Source: an uncultured Gammaproteobacteria bacterium
Lineage (GTDB): Bacteria > Pseudomonadota > Gammaproteobacteria > GCA-002705445 > GCA-002716945
Direction: 5' to 3'
NCBI GenBank assembly: GCA_902559355.1
Contig: CACEHM010000003.1
Span: 124,001 to 188,000, forward strand
DNA length: 64,000 nucleotides
In this document: in pieces, positions 1 through 64,000 of the stretch
How positions within the stretch are numbered: position 1 is the first letter of the stretch
Layout of the letters: each line of letters begins with the position of its first letter
The notes under the pieces: model-generated
Told to the model about the DNA's origin: nothing
The model's input: only the letters and a program-made list of their open reading frames with translations
Database searches by the model: none
Translations under genes and position numbers: made by a program

Positions 1-85
1 AAAATGTTTATCCAATGATAATGAGTGGTAAAGGACATCACGAGATGCATTTAGCACCCTCTGCAAATGAAGATATCGAATTAGC

Positions 86-89
<4 letters not shown>
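1..89 (+). CDS. Acetolactate synthase large subunit, C-terminal end (partial)
   Basis: Only the last 28 codons are present, read from base 3 to a TGA at 87-89. They encode a tail with a VYPM element, as found at the C terminus of thiamine-diphosphate-dependent acetolactate synthase catalytic subunits (IlvI/IlvB type). The enzyme condenses pyruvate, or pyruvate plus 2-ketobutyrate, as the first committed step of branched-chain amino acid synthesis. The stop overlaps the start of the regulatory-subunit gene by four bases (ATGA), which fits translational coupling of the two subunits. The short tail plus the ilvH neighbour make the call; ilvI and ilvB cannot be told apart from so little sequence. 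Confidence 0.8.
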
Positions 90-1616
<1,527 letters not shown>

Positions 1617-2390
1617 TTGAGAAAGAAAAGAAATAAACTACCTGGAGTATATCTGCTGCCAAACCTTGTGACATCAGGGGCTTTATTTTGCGGTTTCTAT
1701 TCAATTATCACAGCTATTGGCGGAAACTATATATTAGCTGCTATATATATTTTGTTTGCAATGATTCTCGATGGCCTTGATGGCAGAGTGGCAAGGATGA
1801 CAAATACACAAACATCATTTGGTGAATACTTTGATAGCTTATCTGATATGTTATGTTTTGGAGTTGCACCAGCATTACTTATTTATCTTTCAAGTTTATC
1901 CATGTTTACTTCTGGTTATCTTGCTAAAATATCCTATATTGCATGTTTTATTTATATCGCTTCAACAGCTATAAGATTAGCTAGATTTAACTCAAGAAAT
2001 CAAACTACTGATAAAAAGTATTTTATGGGTTTAGCTAGTCCAGCCGCAGCAGCAATTTTAATTTGTTATGTATGGTTGATGCAAGACTTAGGAGTCGATA
2101 TTCAATCATACGTCACGTTGACAGTTATTTTGATTGTTTCACTATCAATTCTAATGGTAAGTAATATTGCTTATATGAGTTTCAAAGACATTAACTTTAG
2201 ACAAAAGATTCCTTATATTATGCTTTTTTTAATATCATTAGCCATTTCTTTTATATCATTTGATCCACCAAAAGTATTATTTATTTTCTTTTTATTCTAT
2301 GGTCTCTCAGGTCCCGGGTTATATTTTTTTCGGAGATTTAAAAGGAGTAAATTGAATCCCAATGATATATCTATAAAAGATAAACGATAA
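1617..2390 (+). CDS. pssA: CDP-diacylglycerol-serine O-phosphatidyltransferase
   Basis: A 257-residue integral membrane enzyme that makes phosphatidylserine, precursor of phosphatidylethanolamine. The CDP-alcohol phosphotransferase signature D-x2-DG-x2-AR-x8-G-x3-D-x3-D is complete at residues 52-77 (D52, D55-G56, A59-R60, G69, D73, D77). Several hydrophobic segments follow and the C terminus is basic (FRRFKRSK). The start is a TTG placed directly after the ilvC stop; no better in-frame start precedes the conserved N terminus, so expression probably depends on translation of ilvC. The ilvIHC-pssA order also occurs in Pseudomonas. Confidence 0.94.
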   Translation: MRKKRNKLPGVYLLPNLVTSGALFCGFYSIITAIGGNYILAAIYILFAMILDGLDGRVARMTNTQTSFGEYFDSLSDMLCFGVAPALLIYLSSLSMFTSGYLAKISYIACFIYIASTAIRLARFNSRNQTTDKKYFMGLASPAAAAILICYVWLMQDLGVDIQSYVTLTVILIVSLSILMVSNIAYMSFKDINFRQKIPYIMLFLISLAISFISFDPPKVLFIFFLFYGLSGPGLYFFRRFKRSKLNPNDISIKDKR

Positions 2391-2439
2391 GTTCTGTAAA
2401 GTTTAATATATTTTCACTACTTCCTGCTATCTGTTAGGT

Positions 2440-2445
2440 TATAAT
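2440..2445 (+). promoter_or_regulatory. Candidate -10 box upstream of leuA
   Basis: A perfect TATAAT lies 37 bases before the leuA ATG in the 91-base pssA-leuA spacer, the only appreciable gap in this block. No good -35 box sits 16-18 bases upstream, so this is a one-sided match in AT-rich DNA. It suggests leuA can be transcribed separately from the ilv genes. I see no leucine-rich leader peptide or attenuator hairpin in the gap. Confidence 0.35.
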
Positions 2446-2481
2446 GCTCACTATACATATATAGCGTAGGATTTCATTGAT

Positions 2482-4026
2482 ATGGCTGGTACTGATAACT
2501 TAATAATTTTTGATACAACCCTAAGGGATGGTGAGCAGAGTCCTGGCGCATCTATGGACATTCAAGAGAAAATACAAATTGCTAATGCACTAAATGATCT
2601 TAATGTCGATGTTATAGAGGCCGGATTTCCAATCGCTAGCAAAGGAGATTTCACTGCAGTCAAAGAAATTGCGGATAGTATTAAAACATCAAGGATTTGT
2701 GCTTTAGCTAGAGCTTTGGAAAAAGATATTTTAAGAGCAGCTGATGCTCTGAAAAATGCAAAACTTTCAAGAATTCATACATTCATTGCTACATCTCCTA
2801 TACACATGGAAATGAAGTTAAAAATGACTCCTGAGCAGGTCATTAAAAATGCAGTTAATGCTGTTACCATTGCTAGGGATAATGCTGAAGATGTAGAGTT
2901 TTCCCCAGAAGATGCGGGCAGATCAGATTTCAATTTTCTATGTGAGATCATAGAGCAAGTAATTAATGCTGGCGCAACAACCATAAATATCCCTGATACG
3001 GTTGGTTATAATATGCCACACCAATTTGGTGAATTGATAGAAAAAATAATTTCAAATGTACCTAATGCTAATAAAGCAATATTTTCAGTTCATTGTCATA
3101 ATGATTTGGGACTAGCAGTATCAAATTCGCTATCATCTGTTCTTCACGGTGCTAGACAAGTAGAGTGTACGATTAATGGCCTAGGTGAAAGAGCAGGAAA
3201 TGCAGCTTTAGAGGAAATAGTAATGACCGTGAAAACTAGACGAGATATATTTTCATGCGATACAAGAATAAATACAAAAAAAATTATGAATTGTTCTAGA
3301 CTAGTTTCAAGCATTACAGGATTTCCAGTTCAACCTAATAAAGCCATAGTTGGTAAAAATGCTTTTGCTCATGAATCTGGTATTCATCAAGATGGCATTA
3401 TTAAGTCCAGAGAAACTTATGAAATTATGAGAGCCGAAGATGTTGGTCTTGTTAGCAATTCATTGGTTTTAGGAAAACACTCAGGAAGAAACGCTCTCAA
3501 GCAAAAAATGGAGCAGTTAAATCTAAAGTATGAATCTGAAGAGTCATTTAATGATCTCTTTTCAAGATTCAAGGAATTAGCTGATAAGAAGCATGAAATA
3601 TATGACGAGGATATTATTCAATTATCTAATAATGTTCAACTATCAGGTGATGATATTCAATTAATATCCATGTCAGTAGTATGTGATTCCTCTAAAAAGC
3701 CTTATGCGAAAGTTACACTGGATATTAAGGGCAAAGAACTAGACTCATCTGCAGAAGGTGATGGAGCTGTTGATGCTGCATTCAATGCTATTAACAATCT
3801 AATAGATTTAAATATTGATTTAAAGCTTTATTCTGTAAATAACATTACATCAGGAACAGATGCACAAGGAGAAGTAACAGTAAGGGTTCTTAAAGGTGAG
3901 GTCATAGTGAATGGACATGGCGCAGACACTGATATTGTTAAAGCTTCAGTCTTGGCTTATCTAAATGCTATAAACAAGATTTATCATAATCCAAATCTTG
4001 AATCAAAAAAACTATCAGGTATTTAA
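2482..4026 (+). CDS. leuA: 2-isopropylmalate synthase
   Basis: A 514-residue enzyme that joins acetyl-CoA and 2-ketoisovalerate in the first step specific to leucine synthesis. The catalytic TIM barrel opens with FDTTLRDGEQSPGASM at residues 10-25, has the metal-binding HCHNDLGLAVSN motif near residue 205, and contains the ESGIHQDGI stretch. The C-terminal third (from about residue 390) is the leucine-binding regulatory domain, so feedback inhibition is expected. Length equals the usual long bacterial form. The leuB, leuC and leuD genes are not in this window. The stop overlaps the start of the next gene by one base (TAATG). Confidence 0.97.
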   Translation: MAGTDNLIIFDTTLRDGEQSPGASMDIQEKIQIANALNDLNVDVIEAGFPIASKGDFTAVKEIADSIKTSRICALARALEKDILRAADALKNAKLSRIHTFIATSPIHMEMKLKMTPEQVIKNAVNAVTIARDNAEDVEFSPEDAGRSDFNFLCEIIEQVINAGATTINIPDTVGYNMPHQFGELIEKIISNVPNANKAIFSVHCHNDLGLAVSNSLSSVLHGARQVECTINGLGERAGNAALEEIVMTVKTRRDIFSCDTRINTKKIMNCSRLVSSITGFPVQPNKAIVGKNAFAHESGIHQDGIIKSRETYEIMRAEDVGLVSNSLVLGKHSGRNALKQKMEQLNLKYESEESFNDLFSRFKELADKKHEIYDEDIIQLSNNVQLSGDDIQLISMSVVCDSSKKPYAKVTLDIKGKELDSSAEGDGAVDAAFNAINNLIDLNIDLKLYSVNNITSGTDAQGEVTVRVLKGEVIVNGHGADTDIVKASVLAYLNAINKIYHNPNLESKKLSGI

Positions 4027-4661
4027 TGTCTAGGAAAAAAGAGCTATTAAGTCTTATGAATATAGATGTATCTTGGCTTAATGATGATGTTATAGGGAAA
4101 AATATATTTTGTTTTGAAGATTTAAAACTAGATGCTGATAATTGTCAAAAATGTATATTAGCAAAAACCAGAAATAAGGTTGTATTTGGCAAAGGCAATA
4201 ATAATTCTAAAATATTAATTATTGGTGAGGCACCAGGAAAAGAAGAGGATTTAACAGCAGAACCTTTTGTTGGAAGAGCAGGGAAACTCTTAACAGAAAT
4301 CCTTCTATCTATCAAACTTACTAGAGATGATGTATACATTACGAATACAGTTAAATGTCGTCCACCTGAAAACAGAAATCCTAGTAATGAAGAAATTAAA
4401 TCTTGTGCAAGTTATTTAGATCAACAAATTGAATTGATATCTCCAAAAGTGATCATTTTACTTGGAAAAGTTGCGGCCGAGAGAATACTTAATTCTTCTG
4501 AACCTATGGCATCATTAAGGCAAAAAATTCATTCTTATAAGAATACTAATATACCAACACTTGTTTTTTATCATCCAGCTTATCTTTTAAGAAGTCCTAA
4601 TGAAAAGAGGAAAGTTTGGGAAGATCTAATATTTATGAGAGAAAATATAAATGTCAGTTAG
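4026..4661 (+). CDS. Uracil-DNA glycosylase, family 4 ([4Fe-4S])
   Basis: A 211-residue glycosylase that removes uracil from DNA to start base-excision repair. Four cysteines in the family-4/5 spacing can coordinate an Fe-S cluster: C40-x2-C43, C111 (TVKCRPPENRNP) and C127. The active-site motif GEAPGKEED is at 67-75, and the C-terminal HPAYLLRSP motif at 183-191 corresponds to the uracil-binding HPS/HPA loop. Older annotations call this family phage SPO1 DNA polymerase-like. The start overlaps the leuA stop by one base and the end overlaps rimI by 11, so it sits in a tight leuA-udg-rimI unit. Family is certain; the exact family number is inferred from motifs. Confidence 0.9.
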   Translation: MSRKKELLSLMNIDVSWLNDDVIGKNIFCFEDLKLDADNCQKCILAKTRNKVVFGKGNNNSKILIIGEAPGKEEDLTAEPFVGRAGKLLTEILLSIKLTRDDVYITNTVKCRPPENRNPSNEEIKSCASYLDQQIELISPKVIILLGKVAAERILNSSEPMASLRQKIHSYKNTNIPTLVFYHPAYLLRSPNEKRKVWEDLIFMRENINVS

Positions 4662-5112
4662 AAAATCAGATTTGTATAATTTTATTCCTATGAATATAAA
4701 AGATTTGAATAAAGTTTATGATCTCGAGCTTGAATCATACAGTTTTCCATGGACTAAAGAAATAATAAGAGATTGTATATTATATAAGTATGATTCATTT
4801 GCGGTTTTTTTTAATGAGAATCTTGTTGGTTATGTAATAGCTAAAATTACATATCCAGAAACACATATATTAAATCTTACAGTTAAAAAAAATTTTAGAA
4901 AAAAAGGTATCGGAAAATCTCTTATCGAACTAATAATCAGCGAAGCTCGCCTTAGAAATTCTGAAAATATAATATTAGAGGTAAGAATAAGTAATATTGA
5001 AGCCCAGTCTTTATATAAAAAATTAGACTTTCAAATAATTGGCACAAGAACTAATTACTATGAATCTGAAAATAGTCGAGAAGATGCGTATGTGCTTAAA
5101 CTAGATTTATAA
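4651..5112 (+). CDS. rimI: Ribosomal protein S18-alanine N-acetyltransferase
   Basis: A 153-residue GNAT-fold acetyltransferase. The acetyl-CoA pyrophosphate loop is R83-KK-G86-I-G88-KS, and the N-terminal SYSFPWTKE element (29-37) resembles the FPW stretch of RimI, which acetylates the N-terminal alanine of ribosomal protein S18. The start lies inside the upstream glycosylase gene (11-base overlap), and the 3' end overlaps the convergent bolA gene by six bases. GNAT family membership is certain; the RimI assignment rests on the FPW motif and length, and another N-terminal acetyltransferase remains possible. Confidence 0.82.
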   Translation: MSVRKSDLYNFIPMNIKDLNKVYDLELESYSFPWTKEIIRDCILYKYDSFAVFFNENLVGYVIAKITYPETHILNLTVKKNFRKKGIGKSLIELIISEARLRNSENIILEVRISNIEAQSLYKKLDFQIIGTRTNYYESENSREDAYVLKLDL

Positions 5113-5373
5113 CTCTTCAGGAGATTTTGCATTTATAGACAGGGCATGAATTTCTGTTTTCAATAATTCTGATAATGTCTTATATATTAACTTATGTCTG
5201 TTTATTTGGGTCATGTTATTAAAAGACTGAGATACAATATATAATTTGAAATGTCCGCCGGATTTAGCTCCTGCGTGACCTACATGAAGATGACCTTCGT
5301 CTTCTATTTCAATTCTCAAAGGGTTTAATAGGGCCAATCCCTCTTCAATCATTCTAATTCTCTCTTCAGTCAT
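5107..5373 (-). CDS. bolA: BolA family protein
   Basis: An 88-residue BolA-fold protein. These partner with monothiol glutaredoxins in [2Fe-2S] cluster trafficking, and in some species affect cell morphology genes. Visible family features are the N-terminal helix (ERIRMIEEGL), the DEGHLHVGHAG segment with histidines, GGHFKLYIVS, the RHKLIYKTL helix, and the typical C-terminal HALSINAKSPEE. It may be the BolA or the IbaG subtype; the longer histidine-rich loop favours BolA. It is a single minus-strand gene between rimI and trpS, convergent with rimI by a six-base overlap. Confidence 0.88.
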   Translation of the reverse strand: MTEERIRMIEEGLALLNPLRIEIEDEGHLHVGHAGAKSGGHFKLYIVSQSFNNMTQINRHKLIYKTLSELLKTEIHALSINAKSPEEL

Positions 5374-5461
5374 AAACGTAGTATATAAAATTTAAAAAAA
5401 TTTATACAGTATCTAAATTAGAACATTATGTTAAAATGATCTTATATGAATTACTCATTAT

Positions 5462-6466
5462 ATGTCTAAAGATACAGTTTTCTCAGGCGTACAACCTACA
5501 GGTGATATTCACTTAGGAAATTACCTCGGAGCCATAAAACAATTTCTTAATTTTCAAGATGATGCTGATTCTATTTTTTGTATAGTAGACCAACATGCTA
5601 TAACTGTCTTCCAAGATCCAGAAGAATTAAAACAAAATGTTTATAGCGTCTTATCAATATTTCTAGCTTGTGGCTTGGATCCTAAAAAATGCATTCTCTT
5701 TAATCAATCAGCTGTAAGAGAACATAGCGTCTTATCTTGGTACCTCAGTTGCACTGCTAGGGTTGGTTGGTTAAACAGAATGACACAGTTTAAAGATAAG
5801 GCAGGAAAAAATCGTGATAATGCATCACTGGGATTATATGCATATCCAGTGTTGATGGCAGCAGATATTCTTCTTTATCATGCTGATAAAGTTCCTGTCG
5901 GTGATGATCAGAAACAACATCTTGAATTGACAAGAGATATTGCACATAAATTTAACACAGATTACAAAAAAACATTTTTCAAATTACCAGAACCTATTAT
6001 AAATAAAGCTGCACCTAGAATCATGAGTCTTCGCGATGCTAACAATAAAATGAGTAAGTCCGATATCTCTAAGTATTCACGAATACTTCTGACAGATTCA
6101 AATGATGAAATTTCAGCAAAAATTAATAAAGCAAAATCTGATTCGCTTGCGATGCCAACTTCTTCTGATCAACTTGCTAATAGACCCGAAATTAATAATC
6201 TAATTACAATTTATAGTTCAATATCTAACGTTGAAAAAGATAAAATAATCACCCTTTTTGCAAATAAAGAAATTTCATCTTTTAAAAATGAGTTAAAAGA
6301 AGTTGTAATAAATTTGATTGAGCCCATATCAAAGGAGATCAAAAAGATAATGAATGATAAAAAATATTTACAAGAGACTCTAAAACATGGCTCATTAAAG
6401 GCTCGTGAAAGAGCCAATAAAACGATCTTAGAGCTTAACAGCGCTATGGGATTTAATTTTGACTGA
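5462..6466 (+). CDS. trpS: Tryptophanyl-tRNA synthetase
   Basis: A 334-residue class I aminoacyl-tRNA synthetase that charges tRNA-Trp. The HIGH-like motif is GDIHLGNYLGA at residues 14-24 and the KMSKS motif (NKMSKSD) is at about 195-201, with the tryptophan-pocket element LMAADILLYHADKVPVGDDQKQH between them. Length matches the E. coli enzyme (334). The ATG at 5462 follows an 88-base gap with a TTAAAAT -10-like element near 5431. The stop overlaps the TTG start of scpA by eight bases, so trpS-scpA-scpB form a unit. Confidence 0.97.
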   Translation: MSKDTVFSGVQPTGDIHLGNYLGAIKQFLNFQDDADSIFCIVDQHAITVFQDPEELKQNVYSVLSIFLACGLDPKKCILFNQSAVREHSVLSWYLSCTARVGWLNRMTQFKDKAGKNRDNASLGLYAYPVLMAADILLYHADKVPVGDDQKQHLELTRDIAHKFNTDYKKTFFKLPEPIINKAAPRIMSLRDANNKMSKSDISKYSRILLTDSNDEISAKINKAKSDSLAMPTSSDQLANRPEINNLITIYSSISNVEKDKIITLFANKEISSFKNELKEVVINLIEPISKEIKKIMNDKKYLQETLKHGSLKARERANKTILELNSAMGFNFD

Positions 6467-7232
6467 AATTACTGCTATATATAACGGTAAGGCCATTTCT
6501 GATATTCCTGAGGATTTATTCATACCGCCAGAGCATTTGCGCATTATTTTAGAGGACTTTGAAGGCCCACTAGATTTACTTTTATATCTTATTAAAAAGC
6601 AAAATATTGATATAACCGATTTGCCTATATTCCCGATTACCGAACAGTATATGAGTTATATCTCACTAATGGAGGAAATGCATTTCGAATTAGCTGCTGA
6701 TTATTTAGTCATGGCTTCAACTTTGACAGAAATTAAGTCAAAGCTTTTATTACCTGTTGAAACGGAAGTTGAGGATGAAGAAGATCCTCGTGCAAATCTT
6801 ATTAAACGTTTATTGGAGTATCAGAAATATAAGAATGCATCTGAGCTAATTGAAAATCTCCCTAGAAATTATCGGGACTTTTATGTTGTATCAAATGCTA
6901 TTGAAACAAAGAAAAGAAATACTATGGACATACCTGATATAAAAATTGAGCAACTGAAACTTGCTTTGATGGATGTGCTTAGACGAGCAGAGATATTATC
7001 TACACATAATATATTATCTGAAACATTATCAGTTCGAGAAAGAATGTCCTCAATGCTATCTAAACTAAAAGGTCATGAAAATATTGAATTTGTCGAATTA
7101 TTTAATCTCCAAGAGGGTAGATTAGGCGTTATAGTAACATTTCTTGCTCTTCTGGAGCTTGTTAAAGAGTCTTTGATTGATGTGATTCAAAACGAACCAA
7201 TGTCAAGAATTTATATAGGTCTTAAAAAATGA
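6459..7232 (+). CDS. scpA: Segregation and condensation protein A
   Basis: A 257-residue kleisin subunit of the SMC-ScpAB condensin complex, which bridges the SMC heads during chromosome organisation. The hallmark near the N terminus is FEGPLDLLLYLIKKQNIDITDLPI, followed by ITEQYMSYI and the TEIKSKLLLP helix; the C-terminal winged-helix region (VTFLALLELVKESLI) is also typical. The start is TTG at 6459 inside the end of trpS; there is no ATG before the conserved region. The last four bases (ATGA) also begin scpB. The smc gene is not in this window. Confidence 0.95.
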   Translation: MTEITAIYNGKAISDIPEDLFIPPEHLRIILEDFEGPLDLLLYLIKKQNIDITDLPIFPITEQYMSYISLMEEMHFELAADYLVMASTLTEIKSKLLLPVETEVEDEEDPRANLIKRLLEYQKYKNASELIENLPRNYRDFYVVSNAIETKKRNTMDIPDIKIEQLKLALMDVLRRAEILSTHNILSETLSVRERMSSMLSKLKGHENIEFVELFNLQEGRLGVIVTFLALLELVKESLIDVIQNEPMSRIYIGLKK

Positions 7233-7750
7233 AATATTCACTCAAAAATATAATCGAATGTTTATTACTTGTAAGTGATGATCCATTATCGATATCTCAA
7301 ATTGTCAAAATCTTAGATGATAAAAATCTAAATAAAAAACAAATTAGTGTTGCTATTGATGAACTTAATCATGACTATTCAAATAAAGCAATTCATATCT
7401 GTCAGGTTGCTAGTGGGTTTAGATTTCAAGCAAAAGACGGGTTAGATGCTTATATATCTAAACTGAAAGATAAAGGTATGAATAAATTTTCTAAAGCTTT
7501 TTTAGAGACAACTGCAATTATTGCTTACAAACAACCTGTAACGAGAGGAGATATAGAAGAGATAAGAGGAATTGCTGTAAGCACAAACATCATAAGGACT
7601 TTGTTAGAGTTAGAATGGATAAAGATTGTTGGACATAAAGAATCACCAGGAAAACCTGAATTATTTGGTACGACTCCCAAATTTCTTGATTATTTCAATA
7701 AAAATAAATTATCTGATTTACCTGAAATATCAGACGTTGAGAGCATTTAG
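7229..7750 (+). CDS. scpB: Segregation and condensation protein B
   Basis: A 173-residue ScpB, which dimerises and binds ScpA in the SMC complex. It consists of two winged-helix domains. Family features include IECLLLVSDDPLSISQI near the N terminus, the LETTAIIAYKQPVTRGDIEEIRG segment at about residue 90, and VVGHKESPGKPELFGTTPKFLDYF, here with IVGHKESPGKPELF. It starts in an ATGA overlap with scpA, and its stop is directly followed by the stop of the convergent moaB with no spacer. Confidence 0.94.
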   Translation: MKYSLKNIIECLLLVSDDPLSISQIVKILDDKNLNKKQISVAIDELNHDYSNKAIHICQVASGFRFQAKDGLDAYISKLKDKGMNKFSKAFLETTAIIAYKQPVTRGDIEEIRGIAVSTNIIRTLLELEWIKIVGHKESPGKPELFGTTPKFLDYFNKNKLSDLPEISDVESI

Positions 7751-8251
7751 TTATTCTTTTAGTCTAGGCATTAACATAACTAAATTACATGGCTTTGTTT
7801 CACTATTGAGTTGATGGCAAATTATTTCATTCCACGCTGTTTTACATGCATCTATTGATCCAGGTAATACAAATATGAAAGTTTTATTAGCAACACCTGC
7901 AAGGGCTCTAGACTGTAATGACGATGTTTTTATCTTTTCGAATGATTTAAGCCTAAATAATTCTCCAAATCCATCTATTATTTTATCAAGTAGAGGTTCT
8001 ATAGCCTCCGGTGTTCCATCTGAACCTGTAATACCTGTTCCACCGCTTAAGATGATAGAATCAATTTCTTTATTTAAAATAAATTCAGAGGCGACTTTTC
8101 TTATAGCATAGATATCATCCTTAACAATTTCTTTGGCTACAATTACATGACCCTCATTAGAAATCATTTCAGATAGTTTTTTACCAGACTTGTCAGTCTC
8201 ATGTGTTCTTGTATTAGATACAATAATTATAGCTATGTTAAGTATTTTCAT
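7751..8251 (-). CDS. moaB: Molybdenum cofactor biosynthesis protein MoaB/MogA family
   Basis: A 166-residue MoaB/Mog-fold protein. This family adenylates molybdopterin or binds it on the way to the molybdenum cofactor. The diagnostic loop is SGGTGITGSDGTPEAIEPL at about residues 69-87, with SLQSRALAGVANKTFIFVLPGS further on, the molybdopterin-binding GS/PGS region. No other Moco gene or molybdoenzyme lies in the window, so its pathway must be completed elsewhere. It is convergent with scpB (adjacent stops) and divergent from rluB with a 30-base spacer. MoaB versus MogA is decided mainly by length and is less sure than the family. Confidence 0.88.
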   Translation of the reverse strand: MKILNIAIIIVSNTRTHETDKSGKKLSEMISNEGHVIVAKEIVKDDIYAIRKVASEFILNKEIDSIILSGGTGITGSDGTPEAIEPLLDKIIDGFGELFRLKSFEKIKTSSLQSRALAGVANKTFIFVLPGSIDACKTAWNEIICHQLNSETKPCNLVMLMPRLKE

Positions 8252-8281
8252 GAATAATTAATATAATCAATTATTAACAAG

Positions 8282-8986
8282 ATGTATAGACTTCAAAAAC
8301 TTCTTTCCAAAATAGGTATCTGCTCAAGAAGATCAGCAGAAAAATTAATAGAGTCAGGATATATAAAAGTAAATGATTCTATAGCTAAAGTTGGTGATAA
8401 ATGGAAACATGGAGACTTATTAAGTATTAAGGGCAAAGATATTGATGTAGATAATTTACTTTATCAAAACATTGAAGTGATAAAATATTTTAAACCTTTG
8501 GGTGAAATTGTTAGCAGGTCTGATCCGCACAATACAAGAACGGTTTTTGACAGTCTCCCTGATGTAGATGGTAAATGGATTAATGTTGGAAGGCTAGATG
8601 TTGAGACAACTGGCTTATTGTTATTCACAAATGATGGCGATCTTGCAAATACACTAATGCATCCATCTTTTTCATTTAAAAGGGAATATATAGTTCATAC
8701 CGATAAGGTTTTGACTAAGAATGATATAATTCATTTGCTCAAAGGTGTTCCTATCAATGATGATGATATAGGGAAGTTTGAAAATATAGAAAAACTAGAT
8801 AACAATATATATAAAGTGATATTATCTTCTGGGAAAAATAGAGAGATTCGTAACTCCCTTAATTTTCTGAAAATTAAAACTTTAAAACTTCACAGAACTA
8901 AATATTCTTTTTTAGAGTTAGATGATATGAGTGAAGGAGAGTATCGTTATTTGACAAAGGATGATATATCTAATTTTTCAATTTAA
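8282..8986 (+). CDS. rluB: 23S rRNA pseudouridine synthase, RsuA/RluB family
   Basis: A 234-residue pseudouridine synthase. An S4 RNA-binding domain covers residues about 1-60 (LQKLLSKIGICSRRSAEKLI), and the catalytic domain has the GRLDVETTGLLLFTNDGDL motif with the nucleophile D106. Late motifs SSGKNREIRN and KLHRTKYSFLEL fit the RsuA/RluB/RluE/RluF group. RluB (23S U2605 in E. coli) is the best match, partly because rluB follows scpB in many gammaproteobacteria, but E. coli RluB is longer (291) and lacks nothing seen here except its basic tail. The 3' end overlaps the convergent Smr gene by 17 bases. Confidence 0.82.
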   Translation: MYRLQKLLSKIGICSRRSAEKLIESGYIKVNDSIAKVGDKWKHGDLLSIKGKDIDVDNLLYQNIEVIKYFKPLGEIVSRSDPHNTRTVFDSLPDVDGKWINVGRLDVETTGLLLFTNDGDLANTLMHPSFSFKREYIVHTDKVLTKNDIIHLLKGVPINDDDIGKFENIEKLDNNIYKVILSSGKNREIRNSLNFLKIKTLKLHRTKYSFLELDDMSEGEYRYLTKDDISNFSI

Positions 8987-9464
8987 CTTTGATAACTCCA
9001 GTACCACCATCTTTATCTCTAGCCGTGCAAGCTGCGTTAACAATTAAAGATTTTTTAATATATGCTTGAGTTGTAATTTTAATCTTTGGGATATTATCAG
9101 TGCTATTTGTGCCTTTGCCACAAATTATCTTTATGAACTGAGCTTTATCTGCAAATGCATTTGAGAAGAAATCATCAAGTTTCAATATTGCATCCTTTAC
9201 TGTTTCTCCATGAAGGTCTATTTCAATTGGAATATCTGATACGTTTTTCCTTTTGAGCTTATTCAGAACATAGTCTTGAACTCCGTTTCTTTTATACTCA
9301 AAAATTCCTTTATTATTATCTATTAGTATTATTTGATCAAAATCATAATCAAATATTTCATGATCATATTCATCTAATGTCGATACGTCATGGTCAGCAA
9401 AATCCTCATCATTTGAATTTTTAAGCCAATCATCTAATTCTTTTATTTTTTTATCTTTTTTCAT
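8970..9464 (-). CDS. Smr domain protein
   Basis: A 164-residue protein with a C-terminal Smr (small MutS-related) domain at about residues 80-163. The DLHG motif is followed by a helix (KDAILKLDDFF), then the ICGKG turn in place of the more usual HGKG, and GGTGVIKVKL at the end. Stand-alone Smr proteins such as SmrA/SmrB are nucleases; SmrB cleaves mRNA at collided ribosomes in E. coli. The N-terminal 75 residues are acidic and lysine-rich with no recognised domain. It is convergent with rluB (17-base overlap). Which Smr subtype it represents is uncertain. Confidence 0.83.
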   Translation of the reverse strand: MKKDKKIKELDDWLKNSNDEDFADHDVSTLDEYDHEIFDYDFDQIILIDNNKGIFEYKRNGVQDYVLNKLKRKNVSDIPIEIDLHGETVKDAILKLDDFFSNAFADKAQFIKIICGKGTNSTDNIPKIKITTQAYIKKSLIVNAACTARDKDGGTGVIKVKLKN

Positions 9465-9516
9465 ATTGTATTAAGAGATATTATGTACACTAATCATAGC
9501 CATATATGGAGTAATT

Positions 9517-10239
9517 GTGAATATTTTGTTATCTAATGATGATGGTTATAAGTCGTCAGGATTGAAATTTCTTAAAAATGTACTAGAAGAATATGGCAAT
9601 GTTACTACAGTTGCGCCTCACCGCGACATAAGCGCGTCCAGCAGCTGCTTAAGTGTTCATAGCCCTGTTCAGATTAAAAAAATATCAACAAAGTTTTATA
9701 AAATATATGGCACTCCTGCTGATTGTGTTCATATTGCATCAAGAGGTATAATGAAAAAAATTCCTGATATTGTATTTAGCGGAGTCAATATTGGGTCTAA
9801 CATGGGTGATGATGTTATTTATTCCGGCACTGTAGGAGCAGCAATTGAAGGAAGACACTCCAAATATGGATCTATTGCTATATCAATTGCATCAAAAAAA
9901 CCAAAACATATTGATGATCTTGATCAAAAACTTAAATATATAATTGAGTACGTATTTTCCAAATTAATAGCTCATAAAGCTGTAATTAATATAAATATAC
10001 CTGACCTTCCATTTTCTAAAATTAAAGGTTTAAAGATTACAAAACTTGGCAAAAGAAAGCATCCTCTCAAAGCATCGATTTTAAAGAAAGATAAAAAAAC
10101 ATATTTTAACATTGGAAAAGTAGGAAAGGGTATTTCGACTGTAGGAAATGATTTCTATGCAATTGAGAAAGGGTTTATTTCAATTACACCTCTCACAATC
10201 GATATGACTAACAGCGAAGTATACAAAAAAATAAAATAA
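9517..10239 (+). CDS. surE: 5'-nucleotidase / survival protein SurE
   Basis: A 240-residue metal-dependent nucleoside monophosphatase of the SurE family. The metal site is visible as SNDDGY at residues 6-11 (D8, D9), SSSCLSVHSP, and the FSGVNIGSNMGDDVIYSGTVGAA block near residue 91. Length fits (E. coli 253). The start is GTG at 9517 with a GGAG Shine-Dalgarno at 9508-9511. It begins a surE-pcm-yqaA unit that in most gammaproteobacteria continues into nlpD and rpoS, which are not here. Confidence 0.95.
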   Translation: MNILLSNDDGYKSSGLKFLKNVLEEYGNVTTVAPHRDISASSSCLSVHSPVQIKKISTKFYKIYGTPADCVHIASRGIMKKIPDIVFSGVNIGSNMGDDVIYSGTVGAAIEGRHSKYGSIAISIASKKPKHIDDLDQKLKYIIEYVFSKLIAHKAVININIPDLPFSKIKGLKITKLGKRKHPLKASILKKDKKTYFNIGKVGKGISTVGNDFYAIEKGFISITPLTIDMTNSEVYKKIK

Positions 10240-10242
10240 TTT

Positions 10243-10911
10243 ATGGATATAAATAGTATAAAAGGAACAGGGTTAACTTCACAATCTAGCAGAGAAAAAC
10301 TTATTCATGAACTTAAGGGGTTAGGTATTAAAAATTCTGAAGTTCTAAACTTGATTTCAAATATGCCCAGACACCTATTTCTTGATACGGCGTTAGCTAG
10401 TAGAGCATATGAAAATGTATCATTACCAATTGGTTTCAAGCAGACAATATCACAGCCATACATGGTGGCAAAGATGACTGAATTATTACATGAAACGAAT
10501 TCCATGAATCATGTATTGGAAATTGGAACAGGATCTGGCTATCAAACATCTATATTGTCTATGCTTTTTAAAAAAGTTACTACAATTGAGAGAATCAGCA
10601 CATTACACGAACAATCAAAAAAGAAATTAAATTACTTAGGATTTAAGAATATTTCTTTCATTCTTGGAGATGGACACTTAGGCTTTCCTAATAATGCTCC
10701 CTATGATGCCATTATCATTACAGCAGTTGCTGATGACTTACCAGAGACTCTCATTAATCAGCTCTCACCTACAGGAAGAATTGTACTTCCACTTATGCAT
10801 AAAGGTGAACAAAAACTTACTAAATTAAAGAATACTAAAAATGGAATTATAAAAAAGATTATTGAGGATGTAGTATTTGTTCCAATGCTTAAAGGTGTTG
10901 AGAATACATGA
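10243..10911 (+). CDS. pcm: Protein-L-isoaspartate O-methyltransferase
   Basis: A 222-residue SAM-dependent methyltransferase that repairs isoaspartyl damage in proteins. The isoaspartate-specific segment MPRHLFLD...AYENVSLPIGFKQTISQPYMVA at about residues 42-75 is present, and the SAM-binding loop is VLEIGTGSGYQTSIL near residue 90. It starts three bases after surE and ends in an ATGA overlap with yqaA, so it is translationally linked on both sides. The function is well supported by motif and by the conserved surE neighbour. Confidence 0.95.
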   Translation: MDINSIKGTGLTSQSSREKLIHELKGLGIKNSEVLNLISNMPRHLFLDTALASRAYENVSLPIGFKQTISQPYMVAKMTELLHETNSMNHVLEIGTGSGYQTSILSMLFKKVTTIERISTLHEQSKKKLNYLGFKNISFILGDGHLGFPNNAPYDAIIITAVADDLPETLINQLSPTGRIVLPLMHKGEQKLTKLKNTKNGIIKKIIEDVVFVPMLKGVENT

Positions 10912-11468
10912 AAAACTTTATTTTTAATGTTATAAATAAATGTGGCTCAACAAAATCTTTAATCTATCTAAGAATACTTAGTTTTACTGAATCTATCTTC
11001 TTCCCAATACCAACTGATGCTTTATTAGCCCCTATGGTATTATCCAGAAAGCATAATTGGATTCGCATTACACTCATTGCCTCTTTTTGGTCAGTATTAG
11101 GTGGAATAGTTGGATACTGTCTAGGTTATTATCTATTTGACTTAATAGAGACTTATCTTCATCAATTAAATAAATATGGTCAATATTTAGAGGCGAAATC
11201 AATGTTCGAGACTTATGGTATTATCTTTTTGTTTATTGCAGCATTCACGCCCATCCCCTATAAAGTATTTACCATAAGTGCAGGAGTGCTAAGTTATAAT
11301 ATATTCTTATTCACCATCATTTCAATTATCGGGCGCTCAGCAAGATTTTTCCTCGTATCATTTATATGTATGCGATATGGAGAATCTATTCTTAAGATTA
11401 TTAATAAGTACTTATTGGTTATAGCAATATTTGTAATACTTATTTTGACTTTATGGATAAAGTATTGA
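10908..11468 (+). CDS. yqaA: YqaA family inner-membrane protein
   Basis: A 186-residue multi-spanning membrane protein of the YqaA/DedA-like (SNARE-associated) family, whose biochemical role is not established. Features include SFTESIFFPIPTDALLAPMVL near residue 26, the glycine-rich segment VLGGIVGYCLGYYL, and AAFTPIPYKVFTISAGVL with conserved FTPIPYK. At least four hydrophobic stretches are visible. It overlaps pcm by four bases (ATGA) and the convergent downstream gene by 18. In many relatives this gene sits between pcm and nlpD-rpoS, which supports the call. Confidence 0.85.
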   Translation: MKNFIFNVINKCGSTKSLIYLRILSFTESIFFPIPTDALLAPMVLSRKHNWIRITLIASFWSVLGGIVGYCLGYYLFDLIETYLHQLNKYGQYLEAKSMFETYGIIFLFIAAFTPIPYKVFTISAGVLSYNIFLFTIISIIGRSARFFLVSFICMRYGESILKIINKYLLVIAIFVILILTLWIKY

Positions 11469-11813
11469 GATAAACGAGCGACTTTCAGATAACAATATAT
11501 TATGTGTTTTACATGCAGAATCAGTATTCATAAACTCTAACCCTTTATTTTTTTTGTACATTAACTCTATAAAATCCTGATTAGGCAAGATTGTACTTTC
11601 TCCCGTACCGATAAGTACTAACGTAATCGAATCAAGGTACTGCTCAATATCATTGATGTTAATTAAATTTGGTTTATCTATAGAAAAGTTAGAGATTTTT
11701 CTGTCAAAAATTATTATTGGTTCAGAATATGAATTATCATTAATTATGATCGTGTTATTAATATATTTTTTTATATTAAAGTCACTATTATGTTTGTCTT
11801 CAACTAGTTCCAT
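11451..11813 (-). CDS. Mth938-like domain protein (DUF498 family)
   Basis: A 120-residue small protein with an Mth938-like fold. The diagnostic string is an LVLIGTGES turn near residue 70, then FIELMYKKNKGLEFMNTDSACKTHNILLSESR, matching the family pattern of GTG, a hydrophobic helix, and an M-x-T-x2-A-x-R/K-T-x-N-x-L motif. Human NDUFAF3 is a relative that helps assemble complex I, but the bacterial role is unknown, so I do not assign one. It is convergent with yqaA (18-base overlap) and divergent from hom with 58 bases between. Confidence 0.8.
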   Translation of the reverse strand: MELVEDKHNSDFNIKKYINNTIIINDNSYSEPIIIFDRKISNFSIDKPNLININDIEQYLDSITLVLIGTGESTILPNQDFIELMYKKNKGLEFMNTDSACKTHNILLSESRSFISILYP

Positions 11814-11871
11814 TATCTCGGGAAATTAATAAATATTAATGATATTATATCCTCATTATATAGGAGTATAA

Positions 11872-13161
11872 ATGCTTAAGATAGCTGTGTGTGGATTAGG
11901 AACTGTTGGTAAAAGTTTTGTTGATCATTTTATTAAATATCAAGATTTAATATCAAAGAACTGTGGGCAAGAAATAGAGATTGCTATAATCGCTGACAGA
12001 TCTATAGATAAAAAAAAATTCAATCATGATAGTATTGAATTTTCCTCGGACATTCTCAGTGTTATTGATTCGGATTGTAATTTAATAATTGAATTAATTG
12101 GGGGTTGTGAAATTGCACTTCAACTTGTCAAAAAAGCTATTCAAAATAAAAAATCAGTTATAACTGCAAATAAAGCATTAATTGCAGAACATGGCGATGA
12201 GTTATTTGAGTTATCAAAAAAAAATAAAGTCTACCTTGGTTTTGAAGCTGCAGTTGCAGGTGCAGTGCCTATAATAAATTCTTTAACACATAATATGTTG
12301 AATGAAAATATATTATCTATCAGTGGCATAGTTAATGGAACTTGTAATTATATTTTAGATCAAATGTCATCAGATAATAAAGATTTTTCTGAGGCCTTAA
12401 AGAATGCAAAAGAATTAGGTTATGCAGAAGCTGACCCTACTTTTGATATAGGGGGTTTTGATGCAGCTCATAAGATATCTATTCTTGCTATGCTTGCATA
12501 CAATATTAAATCACCATATAAAAACATGCATATCGAAGGTATAGAATCTATTGAGACTATGGATATAGATTATGCAACAGAGCTCGGTTATAAGATAAAG
12601 CATATTGCATTAGCAAAAAGAACTAATTCACAAATAGAATGCAGAGCACATCCCGTTTTAATACATCAGACTAATATTTTATCTAATATTGATGGAGTAA
12701 TGAATGCCGTAAGTACACGAGGAGATCGTTTTGGCACATCACTTCTGTATGGACATGGAGCTGGAGGTGATGCTACAGCATCAGCAGTTGTTTCAAACAT
12801 TTCAGACTATTGTAATTTTAGTCATAAAGATTTGGATCGTTATTCTAAAAAAGACACCAATGATGAATTAGTTAACGTTATGAATATTAATGATATATGC
12901 AGTCAATACTATCTGAGAATATTCGCAAATGATGTCCCTGGAGTAATGGCTGAAGTAACATCTACTCTTGCATCTCATAAAATTAGTATAGAAGCTGTTA
13001 CACAACATGAACCACTGAAAGATGATAAATTAATCCCAATAGTAATGATTACGAATTCTGTATCATATAAATCTATTCTTTCTTCTATCAATACAATTGA
13101 ATCTTTGGATAATATAAGCGGTAAGATTAATCTAATTCGCGTCTTTAATGATAATGACTGA
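11872..13161 (+). CDS. hom: Homoserine dehydrogenase
   Basis: A 429-residue monofunctional homoserine dehydrogenase that reduces aspartate semialdehyde to homoserine. Residues 1-20 form the dinucleotide loop (AVCGLGTVGKSF); the middle domain has VTANKALIAEHG, GFEAAVAGAVPII, VNGTCNYILD and the FDIGGFDAAHKISILA catalytic segment. A C-terminal ACT domain starts near residue 345 (RIFANDVPGVMAEVTSTLA), so threonine feedback is likely. It is not fused to aspartokinase, unlike E. coli ThrA. The ATG at 11872 has a TAGGAG Shine-Dalgarno. thrC overlaps its end by 14 bases; thrB is absent between them, as in Pseudomonas. Confidence 0.96.
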   Translation: MLKIAVCGLGTVGKSFVDHFIKYQDLISKNCGQEIEIAIIADRSIDKKKFNHDSIEFSSDILSVIDSDCNLIIELIGGCEIALQLVKKAIQNKKSVITANKALIAEHGDELFELSKKNKVYLGFEAAVAGAVPIINSLTHNMLNENILSISGIVNGTCNYILDQMSSDNKDFSEALKNAKELGYAEADPTFDIGGFDAAHKISILAMLAYNIKSPYKNMHIEGIESIETMDIDYATELGYKIKHIALAKRTNSQIECRAHPVLIHQTNILSNIDGVMNAVSTRGDRFGTSLLYGHGAGGDATASAVVSNISDYCNFSHKDLDRYSKKDTNDELVNVMNINDICSQYYLRIFANDVPGVMAEVTSTLASHKISIEAVTQHEPLKDDKLIPIVMITNSVSYKSILSSINTIESLDNISGKINLIRVFNDND

Positions 13162-14554
13162 ATCTAGTTCAATGATTTATAAAAGTACTCGTGGCAAAGC
13201 AAGAGAGCTTGGCTTCAAAGATGTAATTTTTGAGGGATTAGCATCAGATGGTGGATTATATGTACCTAGTTCATGGCCAGTACTTGGTTCAAAACTTATT
13301 GAATCATTTTCTGATATGTCTTACCAAGAAATTGCATATAATGTTTTTAAGCCTTATTTAGATGACACTATTTCTGAAGATACCCTTAAGGAGATAATAC
13401 ATTACTCATATAAAAACTTTACCAGCAATGAAATTACTCCATTAAGAAAAATCAATAATAATGAATATTTATTAGAGTTATTTCATGGTCCAACTTATGC
13501 CTTCAAAGATATTGCTATGCAGTTTATATCTAGAATAATGGATTATTACTTAACTAGAGATAATAGTCATATTAACATCCTTGGTGCGACGTCGGGAGAT
13601 ACAGGATCTGCCGCAATATATGGTTTTGAAAATATTAAATCATCAAATGTTTTTATATTGCATCCTTATAATCTTATTTCTCCAACACAAAGAAAATTTA
13701 TGACTACTATTAATTCAGAAAATATCATCAATATTGCAGTAAAAGGTAATTTTGATGACTGTCAAAATATAATTAAAGAAATATTTTCTGATGAAGAATA
13801 CAAGAAATCTAATAATCTAGGCGCCATCAATTCTATTAATTGGGCAAGAATAATGTGTCAGATCACATATTATTTTTACTCAGCTAGTAGAATCAAAGAT
13901 AATGAAAATATAATTTATTCAGTGCCAACTGGCAATTTTGGTGATATTTTGGCTGGGTACATATCAAAAAAAATGGGTTTAAAGTTTAAAAAACTAAATA
14001 TAGCAACAAATGAGAATAATATTTTAGATAGAACTTTACGATCAGGCGATCATTCTATTAAAGGTGTAGTGAGTACAACGTCTCCAAGTATTGATATTCA
14101 AATATCAAGTAATTTTGAGAGATTAGTTTATGATTCTTGTAAGGATTCAAAATATATTCAAGAAATAATGCATAGTCTGAAAAAAGAAGGGGTATTTAAT
14201 TTATCAGAAAAAAGTAGATCATATATAAACAACTACTTTTCTTCTGATACTGCCACAGAAGATGAGGTAAAAGATATTATACTTCAATACTATGTTGATC
14301 ATGATATTACATTAGATCCTCATACTGCTGTTGGAGTATCATGTGGAAAAAAACAATCCACCGCTAATGACATACTGGTGACTCTCTCTACAGCTCATCC
14401 TGCGAAATTTAAAGACACGGTATCTAAGATTATATCTAATGATTCATTTATTACAGACAAAGTTAAAAATCTTGATACTATGGAAGAAAATATGATGATT
14501 GCTAACAATAACATTGAAGAGATAAAAGATATAATTAACAAGAAAGTATCATGA
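13148..14554 (+). CDS. thrC: Threonine synthase
   Basis: A 468-residue PLP enzyme that converts O-phosphohomoserine to threonine. The N-terminal YKSTRG and GLASDGGLYVP motifs are typical; K120 in TYAFKDIAMQF is the expected Schiff-base lysine; GATSGDTGSAAIYGF and PTGNFGDILAGYI bind the cofactor phosphate. The long (about 460-residue) form fits gammaproteobacterial ThrC. Several starts are possible in the hom overlap: ATG at 13148, 13154 or 13172, the last aligning best with the conserved N terminus. The final ATGA also starts a 56-codon membrane ORF. Confidence 0.95.
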   Translation: MIMTESSSMIYKSTRGKARELGFKDVIFEGLASDGGLYVPSSWPVLGSKLIESFSDMSYQEIAYNVFKPYLDDTISEDTLKEIIHYSYKNFTSNEITPLRKINNNEYLLELFHGPTYAFKDIAMQFISRIMDYYLTRDNSHINILGATSGDTGSAAIYGFENIKSSNVFILHPYNLISPTQRKFMTTINSENIINIAVKGNFDDCQNIIKEIFSDEEYKKSNNLGAINSINWARIMCQITYYFYSASRIKDNENIIYSVPTGNFGDILAGYISKKMGLKFKKLNIATNENNILDRTLRSGDHSIKGVVSTTSPSIDIQISSNFERLVYDSCKDSKYIQEIMHSLKKEGVFNLSEKSRSYINNYFSSDTATEDEVKDIILQYYVDHDITLDPHTAVGVSCGKKQSTANDILVTLSTAHPAKFKDTVSKIISNDSFITDKVKNLDTMEENMMIANNNIEEIKDIINKKVS

Positions 14555-14721
14555 GAATTCTTCTGATATTATTTCTTGGTATTTTAGTACTTGCATTTTC
14601 TCGAAAAAAAATTAACTCCAAGTATGAATTTATACACTATATCTTATCCTTAGCTTATTATGTATTGATTATACTTTTTGTGTATATTCTTGGAATGCAT
14701 TTTATGGGAAATAGTATATAA
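14551..14721 (+). CDS. Small two-helix membrane protein, coupled to thrC
   Basis: A 56-codon ORF beginning in an ATGA overlap with the thrC stop and ending in TAA at 14719-14721, one base before the convergent trxB stop. It would encode two hydrophobic helices, residues about 2-16 and 30-50, separated by a basic turn (SRKKINSK). I do not recognise the family. The evidence that it is real is its precise fit: it fills the entire 168-base gap between thrC and trxB, has a coupled start, and looks like a clean membrane hairpin. Chance ORFs of this length are common in AT-rich DNA, so confidence is moderate. Confidence 0.55.
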   Translation: MRILLILFLGILVLAFSRKKINSKYEFIHYILSLAYYVLIILFVYILGMHFMGNSI

Positions 14722-14722
14722 A

Positions 14723-15688
<966 letters not shown>

Positions 15689-15699
15689 TTAATCTAAGT

Positions 15700-15705
15700 A
15701 TTATA
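15700..15705 (-). promoter_or_regulatory. Candidate -10 box for trxB
   Basis: Read on the minus strand this is a perfect TATAAT within TGTGTATAAT, 29 bases before the trxB ATG. No convincing -35 box is visible. The surrounding spacer is almost entirely A/T, so chance matches are likely; position in a divergent gene gap is the main support. Confidence 0.35.
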
Positions 15706-15755
15706 CACAATAATTAGTTTCCATTATATATGTATATATTATTATGAAAAATTTG

Positions 15756-15761
15756 TATAAT
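15756..15761 (+). promoter_or_regulatory. Candidate -10 box for ftsK
   Basis: A perfect TATAAT lies 20 bases before the ftsK TTG start, followed by an AAAGAGG Shine-Dalgarno at 15770-15776. This would give a leader of about 14 bases. The -35 region is not recognisable. It is back to back with the trxB candidate, as expected in a divergent spacer. Confidence 0.35.
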
Positions 15762-15781
15762 TCTTATAGAAAGAGGTACAT

Positions 15782-17983
15782 TTGGCTCAAATAAAAAGAA
15801 ACAAAAAGTTTACCCAAACAAAATTGAGTTATTTGCCGAAAGAAATATACAATTTCTTCTTTCTAGCATTCACTCTCCTTTTTGCATTATCTATTATCTC
15901 TCATGATCCATCAGACCCTAATTTTTTTAAAACAGGCCTTGGAAATACAATAAATAACTACATTGGTATACTTGGATCATATATTTCTCATATTACTTTT
16001 ATGATACTTGGAAAAACTTCTTATTTTCTTACAGCTCTACTAATATATCTAGCTTTACAGAAATATAGAATTTTAATCACAAATGAAAAGTCTTTATCTT
16101 TTAAAAATATATCATTAATTGTAATACTTCTTCTTAGTCTCTCTATGATTTCAGAATATATACAAGCCGGATCAGGTGGATACCTAGGTCATATATCGTT
16201 TTACCATTTATCTAACTACATTGGCACTTACGGTTCTTTGCTAGCCTCTGTAATGTGCCTTATATACTCTTTTACTTACTATTTCGATATTTCAGTATCA
16301 AATACTTTAAATAAAGCTATCAAAATATCCACATATATATACTTAAAGACAAAGTACAAAGTTATCACTATGTATGAACAAATCAATTTAAGAATGCAGC
16401 TGGCTAAACAGAAAAAGACTAACCTTAATAACAAAGTTGAGAAAAAATCTAATGATGCTGAAGTTGAAATTATAAAACCAAAGCCTATTGAAAGTAAAAG
16501 GGCGTTCAAAGAAAAGCAGCAAATTCTTTTTAGTGATTCAAGCAGTAAACTTCCTCTATTAGAATTTCTTGAGCAACATGATTCTGAAATAATTAATCAT
16601 AATGAAGAATCTTTAAAACTAATGTCGGAAATGTTAGAACAAAATCTAAGTCATTACGGAATATCTGCAAAAGTTAAAGCTGTTAAACCAGGACCAATCG
16701 TAACTTTATTTGAAATTGAGCCTGTAGCTGGGACAAAAGCTGCAACCATAAATACTATAAGTAAAGACTTGGCTAGAACAATGACAGTTCCTAGCCTGAG
16801 AGTTGTTGAAACAGTTCCAGGTACTGCACATATAGGTATTGAAATTCCTAATGATGATAGAGAGACAGTGTCATTGAAAGATATAATAAGTTCAAAAGAA
16901 TATGAAAATTCAAAAGCTTCTCTCACCATGGCTCTCGGAAAAGATATTCAGGGTAAACCAGTTTGTGTTGATTTACACAAATTACCTCACTTGCTAGTTG
17001 CAGGAACTACAGGTTCAGGTAAATCTGTAGCAGTTCACTCAATGATTGTAAGCTTACTCTACAAACATGATACAGATGATTTAAAGTTTCTTATGATAGA
17101 CCCTAAGATGCTGGAGTTAAGTACTTATGAAGGCTTACCACATTTATTGCATCCGGTTGTTACAGATATGAATGAAGCAAAAAGCGTTCTTCATTGGTGT
17201 GTTCAAGAAATGGACAGAAGATATCGGTATATGATGGATCTAAATGTAAGAAACATCCAATCCTACAATAAACAAATTAAGAAAAATAAAGAAGAGGGCA
17301 TTAATTCTGTTTATGGACCAACTGAGGGAAATAATGAGAGATTTCATGAAAAATTACCTTATATCGTCGTAGTTGTAGATGAATTTGCGGACATGATGCA
17401 GACTGTCGGAAAAAAAGTTGAAGATTTGATAATACGTTTATCACAAAAAGCTCGTGCCGCAGGCATACATCTTATTCTTGCTACGCAAAGACCATCTGTT
17501 AATGTAATCACTGGCCTCATAAAAGCTAATATCCCAACACGTATTGGGCTTAAAGTATCTTCAAATATTGATTCAAGAACAATTCTAGATTCAATGGGGG
17601 CAGAACAACTTCTTGGACTTGGCGATATGTTATTTAGAGGTTCTGGGACAAATATACTTCAGAGAATCCATGGAGCTTATGTAAGTGAAGGAGAAATAAC
17701 AAAAGTTGCCGATTTTCTTAGAGACCAGAAACGTAATGAAGAAATTGAATCTATTCTTCTAGATGATAATGAGCCAGAGGCACAAACTGAAATAAATGAG
17801 ACATCAGATGAATTATATAATGAGGCAGTAAATATTGTTAAGGAGACTAAAAAGACATCTATATCTTTCTTACAAAGAAAGCTTAAAATTGGTTATAATC
17901 GAGCAGCTAATTTAATTGAAGCTATGGAAGCAAAAGGTATTCTGTCAGAACCGCAAAGCAATGGTAATAGAGAAATTTTATAA
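15782..17983 (+). CDS. ftsK: DNA translocase FtsK
   Basis: A 733-residue septal DNA translocase that pumps chromosome dimers toward XerCD-dif during division. Residues about 20-170 hold the N-terminal membrane segments (four hydrophobic stretches), followed by a short linker (about 190-260) instead of the very long E. coli linker. The motor has Walker A GTTGSGKS at about 409-416 and Walker B VVVVDEFADMM. The C-terminal gamma winged helix that reads KOPS is present (SISFLQRKLKIGYNRAANLIEAMEAKGI). The start is TTG at 15782 with a clear Shine-Dalgarno. serS begins five bases after the stop. Confidence 0.95.
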   Translation: MAQIKRNKKFTQTKLSYLPKEIYNFFFLAFTLLFALSIISHDPSDPNFFKTGLGNTINNYIGILGSYISHITFMILGKTSYFLTALLIYLALQKYRILITNEKSLSFKNISLIVILLLSLSMISEYIQAGSGGYLGHISFYHLSNYIGTYGSLLASVMCLIYSFTYYFDISVSNTLNKAIKISTYIYLKTKYKVITMYEQINLRMQLAKQKKTNLNNKVEKKSNDAEVEIIKPKPIESKRAFKEKQQILFSDSSSKLPLLEFLEQHDSEIINHNEESLKLMSEMLEQNLSHYGISAKVKAVKPGPIVTLFEIEPVAGTKAATINTISKDLARTMTVPSLRVVETVPGTAHIGIEIPNDDRETVSLKDIISSKEYENSKASLTMALGKDIQGKPVCVDLHKLPHLLVAGTTGSGKSVAVHSMIVSLLYKHDTDDLKFLMIDPKMLELSTYEGLPHLLHPVVTDMNEAKSVLHWCVQEMDRRYRYMMDLNVRNIQSYNKQIKKNKEEGINSVYGPTEGNNERFHEKLPYIVVVVDEFADMMQTVGKKVEDLIIRLSQKARAAGIHLILATQRPSVNVITGLIKANIPTRIGLKVSSNIDSRTILDSMGAEQLLGLGDMLFRGSGTNILQRIHGAYVSEGEITKVADFLRDQKRNEEIESILLDDNEPEAQTEINETSDELYNEAVNIVKETKKTSISFLQRKLKIGYNRAANLIEAMEAKGILSEPQSNGNREIL

Positions 17984-17988
17984 ATAAC

Positions 17989-19242
17989 ATGCTTGATTTA
18001 AAAAACATCCTGAATAATCCACAAGATGTGTCTAATGCATTATTAACCAGGGGTTATGAGTTAGATTTGTCGTTCATAGAAGATAAAGCTCAAGAAAGAA
18101 AGAAAATTATACAAAAAAAAGAACAGCTTGCTGGAGATAAAAATATTATATCTGATTCATTTCGAACAGTATCATCTGATGAAGAAAAAGAAAAATTAAT
18201 GAATCAATCCAAAAAGATTGATGATGAAGTACAATTATTAAAATCATCCCTTGAGAAGTTAGAAGATGTATTAAATGACCATCTACTTCATATTCCAAAT
18301 CTGCCTCATCCATCTTGTCCTATTGGAGATTCTGATAAGGATAATAGTTTAATAGAAAAAGTTAATGAGCCAAAAGGTGCTAACACCAAAGAACATACAG
18401 ATATTTTAGAATCCATTCAAATGATTAGTTTTGAAGAGGGTGTAAAAATCACACAATCACGTTTTGTGGTACTCAAGGATAAAGTTGCATCACTTCATCG
18501 GGCGCTTATTAATTTTATGTTATCTTCACACGTTAAAAAAAAATATATAGAGCATAATGTTCCATATATATGTAATTCTGCGAGCCTTATAGGAACAGGG
18601 CAGTTACCAAAATTCGAAGAAGACTTGTTTAAAATATCAAATTCTAACTTATACCTAATACCAACGGCAGAAGTTCCTTTAACAAATATATATAGAGATA
18701 TGATTTTATCAATTAAAGATCTACCCATTATGATGACTGCACATACCCCATGTTTTAGATCTGAAGCTGGATCATATGGTTTAGATACAAAAGGTATAAT
18801 TAGACAACATCAATTTGAGAAAGTTGAGCTTGTCCAAATTGTCCATCCAAATCATTCTCAACAAGCATTAGAAGATATTACATTACAAGCAAGATCAATA
18901 TTAGATGAACTAGAACTTCCATATCAAATAGTAGAGCTATGTACTGGAGATCTTGGTTTTTCATCACAAAAAACTTATGATCTTGAAGTTTGGTTTCCTA
19001 GCCAGAATAAATATAGAGAGATATCGTCTTGTAGTAATTTTGGTGATTTTCAATCTCGTAGGCTTAATATTAAATTCAAAGAAGATAAGAAAAAAAACTT
19101 TGTACATACTTTAAATGGTTCTGGACTTGCAGTAGGTAGAACACTAGCTGCACTTGTTGAAAACTGCTTTGATGGTAAACAAATTATTATTCCTAGTGTC
19201 CTACATAAATATTTAGATTTTAAGACCATTGAATTGTCATAA
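17989..19242 (+). CDS. serS: Seryl-tRNA synthetase
   Basis: A 417-residue class II synthetase that charges tRNA-Ser. The N-terminal antiparallel coiled coil (residues about 25-105, rich in E/K) binds the long variable arm. Motif 2 is FRSEAGSYGLDTKGIIRQHQFEKVE, and motif 3 is HTLNGSGLAVGRTLAALVENC near the C terminus; YREISSCSNFGDFQSRR contacts the adenylate. It is slightly shorter than E. coli SerRS (430). It lies directly upstream of a tRNA-Ser gene whose promoter overlaps the serS stop. In E. coli lolA and rarA separate ftsK and serS; here they are adjacent. Confidence 0.96.
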   Translation: MLDLKNILNNPQDVSNALLTRGYELDLSFIEDKAQERKKIIQKKEQLAGDKNIISDSFRTVSSDEEKEKLMNQSKKIDDEVQLLKSSLEKLEDVLNDHLLHIPNLPHPSCPIGDSDKDNSLIEKVNEPKGANTKEHTDILESIQMISFEEGVKITQSRFVVLKDKVASLHRALINFMLSSHVKKKYIEHNVPYICNSASLIGTGQLPKFEEDLFKISNSNLYLIPTAEVPLTNIYRDMILSIKDLPIMMTAHTPCFRSEAGSYGLDTKGIIRQHQFEKVELVQIVHPNHSQQALEDITLQARSILDELELPYQIVELCTGDLGFSSQKTYDLEVWFPSQNKYREISSCSNFGDFQSRRLNIKFKEDKKKNFVHTLNGSGLAVGRTLAALVENCFDGKQIIIPSVLHKYLDFKTIELS

Positions 19243-19263
19243 TATCTACTTTTCATCTATAAT
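19234..19263 (+). promoter_or_regulatory. Sigma-70-type promoter for tRNA-Ser(UGA)
   Basis: TTGTCA at 19234-19239 (five of six to consensus) and a perfect TATAAT at 19258-19263 are separated by 18 bases. Transcription would begin near 19270, about four bases before the tRNA. The -35 box overlaps the last codons of serS. This is the best-formed promoter I found in the window, and it could also drive the MFS gene and the second tRNA-Ser. Confidence 0.7.
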
Positions 19264-19273
19264 AGCGTCTTAC

Positions 19274-19360
19274 GGAGACGTGCCAGAGTGGTTGAATGGG
19301 CCGGTCTTGAAAACCGTTAGGGTGTCAAAGCTCTCGTGGGTTCGAATCCCACCGTCTCCT
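19274..19360 (+). tRNA. tRNA-Ser (anticodon UGA)
   Basis: The 87-base gene folds as a class II tRNA. The acceptor stem GGAGACG pairs with CGTCTCC, the anticodon loop CTTGAAA holds TGA, there is a long variable arm, and the T arm is GTGGG-TTCGAAT-CCCAC. It decodes UCA and other UCN codons. CCA is not encoded. The base after the acceptor stem (discriminator, 19360) is T, whereas E. coli tRNA-Ser has G. The outermost anticodon-stem pair is a C-T mismatch. serS lies 31 bases upstream. Confidence 0.93.
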
Positions 19361-19370
19361 GAATAAGATT

Positions 19371-20576
19371 TTGGATTCTAAAAAATATTATAGTTGGGTA
19401 CTTTATGATTGGGCTAACTCAGCTTATGCAACTATAGTACTTGCAGGTTTCTTTCCTATAATCTTTGCTGAATATTTTGCATCATCCATCCCAGCTTCTG
19501 AAAGAACACTATACCTTGGAATTTCTAATTCATCAGCAAGCCTAATACTTATATTTTTAGCGCCATTATTTGGACTAATGGCTGATAAATTTTCAAATAA
19601 AAAATTATTCTTACTTATATTTGCAAGCTTAAGCATTATCTCTACATTAATATTATCTTTTGTTACTAAGGACAGCTTTGTATTAGCTTCAATACTGTTC
19701 TCTATCTCACTCCTTGGGTTTATGATGTCTAATGTATTTTATGATTCAATGTTATTAAATTTTGAATCTCATAAATACGATAAAATATCTTCAATGGGTT
19801 ATGCACTAGGATATTTAGGTGGCGGCCTGGCTTTTGTATTTACGTTAATATTTCTTTATTTTAATTCAGAATCTACAATTGAAATCATTTCATCGAGTAA
19901 AATATCATTTATTTTTGCTGCCTCTTGGTGGTTAATATTCATGATACCTCTCTTTTTATACTGGCCAGAACAAAAAATAGATTCTAAATCAACTTCTCTG
20001 CTCGATACTTTTAAAGAGATTAAATCAATCAAACCTATTTTTTTATTTCTCCTTGCTTACTGGATATACATAGACGGTGTAGATACTATCATAAGGATGG
20101 CTATTAATTATGGCTTAACTCTGGGATTTAGTTCATCAGACTTACTTATAGCATTATTAGTAACACAATTCGTTGCATTCCCAGGAACTTTAATGATAAA
20201 TAAGATATCTGAGTATTTTACATGTGAATTAGCAATTATAGGCTGTCTAATAATGTACTTAGTAATAACTATCCTTGCATATAGTTTAGATAGTATTTTT
20301 GAATTTTATTTGATTGCATCTCTTATAGGTTTAGTACAAGGAGGCATCCAAGCTTTGAGTCGGTCATACTATGCGCGACTTATCCCAAACAATAAACACT
20401 CAGAATATTTTGGTATTTATAATATGCTAGGTAAATTTGCTGCATTAATTGGACCTTTAATAGTTGGCTTAATAACCTACTTAACACATGATCCTCGTCT
20501 GGGGATGCTTAGCATAGGTTTATTCTTCATTACTGGTATAATACTCTTCAATATTTCAAGAACGATTAATAAGTAA
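19371..20576 (+). CDS. MFS transporter, UMF1 family
   Basis: A 401-residue major facilitator protein with about 12 hydrophobic segments. The N-terminal WVLYDWANSAYATIVLAGFFP is the hallmark of the UMF1 family, related to yeast Atg22; PARLIPNNKHSEYFGIYNM-like sequence (here YYARLIPNNKHSEYFGIYN) near residue 335 is also typical. Substrates of bacterial members are not established. The start is a TTG only ten bases after a tRNA-Ser, with no clear Shine-Dalgarno, and the stop is two bases before a second tRNA-Ser, so all three probably share a transcript. A link to serine metabolism is only a suggestion from position. Confidence 0.85.
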   Translation: MDSKKYYSWVLYDWANSAYATIVLAGFFPIIFAEYFASSIPASERTLYLGISNSSASLILIFLAPLFGLMADKFSNKKLFLLIFASLSIISTLILSFVTKDSFVLASILFSISLLGFMMSNVFYDSMLLNFESHKYDKISSMGYALGYLGGGLAFVFTLIFLYFNSESTIEIISSSKISFIFAASWWLIFMIPLFLYWPEQKIDSKSTSLLDTFKEIKSIKPIFLFLLAYWIYIDGVDTIIRMAINYGLTLGFSSSDLLIALLVTQFVAFPGTLMINKISEYFTCELAIIGCLIMYLVITILAYSLDSIFEFYLIASLIGLVQGGIQALSRSYYARLIPNNKHSEYFGIYNMLGKFAALIGPLIVGLITYLTHDPRLGMLSIGLFFITGIILFNISRTINK

Positions 20577-20578
20577 AT

Positions 20579-20665
20579 GGTAGGTTGGCAGAGTGGTCGA
20601 ATGCGCCACCTTGGAAAGGTGGTTAGCGAGTAATCGTTACAAGGGTTCGAATCCCTTACCTACCT
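20579..20665 (+). tRNA. tRNA-Ser (anticodon GGA)
   Basis: An 87-base class II tRNA. The acceptor stem GGTAGGT pairs with ACCTACC, the anticodon stem CCACC/GGTGG encloses TTGGAAA (anticodon GGA), a long variable arm follows, and the T arm is AAGGG-TTCGAAT-CCCTT. It reads UCC/UCU codons. CCA is not encoded, and the discriminator base (20665) is again T rather than G. It begins two bases after the MFS stop, with no obvious promoter of its own. Confidence 0.94.
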
Positions 20666-20731
20666 TATTATAACGGACTAGTAAATTGCTATAACATCAC
20701 TTGAAAGGCATGATAAAATACATGTCAATAG

Positions 20732-21190
20732 ATGAATCAGTCAATAAGAAAGCTCAATGATAGTGAACAAAGAAGCGTTAATCTTGCTGTAGACTTTCTT
20801 GTACCTTATGTACACTCAATTGTAGAAATATCATCCGAAGTTGATTTGCCAATTGATAAATTTAAAGAAGGTATAAGAAATTTATACTTTACCGTAGACT
20901 CAGAAGATAGAGGTCGTATTGAGGCTTCTGCTAAGCATAATAATTTTGATTTTTCTCTTCTCTACACTGGCACTAGAAGTTTTGTTTTAAAAATTACCGG
21001 CTATGATAACTTCAATGGCTTTGTTTACATGGAAACAAATAAAGGTATGAATATTCATGATGATTTAAGCTCTGGAAATGAACATATCTCTAACGAAATT
21101 ATGAACCAATTCCTTAAGTACTATAAGAGTCCTTATTTAGTTACAGATACATACAAAGAATTTATCACACAAGGGAAAAACTTTATATGA
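20732..21190 (+). CDS. Hypothetical protein, unrecognised family
   Basis: A 152-residue soluble protein that I do not recognise. It has no signal peptide, membrane segment or cysteine. The N-terminal half looks helical and acidic (RSVNLAVDFLVPYVHSIVEI, then VDLPIDKFKEGIRNLYF); the middle is beta-like (FSLLYTGTRSFVLKITGYDNFNGFVYME), and the C terminus is helical again. The ATG at 20732 is the first usable one, because earlier ATGs at 20710 and 20722 run into stops. It ends in an ATGA overlap with ugd, so the two are probably co-translated. That coupling and the codon-like composition argue that it is a real gene. Confidence 0.75.
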   Translation: MNQSIRKLNDSEQRSVNLAVDFLVPYVHSIVEISSEVDLPIDKFKEGIRNLYFTVDSEDRGRIEASAKHNNFDFSLLYTGTRSFVLKITGYDNFNGFVYMETNKGMNIHDDLSSGNEHISNEIMNQFLKYYKSPYLVTDTYKEFITQGKNFI

Positions 21191-22356
21191 AAGTATCTAT
21201 TATTGGAATGGGCTATGTAGGGCTGTCAAATGCAGTATTGCTATCATTAAAGAATAATGTTGTCTGTCATGATATTGACACTTCAAAGCTTGATTGCATA
21301 AATAAACGTATATCACCAATAAAAGACAGTTTAATTTCTAGTTACTTTAAAAATAAAAAACTAAGATTAACAACTTCAGAATGCATAGACAAAGAAATGT
21401 CTAAATCAGACTTTATAATTATCTCAACACCAACTGACTTTGATACTCAAAAAAAGACTTTCAATACCTCGTCTATTGATGTAATTTTAAAAAAACTAAA
21501 TTCTTTAAAATCTACAGCATGCATTATTATTAAATCTACATTACCTATTGGATATACAAAAAAAGTTAATAGTTTATATAAAAAACTTAAAATATATTTC
21601 TCTCCAGAATTCCTCCGTGAAGGCAAAGCATTGTATGATAATCTTTACCCATCTAGGATAATAGTGGGTGGAAAAGATAAAGGTGCAAAAAAATTTGCTA
21701 ATTTGTTAAAAAAATCTAGTTTAAAAAAAAATATAAAAATTCTATTTATGGATAGCAGTGAGGCTGAGTCTGTAAAACTTTTTTCAAATAGTTATCTTGC
21801 GGCACGTATTTCTTTTTTTAATGAGCTTGATTCCTTCTCTATATCTAATAGTTTTGATTCTAAACAACTAATTGATGGTATTTGCTCTGATCCAAGAATA
21901 GGTAATGGATATAATAATCCATCATTTGGATATGGAGGTTACTGCCTCCCTAAAGATACCAAACAGCTTGAAGCTAGCTTCGATTCTATCCCAAACTCGA
22001 TGATCAAATCATTAAATAAATCAAATCAACTTAGGAAAAAGTGTATTGTTGATGATTTATTAAAAACTAAAGTAAAAAATATTGGGATATATCAACTAGC
22101 TATGAAAAAGGGGTCTGATAACTTTAGACATTCGAGTATTATTGATATAATAAAATTACTTAAAAATAAAGGTAAAAATATTTATGTCCATGAGCCTTTG
22201 ATTACCAATCAAAGTAAAATCTATGGGTGTACTTTAATCAATGATTTTGATTTATTTGTGAAAAAAGTAAACCTTATTGTAACTAATAGATTATCGAGCA
22301 GACTTAAAAAGGTGTCAAAAAGGATTTATACAAGAGATATATATGGAGAAAACTAA
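21187..22356 (+). CDS. ugd: UDP-glucose 6-dehydrogenase
   Basis: A 389-residue nucleotide-sugar dehydrogenase, probably oxidising UDP-glucose to UDP-glucuronate for surface polysaccharide. The N-terminal NAD loop is IIGMGYVGLSNAVLL, the central hinge includes FSPEFLREGKALYDNLYPSRIIVGG, and the catalytic cysteine is C253 in FGYGGYCLPKDT. The length equals the short E. coli Ugd type (388). The C-terminal domain has the usual PLI and VTNR elements. It overlaps the upstream unknown gene by four bases and the ferredoxin gene by one (TAATG). No glycosyltransferases accompany it, so the destination polymer is unknown; GDP-mannose or ManNAc dehydrogenase activity cannot be excluded. Confidence 0.9.
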   Translation: MKVSIIGMGYVGLSNAVLLSLKNNVVCHDIDTSKLDCINKRISPIKDSLISSYFKNKKLRLTTSECIDKEMSKSDFIIISTPTDFDTQKKTFNTSSIDVILKKLNSLKSTACIIIKSTLPIGYTKKVNSLYKKLKIYFSPEFLREGKALYDNLYPSRIIVGGKDKGAKKFANLLKKSSLKKNIKILFMDSSEAESVKLFSNSYLAARISFFNELDSFSISNSFDSKQLIDGICSDPRIGNGYNNPSFGYGGYCLPKDTKQLEASFDSIPNSMIKSLNKSNQLRKKCIVDDLLKTKVKNIGIYQLAMKKGSDNFRHSSIIDIIKLLKNKGKNIYVHEPLITNQSKIYGCTLINDFDLFVKKVNLIVTNRLSSRLKKVSKRIYTRDIYGEN

Positions 22357-22688
22357 TGTCAGTCAAGATTAACTTTGTCAGAGGGGATGAAGTGTTAACA
22401 ACAACTATGAGTGTAGGACGCACTATGTTAGATGCTGCAAAAAAACTTAATATACCGGAAATACCAGCTATCTGTAATGGATCATGCAATTGTGGAACTT
22501 GCCATGTTCATATTGATCCTGAATGGGTCAATAAAATTGAACCCATGGATACTGGCTCTATGGAACTATTCATGTTAGAGAGATCTGAACATTATGATGA
22601 AAATAGAAGCAGGCTATGTTGCCAAATGGATATTTATGATGTCTATGAAGGACTTACAGTTCATTTAGTTGATAACAGAAAAGATTAG
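22356..22688 (+). CDS. [2Fe-2S] ferredoxin, adrenodoxin/putidaredoxin type
   Basis: A 110-residue electron carrier. The cluster ligands are C40-x5-C46-x2-C49 and a distal cysteine at 88 or 89 in SRLCCQM; C44 is an extra cysteine inside the loop. The CGTCHVHIDPEW stretch and the second motif resemble ferredoxins that serve P450s or ISC assembly; the IDPEW segment favours the P450-type group. No reductase, P450 or isc gene is near. It starts in a TAATG overlap with ugd, an unusual neighbour, and is followed four bases later by the cupin gene. The partner enzyme is unknown. Confidence 0.88.
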   Translation: MSVKINFVRGDEVLTTTMSVGRTMLDAAKKLNIPEIPAICNGSCNCGTCHVHIDPEWVNKIEPMDTGSMELFMLERSEHYDENRSRLCCQMDIYDVYEGLTVHLVDNRKD

Positions 22689-22692
22689 CATA

Positions 22693-23358
22693 ATGTTGAA
22701 TCAAAATTTTCATGAAAAAGTCGTACTAAAGTCATCACAACTAACACCTGTTAGTTCGCCATGTGACGGAGTTGAGAGAACTCTTTTGGAGAGAAATGAA
22801 AATTCAGAATATGCCATATCCACAACGATTGTAGAATTTAAACCAAATTCTTTTTTTAATGAACATGTCCATGATTCAGGAGAAGAACTACTTGTGTTGG
22901 AAGGAACTTTTTCAGATGAGTTTGGGGATTATCCTGCTGGAACCTATATTAGGAATCCTCATAATACTAAACACAGTCCCTTCAGTAAAAATGGCTGTAG
23001 GCTTCTAGTAAAGTTAAGACAATTTGATCCTATGGATAATAAACAAGTTATTATAAATACGAACAATGAACCTTGGCTTCCAGGTCTAGTTCAAGGCCTT
23101 AAAGTCATGCCTTTACATAATTATGAATATGAGAGTACAGCTCTTGTCAAATGGGACTCAAACACTGAGTTTAGTTTCCACCAGCATCATGGTGGAGAGG
23201 AAATATTTGTACTTAAAGGAACTTTCTATGATGAATTTGGAAAATATCCAGAACAAACTTGGATAAGAAGTCCTCATATGAGCAAGCACAAACCTTTCAC
23301 ACTGAGTGATGGCGCACTAATATTTGTTAAAACAGGCCATTTATTAAATAAAAAATAA
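22693..23358 (+). CDS. Double-cupin (ChrR-like) protein
   Basis: A protein of 221 residues made of two similar cupin modules. Module 1 has FFNEHVHDSGEELLVLEGTF followed by DEFGDYPAGTYIRNPHNTKHSPF; module 2 has FSFHQHHGGEEIFVLKGTF followed by DEFGKYPEQTWIRSPHMSKHKPF. Histidine and glutamate clusters of each module could bind a metal. The pattern matches the C-terminal cupin of ChrR anti-sigma factors, but no ChrR-type zinc-binding anti-sigma domain is present. I chose the ATG at 22693 over an upstream TTG at 22669 that would overlap the ferredoxin. dnaX starts one base after the stop. Function unknown; a dioxygenase-like or redox-linked role is speculative. Confidence 0.82.
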   Translation: MLNQNFHEKVVLKSSQLTPVSSPCDGVERTLLERNENSEYAISTTIVEFKPNSFFNEHVHDSGEELLVLEGTFSDEFGDYPAGTYIRNPHNTKHSPFSKNGCRLLVKLRQFDPMDNKQVIINTNNEPWLPGLVQGLKVMPLHNYEYESTALVKWDSNTEFSFHQHHGGEEIFVLKGTFYDEFGKYPEQTWIRSPHMSKHKPFTLSDGALIFVKTGHLLNKK

Positions 23359-23359
23359 A

Positions 23360-24907
23360 ATGAACGATAAAATACTAGCATTAAAATATAGACCTCATTT
23401 TTTCGATGAGGTTGTAGGGCAAGAGTTTTGCGTACAATCACTAAGTAATTCCATTAATCTTAATAAACTACACAATGCCTATCTATTTTCAGGTACAAGA
23501 GGTGTGGGGAAAACAACTATTGCAAGAATATTTGCAAAATCTTTATTATGTAAGGAGGGTATAAGTGCTACCCCTTGCGGTAAATGCGATTCATGTCTTG
23601 GAATTGATAATAACAATAATCTCGATCTTATAGAAATTGATGCAGCATCAAGAACAAAAGTAGAAGATACACGTACACTTATGGAAAATGTTCAATATGC
23701 TCCTACATCATCACGGTTTAAAATATATCTGATTGATGAAGTTCATATGCTATCAACCAAAAGTTTCAATGCCTTGCTTAAAACTATTGAAGAGCCACCA
23801 GAACATGTGAAATTTTTACTTGCCACTACTGAACCCGATAAACTTCCAGAAACTGTTATATCAAGATGTCTACATTTCAAACTTGAACCAATTACTAATG
23901 AAGAACTTGGAGAACATATTAAAAAAGTATTAGAGTCTGAAAATATTAACTTTGAAAAAGATGTTCCTGAAATAATCTCAAATGCAGCCAGAGGTAGCGC
24001 AAGAGATTCCATGAGTATATTAGAACAATGTATTTCTTATACTAATGGGGATCTTAAAAAAGATAAAATCTCTCAACTACTTGGATTAATTGAAAACACT
24101 CTCATTGATCAAATTATTCATGCCCTTTATGAGAATTCTATTTCAGAAATTAATGATGTCTTAAAGTCTTCAAATATATCTGATTATTCAAAATTGCTCG
24201 ATTGTTTAATTGAACGTATTTTCCAGATTTCTATATCACGATCATTGAATAAGAATGATTTTAACTTACCTAATAATTTTCTAAATACAGATATTAGTCT
24301 TCAAGATCTGCAGCTTTGGTATTCCATTTTAATGCAATCTAAGGAGCAAATGTTCAATGCTGTATCTAAGGCTGATCACTTAATGATGATACTTCTACGT
24401 ATATCATTATTTACTGAATATCCTGATCAAGTTAAATCTAATATTAATAATCAAAGAAAAGATACTGCTATTTTAACTGATTCTAAAAAAAAAAATGAAA
24501 CCGTAGCCGAAGATAGTATCTCTCAAAGTGTTGTTGATATATCTATGTGGAAAAAAACTATTGATAGTTTTAAATTACAAGGATTAATGCTTGATCTTGC
24601 TAATAATTCTATTCTTGACTTGAAAAATGATGCAACAATTTTGATTATAGATAAATCCAAAGAAAATACTTATCCAAAAAAATGCATCACGGATTTCAGT
24701 ATATTAATATGCTCAAATTTCAAAAGCGATCATGTGTTGACAATAGAATATAGAGAAAACATAAACACACTATATAAAAAATCTATCACCGATGGTATTA
24801 AATCAAAAAATGATATGTACGAGGCCATCAAAGATAATAATGATCTCAAAGAAATAGAGAGTGTATTTGGTGCTAAAATAGATAAAGATAATATTAGTAA
24901 ACTTTGA
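23360..24907 (+). CDS. dnaX: DNA polymerase III subunit tau (and probably gamma)
   Basis: A 515-residue clamp-loader subunit. Walker A is FSGTRGVGKTTIARIF at about 43-58, the zinc module has three visible cysteines in CGKCDSC plus an earlier one, Walker B is YLIDEVHMLS, and the sensor region ATTEPDKLPETVISRC follows. AAA+ domains I-II and the collar domain III run to about residue 370; the remaining 140 residues are the tau-specific tail, shorter than in E. coli (643 total). An A11 tract at codons 376-379 sits at the junction and may generate a 379-residue gamma form. It heads dnaX-ybaB-recR and starts one base after the cupin stop. Confidence 0.95.
   Translation: MNDKILALKYRPHFFDEVVGQEFCVQSLSNSINLNKLHNAYLFSGTRGVGKTTIARIFAKSLLCKEGISATPCGKCDSCLGIDNNNNLDLIEIDAASRTKVEDTRTLMENVQYAPTSSRFKIYLIDEVHMLSTKSFNALLKTIEEPPEHVKFLLATTEPDKLPETVISRCLHFKLEPITNEELGEHIKKVLESENINFEKDVPEIISNAARGSARDSMSILEQCISYTNGDLKKDKISQLLGLIENTLIDQIIHALYENSISEINDVLKSSNISDYSKLLDCLIERIFQISISRSLNKNDFNLPNNFLNTDISLQDLQLWYSILMQSKEQMFNAVSKADHLMMILLRISLFTEYPDQVKSNINNQRKDTAILTDSKKKNETVAEDSISQSVVDISMWKKTIDSFKLQGLMLDLANNSILDLKNDATILIIDKSKENTYPKKCITDFSILICSNFKSDHVLTIEYRENINTLYKKSITDGIKSKNDMYEAIKDNNDLKEIESVFGAKIDKDNISKL
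24485..24495 (+). other. Candidate frameshift/slippage site in dnaX (A11)
   Basis: Eleven consecutive A residues follow codon 375, read in frame as AAA AAA AAA AAT. A -1 change of frame reads one more AAA and then TGA at 24496-24498, giving a 379-residue product. The other frame stops at TAG, 24504-24506. Both alternatives therefore end right after domain III, as in the gamma subunits of E. coli (ribosomal) and Thermus thermophilus (transcriptional slippage). I see no strong downstream hairpin or upstream Shine-Dalgarno stimulator, which favours polymerase slippage. Confidence 0.6.
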
Positions 24908-24922
24908 ACTGGAGAAATATTT

Positions 24923-25231
24923 ATGGGAATGTTTGATAAGATGAAAGACGCTAAAAATATGTATAGCAACATTAAAAAGGCTCAGAACGAAATTAATAAG
25001 ATAAAGGTTGAAGGATCAGCTGGAGCCGGAGCAGTTAAAGTAACAGTGAAGGGCAATCATCAGGTAGTAAGTATAGAGATAGATAATGGTACACACACTG
25101 GTAACAAAAAGATTCTTGAAGATTACCTCGTCGCTGCATGTAACGATGCAATGAACAAGCTTGAAAAAGAAACAAAAGATAAAATGGGTAGTGTTATGAA
25201 CTTACCAGGTGGAATGAAACTCCCTTTTTGA
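24923..25231 (+). CDS. ybaB: YbaB/EbfC family nucleoid-associated protein
   Basis: A 102-residue DNA-binding protein that dimerises in a tweezer-like fold. The N-terminal helix (MFDKMKDAKNMYSNIKKAQNEINKIKVEGSAG begins the family pattern) leads to the strand VKVTVKGNHQVVSIEID, and the C-terminal helix ends in a glycine-rich NLPGGMKLPF tail as usual. The ATG has a TGGAG Shine-Dalgarno at about 24909-24913. Its place between dnaX and recR is conserved across bacteria, which settles the assignment. Confidence 0.95.
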   Translation: MGMFDKMKDAKNMYSNIKKAQNEINKIKVEGSAGAGAVKVTVKGNHQVVSIEIDNGTHTGNKKILEDYLVAACNDAMNKLEKETKDKMGSVMNLPGGMKLPF

Positions 25232-25234
25232 CAT

Positions 25235-25855
25235 ATGATTAAATCTAAATATCTTGAGAACTTGATTGATGCAATAACTATACTTCCGGGTGTAGGAAGA
25301 AAAAGTGCACAACGAATGGCTTACCAGCTTTTAAATACTAATCCTGAAAAATCTCTTCATCTATCACAGGAATTAAAAAATATTGATACAAAAATATCTA
25401 AATGTTTAGTATGTGGAGTTTTTATGGATATTGAGGAAGTTGAAAAACAATCATCTAATTCTTGTCATATATGCGAAAGACAAAATCGTGACACTTCTAT
25501 AATTTGTGTAATAGAATCAGCAAGCGATGTCTACACAATTGATGAAAGCACGAATTACAATGGATATTACTTCGTACTTCAAGGTAATCTTTCTCCCATT
25601 GATGGTAGAGGTCCTTCAGAAATTGGTTTAGATAAACTAGAAAAAAGGCTTTCAGAAAAAAATATCAAGGAATTAATTTTAGCTACTAACACGACAATAG
25701 AGGGTGAAGCTACCGCCCATTATATAAAAAATATGGCTACTATAAATAGTATTAAGGTTTCAAGACTTGCATTTGGTCTACCACTTAACGGAGAGATTGG
25801 ATTTTTAGATAACGAAACTATATCACATGCTTTTAATGAGAGAAAAATACTCTAA
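25235..25855 (+). CDS. recR: Recombination mediator RecR
   Basis: A 206-residue protein of the RecFOR pathway that helps load RecA at single-stranded gaps. It has an N-terminal helix-hairpin-helix (LPGVGRKSAQRMAYQLL), a zinc finger with cysteines in CLVCGVF and SCHICERQNRD, and a Toprim domain starting IICVIESASDVYTIDES and containing TNTTIEGEATAHYI. The C-terminal LAFGLPLNGEIGFLDNETI is the family signature. The ring partner recO is encoded at 36.0 kb in this window. The 3' end overlaps the convergent phhB by four bases. Confidence 0.96.
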   Translation: MIKSKYLENLIDAITILPGVGRKSAQRMAYQLLNTNPEKSLHLSQELKNIDTKISKCLVCGVFMDIEEVEKQSSNSCHICERQNRDTSIICVIESASDVYTIDESTNYNGYYFVLQGNLSPIDGRGPSEIGLDKLEKRLSEKNIKELILATNTTIEGEATAHYIKNMATINSIKVSRLAFGLPLNGEIGFLDNETISHAFNERKIL

Positions 25856-26190
25856 ATAGATGTAATCTTATCTACTTTTGCTGCACAAATGAAATCATTC
25901 TCTGATAGACCATCAATTGCATAAGTAAAATATTTTACTACAGCAGTATTATAACCAAACGTTATTTCTGGATGATGGTCTTCATTATGAGAGATATGTA
26001 TTATTAAATTAACTAAAGATGTAATTTCATGATGATTCTTACATGTAAATATTCTTTGTATGCTTTTTACATCGGCATTCAATGACCAGTCCTTGTTAAG
26101 ATTTTCTAAATAACTAAGACACTTGTCTTTTGACAGTGGGTCCAATCCACCTTCGCATGGTAAACATTTCTTTTTATCTAAATCATTCAT
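25852..26190 (-). CDS. phhB: Pterin-4a-carbinolamine dehydratase
   Basis: A 112-residue PCD/DCoH-type enzyme that dehydrates 4a-hydroxytetrahydropterin, recycling the cofactor of phenylalanine hydroxylase. The N-terminal KKKCLPCEGGLDPLS is the bacterial family start, and the active-site segment HISHNEDHHPEITFGYNTAVVKYFTY carries the conserved histidines. No aromatic amino acid hydroxylase gene is visible here; in many bacteria the protein is kept without one and may serve pterin maintenance. Its start overlaps the M48 protease stop by eight bases, so the two are cotranscribed. Confidence 0.93.
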   Translation of the reverse strand: MNDLDKKKCLPCEGGLDPLSKDKCLSYLENLNKDWSLNADVKSIQRIFTCKNHHEITSLVNLIIHISHNEDHHPEITFGYNTAVVKYFTYAIDGLSENDFICAAKVDKITSI

Positions 26191-27409
26191 TATTACTCCT
26201 GAGATTATTGATTCTCTCTAATACTGTTGGATGAGAAAAATAGAACATGGCATAAAACTTATTTGGTATCAAAAATGAAAGATTAGATTTATAAAGTTTC
26301 ACTAATGATGATATCAAATGCTCTTTTTGAACTTGTTTCGACGCAAACACATCTGCTTCATATTCATTTTTTCGAGATAGTGTAGAGAAAAATGGATCAG
26401 TAAAAAAACTTATTATTTGGTAGGTGAAAAACAGAGCTATGAGTTGAGAGCTTGCACTATTATTTAAATTCAATATTTCAAGATAATTACTATTATTTAC
26501 AAGTTGTGATATCAGAAACATTCCAATGAAAATTATAAAAGTAGATATACCAAGTGATTTAGTTATATGGTTATGTTTATAGTGGCCAATTTCATGTGCT
26601 AAAACTGCTTTAATTTCTTTTGGCGAAAGAAGATCAATAAGCGTGTCATAAAAAACTATCCTTCTGTTTTTACTAAAACCAGTGAAGTATGCATTTGGAT
26701 GTTTTGATCTTTTTGATCGATCCATAACAAACAAATTTTCAATAGAAAAATCTGTTCTTTCAGATAAATCTTTAATTTCATCTTTTATATTTTCATTTTG
26801 TAATTTTTTGAATTTATTAAATATTGGTGAAATATAAGTAGGGTATATAAACATACTTATTATAATTACTAAAAACATAGTTAATGACATTAATAACCAC
26901 CAAAGATTTTGAAAAGAAACTATATAGAAAAAAACTAAACTCAAAAGAGAAACAACTATAAGAGTCAATAATAGCGATATTAAATTATCTTTAAAAAATA
27001 ATAGCTTTGTAGATGTATTAAATTCATACCTACTCTCAATAACAAAATTAGAGTAAAAAGAAAATGGAAGCATAGAAATATGAACAATAAGATATGTTAT
27101 TAATATACTCGATAAATCAATTAAATATAAACTTAAATCATAACTATTAAGAGATTCATTTATATACTTGAATAGCCCAGCTAATAAAAGTGTGTATATA
27201 TATCCAACATAAAAAATATTTTTGATTATCGACAGATGTAATTTTGAAATATTATACTCGCGAGATTTTTTATCATTTTCTTCACTTATATCGAGTAATT
27301 GCATTGATTTGGCATCTATTTTTGAATGTTTTATTGTATAGATTTGCAATGTGTCTAAAGCTAGTTTTGCAAATAGATAAATAAAAAGAATTATGGTTAC
27401 TTCAATCAT
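26183..27409 (-). CDS. M48 family zinc metalloprotease (Ste24-like)
   Basis: A 408-residue integral membrane protease. The zinc motif is HEIGHYKHNH near residue 270, and the third ligand lies in KNEYEADVFASKQ near residue 350. Seven or so hydrophobic segments flank the catalytic domain, and the overall length and architecture match the CAAX prenyl protease Ste24 type rather than the shorter HtpX. Bacterial members probably degrade or process membrane proteins; prenylated substrates are not expected. SHPTVLERINNL at the C terminus is also family-typical. It precedes phhB on the same strand. Confidence 0.9.
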   Translation of the reverse strand: MIEVTIILFIYLFAKLALDTLQIYTIKHSKIDAKSMQLLDISEENDKKSREYNISKLHLSIIKNIFYVGYIYTLLLAGLFKYINESLNSYDLSLYLIDLSSILITYLIVHISMLPFSFYSNFVIESRYEFNTSTKLLFFKDNLISLLLTLIVVSLLSLVFFYIVSFQNLWWLLMSLTMFLVIIISMFIYPTYISPIFNKFKKLQNENIKDEIKDLSERTDFSIENLFVMDRSKRSKHPNAYFTGFSKNRRIVFYDTLIDLLSPKEIKAVLAHEIGHYKHNHITKSLGISTFIIFIGMFLISQLVNNSNYLEILNLNNSASSQLIALFFTYQIISFFTDPFFSTLSRKNEYEADVFASKQVQKEHLISSLVKLYKSNLSFLIPNKFYAMFYFSHPTVLERINNLRSNNE

Positions 27410-27456
27410 TTTTTTTGTGGTTTTACTTTATACTCCAATTATACTAATCTTAGCGG

Positions 27457-27999
27457 ATGAAAGATAGAAGTAACATGATTTGGATTGATCTAGAAATGAC
27501 AGGCCTAGATACACAGAGAGACTATATAATTGAAATTGCTTCTATTGTTACCGATAAGAATTTAAATATTCTTGAAGAGGGTCCAAATTTAGCTATTAAA
27601 CAACCTGATGAGATACTTAATGGAATGGATAAATGGAATACTGATCATCATAACAGAAGTGGATTAGTACAAAAAGTTCAAGAAAGTAATATAACTGAAT
27701 CGATAGCTGAGAAAAAAACTATTGAATTTCTCTCTAAATACGTTCCTAAAGGAGAATCACCCTTATGCGGTAACACCATTTGTCAAGACAGAAGATTTCT
27801 TGCTAGATGTATGCCAGATCTTGAATCTTTTTGTCATTATAGAAGTATAGATGTTAGTTCAATACGTGAACTTGGTAAGAGATGGTATTTTGAAGATATG
27901 GATAACTTTCAAAAAAACTCTAACCATCGAGCACTAGATGACATAAGAGATTCCATAGATGAGCTTCGTTATTACAGGAAAACTATATTTAAGCTTTAG
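27457..27999 (+). CDS. orn: Oligoribonuclease
   Basis: A 180-residue 3'-to-5' exonuclease that finishes RNA decay by degrading two- to five-base oligonucleotides. The DEDDh residues are visible: D11 and E13 in [10 protein letters not shown], the middle aspartate in [11 protein letters not shown], and the final H/D in [19 protein letters not shown]. Length equals E. coli Orn (181). The first ATG gives the usual short extension before IWIDLEM; an internal ATG at 27475 is a less likely start. It is convergent with nadB (11-base overlap). Confidence 0.96.
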
Positions 28000-29590
28000 A
28001 TACAATTTTCATAATAAAATCTTTTTCAGTATTATTTAATTCAGTAGATTTATTATATTTATAGCTGACCTTTGGATAATCTTTATTGTAATGGAGGCCG
28101 CGACTTTCTTTCCTAGAAATAGCAGATTTAGTAATGATCTTAGCTACATCTATGATATTTCTCAGTTCTAGTAAATCTGTACTAATTCGATGAGTATGAT
28201 AAAACTCATTAATTTCATTGTTAATAATTTCTAGTCTATCTTTAGCTCTGTTTAACATTTTATCAGACCGCAAAATACCGACATAATCCCACATAATTTT
28301 TCTTATCTCGGCCCAGTTGTGTGAAATTAAAATATTTTCATCAGACGAATCTGAAACATAACTATCGTCCCATAAAGGTAGCTCTTTCTCATTATAAGTT
28401 ATATTTTTTTCATTTATTTTTTTACAGCATTCCATGGCCATAACCGAACATTCTAATAATGAGTTGCTAGCTAATCTATTAGCTCCATGCAGGCCGGAAT
28501 GTGCTGCTTCACCTATAACATATAAATTGGAACAATCTGTTTCACCCGAAATAGTAGTTTTCACACCTCCGCAAGTATAATGTGCTGCAGGAACCACTGG
28601 TATTGGATCTTTGGTTATATCTATGCCAAGTTCTAAACATCGATTATAAATATTTGGAAACCTTTGAAGGATATACTCATTGCCTTTAAAAGAGACATCT
28701 AGATAAACATGCTTAAAATTATTATTTTTCATTTCAATGTCTATGGCTCTCGCTACGACATCACGCGGCGCAAGCTCAGCTCTTTTATCATATTTTTTCA
28801 TAAAATATTCATTATTAGGATTAATCAATTTTGCACCTTCACCTCTTAAAGATTCTGAGATTAAAAAACTTTTATCACTAGTATGATATAAACATGTCGG
28901 GTGAAACTGCATAAACTCCATGTTTGAAATTGTACAACCGAATCTCCAAGCTAGCGCTATTCCATCACCTGTTGATGTATCTGGATTCGTTGTGTACTGA
29001 TAGAGTTTATTCGCTCCACCTGTTGCTAGTATGATTATATTTGCTCTAATAGTGATAACAGATTTATTTGATTCATCGTATGCATATAAACCATCACAGA
29101 GTGCATCTTTTCTTCCAATTAAATCAATAGCCATAATATCTTCTTTGATTGTAATTTTTTTATTTTTTTTTGCTTTCTTTAAAAGTGATGTGTGTATTTC
29201 TTCGCCGGTATTATCATTGTGATATGCAATCCTTCTTTTAGAGTGACCCCCCTCTAAAGTTTGTTGTAATTTAGTTCCATCAGTATTGAAATTAACACCG
29301 TGTTTAATAAGAAGGTCAATACTTTTTCTACCTTGCTCTATTATTCTTGTGACAGATTCTGGATTGCATATTTCATGACCGTTTATAATCGTATCATTAA
29401 CATGTGCATCAATATCACTGTTATCCATAGCAGCAGCTATTCCACCTTGAGCCCATGAAGTTGAACATTCATTTGTTCGTGATTTTGTTAGCATGGTTAC
29501 AGAATATGTTTTAGACAGTTCAATTGCTGATAATAATCCTGAGATTCCTGTTCCAACTATTAAAACTTCAGTATTTAGCCTTGTATTCAT
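27989..29590 (-). CDS. nadB: L-aspartate oxidase
   Basis: A 533-residue flavoenzyme that oxidises aspartate to iminoaspartate in de novo NAD synthesis. The FAD motif is [16 protein letters not shown] at about residues 11-26, the flavin region continues with [11 protein letters not shown], and HYTCGGVKT and [21 protein letters not shown] are characteristic. Length is near E. coli NadB (540). It is divergent from rpoE with only 25 bases between starts, the same arrangement as in E. coli. nadA and nadC are not present here. Confidence 0.96.
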
Positions 29591-29615
29591 ATAATATAAA
29601 ATATCACAATGTGTA

Positions 29616-30194
29616 ATGACTAGAAATATTATTATTAGAGATGATGACGAAATTATTCAGGAATGTTTATCTGGCAACACAGGTGCATATAAAAATCTAG
29701 TTGATAAGTATCAAATTCGTATAATCAATACATGTTATAAGTATACAAAAAACATTAATGATGCAGAAGACGTAGCTCAAGAAGTATTCTTAAAAGCATT
29801 TCAAAACCTCTCGAACTTTAAATTTGATAGTAAATTTTACTCATGGATTTATAGAATTGCTGTAAATACTTGTCTTAATTACATAAATTCCAGAGAAAAA
29901 CGTAATGAAAAAGAAACTATTTCAGAAGAAAATTGTCTAAATGAGGTGAATGTATCAAATGATAATCCAGGAGAATATTATCAATTGAATGAATTGATTG
30001 ATAAAATACAACCATTGATAGAAAAATTGCCCGAGGATCTTAGTAATTTGATAAAGCTATATGAAATTAAAGACTTAACGTATGAGGATATTTCTAAGAG
30101 GTTGGACATACCAATAGGTACGGTTCGTTCCAGGTTGCATAGGGCAAGAAACATGTTAATCTCTGAATTCAGAAGCATAAGTGATGATGAATAA
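29616..30194 (+). CDS. rpoE: RNA polymerase sigma factor RpoE (sigma-E, ECF)
   Basis: A 192-residue ECF sigma factor that in gammaproteobacteria directs the envelope-stress regulon. Region 2 (about 25-95) contains DAEDVAQEVFLKAFQNLSNFKFDSKFYSWIYRIAVNTCLNYI, and region 4 (about 130-185) contains the helix-turn-helix LTYEDISKRLDIPIGTVRSRLHRAR. Length equals E. coli RpoE (191). Its position, divergent from nadB and followed by an anti-sigma-like gene, mucD and lepA, matches the rpoE/algU locus. Control is expected through RseA-like cleavage by RseP, encoded at 61.5 kb. Confidence 0.96.
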   Translation: MTRNIIIRDDDEIIQECLSGNTGAYKNLVDKYQIRIINTCYKYTKNINDAEDVAQEVFLKAFQNLSNFKFDSKFYSWIYRIAVNTCLNYINSREKRNEKETISEENCLNEVNVSNDNPGEYYQLNELIDKIQPLIEKLPEDLSNLIKLYEIKDLTYEDISKRLDIPIGTVRSRLHRARNMLISEFRSISDDE

Positions 30195-30537
30195 TAACTA
30201 TAAAATATTTGGGCTAATTGTTAGTTTAATGAGAAATGAGCATCCACCTGAAATATCAAAAGATTTTTCAGAAAATGTTATGCAAAAGATATTATTAAAT
30301 AAAAAGCCTGAAGATACTAAGTATAATAATTTCCTAAAAGTAGCTGCTTCAGTCTTTTTTGCAGTTATTACAGCTTACAGCTTAATTAGTTTTGAACGAT
30401 CAGAGACAAATGTTGTTTCAGTGGATATAATCAACGATAAGACTGATAATAACGAATTGATTAAACGAGTAAAAGACGATTCAGCTTGTATAAAGATCGA
30501 AAATAGTATTGAGGAAAAGAATGACAGTTGTAAATAA
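30184..30537 (+). CDS. Probable anti-sigma-E factor (RseA/MucA-like, minimal)
   Basis: A 117-residue protein directly after rpoE, overlapping its end. A cytosolic N-terminal part (about 1-45) could bind the sigma factor, a single hydrophobic helix (about 46-63, KVAASVFFAVITAYSLISF) spans the membrane, and a short acidic periplasmic tail of about 55 residues follows. Sequence similarity to RseA is weak; the call rests on topology and locus. It is about half the size of E. coli RseA (216) and has little of its RseB-binding part. GTG at 30181, ATG at 30184 and ATG at 30187 are all possible starts. Its tail overlaps the mucD start. Confidence 0.65.
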   Translation: MMNNNYKIFGLIVSLMRNEHPPEISKDFSENVMQKILLNKKPEDTKYNNFLKVAASVFFAVITAYSLISFERSETNVVSVDIINDKTDNNELIKRVKDDSACIKIENSIEEKNDSCK

Positions 30538-31930
30538 TATAAAATATATACTGGTTCTATTATCACTATCTTTCTTGAATTTGACTATAGCAGAATCCTC
30601 TACTGCTTATCCAGACTTTACAGGAATTGTTGAAAAGAACATGCCTGCTGTAGTTATTGTTAACGCGAGCAGGTCTAGTAATGCAGCTAATAGCGACAAT
30701 CAATTTCAAACTCCACCTGGTATGCCCGATGAATTTAATGACCTTTTTAAAAAGTATTTTGATGAGAGGAACAATCAACCCAAGAGAAGACAGCCGAGCT
30801 CTGGCTCAGGATTCATTTTATCCAGTGATGGATACATAATGACAAACCATCATGTCGTAAACGGAGCTGATAAAATAAATATTATAACTAATGATCAGAC
30901 TACTTATGAGGCTAGTCTAATTGGTTCCGATAAAAGAAGCGATTTAGCACTTCTTAAAGTTGAAGCGAATAACTTACCTGTTGTAAAGATTGCTTCCTTT
31001 GATAATGTCAAGTTAGGTGAGTGGGTTCTCGCTATTGGTTCACCTTTTGGATTTAATCAAACCGTTACTGCAGGAATTGTTAGTGGAAAACAAAGAAAAC
31101 TAGCTGGCGATAATTATGTTCCATATATACAAACTGACGTCGCAATTAATCCAGGTAATTCTGGTGGCCCATTGTTTAATCTTTCTGGAGAAGTGATTGG
31201 CGTCAATGCTCAAATTTATAGTCGAACTGGAGGATTCATGGGCGTATCTTTTGCAATACCCTCTGACACTGTTAATGACGTTTTCTATCAACTTAAAACT
31301 AAAGGTAAAGTTAGTAGGGGTTGGTTAGGTGTATATATTCAAGAAATTGACGATAAACTAGCTAAAAGTTTTGGCCTGAAAAAGGCACGAGGCGCATTGG
31401 TGAGTAAAATATTACCGGATAGCCCTGCAGAGAAGGCGAGATTCAAACAAGGCGATGTCATATTAAAATTTAATGATAATGAGATCAAAAAATCTACTGA
31501 CCTCCCTTTGATAGTAGGACAATCTGAAGTTGGTAAGTCATTTAGAGTACAAATTATTAGAAATAAGATGATAACTAATTTATCAGTCACTCTTGAGGAA
31601 TTACCTACCGAAGATAAAATTGCATCTATAGGAACAAAAAAAATCACTTCAAATTCCTTTTCTGGAATATCTGTAAGAAACTTGAGTCCGCAAGATATTA
31701 AGTTGCTTGAGATTAAATCAGGTGTCATCGTCACTAATGTAGATGATAATATTAATAATAACTTTGATGTAAAAGCAAATGATGTAATTACTAAGATAAA
31801 TAATACGATTATTAATAACGTAGATGACTTTTCTAAAATTATGGCAAAATCCAAAAATAATACGTATGTAAACTTATTAGTTTATAGACAATCCACTCCT
31901 TTATATATTGCACTAAAAATCTCTAAATGA
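30521..31930 (+). CDS. mucD: Periplasmic serine protease DegP/MucD (Do family)
   Basis: A 469-residue HtrA-type protease and chaperone. An N-terminal signal peptide (to about residue 24, ending TIA) is followed by a trypsin-like domain with the triad H111 (NHHVV), D141 (RSDLALL) and S214 (GNSGGPL), then two PDZ domains from about 280 and 380. I chose the ATG at 30521, preceded by GAGG at 30511-30514, over a TTG at 30509 that would spoil the signal peptide. Placement after rpoE and an anti-sigma gene corresponds to Pseudomonas mucD. It probably clears misfolded envelope proteins and is likely part of the sigma-E operon. Confidence 0.94.
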   Translation: MTVVNNIKYILVLLSLSFLNLTIAESSTAYPDFTGIVEKNMPAVVIVNASRSSNAANSDNQFQTPPGMPDEFNDLFKKYFDERNNQPKRRQPSSGSGFILSSDGYIMTNHHVVNGADKINIITNDQTTYEASLIGSDKRSDLALLKVEANNLPVVKIASFDNVKLGEWVLAIGSPFGFNQTVTAGIVSGKQRKLAGDNYVPYIQTDVAINPGNSGGPLFNLSGEVIGVNAQIYSRTGGFMGVSFAIPSDTVNDVFYQLKTKGKVSRGWLGVYIQEIDDKLAKSFGLKKARGALVSKILPDSPAEKARFKQGDVILKFNDNEIKKSTDLPLIVGQSEVGKSFRVQIIRNKMITNLSVTLEELPTEDKIASIGTKKITSNSFSGISVRNLSPQDIKLLEIKSGVIVTNVDDNINNNFDVKANDVITKINNTIINNVDDFSKIMAKSKNNTYVNLLVYRQSTPLYIALKISK

Positions 31931-31968
31931 TTTGATGTTTTAAGTCTCTAATATATTATAGAGCAATA

Positions 31969-33756
31969 ATGAACATCCGAAATATTGCCATAGTCGCTCA
32001 CATTGATCATGGTAAATCCACACTCGCTGATCGCCTCATAGAAAAGTATGGAGATATCAGTTCTCGCAAGATGAAAGAGCAAATTTTAGACTCTATGGAT
32101 TTAGAGAGAGAACGTGGAATTACAATCAAAGCACAAACTGTAAGTCTAAATGCTTCCTATATGGGAGATAACTATAACATTAATATCATTGACACCCCAG
32201 GACATGTTGATTTCTCATATGAAGTATCTAGATCTCTGTCAGCTTGTGATGGTGTAATGCTTTTAGTAGATGCAACACAAGGACTTGAAGCTCAAACAAT
32301 TGCCCATTTTAATATGGCGAGAGAGCTGAATCTTGAAATTATACCTGTCATTAATAAGATTGATTTACCATCGGCTGATCCTGATGCTGTAAAAAAGGAT
32401 TTATCTGAACTTCTTGATATTAATCAAAATGAGATATTGAGCGTTAGCGCTAAATCTGGCTTAGGGGTAGATGATCTAATTGAAAGAGTTATTATTGACA
32501 TACCTGAACCAAAAGGCTTAATGAGCAATGACCTAAAAGCTTTTATTATTGATTCATGGTTTGATAACTATCTTGGAATTGTCGTCCTGATTAAAATAAT
32601 CGATGGATCAATAAGTATTAAAGACAAAATTAAAGTATTTTCTAATAAAAGAGAATTCCTTGTAGATAAACTTGGAACCTTTAATCCGACAATGACAAAT
32701 TTATCAAAATTATCATCTGGTCAGGTTGGATTTATGATTGCATCAATCAAAACACTCGATTCAGCACCTGTCGGCGATACTATTGTTCTTGCTAAAAATA
32801 ATACCTCAGCCCCATTGCCTGGATTTAAAAAAATACAGCCACGAGTATATTCTGGATTCTATCCTGTTGATTCTAATGATTACCAAGAATCCAAAAAAGC
32901 ATTAGATAAATTATCTTTAAATGATAATTCTTTTACATATGAACCCGAAAGCTCACAATCATTAGGACATGGATTTAGATGCGGATTTCTAGGATTATTG
33001 CATATGGAGATCATTCGTGAACGCGTTCAAAGAGAGTATAATCTAGAATTTTTGATGACTGTCCCATCAGTTACCTATCGAGTAGAAAATAAAAAGGGCG
33101 AGGTTAATGACATTAGAAAACCAAGTGATTTACCAGATGATAATAGTATTAAATGTTACTATGAGCCAATAGCACTTATATCAATTGTAACTCCTGCAGA
33201 GTATTTAGGTTCTGTCATAGAGCTTTGCACTTCAAAAAGGGGCACTCAAAAGGACTTAATCTACAGATCTAATATGGCTGAAATCAAATACGAGATACCT
33301 CTTTCTGAAATAATATATGATTTCTTTGATACACTTAAGTCCGCATCAAAAGGTTATGCATCTTATGATTACGACATTATTGATTTTAGAGAAAGCAGTA
33401 TGATTAGGCTTGATATACATGTAAATAAGAAAAAAATAGACGCTTTGTCACAAATATTGCATAAAGATAATTCATATCGTAGATCTAGGGAACTGATTGA
33501 TAATCTCAAAAAATTAATACCTAGACAAAGTTTTGAGATAACAATTCAAGGATGTGTTGGCGCTAAAATTCTATCATCAACTTCTATTAAGGGTTATAGA
33601 AAAGATGTCACCGCAAAACTCTATGGAGGAGATGTTACACGAAAAATGAAGCTTCTAAAAAAACAAAAAGAAGGTAAGAAAAAAATGAAGAAAATAGGTA
33701 ATGTTGAAATACCTAGAGAAGCTTTCTACAAATTCTTATCTACAACGGAAGAATAG
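31969..33756 (+). CDS. lepA: Translation elongation factor 4 (LepA)
   Basis: A 595-residue translational GTPase that acts on ribosomes with misplaced tRNAs. The G motifs are AHIDHGKSTLADRL (G1), RGITIKAQTV (G2), DTPGHVDF (G3) and NKIDLPSADP (G4). The LepA-specific C-terminal domain follows, with GGDVTRKMKLLKKQKEGKKKMK close to the end. Length is as expected (E. coli 599). It heads the lepA-lepB-rnc-era-recO block, one base before lepB. The gap from mucD (38 bases) has no clear promoter. Confidence 0.97.
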   Translation: MNIRNIAIVAHIDHGKSTLADRLIEKYGDISSRKMKEQILDSMDLERERGITIKAQTVSLNASYMGDNYNINIIDTPGHVDFSYEVSRSLSACDGVMLLVDATQGLEAQTIAHFNMARELNLEIIPVINKIDLPSADPDAVKKDLSELLDINQNEILSVSAKSGLGVDDLIERVIIDIPEPKGLMSNDLKAFIIDSWFDNYLGIVVLIKIIDGSISIKDKIKVFSNKREFLVDKLGTFNPTMTNLSKLSSGQVGFMIASIKTLDSAPVGDTIVLAKNNTSAPLPGFKKIQPRVYSGFYPVDSNDYQESKKALDKLSLNDNSFTYEPESSQSLGHGFRCGFLGLLHMEIIRERVQREYNLEFLMTVPSVTYRVENKKGEVNDIRKPSDLPDDNSIKCYYEPIALISIVTPAEYLGSVIELCTSKRGTQKDLIYRSNMAEIKYEIPLSEIIYDFFDTLKSASKGYASYDYDIIDFRESSMIRLDIHVNKKKIDALSQILHKDNSYRRSRELIDNLKKLIPRQSFEITIQGCVGAKILSSTSIKGYRKDVTAKLYGGDVTRKMKLLKKQKEGKKKMKKIGNVEIPREAFYKFLSTTEE

Positions 33757-33757
33757 A

Positions 33758-34486
33758 ATGGATTTTACACTTATACTTGTTGTACTTACATTATTTACTG
33801 GATTGTTTAGCCTTGTTAAAATTAATAAACCTATAATTTCTCAGATATCAGAATTCTCATCATCTATTTTTCCAGTTTTATTCGTTGTGCTTCTAATTAG
33901 ATCTTTTTTCATTGAACCCTATAAAATTCCCTCAGGCTCTATGATACCAACATTAATGATTGGAGATTTTATCCTAGTTGATAAAAACATATATGGATAT
34001 AAACTTCCATTAACAAATTATACTTTAATAAAAAATGAAACTCCTAAACGTGGAGATGTCATAGTATTTAAATATCCAGAAAATAAAAATATAAACTATA
34101 TTAAGAGAGTTATAGGTATACCTGGTGATTTAATTATCTATAAAGACAAAACACTTTTTGTAAATGGAAATAGATATAATCAAATAAAGATAAGTCATAA
34201 CTTTGATCCAGTAGAAATTGCTAATGGTACTGTTTCATATGAACAAAATGAATTTAAGGACTACCTAATTCTTAATCAAAACGAATCAACATTTAACTTT
34301 AAGTATAAAGTCCCGCCAAAATCTTACTTTGTTTTGGGAGATAATCGAGATAACTCGAATGATAGTCGCTTTTGGGGACCTGTCCCAGAGGAAAATCTTG
34401 TTGGCAAAGCCTTCTATATTTGGATGTTTTGGAACTTTGATAGTTATTATAATTTTTTTGATAGAGTAGGTAACTATATTGAATAG
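33758..34486 (+). CDS. lepB: Signal peptidase I
   Basis: A 242-residue membrane protease that removes signal peptides from exported proteins. Two hydrophobic segments (about 2-20 and 28-48) anchor it, and the catalytic dyad is S61 in PSGSMIPTL and K116 in YIKRVIGIPGD. GDNRDNSNDSRFWGPVPEENLVGKA is the conserved C-terminal box. It is shorter than E. coli LepB (324). The ATG at 33758, right after the lepA stop, gives the expected membrane-first N terminus; an upstream in-frame TTG at 33701 inside lepA adds only a charged stretch. The stop overlaps the rnc TTG start by eight bases. Confidence 0.95.
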   Translation: MDFTLILVVLTLFTGLFSLVKINKPIISQISEFSSSIFPVLFVVLLIRSFFIEPYKIPSGSMIPTLMIGDFILVDKNIYGYKLPLTNYTLIKNETPKRGDVIVFKYPENKNINYIKRVIGIPGDLIIYKDKTLFVNGNRYNQIKISHNFDPVEIANGTVSYEQNEFKDYLILNQNESTFNFKYKVPPKSYFVLGDNRDNSNDSRFWGPVPEENLVGKAFYIWMFWNFDSYYNFFDRVGNYIE

Positions 34487-35144
34487 CACTGATGGAAATA
34501 ATATTATTAAGCTAATAAGCAAAGCATTTAGTTATAAAGTCTGTAATGTTCATTATTTTTCCTCAGCTCTTACTCATAAAAGTATCTCTAAAGATAATTA
34601 CGAGAGATTAGAGATTTTAGGTGATGCCGTATTACAACTTGTAATTACAGAGTTATTATTTACAAAATATCCTGACCATAATGAAGGTCAAATCACAGTT
34701 ATAAGACAGAATCTAGTAAATTCGAAAAATCTTGAAAAGATATTCCTTTCATTGAAGCTCGAGAAAATATTTAAAGAAATTAATCCTAGTTTATCTAAAA
34801 GTAATATATATTCAGATATTTTCGAAGCCCTTATTGGAGCAATTTATCTTGATAGTAATTATGAAACTGTCAAGGATGCTATATGTAATCTTTTTATACC
34901 TTTGCTATCAGATAATCTGTCTCAAAAAGACTCAAAGACACTTCTTCAAGAATATATGCATTCAAATCAAAATCCTCTACCTTCGTATAGCACATCACAT
35001 ATTAAACATTCAAAATATAAATATTTAGTTACATGTGAAATATCTAATCTAAATATCAAAGAATCACTACAAACAAATAAAGTAAAACCAGCAGAACAAA
35101 AATTAGCTCATGCTATTTTAAAAAAATTATATGAAAAAAGTTAA
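34479..35144 (+). CDS. rnc: Ribonuclease III
   Basis: A 221-residue double-stranded RNA endonuclease for rRNA processing and mRNA turnover. The catalytic signature ERLEILGDAVLQLVI is at about residues 41-55, and the second metal-binding acid lies in DIFEALIGAIYLD. A double-stranded RNA-binding domain occupies about 150-221. The start is TTG at 34479, overlapping lepB; the only nearby ATG (34492) is out of frame. The 3' end overlaps era by 14 bases. The lepB-rnc-era order is conserved. Confidence 0.96.
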   Translation: MNSTDGNNIIKLISKAFSYKVCNVHYFSSALTHKSISKDNYERLEILGDAVLQLVITELLFTKYPDHNEGQITVIRQNLVNSKNLEKIFLSLKLEKIFKEINPSLSKSNIYSDIFEALIGAIYLDSNYETVKDAICNLFIPLLSDNLSQKDSKTLLQEYMHSNQNPLPSYSTSHIKHSKYKYLVTCEISNLNIKESLQTNKVKPAEQKLAHAILKKLYEKS

Positions 35145-36000
35145 AGTCTTAATAGTTGGTAAAAGCAATGTTGGAAAATCATCTTTGATAAATTATTTCT
35201 GTAATAAACATACTGCATTAGTATCTAATAAACTACATTCTACTAGAATATCTACTTCTCATATAATCGATTATAATAATGTTCATATAGAGTTTATTGA
35301 TACACCAGGTGCATCTATTAATGATTCTAATCTTCTCTCAAAAGCTATGAAAAGCAATGCATCAAAGTATATGACTAATGCTGATATAATAATATTACTT
35401 ACTCAGCCTCAAGAAAAATATGATTATGAAATAAAAATTAAGAATCAAATTATAGAATGTAATAAAAAATATATTTTATGTGTTAATAAAATTGATTTAG
35501 ATTCTTCTGGCCAATACAAGGATGATCTGTTTATATCATTGGGTGTAAATGAGGCTTCTTTTGTATCTGTAAAAGAATCTATTGGCATTGACTCACTTTA
35601 TACTTTAATTAAGGACAAGATTATCAGTGAAGGCATAGAGGGTACCGACGAATTAACTAATGAAAGAAATAATATAAATATAATTCAAGAATTAATTAGA
35701 GAATCTATGATTAATCATACTAATAAAGAGTTGCCTTATGAAACAGCTGTTCACATATCCTATTATAGGGTAAAGAGTAAGAGTGATGTTATTAAAGCAG
35801 ATATAATAGTCTCTAAGGATAATCATAAAAAAATTATTATTGGCAAAAAAGGAGCAATGATCAAAAATATTGGCATTGAAGCTCGTGAACTAATTGAACT
35901 TTATCTAGGTAAAAAAATACATTTGTCTTTATATGTAGTAGTAAGAGATAATTGGAAAAATAACCCTACTGTTCTCAAAGATATTGGATATATTGAATAA
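35131..36000 (+). CDS. era: GTPase Era
   Basis: A 289-residue GTPase that binds 16S rRNA and couples 30S maturation to growth. G1 is GKSNVGKSSL at 10-19, G3 is DTPG near residue 56, G4 is NKID near 122, and a C-terminal KH domain contains IIIGKKGAMIKNIGIEARELIE. The effector loop reads KLHSTRIS where many Era proteins have PQTTR, a modest deviation. It is slightly shorter than E. coli Era (301). It overlaps rnc and its stop directly abuts recO. Confidence 0.96.
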   Translation: MKKVKVLIVGKSNVGKSSLINYFCNKHTALVSNKLHSTRISTSHIIDYNNVHIEFIDTPGASINDSNLLSKAMKSNASKYMTNADIIILLTQPQEKYDYEIKIKNQIIECNKKYILCVNKIDLDSSGQYKDDLFISLGVNEASFVSVKESIGIDSLYTLIKDKIISEGIEGTDELTNERNNINIIQELIRESMINHTNKELPYETAVHISYYRVKSKSDVIKADIIVSKDNHKKIIIGKKGAMIKNIGIEARELIELYLGKKIHLSLYVVVRDNWKNNPTVLKDIGYIE

Positions 36001-36669
36001 ATGAACGTTTCTCATACTGGTTTTCTTATACATACAAGAAAGTACAAAGAGACAAGCACTATAATTCACATCTTTTCACGAAATAAAGGAATTGAATCAC
36101 TTATATTTAAAGGTAGCTTCACAAATAAAGATAAATTTAAATTCTCATTGTTTAATGAGTATTTATTTAGTTACAATGATAAATATAGTTTTCCATATCT
36201 ATCAAAATTTGAGATTATCAATTCATTCCCATTTGATAAAAAATATTACTTATTAGGTCTTTATATTAATGAATTATTATATAAGACAATGAGAGAAGGT
36301 TATGATTATGAAAAAATCTATGAATATTACAAAAGCTTTCTTGTTAACTTATTAAATTCTTCTAGTAGTCTAAAAAGACTTGCATTAGTTTTTGAAAAAA
36401 GTTTCATTGATAATCTGGGTTACGGTCTCTACATGTTAAATGATAAAGATATTAATGATAATGCTTTATATATTTATGATTTTGATGAAGGCTTTAAGAT
36501 TTCAGATTCAGCACAAAACAAGTATTCATTACCCGGCAGTGCATTGAAACAATTTTTTTCAAACACGCTCGAGGATAATATCTACATAGATATTATTAGA
36601 CAAGTCATAAAAAGAATATTAAATAGACATTATGAAAATATCAATCTTATGGGTGATAAATTATTTTAG
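36001..36669 (+). CDS. recO: DNA repair protein RecO
   Basis: A 222-residue RecO. The N-terminal OB fold begins GFLIHTRKYKETSTIIHIFSR, as expected for the family, followed by a helical domain (LLGLYINELLYKTMREGYDYEKIYEYYKSFL). RecO anneals strands and works with RecR, encoded at 25.2 kb, to load RecA. Sequence conservation is low in this family, but length and position after era are diagnostic. pdxJ, which follows recO in E. coli, is absent; instead the stop overlaps the convergent lpxH by nine bases. Confidence 0.92.
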   Translation: MNVSHTGFLIHTRKYKETSTIIHIFSRNKGIESLIFKGSFTNKDKFKFSLFNEYLFSYNDKYSFPYLSKFEIINSFPFDKKYYLLGLYINELLYKTMREGYDYEKIYEYYKSFLVNLLNSSSSLKRLALVFEKSFIDNLGYGLYMLNDKDINDNALYIYDFDEGFKISDSAQNKYSLPGSALKQFFSNTLEDNIYIDIIRQVIKRILNRHYENINLMGDKLF

Positions 36670-37383
36670 ATTTCCTTTGGAAATTACGAATGCTTTATTT
36701 TTGAGCGATAAAATGAAAAAACGATTATACCAATCGCCTAAAACATATCTGTATATATATTCTTGATTTAGGTTATGTTTATGGATATTGGGTCTATGGG
36801 TATGGCCATGTACAATTATATTGGGTTTATATGACTCTATTAGCATATCAACTTCATTGATATTTACATCCATTATGCTTTCTTTTTTATGAGCATTTGC
36901 ATCAATACTTTTCTTTCTCAAATTCTCAGCTAAAGCTAGTCTTTCCTTTAAAGATTTAGATAACATTTGCTTCTGCCATTCACCAGATCTAACCAAGGAT
37001 CTGAATTTTTGATATTCCTTATCATCCGTACAAAGAGTATCTCCATGTAGCAGTAATAATCTTTGCCCGTTTTTTGTTATGACAGTAGGATCTTCCAAAA
37101 GGCGCATATTAAGACTCGAGCAGATTTTTTTTGAAATTAGAAAATCGCGATTACCATGCATGTACCAGATATTTATTTTGACCCCAAGCTGTGCTATCGA
37201 GGCTCTAATTTCGTTCAAGCCATCCATTGGATCATCGTCACCTACCCAATACTCAAATAAATCTCCCAAGATATAGAGATCTGTTACATCTTTATTTATA
37301 TTATCTAAATAGTTTATAAAGTATTTATTTACTTCCGGTCTTGTTTTATCAAGGTGTAAGTCAGAGATAAAATCTATAGTCAT
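36661..37383 (-). CDS. lpxH: UDP-2,3-diacylglucosamine hydrolase
   Basis: A 240-residue metallophosphoesterase of lipid A synthesis, producing lipid X from UDP-2,3-diacylglucosamine. Metal-binding motifs are in order: FISDLHLDKTRPE, GDLFEYWVGDDD, MHGNRDFL, LLHGDTLCTDDKEYQKFR and VHGHTHRPNIH. Length equals E. coli LpxH (240). It confirms a Gram-negative outer membrane. It follows the cyclophilin gene by eight bases on the minus strand, the same pairing as ppiB-lpxH in E. coli. Confidence 0.96.
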   Translation of the reverse strand: MTIDFISDLHLDKTRPEVNKYFINYLDNINKDVTDLYILGDLFEYWVGDDDPMDGLNEIRASIAQLGVKINIWYMHGNRDFLISKKICSSLNMRLLEDPTVITKNGQRLLLLHGDTLCTDDKEYQKFRSLVRSGEWQKQMLSKSLKERLALAENLRKKSIDANAHKKESIMDVNINEVDMLIESYKPNIIVHGHTHRPNIHKHNLNQEYIYRYVLGDWYNRFFILSLKNKAFVISKGNLK

Positions 37384-37391
37384 AAATGTGA

Positions 37392-37991
37392 TTATTCAAT
37401 AAGCGTTACTTCATTTATTATAATGTTTTCAATCGGAACATCAGAATGACCAGCATTATTTCCAGTAGATACAGCACCAATTTGTTCGACTATTTCTATA
37501 CCATCTGTAACTTGACCAAAAACACAATATCCATAACCATCAGCAGAGTTAGCCTTATCAAGAAATTCATTATCTCTTAAATTAATGAAAAACTGTGACG
37601 TTGCAGAGTTGGGGCTGCTTGTTCTTGCCATAGCGATTGTTCCTTTTTTATTACTAATATTATTACTAGATTCATTAATAACAGGATCAAAAGTATCAAT
37701 CTGTGACATATCTTGTAAATGACCACCGCCCTGAATCATAAAATTTGGTATTACCCTATGAAATATCGTTCCATTTAGTTTTCCTTCATTTGTATATTTT
37801 AAAAAATTAGCTACTGTTTCTGGGGCTTTATCTTGAAATAACTCTAGAGTTATATCACCCATATTTGTTGAAAGCTTGATCAATTTCGTCTCCTGTGTTT
37901 TTTGATTATCATGTATAATGTCACTACATGAAGATATACTGAAAAATACTAGAAAATAAAGTAGGTATTTATATTTTATTTTCTTCAACAT
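37392..37991 (-). CDS. Cyclophilin-type peptidyl-prolyl isomerase, probable lipoprotein
   Basis: A 199-residue cyclophilin. The catalytic region has FHRVIPNFMIQGG, an ARTSSPNSATSQFFINL block and the GYCVFGQVTDGIEIVEQI motif. The first 21 residues are a hydrophobic signal ending in the lipobox I-S-S-C with C22, so the mature protein is probably lipid-anchored in the periplasm, unlike the soluble E. coli PpiA and PpiB. It is in the ppiB position, divergent from cysS with a 20-base spacer and cotranscribed with lpxH. Confidence 0.92.
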   Translation of the reverse strand: MLKKIKYKYLLYFLVFFSISSCSDIIHDNQKTQETKLIKLSTNMGDITLELFQDKAPETVANFLKYTNEGKLNGTIFHRVIPNFMIQGGGHLQDMSQIDTFDPVINESSNNISNKKGTIAMARTSSPNSATSQFFINLRDNEFLDKANSADGYGYCVFGQVTDGIEIVEQIGAVSTGNNAGHSDVPIENIIINEVTLIE

Positions 37992-38011
37992 TTAGGTTAA
38001 TAATACATTAA

Positions 38012-39343
38012 ATGAATTTACACATCTATAACACTCTAACCAATAAAAAAGAACAATTCCTGCCTCATACGGAAAATAAAGTAAGTATGTATGTTTGTGG
38101 ACCAACGGTATATAGCGCCCCACATATCGGCAATGCTAGAGCCGCTTTGGTGGGTGATTTATTTTACCGTTTACTTCAAAAGCTATATGAAGAGGTTATA
38201 TATATAAGAAATCTTACAGATGTTGATGACAAGATAATCCTGGAATCTGAAAAAACTGGCGTACCTATTAATATAATTACTCAAGATGTTACGAAGATGT
38301 ATCAAAATGAGATGTCAAAACTCAATATGCTCGAACCAACATTCGAACCCAAAGTTACTGACAATATAAATAATATAATTTCAACAATTGAGAAAATACT
38401 TAATAATAAATCAGCATATATATCTGAAAATCATGTAGTTTTCGATATGGATTCGTTCAAAGATTATGGTTCCCTCTCTAAAAAAGTATCTGATGATCTC
38501 ATTGATGGAGCAAGAGTAAAGCCAGAAACTTATAAGAAAAATCCAAAAGATTTTGTTCTTTGGAAACCATCTGTGAATCAAAATTGTGGTTGGGATAGTC
38601 CATGGGGTTATGGAAGACCTGGTTGGCATATAGAATGCACAAGCATGATAAAAAGTATTATCGGAAATGAGCAAACACTTGATATTCATGGAGGTGGGAA
38701 TGATTTAATATTTCCTCATCACGAAAATGAAATTGCACAGGGTACGTCATGTGCATCAGCAAAATATTGTAATTACTGGTTTCATAATGGAATTGTCCTG
38801 GTAGATAAGAAAAAAATGTCTAAATCACTTGGCAATGTGATTTTGGTTTCAGACATTATTAACGCAACAAACCCTATAGTCATAAGATTAGCATTAATGA
38901 GCTCTCATTATAGACAGCCTCTTAACTGGACTAATGATACAGTTAATAATGCAAAAAATATCTATGAAAAGATAGTCACATCACTTGATGCCGATTCTTC
39001 CGATGTTAGAGAAGATGATAACGATTTTCTAGAATTACTATGTGATGACTTAAATACTCCTAATGCAATACAATATCTCGTAAAACAAGCTAAAGATTCC
39101 AAAAATAATAAAAATCTTCTCCCAAAGCTTAGGTACAACTGTGATTTGATCGGTCTTAAAAGGAATTCTTATAAAATAAGTGTCGAACTCAAAAATAAGG
39201 TTGAACACTTAATTTCTCAACGAGAAACTGCCAGACAAAATAAAGATTATGCATCTGCAGATCAAATCAGAAACATGCTTGCATCGATGAATGTAGATCT
39301 TAAGGATGGTCCATCTGGTGTAACATGGAAAATTAAAGATTAG
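38012..39343 (+). CDS. cysS: Cysteinyl-tRNA synthetase
   Basis: A 443-residue class I synthetase that charges tRNA-Cys. Zinc and active-site motifs include YVCGPTVYSAPHIGNARAAL (residues about 27-46, with the HIGH motif), GRPGWHIECTSM, GGGNDLIFPHHENEIAQ and the KKMSKSLGNV loop near residue 268. Slightly shorter than E. coli CysS (461). The ATG lies 20 bases from the divergent cyclophilin start, so both promoters must overlap each other or the coding regions. A tRNA cluster follows. Confidence 0.97.
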   Translation: MNLHIYNTLTNKKEQFLPHTENKVSMYVCGPTVYSAPHIGNARAALVGDLFYRLLQKLYEEVIYIRNLTDVDDKIILESEKTGVPINIITQDVTKMYQNEMSKLNMLEPTFEPKVTDNINNIISTIEKILNNKSAYISENHVVFDMDSFKDYGSLSKKVSDDLIDGARVKPETYKKNPKDFVLWKPSVNQNCGWDSPWGYGRPGWHIECTSMIKSIIGNEQTLDIHGGGNDLIFPHHENEIAQGTSCASAKYCNYWFHNGIVLVDKKKMSKSLGNVILVSDIINATNPIVIRLALMSSHYRQPLNWTNDTVNNAKNIYEKIVTSLDADSSDVREDDNDFLELLCDDLNTPNAIQYLVKQAKDSKNNKNLLPKLRYNCDLIGLKRNSYKISVELKNKVEHLISQRETARQNKDYASADQIRNMLASMNVDLKDGPSGVTWKIKD

Positions 39344-39370
39344 AAATATTTAATAAATTCAAAGTATAGG

Positions 39371-39376
39371 TATAAT
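39371..39376 (+). promoter_or_regulatory. Candidate -10 box of the Pro-Arg-His-Leu tRNA cluster
   Basis: A perfect TATAAT ends 10 bases before the first tRNA, which places the start point about at 39383, just ahead of the mature 5' end. The -35 region is A/T-rich with no clear TTGACA match. Position relative to the tRNA makes it more convincing than a chance hit. Confidence 0.45.
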
Positions 39377-39386
39377 AATCACACCA

Positions 39387-39460
39387 CGGGGTGTAGCGCA
39401 GCTTGGTAGCGCGGCTGGTTTGGGACCAGTAGGTCGTAGGTTCGAATCCTATCACCCCGA
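39387..39460 (+). tRNA. tRNA-Pro (anticodon UGG)
   Basis: The acceptor stem CGGGGTG pairs with CACCCCG, the anticodon stem GCTGG/CCAGT encloses TTTGGGA (anticodon TGG), and the T arm is GTAGG-TTCGAAT-CCTAT. The discriminator is A (39460), and CCA is not encoded. It is the first of four closely spaced tRNA genes between cysS and an unknown gene. Confidence 0.95.
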
Positions 39461-39465
39461 AATAT

Positions 39466-39540
39466 GCGCCTGTAGCTCAGTTGGATTAGAGTATATCGCT
39501 ACGAACGATAGGGTCGGAGGTTCGAGTCCTTCCAGGCGCG
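39466..39540 (+). tRNA. tRNA-Arg (anticodon ACG)
   Basis: The acceptor stem GCGCCTG pairs with CAGGCGC, and the anticodon loop CTACGAA holds ACG, which is normally deaminated to ICG by TadA to read CGU/CGC/CGA. The T arm is GGAGG-TTCGAGT-CCTTC with one G-T pair. The discriminator is G, and CCA is not encoded. It lies five bases after tRNA-Pro. Confidence 0.95.
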
Positions 39541-39561
39541 TATGTTATAATTACTTAACAT

Positions 39562-39634
39562 GGTGGGTGTAGCTCAGTGGTAGAGCCCTGGTTTGTGGTA
39601 CCGGTTGTCGTGGGTTCGAATCCCATCATCCACC
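39562..39634 (+). tRNA. tRNA-His (anticodon GUG)
   Basis: The gene includes the His-specific extra G(-1) at 39562 opposite C73 at 39634. The acceptor stem GTGGGTG pairs with CATCCAC (one G-T), the anticodon loop TTGTGGT holds GTG, and the T arm is GTGGG-TTCGAAT-CCCAT. The following bases are CAG, so CCA is not fully encoded. A TATAAT at 39546-39551 just upstream could be a secondary promoter. Confidence 0.95.
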
Positions 39635-39643
39635 CAGAATTTT

Positions 39644-39724
<81 letters not shown>

Positions 39725-39738
39725 AATAAAATAATACT

Positions 39739-40143
39739 ATGGCAAAGATATATCATAAAGAATTTAAAAAAAAATTAGATGAAAAAAATAAGATTGTTTG
39801 GACTAATGAGCCCAAACATGAAAATAAATTCAAGACTAATTTAAAAGAAAAAAGAGTTTTCTTCAGAGATACTTTAGAAACAGTCAGTGAAAATTCTGTA
39901 ATCAAGAAATGCGATAGGTCTTATGATATCTGTGCAATAAAATATGGTCCAAAAAACTCAGAATTTGAAAATACACTTGTGCTTCAAGATTTTTCCAAAG
40001 ATGAGGGAGATATTATAATCACATGGGAATATCTTTTGTACAATAGAATAAATGATGAATATGATGATTCTAAATTCTTTACAAATTCAGAAAAAGCTTT
40101 TACATATTTTATTGATAAAACATTTGATATGATTAATAATTGA
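39739..40143 (+). CDS. Hypothetical protein, unrecognised family
   Basis: A 134-residue soluble protein that I cannot place. The N-terminal 50 residues are very basic (KEFKKKLDEKNK, FKTNLKEKR), the middle contains two cysteines (KKCDRSYDICAIKYGPK), and the C-terminal half is acidic and aromatic (IIITWEYLLYNRINDEYDDSKFF), ending in a helix. No signal or membrane segment. It starts 14 bases after tRNA-Leu and ends six bases before tig, so it may be read through from the tRNA operon and cotranscribed with tig. The weak purine-rich leader is no strong Shine-Dalgarno. Confidence 0.72.
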   Translation: MAKIYHKEFKKKLDEKNKIVWTNEPKHENKFKTNLKEKRVFFRDTLETVSENSVIKKCDRSYDICAIKYGPKNSEFENTLVLQDFSKDEGDIIITWEYLLYNRINDEYDDSKFFTNSEKAFTYFIDKTFDMINN

Positions 40144-40149
40144 GCACCA

Positions 40150-41454
40150 ATGGCTAATCAGAAGATAATAAATGATAGTGATACTGAACTTAAAATTTCG
40201 GTAGTAATTGCTAACGAAGAATATCAAAAACAATATAATAGTGAATTATCTATTATTGCTAAAACGGCAAAGTTTGATGGTTTTAGACAAGGAAAAGTTC
40301 CACCTTCTGTTATTAAAAAAAAGTTTGATGCTCAATGTCATCAAAAAAGCATTAGTAATCTAATAGAGTTCTATACACAAAAAATTAATTTAGAAAAGAA
40401 GCTTGATCTTATTGACTCACCATCTGTTAAACTTATTGATGCGCCCACAAGCGAAAAAGATTTATCTTTTGAGGTTACGTTTAATAAGATGCCAGAGGTG
40501 GAGTTAGGTAATCTCAAAGATATAAAACTTAGCATACCAGAAGTTAATATAACAGATAAAGATATTGACATTGTAATTACAAATATACAAAAACAAAATA
40601 CTGTCTGGACAGATTCTCCTGACAAGTCAAAGAGCGGTAATAAGATTGTGGTTGACTATCTAGGCAGAATTGACGGAAAGGAATTCAAAAATAATAAACA
40701 AGAAGATTTTTCATTTATCATAGATGATATTGTGAAAGGCGATCCAGCTACGGTTGCGCTATTTCGAGAGTTTTCAAAGGAATGTTTAGAAAAAAATATT
40801 AATGATCAAGTTGTTGTAACAAACAATATGCCTAAAGATTTTCCGGACAAAGAATTGGCAGGAAAGTTGGTAAAATACGATGTAAAAATTAAAAAAATAT
40901 CTTCCGGATCACTTCCTGAACTAAATAAAGACTTCTTTGCGCTTCTAGGTATTGTCACCGATAATGTCGATGAGTTTAAAAGAAATGTAAAAAATCATAT
41001 GGAGTTTGAACTTAGAGATAAAATGGTTTCTAAAAAATATGGACTTGTAAACGAGAAACTTGTTGACTTCTTTGATTTTGTTCCACCTGAGAGCATGGTC
41101 AATAAACATCAGCAAGAGCTTGAGAATCAATATGCGTCATTAAAGAAATCAGATGAAAATATTGATGATAAAATTAAAGAGATAGCTATAAAGAGGGTCA
41201 AACTAAATATCATATATATTAAACTAGCTAAAGAAGTCAATACTATTATTTCTGATCAAGAGGCTATTGATTTTAGCAATGAGCAGTCTCCATCTTTCAG
41301 ACAGTTTTTCAGTGAAAAACTTAAAAAAGATAAAACGTCTGCACTAATGGATATAAAGAATAAAATAGTAGAAAATGCTATTGTAGAACATGTGATTAAT
41401 ATCGCGACAGTGACACCAATTAAAAAGACATTTGCAGAGGCTATGGATGAATAA
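40150..41454 (+). CDS. tig: Trigger factor
   Basis: A 434-residue ribosome-bound chaperone and prolyl isomerase. The N-terminal ribosome-binding domain has the [18 protein letters not shown] signature at about residues 41-58 (GFRxGKxP motif). The FKBP domain is around 155-240 ([13 protein letters not shown]), and a long helical C-terminal arm domain follows. Length matches E. coli (432). It begins the conserved tig-clpP-clpX-lon-hupB-ppiD series; its last eight bases overlap clpP. Confidence 0.96.
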
Positions 41455-42046
41455 TATAAATAATAATTTAGTACCGATGGTGGTAGAATCAACCTCTAGA
41501 GGCGAGAGAGCATTTGACATATATTCAAGACTTCTTAAAGAAAGAATTATTTTCTTAACTGGACCCATCGATGACAACTTATCTAATTTAATAGTTGCTC
41601 AGCTCTTATTTTTAGAGTCTGAAGATCCTAAAGCTGATATATCTCTTTATATCAATTCACCAGGAGGTAGTGTCACAGCTGGTTTATCCATATTAGACAC
41701 TATGAATTTTATCAAGCCTGCTGTAAGTACACTCTGTGTTGGACAGGCAGCTAGTATGGGTGCAGTCCTGTTATCTGGAGGAGATAAAAAAAAGAGATTT
41801 TGTCTATCGAACTCAAGAGTTATGATTCATCAACCTTTAGGCTCATTTCAAGGACAAGCAACAGATTTTGATATTCAGGCAAAAGAAATACTAAGCATAA
41901 GAAAAAGACTTAATCAAATTTTATCAAATTCAACTGGACAAACTATCAAAAAAATAGAATCTGATACTGAAAGAGACAATTTTATGAGTCCAGAAGAAGC
42001 TAAGAAATATGGCTTAATTGACGATATTCTTCAAACAAGAAAATAA
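41447..42046 (+). CDS. clpP: ATP-dependent Clp protease proteolytic subunit
   Basis: A 199-residue serine protease that forms the 14-mer chamber used with ClpX. The triad is S103 ([11 protein letters not shown]), H128 (VMIHQPLG) and D177 (ERDNFM), equivalent to S111, H136 and D185 of the E. coli precursor. I chose the ATG at 41447 inside the tig end; an upstream TTG at 41432 would add five residues. Length is typical. clpX follows after 61 bases. Confidence 0.97.
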
Positions 42047-42107
42047 TCACTGTCTTCTATAATTTGATTTCATCAAGTTTCATTGTATACTGAATTGAGG
42101 TATTGAT

Positions 42108-43376
42108 ATGGAAGATAATACAAAAAATTCATCTAAACTTTTACACTGTTCGTTCTGTGGAAAAAATCAGAATGAAGTTGCAAAGCTGATTGCCGGACCA
42201 TCTGTTTTTATTTGTGATGAGTGCGTAGACTTATGTAATGAAATCATTAGTGATGAGCTTGAGGAGAAATCATCAAAATCAAAGGAAAAACTTCCAAAAC
42301 CTCACGAAATTAATTCTATCCTTGATGATTATGTAATAGGTCAGCCACATGCAAAAAAAGTGTTATCTGTTGCTGTTTACAATCATTATAAAAAACTAAA
42401 TATATCGCCAAAGAAAAATGATGTTGAACTTAACAAAAGTAATATTTTACTAATTGGTCCAACTGGGTCTGGCAAAACGCTTCTAGCAGAGACATTAGCC
42501 AAATTACTCAATGTTCCGTTTACTATTGCGGATGCTACTACACTAACTGAAGCAGGATATGTTGGCGAAGATGTAGAAAACATAATTCAAAAACTTCTTC
42601 AAAAATGTGATTATGATGTAGAAAAGGCACAGACAGGAATAGTATACATTGACGAGATTGATAAAATTTCAAGAAAATCGGACAACCCTTCTATAACTAG
42701 AGATGTATCAGGTGAAGGTGTTCAGCAGGCGTTACTAAAATTGATCGAGGGAACTATAGCATCAGTGCCTCCACAGGGCGGCAGGAAACATCCTCAGCAA
42801 GAGTTTTTGCAAGTTGATACTTCGAATATGTTGTTTATAGTAGGTGGTGCATTTTCAGGTATAGACAAGATTATTAATCAAAGAAAGAATAACTCTGGTA
42901 TTGGATTTTCAGCTAAAGTGAAAGATATTAATATCGAAAAAACATTTGCTGAATCCATTGAAAGCATTGGACCAGAAGATTTAATAAAATTTGGGTTAAT
43001 ACCTGAATTTGTTGGCAGACTTCCTGTTATTGCAACCTTAGATGAGTTGGATGAAAAGTCTCTTATCAGAATATTAACCGAACCAAAAAATGCACTTGTT
43101 AATCAATACAGAAAACTTTTTGATATGGAAGGTTGTGATTTAGAGTTCAGAGAGGATGCTTTATTAGCTATTTCTAAAAAAGCTATGAAAAGGAAAACTG
43201 GCGCAAGAGGTCTTAGAACTCTTATCGAAAGTATACTTTTGAATACAATGTATGACCTTCCGTCGCAAGAAGATGTAAGCAAAGTCGTCATAGACAAGAA
43301 TGTCGTAGACTCAGATACAGAACCACTTATGATTTACAAATCAAAAACTACTAAAAAGGAAATAAATAAATCTTGA
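42108..43376 (+). CDS. clpX: ATP-dependent Clp protease ATP-binding subunit ClpX
   Basis: A 422-residue AAA+ unfoldase. The N-terminal zinc-binding domain has C14-x2-C17 and C36-x2-C39. Walker A is [12 protein letters not shown] near residue 117, Walker B is [11 protein letters not shown], and the ClpP-contacting loop reads [10 protein letters not shown] (IGF). The sensor-2 region [14 protein letters not shown] is present. Length equals E. coli ClpX (424). A GAGG Shine-Dalgarno precedes the ATG. A TTGATT/TATACT pair just upstream resembles a promoter but would remove the Shine-Dalgarno, so I do not list it. Confidence 0.97.
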
Positions 43377-43395
43377 TTTTTTGTATTTTGCCCAT
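43372..43395 (+). promoter_or_regulatory. Possible heat-shock (sigma-32-like) promoter of lon
   Basis: CTTGATT at 43372-43378 (consensus CTTGAAA) and GCCCAT at 43390-43395 (consensus CCCCAT) are spaced by 11-12 bases, close to the sigma-32 layout known from E. coli, where lon is a sigma-32 gene. The first element overlaps the clpX stop. Transcription would start only a few bases before the lon ATG, and no Shine-Dalgarno is visible there, which fits either a leaderless message or a chance match. Confidence 0.4.
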
Positions 43396-43406
43396 AAATT
43401 CATAAT

Positions 43407-45389
43407 ATGAAAAAAGATTATTCAAATCTTCCTCTGTTACCATTAAGAGATGTTGTAATTTATCCAAATATGGTTGTCCCTTTATTTGTAGGGAGAGATC
43501 TTTCTATCAAATCTCTTGATGATTCCATGAATAACCATGACAAAAGTATTGTCTTAGTAACACAAAAAAGTGCTGAAGTAGATGACCCAAGCATCAAAGA
43601 TCTATATTCTATAGGTACTGTTGCGAATATTCTGCAATTACTAAAACTGCCTGATGGAACAATGAAGGTCCTCGTAGAAGGAGTATCCAGAGTAAAAATT
43701 AGCAAAGTAGAGACTGATAATAGACTTTCGTGTACTTACTCTTATGTTAATAGTGAAGAATCAATTAATGAGAATCAGTATGATGCGTTATTTAGAACAT
43801 TGGAGGATACTTTCTCTAATTACGTCAAGTTAAATAAAAAAGTACCACCAGAAGTTATCTCGTCCATAACTGGTATTGATGATTTATCAAAGCTTGCTGA
43901 TAGTATAGCCGCACATATGACATTAAAGTTAGATGAAAAGCAAAAAGTCCTTGAGCTATTAGATGTTAAAAAACGTTGTGAATATTTAATTAAAGCAATG
44001 GAAGGTGAACTTGATATATTGCACGTAGAGAAGAAAATTAGAAGTCGTGTGAAACAACAAATGGAAAAAAGCCAGAGAGAGTACTATCTAAATGAGCAAA
44101 TGAAAGCAATCCAAAAGGAACTTGGTGAAATTGGTGATGAGAGTAATGATTTAGACCAACTACTTAAAAAAATCAATAAACTTAATCTTCCAAACGATGC
44201 AAAAGAAAAAGCTATGTCTGAATTTAACAAACTCAAGATGATGTCACCGATGTCTGCTGAAGCAACTGTGGTTAGAAATTATTTAGATATTATAGTCAGT
44301 CTCCCATGGACACAATCAACAGAAATATCTACAGACTTGAGCAAAGCAAATGATATATTAGAAGATGATCATCATGGTTTAGTCAAAGTTAAAGAGAGGA
44401 TATTAGAGTATTTGGCAGTAACTAAAAGAGTTAACAAAATTAGAGGACCCATATTATGTCTTGTGGGACCACCAGGAGTTGGTAAGACATCTCTTGCTAG
44501 GTCTATTGCAAGAGCCACAACTAGAAAATTTATAAAGATGTCACTTGGTGGAGTTAGAGATGAGGCTGAAATCAGAGGCCACAGAAAAACATATATCGGG
44601 TCAATGCCAGGAAAAATAATACAGAATCTGGCTAAAATCAAAACTAATAACCCGCTCTTTTTACTTGATGAAATAGACAAAATGGCCATGGATTTTAGAG
44701 GCGATCCATCATCAGCTCTCCTTGAAGTTCTTGATCCTGAACAAAATAATGTTTTCAATGATCATTACCTAGAAGTTGATTTTGATTTATCTAACATTAT
44801 GTTTATAGCAACAGCAAACACCACAGATACAATACCTGCGCCATTGTTAGACAGAATGGAAATTATCAGACTTCCTGGTTATACGGAAAATGAAAAGCTA
44901 GAAATAGCAAAAAAATACCTCATACCAAAACAGTACAACTTAAATGGTTTGAAACAAAAAGAATTATCTATACCAGTTCAGACGCTTAGAGACATAATTT
45001 CGTTTTACACAAGAGAAGCTGGAGTAAGAAATCTTGATCGTGAGATCAACAAAATTTGTAGAAAATCGGTTAAAAGTATTTTACTCAACAAAGTAAACAA
45101 TCTAAAAATCTTGCCTACACAAATTGAGGATTATCTTGGAGTCAAAAGGCACACATCAATGATTTGTGATAAAAAGGATATGATAGGCCAAGCAAATGGC
45201 CTAGCATGGACATCTGTTGGAGGAGAAATGTTAAGGGTCGAATGTGTTGCCATGTCTGGTAAAGGTAAAGTGACACAAACAGGTCAACTTGGAGATGTCA
45301 TGCAAGAATCAATCAAAGCCGGAATTACTGTTGTTAAGACACGTTCAAGTTCACTTGGGATAGATATGGAAGATTTTGAAAAAAAATGA
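43407..45389 (+). CDS. lon: Lon protease, N-terminal and ATPase part (split gene)
   Basis: 660 codons covering the LON substrate-binding domain ([23 protein letters not shown]), the coiled middle region, the AAA+ motor (Walker [12 protein letters not shown] near residue 354, Walker [10 protein letters not shown]) and the first part of the protease domain up to [13 protein letters not shown]. The frame then hits TGA at 45387-45389 inside an A8-TGA context. The proteolytic Ser and Lys lie in the other frame downstream. As written this product would be an ATPase without peptidase activity. Removing or skipping one base restores a full Lon of about 798 residues. Interpretations: indel error, recent pseudogene, or recoding. 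Confidence 0.9.
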
Positions 45390-45804
45390 TATACATATTC
45401 ACGTCCCAGAAGGTGCAACACCTAAAGATGGACCAAGTGCAGGCATAACTATGGCCCTAGCAGTTGCATCCACACTGTCCTCTGTGCCAATTCGCTCAGA
45501 TATAGCAATGACTGGTGAGATCACACTTCGCGGAGAGGTCCTTGAAATTGGAGGTCTAAAAGAAAAGTTACTGGCTGCACTGAGAGCCGGGATAAAGGAA
45601 GTTATTATCCCTAAAGATAACGAAAAAGACCTTAGAGATATGCCAAAAGTCATAATTGATAAGATTAAAATACATCCTGTTAAATTGGTTGACGAGGTCT
45701 TTACATTAGCTCTAAAAGGCAAGTCCGCCAAACTTAAAAGCAAGAGAAAAAAAACAATCCCTACAAAAAATATAAAAGAAATTATTCCTAAAAATTTGCA
45801 ATAA
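45376..45804 (+). CDS. lon: Lon protease, C-terminal proteolytic part (split gene)
   Basis: The reading frame continues Lon from [28 protein letters not shown]-type sequence through the catalytic serine codon at 45436-45438 and the catalytic lysine codon at 45565-45567 (43 residues later, the same spacing as S679 and K722 in E. coli). The end is basic ([12 protein letters not shown]). A TTG at 45376 overlapping the upstream part is the only formal start and has no Shine-Dalgarno, so independent translation is unlikely. The sequence is well conserved with no stop, which argues against an old pseudogene and for either an indel error or frameshifted expression. Confidence 0.88.
45379..45386 (+). 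other. lon: Frame break in lon at A8-TGA
   Basis: Eight A residues precede TGA. In the upstream frame the codons are GAA AAA AAA TGA; a +1 shift, or an A7 tract, gives a Lon with exactly eight residues between LGI and DIH, the same as in E. coli. A one-base change is therefore the minimal repair. The tract could be an assembly homopolymer error, a real mutation, or a site of RNA polymerase slippage or +1 recoding. Confidence 0.8.
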
Positions 45805-45908
45805 AATCATAAATTTTTTTATACGTAAACTAAATATTTTAATTTTTATATATATTTTTTGATTAAATTATCACCTTTTTAGTTGATATTGTTGTAGAAT
45901 TATCTAAT

Positions 45909-45926
45909 GTTGATTAAGAAATCAAC
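45909..45926 (+). promoter_or_regulatory. Inverted repeat in the lon-hupB spacer
   Basis: The 154-base gap between lon and hupB holds a perfect 7-base inverted repeat, GTTGATT and AATCAAC, with a 4-base loop, 33 bases before the hupB ATG. It lacks a U tract, so it is not a classic terminator; an operator or a 5' leader hairpin is possible. The rest of the gap is extremely A/T-rich, with a TTGATA at 45883 but no matching -10. Confidence 0.35.
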
Positions 45927-45958
45927 TATCTATAACTGTGATATTAAAGAGGTGTTAA

Positions 45959-46231
45959 ATGAATAAAGCAGAATTTATTAGTGCTGTGTCTGAAGCAGCC
46001 GGAAGTAGTAAGTCAGAAGCTACAGCGCACGTAGAAGCAATAATTAATGTAGTAACAAACACACTTAAAGGTGATAATGAAGTTACCCTAGTCGGTTTTG
46101 GAACATTCAAGGCTAAAAAACGAGAAGCAAGAACAGGTAGAAATCCTAGAACAGGTGAATCTATTCAAATTGCTGCTTCAACAGTACCTTCTTTCAAAGC
46201 TGGTAAAGCTTTCAAAGATGCTCTTAATTAG
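45959..46231 (+). CDS. hupB: DNA-binding protein HU
   Basis: A 90-residue histone-like protein that bends DNA as a dimer. MNKAEFISAVSEAAGSSKSEA is the typical start, followed by VTLVGFGTFKAKKREARTGRNPRTGE, which covers the saddle and the flexible arm with its conserved RNPRTGE. It is the usual gene after lon. A strong AGAGG Shine-Dalgarno lies at about 45948-45952. A 9-base inverted repeat overlaps its stop codon and runs into the tRNA-Val gene. Confidence 0.97.
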   Translation: MNKAEFISAVSEAAGSSKSEATAHVEAIINVVTNTLKGDNEVTLVGFGTFKAKKREARTGRNPRTGESIQIAASTVPSFKAGKAFKDALN

Positions 46232-46245
46232 TATTCCTAATTAAG
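46223..46245 (+). repeat. Inverted repeat spanning the hupB stop and the tRNA-Val 5' end
   Basis: CTTAATTAG (46223-46231) and CTAATTAAG (46237-46245) form a perfect 9-base stem with a 5-base loop. The left arm contains the hupB stop codon, and the right arm ends on the first base of tRNA-Val. No U tract follows, so it would not act as a normal terminator. It may stabilise the hupB mRNA end after RNase P cleavage. Confidence 0.5.
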
Positions 46246-46321
46246 GGTGATTAGCTCAGCTGGTTAGAGCACCGCCCTTACAAGGCGGGGGTCGTAAGTT
46301 CGAATCTTACATCACCCACCA
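46245..46321 (+). tRNA. tRNA-Val (anticodon UAC)
   Basis: The acceptor stem GGGTGAT pairs with ATCACCC, the anticodon stem CGCCC/GCGGG-type arm encloses TTACAAG (anticodon TAC), and the T arm is GTAAG-TTCGAAT-CTTAC. The discriminator is A, and CCA is encoded (46319-46321), the only tRNA in this window where it is. It begins 13 bases after the hupB stop and probably shares its transcript. Confidence 0.96.
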
Positions 46322-46333
46322 TTACATTTTTCT

Positions 46334-46357
46334 AAGAAGCAGCATATGCTGCTTCTT
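46334..46357 (+). terminator. Perfect palindrome between tRNA-Val and tRNA-Asp, possible terminator
   Basis: AAGAAGCAGCAT followed directly by ATGCTGCTTCTT is a perfect 24-base palindrome, the strongest hairpin I see in the window; in RNA it would form about ten pairs with a small loop. It is followed by TTAG rather than a long U run, so termination efficiency is uncertain. It could end the hupB-tRNA-Val transcript or guide tRNA 3' processing. Confidence 0.5.
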
Positions 46358-46390
46358 TAGTATGTACTTTATGTGTTAACATACTTTCAC

Positions 46391-46464
46391 GGAGGCGTAG
46401 TTCAGTTGGTTAGAATGCCTGCCTGTCACGCAGGAGGTCGAGGGTTCGAGTCCCTTCGTCTCCG
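46391..46464 (+). tRNA. tRNA-Asp (anticodon GUC)
   Basis: The acceptor stem GGAGGCG pairs with CGTCTCC (one G-T), the anticodon stem CCTGC/GCAGG encloses CTGTCAC (anticodon GTC), and the T arm is GAGGG-TTCGAGT-CCCTT. The discriminator is G, as expected for tRNA-Asp, and CCA is not encoded. It lies 19 bases before ppiD. tRNA-Val and tRNA-Asp between hupB and ppiD also occur in Pseudomonas, as I recall. Confidence 0.95.
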
Positions 46465-46482
46465 TAAATAAATATTAATAAT

Positions 46483-48327
46483 ATGTTAACAGCCATAAGA
46501 GATAAATTAAAAACTTGGACAGTTATACTTTTAGTTGTATTAGTTGCTATTCCATTAGTATTTCTTGGAGTCGGAGATTATGGAACTAATAATGAACAGT
46601 ATGCTTTCAAGGTAGATGATCAAGAAATTAGCAAGTCGGTCGTTCTTCAAGAAATGGGTCAATTTAAAGATGTACTGAGGAAAAATTATGAAGGCTCTAT
46701 TCCTCCTATATACACTAATGAATTTGTTAAAAATATCACCATTGATAATCTAATTAGGCGGACTATTGAAAATAAGATTTCTACAAACATCGGTCTGGCC
46801 TTAAGTGATGATTCTATTATTGATGATATACAAAATACGTCATCATTCAGAGATGAAGATGGGTTTGACTCAAAGATTTATAAAAGACGTTTATTTATGA
46901 TTAATATGTCTCCAGATACTTATGAGCAATATGTTTATCAAAAAGGCACACGTGATCAATTACGAAAAGCCATCACAGGCTCCTCTATAGTAAGTATCTA
47001 TGATAAAAAAATAAACGTTAATGCGAACTATCACATTAAAAAAGGGAAACTTCTTCTTCTAAAAAAAGATGAACTTCAAGATGATGTTAAAATAAGTCTC
47101 GATGATATTAATGCTTACTATGAGAATAATAAAGAATCTTTCTATTCTAATGAAGAAGCTGAATTTGAGTATATTAGATTAAATAAAACAAATTTTATTA
47201 AGTCTATGAAAATAACAGATGAAGAGCTTATTCAAGAATATAATATAAAATCCAAATCAGGTACTTATAAACAAGATGATCTCTATGAAATCAATCATCT
47301 TGTGTTTCCAGTAAAAGACGATAAATCCAGAGTAATTTCTGAAGCTGAAAAAGCCTTTTCAGAACTTAAAAATAAAGTATCTTTTTCAAAAATATCAGGT
47401 ACATATAATGTCGATGATGACTCAAAGTCTAACAATGGATATTTGGGTAAAGTTACTCTAGGAGATATGCCAGATATTATAAAATCAAATATTTTAGATA
47501 TGGAGTCATCAGATTTAAAACTGATCACTACTGAGTCTAATGCTATTCATATACTACGACTTATACAAAAAGAAAAACAAGGTGATAAAGAATTTTCAGA
47601 AGTTCGAGAAGAAATTTATAAGAAACTTTCTAATGAAAAAGGGTCTAATGAATATTATTTAACATTAGATAACATAAAGAATAAGATTTATTCAGATAAA
47701 ATTTCATTAGCTGATATTTCTAAAAAATTTAATCTTTCGATTTCACAAACTCCTAAAATAAATGCTTCATATAAAAATAAACTATTATCCTCAGAGGTTT
47801 TGCAGCAGCTTTTTTCAAATATAAATGTTACTGATTTATATTCACCTATATACATATCCAATGATGATATACTTTTTGTTCGTAAAGTGAAATATTATCC
47901 ACCTGTGCAGCTTAGCTTAAAAGATACTGAGACAGCAATAAGAGCATTACTTTTAACTCAGTCTATTAATGATTTAATGAACTCGAAAGCTAATTTATCA
48001 CTAAAAAATCTGAATAATAATTCGCTCCAATCTTACGAAAAATTTAAAATTTACAAATATGATGACAAGTTTGATGATGAGATTATGAAAATAATTAATA
48101 ATCAATCAGTTACGGAAAAATTTGTATCTTATAAATTGAGTTCCGGTGATTATTTACTATTAAAATTAGATTCATTCGAAGAGATTATTGATAGGAAAAA
48201 AGTTGAAAATGATAACTATTTTGATTATCTAGATAACACCCAATCCGAAGGTGATTATAATAATTTTTACATATCGAAATATGAAGGTTTTGTTATCGAT
48301 ATCAATGATGACTATTTGAATCAGTAA
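46483..48327 (+). CDS. ppiD: Periplasmic folding chaperone PpiD (SurA/parvulin family)
   Basis: A 614-residue inner-membrane-anchored chaperone that helps proteins leaving the Sec translocon. A short cytosolic start is followed by one hydrophobic helix (about 12-35, TVILLVVLVAIPLVFLGVGDY), then a SurA-like N-terminal helical region and a parvulin domain around 265-360 (EINHLVFPVKDD to SNAIHILRLIQ). Length is near E. coli PpiD (623). The parvulin domain is degenerate, as usual. It overlaps the convergent fabI by seven bases. Confidence 0.92.
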   Translation: MLTAIRDKLKTWTVILLVVLVAIPLVFLGVGDYGTNNEQYAFKVDDQEISKSVVLQEMGQFKDVLRKNYEGSIPPIYTNEFVKNITIDNLIRRTIENKISTNIGLALSDDSIIDDIQNTSSFRDEDGFDSKIYKRRLFMINMSPDTYEQYVYQKGTRDQLRKAITGSSIVSIYDKKINVNANYHIKKGKLLLLKKDELQDDVKISLDDINAYYENNKESFYSNEEAEFEYIRLNKTNFIKSMKITDEELIQEYNIKSKSGTYKQDDLYEINHLVFPVKDDKSRVISEAEKAFSELKNKVSFSKISGTYNVDDDSKSNNGYLGKVTLGDMPDIIKSNILDMESSDLKLITTESNAIHILRLIQKEKQGDKEFSEVREEIYKKLSNEKGSNEYYLTLDNIKNKIYSDKISLADISKKFNLSISQTPKINASYKNKLLSSEVLQQLFSNINVTDLYSPIYISNDDILFVRKVKYYPPVQLSLKDTETAIRALLLTQSINDLMNSKANLSLKNLNNNSLQSYEKFKIYKYDDKFDDEIMKIINNQSVTEKFVSYKLSSGDYLLLKLDSFEEIIDRKKVENDNYFDYLDNTQSEGDYNNFYISKYEGFVIDINDDYLNQ

Positions 48328-49091
48328 CCGACTACATTAAAACCATTATCAACATAAATTGTCTGGCCTGTAACCGATGATGATAAATCAGATATAAGAA
48401 AATATGCCACATTGGCAACATCATCCGTGGTGATGTTTTTCTTCAATGGTGATTTTTCCTTATAGATATCAAGTATTTTATTAAACCCACTAATACCAGC
48501 TGCTGCAAGTGTTTTGATAGGCCCAGCAGATATTGCGTTAACCCGTATCTCTTGTTCTCCAAGTGAGTCAGCGAGATATTTTACGCTACATTCAAGACTG
48601 GCTTTAGCTAAACCCATTATATTATAATTTTGAACAACTCTCTCTGCGCCTATGTAAGAAAGTGTTATTATTGATGATGATCTATTTAAATTATCTTTAA
48701 ATGCCTTTGCCAAAGCCGTTAAACTATATGAGCTGATATCATGAGCCATTGTAAAACCATCTCGTGTAATATTATCTATATATTTTCCACTCAATAGTTC
48801 TTTTGGCGCAAATGCAGCGGAATGGATAATCCCATCTAGATTACCATGATCTTTTATTACATTATTTTTCAATGTAAGTATTTCACTGTCTTGTGACAAA
48901 TCACATGGATATGCATCAGAACAGATACCTAACTCATTTTTTAATTTGATTACTCTATCTTTTAATCTGTCATTCTGATATGAAATTATTACATTTGCAT
49001 CATTTTCATGTAATATTTTTGAAATAGCATATGATATAGATCTGTTGCTAGCAATTCCTGTTACTAAAACATTTTTTCCTTTTAGATTCAT
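48321..49091 (-). CDS. fabI: Enoyl-[acyl-carrier-protein] reductase (NADH) FabI
   Basis: A 256-residue short-chain dehydrogenase-type enoyl-ACP reductase that completes each round of fatty acid elongation. The cofactor motif is VTGIASNRSISYAIS at 10-24; the catalytic residues Y146, Y156 and K163 fall at the same numbers as in E. coli FabI (SYIGAERVVQNYNIMGLAKAS). SAGPIKTLAAAGI is the mobile substrate loop. I chose the ATG giving MNLKGKNVLVTG; a longer frame to 49142 adds no conserved sequence and would overlap yejA. It is convergent with ppiD and divergent from yejA. Confidence 0.96.
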   Translation of the reverse strand: MNLKGKNVLVTGIASNRSISYAISKILHENDANVIISYQNDRLKDRVIKLKNELGICSDAYPCDLSQDSEILTLKNNVIKDHGNLDGIIHSAAFAPKELLSGKYIDNITRDGFTMAHDISSYSLTALAKAFKDNLNRSSSIITLSYIGAERVVQNYNIMGLAKASLECSVKYLADSLGEQEIRVNAISAGPIKTLAAAGISGFNKILDIYKEKSPLKKNITTDDVANVAYFLISDLSSSVTGQTIYVDNGFNVVGY

Positions 49092-49123
49092 AATATATTT
49101 GTAATATAGTACATTATAGAGTG

Positions 49124-50899
49124 ATGAGATTAAAGAATACAATTACTCTAACACTAATCTTAATATTTCAAATGACTTACATTTATGCTGATGAGTCAAT
49201 TAGTATAGGTTACTCAGCAAAATATAAAGATTTTGAACATTTTGATTATGTTAATCCTTATTCAAAAAAAGGTGGCAATATAACAATATCTGCCTTTGGC
49301 ACATTTGATTCACTTAATCCTTACCTTCTCAAATCTCTGTCTCCAGCTCAAATAAATAATCTTATGTTTGACACATTGATGACTAGGAGTCTAGATGAAC
49401 CATCGTCTAGTTATTCGCTGATAGCGAAGTCATACAGGCTATCTGATGATAAATTATCAGTAATATTTTATATCGATGAAGAGGCTAAATTTAGTAATTC
49501 AAAGTATATAACAGCGGATGATATAAAGTATTCATTTGAACTATTAACATCATCTGCAGCCCATCCCCAATACAGAATTTATTGGGCAGACGTTGAGTCC
49601 GTTGAGGTTATAAATGACTACAGTATTAAATTTTCTTTTAAAAGAGAAAATCCTGAGCTACATATGATGATTGGTGATTTACCTATTTTTTCAAGAGAAT
49701 GGCTTTCTATTGAACAGTTTCCCAAGGATGTAAAAAAAAGTCCTATTGCTAGTGGTCCATATCTTATTGAAGATTATAGTATTGGTAAATATATAACATA
49801 CATTAGAAATAAAGATTACTGGGCAAACAACAAGCCAACAAGAAAATATATGTATAATTTTGATTCAATCACAATTAAGTATTATAAAGACATGACTGTT
49901 GCTTTAGAGGCATTCAAAGCAGGTGAGTATGACTATATACTTGAAAACCACTCTAAACGATGGGCAAGAGATTATAATGGACCAAATTTTATTAATAATA
50001 AGATAATTAAAACTGAGCTTGTTCATTTAAATAATACAGGCATCCAAGGTTTTGCTTTTAATACTCGCAAAGATATATTCAATGAGATTAATTTAAGGAA
50101 AGCCATCACTATGGTGTTTGATTTTGAATGGTCTAATAAAAATCTTTTTTATAATCAATATTTAAGATCAGACAGTTACTTTAGTAATAGCGAATTAGTT
50201 GCTGATATAAAACCCAGTAATGATGAACTCATGCTAGTTGAGAAATTAGATATAAATAAAATAAAAGTTAAAGATAAAATTAAACTACCAATTAATAAAA
50301 GTCCATCGGACTATAGAAAATCTCTTATTGGTGCTAAAAAAATATTAGATAAATCTGGTTATATTGTCAGAAATGGGCAGTTATATTCACCCTCTAATCA
50401 ACCAATTATTATTAATTTTCTTTTAGCACAAAAAGGTTTTGAAAGGATACTTGCACCATTTCGAAACAATCTAAAGAGACTGGGAATTACTCTTAATTAT
50501 CGAACTGTTGATTTGTCACTATACCAGCAAAGATTAGATAATTTTGAATTTGATATGACGGTAGTCAGTTATCCTCAATCTCAATCACCCGGAAGTGAGC
50601 TTATGAGTATGTTCTCATCTGAGAGTTCTGATAAAAATGGAGCGTTTAATTTTCCTGGTATTAGAGATCAAGATATTGATAAGTTGATCAATGAAATTAT
50701 TTATTCTCAAAGCAGGGATAATTTAATTACCTCCGCCCATTTATTGGATAGATTATTATGGAATCAATATTATATGGTACCTAATTGGTATATAAATACC
50801 CATAGAGTTGCATTTTATGATCTGTTTTTACAACCTGATATTTTACCGCTGTACTACCAAGCAACAAATTATGTGCTACAAACATGGTCCATGAAATGA
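49124..50899 (+). CDS. yejA: ABC transporter periplasmic binding protein, YejA-like
   Basis: A 591-residue family-5 solute-binding protein with an N-terminal signal peptide (about residues 1-22, cleavage near IYA-DES). Typical elements are AKYKDFEHFDYVNPYSKKGG, GTFDSLNPYLLKSLSPAQ and the RKAITMVFDFEWSNKNLFYNQY stretch characteristic of YejA/NppA. E. coli YejABEF imports microcin C and oligopeptides; here the natural role is probably peptide uptake. GTG at 49121 is an alternative start. The last four bases overlap yejB (ATGA). Confidence 0.92.
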   Translation: MRLKNTITLTLILIFQMTYIYADESISIGYSAKYKDFEHFDYVNPYSKKGGNITISAFGTFDSLNPYLLKSLSPAQINNLMFDTLMTRSLDEPSSSYSLIAKSYRLSDDKLSVIFYIDEEAKFSNSKYITADDIKYSFELLTSSAAHPQYRIYWADVESVEVINDYSIKFSFKRENPELHMMIGDLPIFSREWLSIEQFPKDVKKSPIASGPYLIEDYSIGKYITYIRNKDYWANNKPTRKYMYNFDSITIKYYKDMTVALEAFKAGEYDYILENHSKRWARDYNGPNFINNKIIKTELVHLNNTGIQGFAFNTRKDIFNEINLRKAITMVFDFEWSNKNLFYNQYLRSDSYFSNSELVADIKPSNDELMLVEKLDINKIKVKDKIKLPINKSPSDYRKSLIGAKKILDKSGYIVRNGQLYSPSNQPIIINFLLAQKGFERILAPFRNNLKRLGITLNYRTVDLSLYQQRLDNFEFDMTVVSYPQSQSPGSELMSMFSSESSDKNGAFNFPGIRDQDIDKLINEIIYSQSRDNLITSAHLLDRLLWNQYYMVPNWYINTHRVAFYDLFLQPDILPLYYQATNYVLQTWSMK

Positions 50900-51957
50900 T
50901 CCTCTATATTTTCAAAAGATTACTGCTAATGATACCAACATTATTGGGTATTCTTTTTCTCACATTCTTAATTATTCAATTTGTGCCTGGAGGTCCAGTT
51001 GAGCAAATTGTAAATAAACTATCAGGATTAAATGCTATAACTGAAACTTCATCATCATCGAATTTATACAGAGGTTCTAGCGGTCTTTCAGAAGAACATA
51101 TTTCACAACTTAATGAATTTTATGGATTTGATAAGCCATTTTTTGAAAGATTTTTAATTATGATAAGCAATTATGCTGTATTTGATTTAGGTGTGAGTTA
51201 CTTTCATAATCAAAGTGTAAGCGACTTAGTTTTGAGTAAACTGCCTGTATCGATTACTTTAGGATTATGGTCTTTCATCCTCGTATACGCTGTAAGTATT
51301 CCACTCGGTATTAAAAAAGCTGTAAATGATGGCAGCAGGTTTGACATAGTATCAAGCACTATAGTCCTAATAGGATACTCTATTCCAGGTTTTGTCCTTG
51401 GCATAGGTCTTATTGTACTTTTGGGAGGAGGTAGTTTTTTTGATATTTTCCCTACACGGGGAATAGTCTCAGATAATTGGGAAGATTTGAATTTTTTTAG
51501 AAAAATTACGGATTATCTGTGGCATATTACTTTACCAATAATTTGTCTTGTTATTGGAAGTTTCGCGGTTATGACAATGCTCACTAAAAATAGCTTTATT
51601 GATGAGATAAATAAATTGTATGTTGTTACGGCACGATCAAAGGGATTGAGTGAAAATAAAGTACTTTATTCTCATGTCTTTAAAAATGCAATCATTCCAA
51701 TCCTCACTGGTTTCCCTGCTCAGTTCGTGTCTGCGTTTTTTACTGGTAGCATTCTTATTGAAACAATATTTTCTCTTGATGGAATTGGCCTTCTCTCATA
51801 CGAAGCAATAATTCAGAGAGATTATCCTGTTGTAATGGGAACATTATTCATATTTACCCTTATAGGTCTAATTACTAAATTAATTACAGATATAATGTAT
51901 GTCTATGTAGATCCAAGAATTAAATTTTCATCATCAAGTACACAGAGGAATTCTTAA
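50896..51957 (+). CDS. yejB: ABC transporter permease, YejB-like
   Basis: A 353-residue inner-membrane permease of a peptide ABC transporter. It has six hydrophobic segments and the binding-protein-dependent transport signature (VTARSKGLSENKVLYSHVFKNAIIPI). The start at 50896, in an ATGA overlap with yejA, gives MILYIFKRLLLMIPTLLGIL and FVPGGPVEQ, aligning with the start of E. coli YejB; an earlier ATG at 50884 would add four residues. It overlaps yejE by one base (TAATG). Confidence 0.93.
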   Translation: MILYIFKRLLLMIPTLLGILFLTFLIIQFVPGGPVEQIVNKLSGLNAITETSSSSNLYRGSSGLSEEHISQLNEFYGFDKPFFERFLIMISNYAVFDLGVSYFHNQSVSDLVLSKLPVSITLGLWSFILVYAVSIPLGIKKAVNDGSRFDIVSSTIVLIGYSIPGFVLGIGLIVLLGGGSFFDIFPTRGIVSDNWEDLNFFRKITDYLWHITLPIICLVIGSFAVMTMLTKNSFIDEINKLYVVTARSKGLSENKVLYSHVFKNAIIPILTGFPAQFVSAFFTGSILIETIFSLDGIGLLSYEAIIQRDYPVVMGTLFIFTLIGLITKLITDIMYVYVDPRIKFSSSSTQRNS

Positions 51958-52970
51958 TGAATACTTTTGATGTAATTTGGAAAAATTTTAAACGAAATAA
52001 AAGAAGTATTTATTCTTTATATATATTTTTAACTATGTTCGTTCTTAGCCTCTTTTCTGAACTTATAAGTAATAATAAACCAATCATGATGAGCGTTGAG
52101 GGTAGCATGTATTATCCATATATTATTGAATATACAGAAAGAGATTTTGGTGGAGAATTAGAGACTACACCTGACTATAAAGGATACTTTATTAGCGATT
52201 TACTAGATAATTCTAACAACTGGGCTATCTTTCCACTTAATCCTCATTCATACAACTCTATTAATTTCAATAATTCGACACCAAATCCTGCTCCACCATC
52301 TGCATACAATATACTGGGCACGGATGATAGGGGCAGAGATGTACTGGCCAGACTTATCTATGGTTTTAGATTATCTGTAATTTTTGCTTTAGCTTTAACG
52401 GCTATAGGCATAATCATAGGATTATTCTTTGGAGCTATCCAAGGATACTTCGCAGGCAGAACTGATCTATACTTACAACGTTTTATTGAGATTTGGGGTT
52501 CGATGCCTGAACTATATATTTTGATAATATTTGCATCAATTTTTGAACCTAGCATTTTACTGTTGATTATACTTTTGTCTCTATTTGGGTGGATAAGTTT
52601 ATCTGACTATGTTCGTGCAGAATTCTTAAAGGGAAGAAATATGGACTATGTTAATGCTGCTCGTACACTAGGCCTAAATGATTGGCAAATTATAGTTAAA
52701 CACATACTACCAAATAGTTTAATTTCTGTAGTAACGTTTCTACCTTTTAGAATAAGTGGCGCCATACTTATTTTAACTAGCTTAGATTTTCTAGGTCTCG
52801 GGGTTCCACCTACAACACCTAGTTTAGGTGAACTTCTCTCACAAGGTAAAGACAATATTTCTGCATGGTGGCTTTCATTGACCACTTTTTTTGTATTAGT
52901 AGGAACTTTATTACTACTTATCTTCATTGGAGAGGGAATTAGGGAGTCTATTAGTGGAAAATCATCATGA
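51957..52970 (+). CDS. yejE: ABC transporter permease, YejE-like
   Basis: A 337-residue second permease of the Yej transporter. After the first transmembrane helix (residues about 20-37) comes a periplasmic insert with NKPIMMSVEGSMYYPYIIEY, then GTDDRGRDVLARLIYGFRLS and the permease loop VNAARTLGLNDWQIIVKHILPNSL with EAA-type sequence. The length and the large periplasmic insert are typical of YejE. It begins on the yejB stop (TAATG) and ends in ATGA with yejF. Confidence 0.94.
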   Translation: MNTFDVIWKNFKRNKRSIYSLYIFLTMFVLSLFSELISNNKPIMMSVEGSMYYPYIIEYTERDFGGELETTPDYKGYFISDLLDNSNNWAIFPLNPHSYNSINFNNSTPNPAPPSAYNILGTDDRGRDVLARLIYGFRLSVIFALALTAIGIIIGLFFGAIQGYFAGRTDLYLQRFIEIWGSMPELYILIIFASIFEPSILLLIILLSLFGWISLSDYVRAEFLKGRNMDYVNAARTLGLNDWQIIVKHILPNSLISVVTFLPFRISGAILILTSLDFLGLGVPPTTPSLGELLSQGKDNISAWWLSLTTFFVLVGTLLLLIFIGEGIRESISGKSS

Positions 52971-54538
52971 GTATTCTTGAATTTAAAAAATTAAACATAG
53001 GACTAAAGAATACAAATGCTAATCTTGTTAGCAATCTATCGTTTGAGCTTGACCGAGGAGAGGCATTAGGGATTGTTGGAGAATCTGGATCAGGAAAATC
53101 TTTAACAGCGCTCTCAGCTCTTGGATTGTTAGATGATAATATATTTAATTCTTCCGGAGAAATAATCTTTGAAGATAATAATATTTTTGATTTATCTAAT
53201 AATGAGTTGAGCGCTATTAGAGGTAACAAATTATCCATGATATTCCAGGAGCCTATGCTTTCACTAAATCCAGTAAAAAGTCTAAGGTCACAAATAGATG
53301 AATGCATCGAGCTATCGAATCATAAGTTAACATTAAATGATATTCATGAAACATTAATTTCTGTTGGCTTAACTGATATCGATAAGATTTTATCTAGCTA
53401 TCCACATATGTTATCTGGAGGACAGAGACAACGTTTCATGATAGCTATGTCAATAATTAGAAAACCTAGAGTAATTATTGCTGATGAACCTACTACGGCA
53501 TTAGATGTTACGTTGCAGAAGCAGATTTTAGATATGTTAATTACTTTAAAGAGTAATTTAGACATGTCTATGATATTGATTTCGCATGATATTAATCTCA
53601 TCAAAAAATATTGCGATAGAATTATTGTAATGAAAGAGGGTAAGCTACTAGAATCCAATACAACTAGTAACATATTTTCTAATCCACAACATGAATATAC
53701 TAAAGAACTTGTTAATTTTAAAACACCCACATACAGGAATAGTATTATTGATACGCAACAGTTAGTGTTAGAGACGAATAAGCTTAATTGTAAATATTTA
53801 ACCAAAGATAGCCTCTTTAAATATAAAAGGCTCTATTACAAAGCGTTAGAAAATATAAATATTCACATAAAAGAAGGGGAATCAGTTGGTATTGTTGGAG
53901 AGTCTGGATCAGGAAAGACTACATTAGCAATGTCAATAATGCATTTATTGTCTTACGAAGGGAATATAAAAATTTGTCAAGATATTGATAAAACTCAAAT
54001 TAATCTTGATAGAAAACTTAGGAAAAATTTCCAGATTATATTTCAAGACCCATTTTCATCATTATCTCCAAGAATGACTATTATGCAAATACTTTCTGAG
54101 GGAGTGAAAAGTTTACTAGATATTACTGATATACATATCATTCATAAAATGTGTAAAAGTATTCTAAAAGATGTAGGCCTCGATGAAGATATGCTTTATC
54201 GATATCCTCAAGAGTTTTCTGGTGGTCAAAGGCAAAGAATTGCAATTGCACGCGCTTTGATTCTCCAACCAAAATTATTGATATTAGATGAACCTACAAG
54301 CGCACTAGATGTCTTAGTTCAAGAAAGTATTGTTAAGCTTCTTTTGGATCTTCAAGAAAAATACAATCTATCTTATTGCTTTATTAGTCATGATCTACAT
54401 TTGATACGAAAAATATGTCACAGAACATATGTAATGAAAGATGCAAATGTAATTGAAGAGGGACCAACAAAAAAAGTTTTTGAAAATCCTAGTGAAAAAT
54501 ATACTCAAGAATTAATCGATTCATCTTTTATCACTTGA
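52967..54538 (+). CDS. yejF: ABC transporter ATP-binding protein, YejF-like (two ATPase domains)
   Basis: A 523-residue protein with two nucleotide-binding domains in tandem. Domain 1 has Walker A GESGSGKSLTALS, signature LSGGQRQRFMIAMS and Walker B VIIADEPTTALD; domain 2 (from about residue 290) has GESGSGKTTLAMS, FSGGQRQRIAIARAL and LLILDEPTSALD. It powers the YejBE permease. The fused layout is typical of YejF rather than of separate DppD/DppF. It overlaps yejE by four bases and the convergent dapE by eight. Confidence 0.95.
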   Translation: MSILEFKKLNIGLKNTNANLVSNLSFELDRGEALGIVGESGSGKSLTALSALGLLDDNIFNSSGEIIFEDNNIFDLSNNELSAIRGNKLSMIFQEPMLSLNPVKSLRSQIDECIELSNHKLTLNDIHETLISVGLTDIDKILSSYPHMLSGGQRQRFMIAMSIIRKPRVIIADEPTTALDVTLQKQILDMLITLKSNLDMSMILISHDINLIKKYCDRIIVMKEGKLLESNTTSNIFSNPQHEYTKELVNFKTPTYRNSIIDTQQLVLETNKLNCKYLTKDSLFKYKRLYYKALENINIHIKEGESVGIVGESGSGKTTLAMSIMHLLSYEGNIKICQDIDKTQINLDRKLRKNFQIIFQDPFSSLSPRMTIMQILSEGVKSLLDITDIHIIHKMCKSILKDVGLDEDMLYRYPQEFSGGQRQRIAIARALILQPKLLILDEPTSALDVLVQESIVKLLLDLQEKYNLSYCFISHDLHLIRKICHRTYVMKDANVIEEGPTKKVFENPSEKYTQELIDSSFIT

Positions 54539-55670
54539 TAAATATCTTTGATAATATGTTTTTATAAATCTCTACGAGTGTCCTTAAATCATCTTCCTTG
54601 ACACATTCATTGATTTTATGAATAGATCTATTTGTAAGTCCTAGTTCAACAACTTGCTTACACACCTTTGCCATAAATCTCCCATCAGATGTACCGCCAT
54701 TAGTACTTATCAGTGTTTTTATATCTGCTATCTCTTCAATAGAGTCTTTACATATATCAATAAATTCATGATCAGTTGTTAGATATGGTTCGCCTGAATG
54801 CTTCCAAGTAATATCATATTTTGCATTACTATTATCTAGTATATTTATAATTGTATCTTTAATTTCATCGTGATCAGTTTCAGTCGAGTATCTTATATTA
54901 AATGCAATTTTAATATTTGCAGGTATTACATTATCTACACCCGTACCACTATTTATATTAGATATTTGAAAAGAAGTAGGCGGAAAATATTTATTACCAT
55001 TATCAAATTTGATATCTAAAAACTCTGAGATAATTTTAGAGCTAATATGTATTGGATTTTTTGCTTTTTCTGGATATGCAACATGACCTTGAATTCCATG
55101 AAGTATTAAATGACCAGTTATAGAACCTCTTCGTCCATTCCTTATAACATCTCCTATCTTATCAGAGGATGAGGGCTCTCCTACTAAACAGAAGTCTAGT
55201 TCGTTTTCTTTAAACACATTGCTATCAACAAGTTTCCTAATGCCATTTACTGCATCACCTTCCTCATCACCTGTTAGTATTAATTTTATTGACCCGTCAA
55301 AATTGTCATTTTCTTCAATAAACTCTCGAACAGCTTGCATGAAACATGCAATACCTCCTTTCATATCAGATGTACCTCTGCCAACAAGAAAATCATTTTT
55401 CTTTGTGAGTTCAAATGGATCTGATTCCCATTGCTCAATATCACCCGATGGAACTACATCTGTATGTCCGATAAAAGCTAAACATGGGGCACCTTTACCA
55501 TAAGTTGAAATCATATTCTGTACAGAATCATACTTTTTATATTCTGTTTCAAAATTAGATTTTGAAAGATAATTATGTATATATTTTTGACAGTCCGATG
55601 TATCAGGAGTTACTGATTGAAACTGTATTAATTCAGATAGCAACTTCACTACTTTATTATTTGAATTCAT
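54531..55670 (-). CDS. dapE: Succinyl-diaminopimelate desuccinylase
   Basis: A 379-residue M20 zinc hydrolase of lysine and diaminopimelate synthesis. The metal-binding motif is H69-T-D71 in FIGHTDVVPSGD, followed by D102 in GRGTSDMKGGIACF and the ILTGDEEGDA catalytic glutamate. The NGGTSDGRF motif near residue 320 is specific to DapE within M20. Length fits (E. coli 375). Its start overlaps map by 14 bases, so map-dapE is a minus-strand unit; glnD and dapD, which sit nearby in many relatives, are missing. Confidence 0.95.
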   Translation of the reverse strand: MNSNNKVVKLLSELIQFQSVTPDTSDCQKYIHNYLSKSNFETEYKKYDSVQNMISTYGKGAPCLAFIGHTDVVPSGDIEQWESDPFELTKKNDFLVGRGTSDMKGGIACFMQAVREFIEENDNFDGSIKLILTGDEEGDAVNGIRKLVDSNVFKENELDFCLVGEPSSSDKIGDVIRNGRRGSITGHLILHGIQGHVAYPEKAKNPIHISSKIISEFLDIKFDNGNKYFPPTSFQISNINSGTGVDNVIPANIKIAFNIRYSTETDHDEIKDTIINILDNSNAKYDITWKHSGEPYLTTDHEFIDICKDSIEEIADIKTLISTNGGTSDGRFMAKVCKQVVELGLTNRSIHKINECVKEDDLRTLVEIYKNILSKIFIK

Positions 55671-56439
55671 TGATATCCTCTTCTGGTCTTAAAGTTAATA
55701 CGTCAAATCCATCTTCTGTTACGAGTACCGTGTGTTCGTATTGAGCTGATAGTTCATGATCCTGAGTTACAACTGTCCAACCATCATTTAAGGTTTTAGT
55801 TTTGTAGCTACCAACATTAATCATAGGTTCTACAGTAAATATCATGCCAGCTTCTAACTTTAATCCTGTATTCTTTTTTCCATAGTGAAGGATTTGAGGA
55901 CTTTCATGAAATTTTCTTCCAATTCCATGACCACAATACTCTCTTACAACAGAATAATTATTTGACTCTGCATATACCTGTATTGCTTCTCCAATATCTC
56001 CAACTGTAGCACCGGGCTTGATTACTTTTATACCCTCTATCATTGATTTTCTTGTAATTTCACATAACCGATTTGATAATGTAGATGTTTTACCGACCAA
56101 AAACATACGGCTTGTATCACCATGATAACCGTCTTTTATAACAGTTACATCAATATTGATAATATCTCCATTTTTAAGTTTTTTAGAATCTGATGGAATA
56201 CCATGACAAATTTGATGATTCACAGACGTGCATATAGACTTAGGAAAACCTCTGTAGTTCAAAGGCGCAGGTATAGCTTTCTGTACTTCTACAATATAGT
56301 TATGACATAGCCTATCAAGCTCACCAGTTGAGATTCCTGGTCTCACATGATCCTTTATCATCATGAGTACATCTGAAGCTAGCTTACCAGCTATTTTCAT
56401 TTTTTTAATCTCATCTAATGTTTTAATATAGTCTTTCAT
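55657..56439 (-). CDS. map: Methionine aminopeptidase type I
   Basis: A 260-residue M24 enzyme that removes the initiator methionine. Metal ligands lie in NIDVTVIKDGYHGDTSRMF (two aspartates), EYCGHGIGRKFHESP (histidine) and FTVEPMINVG plus the C-terminal SAQYEHTVLVT (glutamates). Length equals E. coli Map (264). It is divergent from rpsB across 106 bases, the same map/rpsB arrangement as in E. coli. Confidence 0.96.
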   Translation of the reverse strand: MKDYIKTLDEIKKMKIAGKLASDVLMMIKDHVRPGISTGELDRLCHNYIVEVQKAIPAPLNYRGFPKSICTSVNHQICHGIPSDSKKLKNGDIINIDVTVIKDGYHGDTSRMFLVGKTSTLSNRLCEITRKSMIEGIKVIKPGATVGDIGEAIQVYAESNNYSVVREYCGHGIGRKFHESPQILHYGKKNTGLKLEAGMIFTVEPMINVGSYKTKTLNDGWTVVTQDHELSAQYEHTVLVTEDGFDVLTLRPEEDINEFK

Positions 56440-56486
56440 AACCTATTGAATTTAAGCATTTCAGTAAAAAAATAGTAGTTTATAGT

Positions 56487-56515
56487 TGTTGTAATCACCC
56501 AAATATGATACAACA
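56487..56515 (+). promoter_or_regulatory. Inverted repeat in the map-rpsB spacer
   Basis: TGTTGTA (56487-56493) and TACAACA (56509-56515) form a perfect 7-base inverted repeat, 15 bases apart, 30 bases before the rpsB ATG. A TATGAT inside resembles a -10 box. It could be an operator, or a leader hairpin of the type by which S2 represses rpsB translation in E. coli and relatives. A GGAG Shine-Dalgarno lies downstream at about 56531-56534. Confidence 0.4.
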
Positions 56516-56545
56516 CTTTATGAATTTTATTGGAGTATTTTTTAT

Positions 56546-57391
56546 ATGAATGGAGTATCAATTAAGGAAATGATCGATGCCGGAGTCCACTTCGGACATA
56601 GATCAAAGTACTGGAATCCTAAGATGGAACCTTACATTTACACAACACACAAAAAATTACATATTCTTAATCTTGAGAAAAGCGTAGAACATTTCAATTT
56701 AGCCTCAAAATTCATTCAAAATCTTGTTACAAATAATGGAAAGATTATGTTTATTGGGACTAAACGAGCTGCATGTGAAATAGTAAAGAAATACTCTGAT
56801 CTTACTGAGATGCCATATGTGAATAATAGATGGTTAGGCGGTCTTTTAACGAATTTTAATACTGTTAAACAATCTATTGCAAAACTTGATGATCTGAGGA
56901 ATAAATACAAAAATCAGTCAATATATAATTTATCGAAAAAGCAAGCTATAGACTTGAAAAGAAAAATAGAAAGATTAGAAAAAAATCTACTCGGAGTTCA
57001 ACATTTAACAAAGCTTCCAGATGCTATATTTGTTATTGATACAAGATATGAGAGAATTGCTATACAAGAGGCTAATAAATTGAATATTCCAGTTATTGCT
57101 CTTGTAGACTCAAATAACTCTTTTGATGGTGTCGATTATATGATACCTGCAAACGATGACGCTATGACGTCAATTGATCTTTTTATGAATTCTATATCTA
57201 AAATCATATTAGAATCAAAGCCAAAAAAAGTTGTAAGTAATTCAAGCTCTGATAAGGTAGAAAAAAAATCAATAAAAGCAAAAAAAATTCTTAAAGCACC
57301 TGAAGTTAAAAAAGTTGCATCAAAGTCAAAACCATCTTCTAAAAAACCAAAAGATGATAAAAAAAATTCAGGTGATAATCACGATGAATGA
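56546..57391 (+). CDS. rpsB: 30S ribosomal protein S2
   Basis: A 281-residue S2. Core signatures are MIDAGVHFGHRSKYWNPKM at 10-28, FIGTKRAACEIV, NNRWLGGLLTNF and PVIALVDSNNSFDGVDYMIPANDDA. The core ends at about residue 228, and the last 50 residues are a lysine/serine-rich tail ending in an acidic segment, longer than E. coli S2 (241). Such tails are likely flexible. It starts the rpsB-tsf-frr-uppS-cdsA-dxr-rseP-bamA series, and its stop overlaps tsf by eight bases. Confidence 0.96.
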   Translation: MNGVSIKEMIDAGVHFGHRSKYWNPKMEPYIYTTHKKLHILNLEKSVEHFNLASKFIQNLVTNNGKIMFIGTKRAACEIVKKYSDLTEMPYVNNRWLGGLLTNFNTVKQSIAKLDDLRNKYKNQSIYNLSKKQAIDLKRKIERLEKNLLGVQHLTKLPDAIFVIDTRYERIAIQEANKLNIPVIALVDSNNSFDGVDYMIPANDDAMTSIDLFMNSISKIILESKPKKVVSNSSSDKVEKKSIKAKKILKAPEVKKVASKSKPSSKKPKDDKKNSGDNHDE

Positions 57392-58214
57392 TTCGAAGAT
57401 ACTTGTGAAACAACTTAGGGAAATGACTGGTGCAGGTATACTAGATTGTAAGAAATATTTAATCAAAGCAAATAATAATATTGATGAAGCAATTAAACTT
57501 TTTAGATCTGAAGCTGGTGTAAAGGCAGATAAAAAAGGTGCAAGGATAGCCGCAGAGGGTATAGTTAATTATTATCAAAATGAGGAAAATATACTATTAC
57601 TAGAGCTAAATTCAGAAACTGATTTTGTAGCAAGAGATTCTAACTTTATTGATCTTGCTAAATCTGTAGCAAATAAATTACTCGAAAATGATGAATCTGA
57701 AGTAATAAATGAAATATCAGATGAAATAAAATCTATTATTTCTAAGCTTGGAGAAAATATAAAATTAAGAAGATTTATAAAAATTGAGAAAAATAATTAT
57801 GTGTATGGGTATGCTCACAACAATAAAATAGCATCAATAGTAGAGCTTAAAGAAGATGATGAAAAGCTTGCTAAGGACATTTGTATGCAAATTGTTGCCT
57901 CAAATCCTTTAGCATTAAATGAAGCATCATTAGACAATGATACTCTTCTCTCAGAAAAGGAGATATATAAGAAAGAACTTGATAATATTGATAAAAAAGA
58001 TGATATAAAAAGAAATATCCTCGAAGGTAAAATGAAAAAATTTATCAATGATAATACATTATTAAATCAACCTTTTGTTAAAGATCCATCTACATCTCTA
58101 TCAAAAATCATTAAAGATAATGAAATAATATCTTTCACACGTTATGAAGTTGGTGAAGGTATTGAAAAAAAATCTGAAGATTTTGCTCAAGAAGTTTATA
58201 ATCAAATAAGTTAA
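57384..58214 (+). CDS. tsf: Elongation factor Ts
   Basis: A 276-residue nucleotide-exchange factor for EF-Tu. The N-terminal UBA-like segment VKQLREMTGAGILDCKKYLIKANNNIDEAIKLFR and the ELNSETDFVARDSNF motif, which contacts EF-Tu, are both clear. The ATG at 57384 gives the standard start; an upstream frame within rpsB is not conserved. Length is close to E. coli (283). frr follows after nine bases; pyrH, normally between them, is missing. Confidence 0.96.
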   Translation: MNDSKILVKQLREMTGAGILDCKKYLIKANNNIDEAIKLFRSEAGVKADKKGARIAAEGIVNYYQNEENILLLELNSETDFVARDSNFIDLAKSVANKLLENDESEVINEISDEIKSIISKLGENIKLRRFIKIEKNNYVYGYAHNNKIASIVELKEDDEKLAKDICMQIVASNPLALNEASLDNDTLLSEKEIYKKELDNIDKKDDIKRNILEGKMKKFINDNTLLNQPFVKDPSTSLSKIIKDNEIISFTRYEVGEGIEKKSEDFAQEVYNQIS

Positions 58215-58223
58215 GCTTGTATC

Positions 58224-58781
58224 ATGTTTGATAAGATTAAATCTGATACTGCATCAACAATGGATAAGAGTATTGATAGCTTCCAATCTGTTTTATCTAA
58301 AATACGAGCTGGTAGACCAAATCCGAGTATATTAGATCAAATTATGGTCAACTATTTTGATAGCAATACACCTATCAATCAGCTTGCAAATATTACAGTC
58401 TCTGATGCATCAACTATCTCCTTGTCTGTATGGGATAAGAATGCAGTAAATGCTATAGAAAAAGCATTAACTGAGAGTAATTTGGGAGTTAACCCTGTTG
58501 TTAATGGCACTAGTATTCATATTAAGTTTCCTCCACTTACTCAAGAAAGAAGGTTGGATTTAAACAAGATAGTAAAAAAAGAAGGCGAAAACATAAAGGT
58601 AACTCTTAGAAATATAAGAAGGAACGCCAATACTGCAATATCAAATTTGGAAAAAGACAAAAAGATTTCAAAAGATTTTGAACGTGATTATATTATTGAA
58701 ATTCAAGAGTTAACTGATAAATATATAAAAACATCTGAAACAATTGTTTCAAAAAAAATTGAAGAAATTAGCGAAGTTTAA
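58224..58781 (+). CDS. frr: Ribosome recycling factor
   Basis: A 185-residue protein that splits post-termination ribosomes together with EF-G. The typical KIRAGRPNPSILDQIMVNYFDSNTPINQLANI segment lies at about residues 27-58, and the C-terminal helix has LRNIRRNANTAISNLEKDKKISKD. Length equals the E. coli protein (185). It lies directly downstream of tsf and two bases before the uppS TTG. Confidence 0.97.
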   Translation: MFDKIKSDTASTMDKSIDSFQSVLSKIRAGRPNPSILDQIMVNYFDSNTPINQLANITVSDASTISLSVWDKNAVNAIEKALTESNLGVNPVVNGTSIHIKFPPLTQERRLDLNKIVKKEGENIKVTLRNIRRNANTAISNLEKDKKISKDFERDYIIEIQELTDKYIKTSETIVSKKIEEISEV

Positions 58782-58783
58782 TT

Positions 58784-59455
58784 TTGAATCACATAGCTTT
58801 TATAATGGACGGCAATGGTCGTTGGGCTAAAGCCCAAGGTAAGTCTAGACAGTATGGTCATAAAATTGGCTCATCAAAAGTTTATGATGTTTTTAAGCAG
58901 TGTGTTAAATTAGGATGTGAAAGCGCAACCTTCTTTGCAATGAGCAGTGAAAATATGCTTAGAAGTGACGAAGAAACTGAGTATATTTCATTATTATTGA
59001 AATCTTCAATAGAAGAGCATTTTTCTGATTTATTATTAAATAAAACTAAATTTAAAGTTATTGGTGATATTACTAAATTACCAGATGACATAAAACAAGT
59101 AATAAAAAACGCTGAAGATAAAACTAAAGATTTTACTGATTTAAAACTATACATTGCTTATAACTATGGAGGACAGTGGGATATTCTCAATGCAGTAAAA
59201 TCGTTAGTTCATAAAAATCATGCTATCACTACCGAAAACTTAAATGACTATTTGTCGACTACAGATGACTTTCCTGATTTAATTGTAAGAACTGGAGGTT
59301 ATAAAAGACTAAGTAACTTTATGCTATGGCAATCATGTTACAGTGAATTAGAATTCCTTGATAAACTATGGCCAGATATATCTGATCATGATATCAAACT
59401 GATTTTTGACCAATACTTAAATACGGAAAGAAACTTCGGTAGAATCAAGAAATGA
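58784..59455 (+). CDS. uppS: Undecaprenyl diphosphate synthase
   Basis: A 223-residue cis-prenyltransferase that makes the C55 carrier lipid for peptidoglycan and O-antigen. The active-site aspartate D9 is in IMDGNGRWAK, and FAMSSENMLRSDEE and RTGGYKRLSNFMLWQSCYSELEF are the other signatures. Most relatives have RTGGE in the latter where this protein has RTGGY. The start is TTG at 58784; the conserved sequence begins at residue 2. It is shorter at the N terminus than E. coli UppS (253). The stop overlaps cdsA by four bases. Confidence 0.93.
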   Translation: MNHIAFIMDGNGRWAKAQGKSRQYGHKIGSSKVYDVFKQCVKLGCESATFFAMSSENMLRSDEETEYISLLLKSSIEEHFSDLLLNKTKFKVIGDITKLPDDIKQVIKNAEDKTKDFTDLKLYIAYNYGGQWDILNAVKSLVHKNHAITTENLNDYLSTTDDFPDLIVRTGGYKRLSNFMLWQSCYSELEFLDKLWPDISDHDIKLIFDQYLNTERNFGRIKK

Positions 59456-60264
59456 CTGAAATTGTCAAAAGAGCTTTTACTATATTTCTTTCATTTTTCT
59501 TTTTATCATTTCTATATTTATTCGGTGGCAATACTGCATTTATTCTTTTTATTTCGATAGTGTCTATTTACTCACTTTATGAATGGACGTCGATATCATC
59601 CAAAAATATTGCCTTTCTTCCTAGCTTTATTATTTTAAATTCAATAATATATTATTTTGATTTTGTTAATACATATTATTTATCGATAATTACATTATTA
59701 GTCTGGGTAACATTAATATATTCAATGATATTACTGAGCAATCAATTGAAAATATTCATCAGAAAATATTATATGATTATTGGCCTATATATATTTTCAT
59801 CATTTTTTTTGATACTAATAAACATGCATCCACATGATGTTACTATGTCATCTCATAGTTATCTTATCGACAATAAACATTATTTTTTATTTATTATTAT
59901 CTTAATTTCCTCTATAGATATTTTCTCTTATATCTCCGGTAAAATATTTGGAAAAAATAAAATAATACCTTCTATTAGTCCTAACAAAACCCTTGAGGGA
60001 TATCTAGGTGGTTTTACTTTCACTATTTTATTTTTCATTTTATTTTTTAATATAAGCAACCTTATTTGGACTTATGTAGACTTACTTTATCTAACTATTA
60101 TTATTCTCTTAGCCTTTTTTGGAGATTTATTTATGAGCTTTATCAAAAGGATGTATGATATAAAAAACTCGGGTAATCTTTTACCCGGACATGGTGGAAT
60201 ACTTGATAGGCTAGATAGTTACTTTCCAACTTTGCCTTTATTTTATCTCTGGCTAATGACATGA
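59452..60264 (+). CDS. cdsA: Phosphatidate cytidylyltransferase
   Basis: A 270-residue multi-spanning membrane enzyme that makes CDP-diacylglycerol, the substrate of PssA encoded at 1.6 kb. The family signature near the C terminus is SFIKRMYDIKNSGNLLPGHGGILDRLDS, and ISGKIFGKNKIIPSISPNKTLEGYLGG precedes it. About seven or eight hydrophobic segments are visible. It starts in an ATGA overlap with uppS and overlaps dxr by four bases. Confidence 0.95.
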   Translation: MTEIVKRAFTIFLSFFFLSFLYLFGGNTAFILFISIVSIYSLYEWTSISSKNIAFLPSFIILNSIIYYFDFVNTYYLSIITLLVWVTLIYSMILLSNQLKIFIRKYYMIIGLYIFSSFFLILINMHPHDVTMSSHSYLIDNKHYFLFIIILISSIDIFSYISGKIFGKNKIIPSISPNKTLEGYLGGFTFTILFFILFFNISNLIWTYVDLLYLTIIILLAFFGDLFMSFIKRMYDIKNSGNLLPGHGGILDRLDSYFPTLPLFYLWLMT

Positions 60265-61454
60265 AAATGATTAGTATTTTAGGATCAACGGGATCTATCG
60301 GAATAAGTACATTGAATGTTATTTGCTCACTTGGAGATGCTTATAAAGTATTTGGATTATCATGTCACAAAAACATAACACTTTTACAAGATCAGATTCA
60401 TCAATTTAAACCTGAATATGCGATTATAACCGATCAGAGTTCATATAACTTGTTCCTGAAAGAACATGGAACAAATTTAGGTGATACAAAGATTTTATTT
60501 GGAGATGAAGGCCTAAATACTATTACTTCTAATAAGAATGTTGATACTATCATAGCTGCAATCACAGGCTTTTCATGCATTCATCCAGTAATCTCAGCAA
60601 TTAATCATAATAAAACTATTCTCATTGCCAATAAGGAAATACTAGTTTCTGCCGGTAATATGATAATTTCAGAACTGAGAAATTCTAAAGCAGTAATGCT
60701 ACCCATAGACAGTGAACATAACGCATTATTACAAATAATCTTATCTTCAGGTCTTGAATATAAAATTAATGATGCAGATTACTATAAGGCTAAAATTAAA
60801 AATATCATTATAACCGCATCAGGAGGACCTTTTATAGATTATAATTTAAATGATCTTAAAAGAGTTAATGCTAATGACGCTATTCAACATCCTACATGGA
60901 ATATGGGAAAAAAAATATCAGTTGACTCATCAACTATGATGAATAAAGGATTGGAAATTATAGAAGCTAAAACACTATTTAATCTCGATATAGACAATAT
61001 CAAAGCAATAATTCATCGCCAAAGTAAGATACACGCATTTGTAGAATTTTTCGATGGCACAGTAATCTCGCACATGTCCAACCCGGATATGAGAATACCT
61101 ATATCATATGCTATTACTTATCCTGAAAGAATATATTCTAATAACAAAGGAGATTTTTCATATAAAAATTTTTCTTTTGAAGAAGTAATTTATGATAAAT
61201 TTCCTTGTTATAGATTAGCAAGGAAGGTTGCTGAAATTGGTAAAAATACTGGATTAATTCTTAATGCTGCTAATGAAATTAGTGTAGAATACTTCTTAGA
61301 AGATAAAATATCCTACTTAGATATTCCGAATATTATTGAAGATATTCTTGATTCAAGTGTAGTTGTTGATCATGATAGTCTTGATTCAATTATAGAAAAT
61401 GATAAAGAAATAAGAGAATTAACCAGGAATTATATTAAAACTAGATATTCATAA
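60261..61454 (+). CDS. dxr: 1-deoxy-D-xylulose 5-phosphate reductoisomerase
   Basis: A 397-residue NADPH enzyme that converts DXP to MEP, the committed step of the MEP isoprenoid pathway that supplies UppS. The NADPH loop is ISILGSTGSIGISTL at 4-18; ANKEILVSAG, PIDSEHNAL (metal site) and ASGGPF, plus SVDSSTMMNKGLEIIEA, are all present. Length equals E. coli Dxr (398). It follows cdsA by an ATGA overlap and precedes rseP by two bases. Confidence 0.97.
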   Translation: MKMISILGSTGSIGISTLNVICSLGDAYKVFGLSCHKNITLLQDQIHQFKPEYAIITDQSSYNLFLKEHGTNLGDTKILFGDEGLNTITSNKNVDTIIAAITGFSCIHPVISAINHNKTILIANKEILVSAGNMIISELRNSKAVMLPIDSEHNALLQIILSSGLEYKINDADYYKAKIKNIIITASGGPFIDYNLNDLKRVNANDAIQHPTWNMGKKISVDSSTMMNKGLEIIEAKTLFNLDIDNIKAIIHRQSKIHAFVEFFDGTVISHMSNPDMRIPISYAITYPERIYSNNKGDFSYKNFSFEEVIYDKFPCYRLARKVAEIGKNTGLILNAANEISVEYFLEDKISYLDIPNIIEDILDSSVVVDHDSLDSIIENDKEIRELTRNYIKTRYS

Positions 61455-61456
61455 CT

Positions 61457-62773
61457 ATGGAATTAATTAATAGCATATTGGGATTTATAATAGCTATAGG
61501 TATACTTGTAACCTTTCATGAATATGGCCATTTTATTGTTGCTCGTCTGTGCAATGTAAAAGTCTTAAAATTTAGCGTTGGTTTCGGCAAAGCAATGTTT
61601 AAGTATCAGTCTGATAAAAATTCCACAGAATATTCACTCTGTGCAATACCACTAGGCGGATATGTTCAGATGTTAGAATCAAAAAATCCAGAAGGTGAAA
61701 AGAATGATATTAAGGAAGAGGATTATAACTACTGCTTCGATAAAAAAAATGTTTACCAACGATTTGCCATAGTTGCAGCTGGCCCGATATTTAATTTAAT
61801 TTTAGCAATTGTTTTTTTTACTATGACATACATGAATGGTATCGGTGGAATAAAACCAACGATACAATTAGCAGATGATGATGATAATTATAAAATTATT
61901 GCTGTGAATGATGAAAAAGTTGAGCGCTGGCAGGACGTGAGGATAGAAATTCTTAATAATGTTATGAATAATAATCAAATTTCATTGTCGCTTATGAATC
62001 CACTCAATTCGATTAGAGATTATAAACTCAATTATAATCCTGCCGTACTAAATATTGAGGGAGATATAATTCAAAATATTGGCCTTAACATCGTATATCC
62101 AAATCGAGAAGCAATTATAGGAACTGTAAGCAATGATAGCAATAATTCAAATATGATGATTGGAGATAAAATTCTATATGTCGATAACACGTTAGTCAGT
62201 ACTTGGGATGATCTTGTAGCAATTATTCATTCAAACCCCAATAAGACTGTCAATATTACTGCTCTTAGATCAGATAACACTATCAACTATTCAGTCAAAA
62301 TTTTAAATAAAAATTCAAAAGGCTATCTTGGAGTATCACACAAAGTTGATATGTCAGATTACGTAAATGTCTCTTATGATTTCAGTAATTCATTCACTAA
62401 AGCAATCAGCAGTACAACTGATTATACTTTATTGACATTCAAGATGATTGGCAGACTTGTTATGGGAGAAGCAAATGTCAAAAATTTAAGCGGGCCTCTA
62501 TCAATCGCTCAATTTTCTGGCAAGTCATTAGAGATGGGACTGTCATATTTTCTATATTTGCTTGCGATATTGAGTGTTAGCCTTGGCGTTCTAAATCTTT
62601 TGCCCATTCCCATGCTTGATGGGGGACACTTAGTATATTATTCATATGAAATGATAACTGGAAGGGAGTTGCCCATGAATATTCAATTAGTTGCACAATT
62701 TGCAGGTGTTGCGATACTAGGCTTGATCATGGTGGTTGCATTTTATAATGACTTTGTAAGAATATTTACATGA
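61457..62773 (+). CDS. rseP: Site-2 protease RseP
   Basis: A 438-residue intramembrane zinc protease. The active site is H21-E22-x2-H25 in VTFHEYGHFIVAR, and the third ligand is the aspartate of PIPMLDGGHLVYY near the C terminus. Two PDZ-like segments lie between, and the C-terminal transmembrane helices are typical. In E. coli RseP performs the second cleavage of RseA to free sigma-E, so it links to the rpoE locus at 29.6 kb. Length is close to E. coli (450). It ends in an ATGA overlap with bamA. Confidence 0.95.
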   Translation: MELINSILGFIIAIGILVTFHEYGHFIVARLCNVKVLKFSVGFGKAMFKYQSDKNSTEYSLCAIPLGGYVQMLESKNPEGEKNDIKEEDYNYCFDKKNVYQRFAIVAAGPIFNLILAIVFFTMTYMNGIGGIKPTIQLADDDDNYKIIAVNDEKVERWQDVRIEILNNVMNNNQISLSLMNPLNSIRDYKLNYNPAVLNIEGDIIQNIGLNIVYPNREAIIGTVSNDSNNSNMMIGDKILYVDNTLVSTWDDLVAIIHSNPNKTVNITALRSDNTINYSVKILNKNSKGYLGVSHKVDMSDYVNVSYDFSNSFTKAISSTTDYTLLTFKMIGRLVMGEANVKNLSGPLSIAQFSGKSLEMGLSYFLYLLAILSVSLGVLNLLPIPMLDGGHLVYYSYEMITGRELPMNIQLVAQFAGVAILGLIMVVAFYNDFVRIFT

Positions 62774-64000
62774 GCATTTTAAGATCTTATCTGCTCTTTT
62801 TAATTCTATTACCTCTATCTTTATCAGCAAACGAGAGTCAAATTAACTATATTGTCATTGAGGGTAATACGCGATTATCTTCAGAAGAAATTATTGAGTA
62901 TTCTGGTATCCAAATTGGAAAAATCTATGAACAAGATGATATTGCAGAAGTTATAAAAGATTTATTCTCTACTAATCTGTTCAATAATATTGAACTAGAT
63001 ATTAGAGATAATACTATCTTTATTAAACTGACTGAGCGTCCAATTATTTCCATCATTAATATCGAAGGAAATGAGCTTTTGGATAAAGATCAGATTGTGA
63101 CATCTCTAAAGAATATTGGAATTTCTCAAAGCAAGCCCTATAGCAGAAACCTTATAGATAAAGTAAAGCAAGAATTAGTAAGACTATATTATGATAATGG
63201 AAGATATTCTTCGTCTGTTGAGATTACTGAAAATGAATTGGAAAATAATATTATCGAACTCTCTCTTGATATTAATGAAGGCGATGCTTCAACAATCAAA
63301 GAGATAAAAATATTAGGTAATAAAAGTTATTCTACAAGATTATTAAAATCATTAATTAAATCTGGTCCAAAGTATTGGTTCCAGGTTTGGTCAGACAAAG
63401 ATATCTATAACAGTACATTACTAGATCAAGACATTGAGGCTATAAGAGATTACTACCTCAATAGAGGTTATGCAAAATTTAAGGTTGTATCTAAACAAGT
63501 TAATTTGTCCCCAGATAAAAGGGATATTTATATTACATTATCTTTCAACGAGGGTAATCTTTATAAATTTGGTAAAACTACTATTTATGGTTTAGATAAT
63601 TTTGATTCAAATATATTTAAAAATATCATTAACATCAATCTTGATCCAGGTAGTTTTTTTTCTAGATCAAATATTGAAACTACCAAAGAAGCCATTGAAT
63701 TTGTTCTTGGCGAAAAAGGATATGCATTTCCTTTAGTTCAATTGAATGTAGATCTGAAAGATGATTCAGAGTCGGTTGATATTACCATTAGAGTTGACCC
63801 AAAAAAGAAATCATTTGTTCGTAGAATTAATATTAAAGGCAACACTAAAACAAATGATGAAGTTTATAGAAGAGAGCTCAGGCAGTTCGAATCATCTATA
63901 TATTCAATAAACAAAGTGGAAAGATCTAAGATTAGACTTCAAAGACTAAAATTTATAAATAATGTTGATGTTAAGAAATCTATTGTTGATGAAGAAAATG
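62770..64000 (+). CDS. bamA: Outer membrane protein assembly factor BamA (partial, 3' end missing)
   Basis: The reading frame runs from the ATG at 62770 through 410 complete codons to the window edge. A signal peptide of about 20 residues (SYLLFLILLPLSLSA) precedes a series of POTRA domains: IEGNTRLSSEEII, IEGNELLDKDQIV, ILGNKSYSTRLL, and a fifth-repeat-like RRINIKGNTKTNDEVYRRELRQFES near residue 355. The beta barrel lies beyond the window. BamA folds barrels into the outer membrane. The dxr-rseP-bamA order is the usual one. Confidence 0.95.
   Translation, partial: MSILRSYLLFLILLPLSLSANESQINYIVIEGNTRLSSEEIIEYSGIQIGKIYEQDDIAEVIKDLFSTNLFNNIELDIRDNTIFIKLTERPIISIINIEGNELLDKDQIVTSLKNIGISQSKPYSRNLIDKVKQELVRLYYDNGRYSSSVEITENELENNIIELSLDINEGDASTIKEIKILGNKSYSTRLLKSLIKSGPKYWFQVWSDKDIYNSTLLDQDIEAIRDYYLNRGYAKFKVVSKQVNLSPDKRDIYITLSFNEGNLYKFGKTTIYGLDNFDSNIFKNIININLDPGSFFSRSNIETTKEAIEFVLGEKGYAFPLVQLNVDLKDDSESVDITIRVDPKKKSFVRRINIKGNTKTNDEVYRRELRQFESSIYSINKVERSKIRLQRLKFINNVDVKKSIVDEEN

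Follow-up and report, generated by a model that had tools for sequence, protein, structure and literature searches.

Canonical bacterial serine tRNAs, as in E. coli and T. thermophilus, carry G at discriminator position 73. Excerpts of a 2023 review list G73 as a serine determinant and, in E. coli, as a guard against leucyl- and tyrosyl-tRNA synthetases (LeuRS, TyrRS; PMC9976931). The other cues given for bacterial seryl-tRNA synthetase (SerRS), there and in excerpts of a second paper, are the variable arm, the first acceptor pairs and pyrimidines at positions 68 and 69 (PMC9976931, PMC9427863). Tolerance of other bases at position 73 is already known from mitochondria and yeast. In the mammalian mitochondrial tRNA-Ser/mSerRS system, according to the parts of the papers available, base 73 is not conserved, and charging of human mitochondrial tRNA-Ser(GCU) is not harmed by A73G (PMC9427863, PMC10412605). 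Yeast serine tRNAs likewise tolerate bases other than G: excerpts state that any base at 73 is tolerable (PMC8629427) and that tRNA-Ser(UGA) with A73 or C73 caused neither toxicity nor a heat-shock response, suggesting no mischarging (PMC6827378). The bacterial family described below differs from both systems, as far as these excerpts describe them: the mitochondrial tRNAs have lost the long variable arm and are recognised at the T-loop region, whereas the bacterial architecture is kept here; the yeast variants were engineered and the wild-type yeast isoacceptors all have G73, whereas the change reported here is natural, bacterial and family-wide. A limited search of the openly licensed literature, read in part, turned up no bacterial family described as naturally lacking G73 in its serine tRNAs, which suggests that this case is new.

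The window, i.e., the whole stretch of 64,000 nucleotides that was analysed, contains serS (17989..19242, + strand), encoding a SerRS of 417 amino acids with an N-terminal coiled-coil domain and a class II core (Pfam PF02403 and PF00587), followed by tRNA-Ser(UGA) (19274..19360, +) and tRNA-Ser(GGA) (20579..20665, +). A gene for an Atg22-like/major facilitator transporter (19371..20576, +), mentioned for context only, lies between both tRNA genes. Analysis with ARAGORN and Rfam RF00005 revealed two type II tRNAs of 87 bases each, without an encoded CCA, with a long variable region and with serine anticodons in a normal cloverleaf. The acceptor stem of Ser(UGA), GGAGACG/CGTCTCC, and that of Ser(GGA), GGTAGGT/ACCTACC, both pair at 7/7 positions and are then followed by T, so that T73 is base 19360 in the former and base 20665 in the latter. 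The earlier note had reported T73 in both genes and had pointed out that a covariance model might shift the acceptor stem and place G at 73. RF00005, which scored Ser(UGA) at 56.2 bits and Ser(GGA) at 59.2 bits, produced no such shift: its 71 positions finish on T in both genes, with the same limits as ARAGORN. Moving Ser(UGA) by one base would pair C with T at 1:72, and the shift therefore fails. The other tRNAs of the window that had served for comparison also proved to be as described, with A73 in Pro, Leu and Val, G73 in Arg and Asp, and C73 in His.

The window genome (1.04 Mb in 18 contigs, 92.9% complete, 28 tRNAs listed) holds a third serine tRNA overlooked by the earlier note, Ser(GCU) (L018), with A73. 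The discriminator G73 of the E. coli-type serine identity set is thus absent, the three genes having T, T and A. A further serine tRNA is possible, since the assembly is incomplete to the extent given. All three genes begin with 5' GG and keep the pairs G1-C72 and G2-C71. Among the other tRNAs of this genome, Arg(CCG) (L006, C1:107870-107943) has U73 while the three other listed Arg tRNAs have G73; CCA is encoded, by a count made by eye, in just 3 of the 28 listed tRNAs, namely Val(UAC), Gly(GCC) and one Met(CAU).

Position 73 was then compared over the serine isoacceptors of the clade. The family search covered 25 genomes; the order search gave an identical set, so this is the sole family of the order there. 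Ser(UGA) could be read in 21 genomes, which belong to five genera: 20 had T and one (G017) had A, so that four genera carry T and the fifth A. Ser(GCU) had A in 18 of 19 genes (17 genomes, five genera), the only G being in a second copy of G011 that looks foreign and was still counted. Ser(GGA) was the most mixed, with T in nine, A in seven and G in three of 19 genes (18 genes from 17 genomes plus the named locus L030). Altogether, the 59 family rows had T in 29, A in 26 and G in four, from patterns that, in the family as in the class, ended in D and so missed C73. In the same rows C71 and C72 were present in 59/59, as was a pyrimidine at both 68 and 69. All three isoacceptors were read in 11 genomes, and among these G73 occurred only in G014, in Ser(GGA), and in the extra Ser(GCU) of G011. 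The members of the window's genus that were read have T (UGA), T (GGA) and A (GCU), and G017 has A73 in its three serine tRNAs. The loss of G73 in most serine tRNAs is a trait of this family of small-genome Gammaproteobacteria.

These counts bear on two rival explanations. An assembly or boundary error, for which the draft state of the assemblies and the 18 contigs of the window genome might speak, has a practically negligible probability: the base is the same across many distinct assemblies, both tRNA finders give the same result and the acceptor stems are perfect. T73 is neither chance nor sequencing error because Ser(UGA) has it in 8/8 genus genomes read, as does the gene of the named assembly AG-461-I20 (L029), and the earlier assertion that no misreading was involved is borne out by a U73 that is real, unusual in the class and common to the clade. 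Conversion of base 73 to G after transcription, which would make the mature tRNAs canonical, is very improbable. Position 73 does adjoin the 3' processing site, in a genome in which 3/28 tRNA genes encode CCA, but the site carries three different bases across the family, and bacterial editing of this kind did not come up in the excerpts cited here.

In Ser(GGA), T, A or G stands at a site that adjoins serS in 17 of the 18 genes placed (read by eye), which fits a base that can change. The family also contains a number of plainly distinct Ser(GGA) sequences. These raise the alternative that the U73 form of this tRNA gene replaced an older one, through transfer between lineages or takeover by another copy, and did not originate by a point change. 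G014 offers a case in point: a decayed-looking T73-type Ser(GGA) (L086, 4113-4200), whose 3' acceptor strand pairs poorly, adjoins serS, and a Ser(GGA) with G73, read in its 3' half, lies just downstream of it; the pair is perhaps a replacement caught midway. In another family, G063 has a T73 Ser(GGA) that is somewhat similar by eye. As the explanation of the U73 gene, replacement nevertheless has a low probability, for it covers a route for Ser(GGA) only, not for Ser(UGA) or Ser(GCU), and it still requires a SerRS that accepts U73.

Outside the family, G73 prevails. For Ser(UGA), the class sample of 185 genomes, family included, gave G in 133, A in five and T in three among the matches listed (141 of 160 matching genomes); the T73 genomes were G129 and two of the window's family, the window genome (G000) and G014. 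Ser(GCU) matched in 122 genomes of a class sample of 134 and was read in 120, G154 and G122 having given a tmRNA-like match only; four had a base other than G, in each case A (G000, G129, G083, G121). Ser(GGA), read in 113 genomes of the class sample, had a base other than G in seven, T in G000 and G063 and A in G129, G107, G133, G121 and G119. Among the class matches listed, only the window genome had T73 in both Ser(UGA) and Ser(GGA), while none of the three isoacceptors tested had G73 in G129 (T, A, A) or in G121 (A, A, A). Matches set aside by eye were, for Ser(GCU) in the class, those of six genomes with tmRNA-like 3' ends along with further matches that were not serine tRNAs, and coding DNA or other tRNAs in the remaining family, class and phylum searches. 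In the phylum, a search that asked for non-G ends only, and in which 398 is the number of genomes searched and not of those with a readable Ser(UGA), found Ser(UGA)-like matches in which CC is followed by a base other than G in nine genomes: one looks like coding DNA (G238), the window genome has T and the other seven have A.

G73 is under selection in other Gammaproteobacteria, because it is kept in the great majority of those sampled. The eight genomes outside the family in which one or more serine tRNAs lack G73 were smaller than the rest of a 133-genome sample (median 1.65 versus 2.7 Mb; one-sided p = 0.0015), which is just a hint of a link with genome size because this p ignores kinship and the isoacceptor reading is incomplete in some genomes. 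The phylum's seven A73 genomes, of about 3.6 to 6.0 Mb by the table, with four at 4.1 to 4.8, two at 5.3 and one at 6.0 Mb, show the opposite trend to the class sample.

The SerRS of the window retains both the coiled coil (PF02403) and the class II core (PF00587), and is 44-51% identical to 26 SerRS from outside the family. In the T. thermophilus complex, an excerpt implies, a flipped motif-2 Glu contacts G73, and Phe262 selects pyrimidines at 68 and 69 (PMC9427863). Motif 2 was compared in 46 gammaproteobacterial SerRS rows, comprising seven of the genus, 13 others of the family and 26 others, with T. thermophilus-style numbering anchored on the Phe262 named in that paper. The motif-2 Glu was present in 46/46 rows, and the motif-2 Arg was also kept. 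At the place of Phe262 stood Tyr in 7/7 genus members, 12/13 other family members and 23/26 other SerRS. Two residues further on, at the loop tip, the genus has Leu in 7/7, the rest of the family has Lys in 12/13 and Gln in G017, and 24/26 SerRS from outside the family have Lys or Arg. The Leu of the genus and the Gln of G017 fit a contact loosened in two lineages, but base 73 also varies in SerRS lineages that retain the residue. Strict covariation between SerRS and base 73 was considered and rejected, as the lineages that changed residues 264 and 267 are not consistently those that lost G73.

The earlier note suggested that U73 may reflect co-evolution with SerRS. In a specific form of this idea, the motif-2 loop tip changed from Lys/Arg to Leu in the genus and made an enzyme that now prefers U73. 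The uniform T, T, A of the genus members read goes with their uniform Leu, and G017, with A73 in three isoacceptors, has Gln where most other SerRS have Lys or Arg. We regard this reading as improbable even so. The 12 other family members with Lys at the loop tip all have T73 in Ser(UGA); G129 lacks G73 in three isoacceptors with an ordinary motif in which Lys and Arg are kept, and G203 has Met two residues after the Phe262 place with G73 in Ser(UGA). Base 73 thus varies with and without change in nearby residues, while the Glu implied to touch it never changes. A strict preference for U is, moreover, unlikely given A73 in Ser(GCU) of the same cell. The neighbouring position of serS, which the earlier note had mentioned in this context, is synteny and carries no information on recognition. 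What stands of that interpretation is a real, unusual and clade-wide U73; its link to SerRS is improbable.

In the SerRS tree the family formed one group with support of 100, with G129 and G121 outside it and the deep branches weak. The family was placed beside rows from outside the Gammaproteobacteria with a weak support of 67, a position compatible with early branching or transfer. The best solved-structure match of the window SerRS was 2dq3 (432 bits), which we take to be the Aquifex SerRS, followed by entries at 378-384 bits, presumably gammaproteobacterial. The window genome and four other family members were also searched for 16S, without a match.

In our view these genes probably encode ordinary serine tRNAs whose identity set no longer includes base 73. 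The supporting pattern consists of the variation at base 73, its spread over the family, the retained positions 68, 69, 71 and 72, the SerRS domains and the motif-2 Glu, and it suggests, at the level of gene comparison, that serine charging in these cells is independent of G73. Apart from base 73, the family resembles the canonical bacterial system in its type II tRNAs, C71 and C72, pyrimidines at 68 and 69, 5' GG wherever the complete gene was read, coiled-coil SerRS and motif-2 Glu; A73 in other gammaproteobacterial lineages fits a weak constraint. The N-terminal coiled coil of SerRS would hold the long variable arm, and the enzyme would read the first acceptor pairs G1-C72 and G2-C71 together with the pyrimidines at 68 and 69. 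Base 73 could then change among U, A and sometimes G with charging presumably remaining good, and other features that distinguish the tRNAs would now do the work of G73 in keeping LeuRS and TyrRS away. The simplest account would place the removal of base 73 from serine identity ahead of the family's diversification.

Reports on other organisms fall on both sides of this preferred reading. According to excerpts of the 2023 review, G73 does not act as a determinant when E. coli transcripts are unmodified, and E. coli SerRS recognises the tertiary shape (PMC9976931). Against it, the same excerpts give G73 as the strongest element when E. coli SerRS serylates tRNA-Sec, as strong for both M. barkeri SerRS, the bacterial-type and the archaeal, and as central in human and maize serylation (PMC9976931), and a paper seen in part cites that the change of A73 to G in E. 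coli tRNA-Leu permits serine charging (PMC6827378). Within the family, Ser(UGA) and Ser(GCU) are steady by genus, which looks steadier than free drift, and the Leu at the loop tip in the window's genus could be a real adaptation. A combination was also weighed: a family serine code without base 73, to which the genus added a loop tip remodelled from Lys/Arg to Leu that makes U73 neutral or favoured, with LeuRS and TyrRS adjusted to refuse the serine tRNAs with A73. We give it little credence. U73 is otherwise a mark of glycine and cysteine tRNAs.

The codons of serS were also compared with columns conserved at >=70% in 27 rows. UCN codons fell on 14 such columns, nine of them Ser columns (UCU 5, UCA 3, UCG 1) and five columns of other residues (UCU 3, UCA 2); no UCC codon fell on a conserved column in this one gene tested. 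With 9/14 of these columns being Ser, the code looks unchanged and recoding is unlikely.

A family nearly without serine G73, in which Ser(GCU) carries a leucine-like A73, is a natural experiment on how far a tRNA identity set can be reduced, and it cautions that base 73 alone is unsafe for assigning tRNA identity in metagenomic genomes. Loss of the leucine antideterminant C2-G71 was considered as well and dropped, the 21 other family genomes matched each having at least one G71 Leu(CAA) copy (by eye). The Leu(CAA) of the window genome (L021, C2:200671-200754) has G1-U72 and G2-C71, unlike the usual G71 form of the family, and is possibly a mobile extra tRNA; G019, which belongs to another genus, also has two Leu(CAA) copies, one of them with C71 and identical over the matched stretch, and one of the two in G013 has C71 as well, with a different sequence.

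Follow-up and report, generated by a model that had tools for sequence, protein, structure and literature searches.

The dnaX gene in the stretch of DNA analysed here (64,000 nucleotides, referred to below as the window) contains a run of eleven A residues. We estimate a probability of about 0.65 that this A11 tract is a maintained slippage site, through which a single dnaX gene would yield both tau and a gamma-like subunit of about 379-382 aa. In the mechanism that we propose from the sequence, standard reading of dnaX would produce tau, a protein of 515 aa. On the run, RNA polymerase would most likely add or drop A's, as in the dnaX gene of Thermus thermophilus, and those mRNAs in which the A count departs from 11 by a non-multiple of 3 would be read into a nearby stop in the -1 or the +1 frame. 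The short product would consist of the domain I-III core with a short lysine tail and would be devoid of domain V. We infer that slippage occurs, that it is transcriptional and that the short protein is used; the candidate is probably a further case of an already known kind of dnaX slippage. If this reading is correct, it would add another independent route to gamma, by slippage of the polymerase and not of the ribosome, in the class to which E. coli itself belongs, and would bear on the old question of the need for gamma outside E. coli.

The tract lies in the linker between the clamp-loader core and domain V

The window protein matches TIGR02397, the curated model for the DnaX N-terminus, with 391.3 bits against a cut-off of 250, and matches E. 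coli gamma/tau in the PDB (1jr3/8gj0) with E ~1e-91. The gene is followed on its 3' side by ybaB and then recR. Pfam matches to the core (DNA_pol3_delta2, DNAX_ATPase_lid and DNA_pol3_gamma3, the last of these weak and slightly under its cut-off) extend to residue 357. The domain V family PF12170 was found at residues 386-512 with an E value of 1.6e-4 and 22.3 bits, which is below the gathering score of 28.8; it was detected at E <= 0.001 in all 19 DnaX members of the family, the best of which reached 3.1e-12. In an AF2 model built from these 19 members, pLDDT falls under 50 only at residues 1-6 and 358-389, and folded parts flank the linker on either side. In profile searches the model for the DnaB-binding domain IV had no match in window DnaX, and the C-terminal part of the protein, compared alone with PDB sequences, gave chance matches only. 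Tau is short in the family of the window gene (about 500-550 aa), and a linker of ~30 residues joins domain III to domain V.

Table 1. Features of the window dnaX gene (positions in the window)
Feature	Position	Strand	Remarks
dnaX CDS, DNA polymerase III subunit tau	23360..24907	+	515 aa; NCBIfam TIGR02397; PDB match
Clamp-loader core, domains I-III, residues 1-357	23360..24430	+	Pfam and AF2 fold
Linker, residues 358-389, predicted disordered	24431..24526	+	pLDDT <50; column conservation
A11 tract, codons 376-379 (AAA AAA AAA AAT), proposed slippage site	24485..24495	+	
-1-frame TGA directly 3' of the A11 tract (predicted 379-aa product)	24496..24498	+	
+1-frame TAG 8 nt past the A11 tract (predicted 381-aa product)	24504..24506	+	
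Tau domain V (alpha-binding), residues about 390-515	24527..24904	+	Pfam PF12170; folded in AF2 model

An earlier note on this DNA had reported an A11 tract at codon 376, between domain III and the tau tail, with a TGA in the -1 frame directly after it and a stop in the other frame eight bases on. All of this is confirmed by the coordinates in Table 1, which place the tract 73% of the way through the 515 codons. Because it lies in the linker between the core and domain V, a slip would give a gamma-like protein of 379 or 381 residues, in which domains I-III are predicted, from Pfam and the AF2 model, to be intact and domain V to be wholly removed. When indels were simulated in the window gene, the gain of one A, or a -1 ribosomal shift, gave 379 aa, and the loss of one A, or a +1 shift, gave 381 aa; two A's gained gave 382 aa, two lost 378 and four gained 380. 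The range of 379-380 residues given in the note thus becomes about 379-382. As the note had also stated, this is the longest A run in the window, where the next longest runs of A or T are six in number and each 9 long. Nine-mers of A are ordinary there (9 matches against 11.1 expected).

The run and its flanking stops are conserved within the genus

We sampled nine genomes of the genus, which we take from the sample names to be marine, and found dnaX in eight; G000 denotes the genome of the window, and seven of the genes (L001-L007) are intact. A run of A9-A12 occupies the same place in 8/8 of the dnaX genes found. Its length is A11 in G000, A10 in G002 and G008, A12 in G001, and A9 in G003, G004, G007 and G006. 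In G002, whose dnaX is 98% identical to the window gene, the tract reads A10 followed by T. In the dnaX tree the species with A10-A12 and those with A9 fall on opposite sides of one branch.

Two of the nine assemblies call for comment. In G005 no match was obtained to either dnaX or recR, presumably owing to an assembly gap. The G006 dnaX (L031, G006:C3:106700-109200) contains several indels, including an extra G right after its A9, and this breakage is probably an assembly error. Assembly error as the origin of the tract itself is ruled out by the intact frame in seven independent genomes. Phase variation was also rejected, as an out-of-frame run occurs in no genus genome except the G006 assembly.

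Among the seven intact sequences, three lysines are essentially the sole conserved feature of the linker, in which no other column is invariant. The spacing from these lysines to a conserved tryptophan of domain V is a constant 18 residues in these sequences. In G004, which has a local, duplication-like insertion in the linker, the KKK sits in the second copy. Several different codons extend the run in the genus (AAT, ATT, TTA, TCA and GTA), and in G003, where the third lysine is encoded by AAG, the preceding GTA codon nevertheless keeps the run at A9.

The stops in the alternative frames are also close. For L001-L007, in that order, the -1 stop lies 0, 1, 2, 0, 12, 2 and 2 nt past the run and the +1 stop 8, 9, 10, 11, 20, 19 and 16 nt past it. 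Thus the -1 stop is within 2 nt of the run in six of the seven intact genes, the exception being G003 with 12 nt. In all four species with A10-A12, a -1 stop within 2 nt is combined with a +1 stop within 11 nt, though the residues after the run differ. Both stops are that near in 5-6% of A8+ runs in the genus genomes, a background to be read with the provisos that the distance thresholds were picked post hoc and that the comparison is among related species, with 98% identity between L001 and L002. As a check, the earlier note had proposed that relatives be examined for conservation of an A9-A12 run with a stop close by in another frame. Within the genus the outcome is positive, with the qualifications that four of the species have only A9 and that the tract is confined to the genus, as follows.

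Among 14 dnaX genes of the family that belong to other genera, none has a run of nine or more in the linker, so that the feature is a genus-level one. Similarly, a run of 9 or more was seen in none of the outgroup dnaX genes read, a set from which several loci escaped motif parsing. The lack of the tract in sister genera counts against a maintained site. It would be expected if the run were simply tolerated, slippage there being harmless since the core still works, with selection against A10+ relaxed at this one spot and no programmed function. The predicted disorder of the linker at the point of truncation, past a complete core, and the variation in length from A9 to A12 would also fit such an explanation. 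Relaxed selection alone, however, would permit decay to AAG or to codons other than lysine, whereas the run has been kept together with its close -1 stop even though every other linker position has diverged. We therefore consider tolerance rather unlikely.

These genomes avoid A10+ runs in coding sequence

The significance of the tract depends on how often such runs occur in the genome, which in G000 is 1.04 Mb with 31.4% GC. As background we used the full G000 sequence, most of G008 and 220 kb of G007, counting sense-strand runs in ORFs from a simple caller with a minimum length of 60 codons and taking expectations from synonymous-codon shuffles. A10+ runs are depleted ~16-fold in G000 (3 observed, 47.5 expected, sd 4.6) and ~7-fold in G008 (6 observed, 44.6 expected), and are absent from the 220 kb of G007 (10.2 expected). 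For A11+ in G000 the expectation is 19.1, and the one run observed is that of dnaX. A10+ runs are rare in all nine genus genomes; those of A11+ are confined to five loci, dnaX accounting for two, and the sole A12 is that of G001 dnaX. By contrast, A9 is near neutral and not clearly avoided (78 observed against 96.5 expected in G000, and 23 against 19.2 in the 220 kb of G007), and A6-A8 runs are in slight excess over the shuffles. It follows that the threshold of harm in these genomes lies between nine and ten, and that the dnaX runs of four species exceed it. Whether the harm arises from slippage in replication or in transcription is not distinguished by these data, a reservation also made in PMC1088944.

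This avoidance makes the dnaX run exceptional. Since A9 is about neutral, the A9 species weigh little and slippage in them may be weak; the weight of the argument consequently falls on the A10-A12 species, on the position of the tract and on the gene in which it is found. With genus conservation, the avoidance of A10+ supports the view of the earlier note that this is a probable gamma slippage site. Long A runs are discarded from nearly the whole genome in this lineage, yet one appears to be retained exactly at the gamma/tau boundary.

These counts bear also on the notion that selection acts on the lysines, as a basic patch in the linker, and not on the nucleotides, the A run being a by-product of a preference for AAA. 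The KKK is indeed a conserved feature of the protein, and AAA makes up 80% of lysine codons. Moreover, G000 and G008 have 58 KKK sites in common; six of them bear an A9+ run in G000, which is retained in G008 at four, so that conservation of A9 largely follows from conservation of KKK. A preference of this kind would nevertheless predict AAA AAA AAA at about 51% of KKK sites, and in G000 it is used at only 31 of 142 (22%), which makes the codon choice in dnaX contrary to the habit of the genome. A10+ is nearly absent. Among the 58 sites dnaX alone is A10+ in both genomes, and G000 has three A10+ coding runs, of which that of dnaX alone stays A10+ in the G008 ortholog. Finally, the run is lengthened by the flanking codons, as in G003, where GTA compensates for AAG. 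Selection for lysine alone thus seems very improbable.

Search for signals of ribosomal frameshifting

The short product might instead be made on the ribosome, by -1 frameshifting on A_AAA_AAA in the manner of E. coli dnaX. This heptamer is available in the 0-frame phasing in the window and in six of the eight genus genes, A_AAA_AAG being found in G003 and G006 only, and the -1 stop is suitably placed at the tract or within 2 nt of it in six of seven species. A single tRNA-Lys was found in G000, with the anticodon UUU as in E. coli, so that some ribosomal share is conceivable. The stimulatory elements, on the other hand, are missing: no Shine-Dalgarno-like element lies within 25 nt upstream of the window tract, and none was seen upstream in six of the seven species, G003 having a weak AGGG. 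Downstream, the 60 nt past the window run fold to -7.0 kcal/mol, which is nothing beyond background, as folding at least as good is given by 42% of the contexts of A7+ runs in the genome. In E. coli, furthermore, A_AAA_AAA is far less prone to shift than A_AAA_AAG (PMC5009743), and seven A's would be enough for the ribosome, yet 9-12 are retained. The absence of a Shine-Dalgarno element and stem-loop, the identity of the heptamer and a run longer than the ribosome needs together favour RNA polymerase over the ribosome, and we regard frameshifting as the main source of a gamma-like product as improbable.

Comparison with known dnaX systems

Three routes to gamma are known, namely -1 ribosomal frameshifting in E. 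coli, RNA polymerase slippage in Thermus and proteolysis in Caulobacter (PMC5009743, PMC1088944). The earlier note had likened the tract to both E. coli and Thermus, and of the two the Thermus type fits better. In T. thermophilus the dnaX run is A9, with stops in both other frames, and about 50% of the product is gamma (PMC1088944, PMC5009743). Both genes have one long ORF for tau, a late run of A's on the sense strand and near stops in the two other frames, and in both the short product retains the clamp-loader core, a property that is predicted in the present case. They differ in the length of the run (9-12 here, 9 in Thermus) and in its position (codon 376 of 515, or 73%, as opposed to seven-eighths of the way through). 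The present gene, in which slippage is predicted from the sequence, also belongs to another phylum and to an AT-rich genome purged of A10+.

The resemblance to E. coli lies in the logic of the end product, the -1 stop right after the slippery run, the sole UUU tRNA-Lys found and membership of the Gammaproteobacteria. E. coli dnaX, however, uses a programmed -1 frameshift at A_AAA_AAG with a Shine-Dalgarno element and a stem-loop (PMC3711429, PMC5009743), and it is these ribosomal stimulators that are absent here, where the heptamer is mostly A_AAA_AAA and the run much longer.

Two further cases involve poly-A tracts. In the two-ORF dnaX genes identified by GeneTack in Chlorobi and others, transcriptional slippage has been proposed on runs of A7-A10, mostly A10 (PMC3711429); in those genes gamma is read in the genomic frame and tau arises by slippage, whereas in all the intact genes described here the genomic frame encodes tau. 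For Blochmannia, transcriptional slippage has been invoked at poly-A frameshifts in dnaX (PMC3017870). This is likewise a reduced, AT-rich gammaproteobacterial genome with a poly-A run in dnaX, but its run lies downstream, in the tau-only region, where slippage would rescue a broken frame; in the present case the frame is intact, with the run at the gamma/tau boundary.

These comparisons allow a more tentative suggestion, to which we give somewhat less than even odds. The genus, with its streamlined genomes, may have evolved dnaX slippage of the Thermus type independently of the E. coli signal and in the midst of a purge of A10+ runs, with the length of the run, from A9 to A12, tuning the ratio of tau to gamma between species.

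Other A runs in the genus

A second A11 was noted in G000 (L192, C3:21502-21512, minus strand), where it covers codons 5-8 of what may be an ORF of 47 codons (MQNNKKKNEKTKKK...); another frame has a TGA immediately past the run. The longest coding run in G008 is an A11 at codon 177 of a ribonuclease III-like (rnc-like) ORF (L190, G008:C1:108889-108899, minus strand), and the run is shorter in the G000 ortholog. Conserved A9 runs are common to G000 and G008 at G000:C1:189075-190827, C4:9222-10239 and C3:2043-2673, in genes that we take to be DsbD-like, PlsX-like and deoxynucleoside-kinase-like, respectively; the first and last are found in G007 as well. A conserved A9 also marks the overlap between the end of one gene and the start of the next at G000:C2:61-829 and 800-1253, presumably PhoH-like and YbeY-like, and this arrangement is present in G008 and G007.
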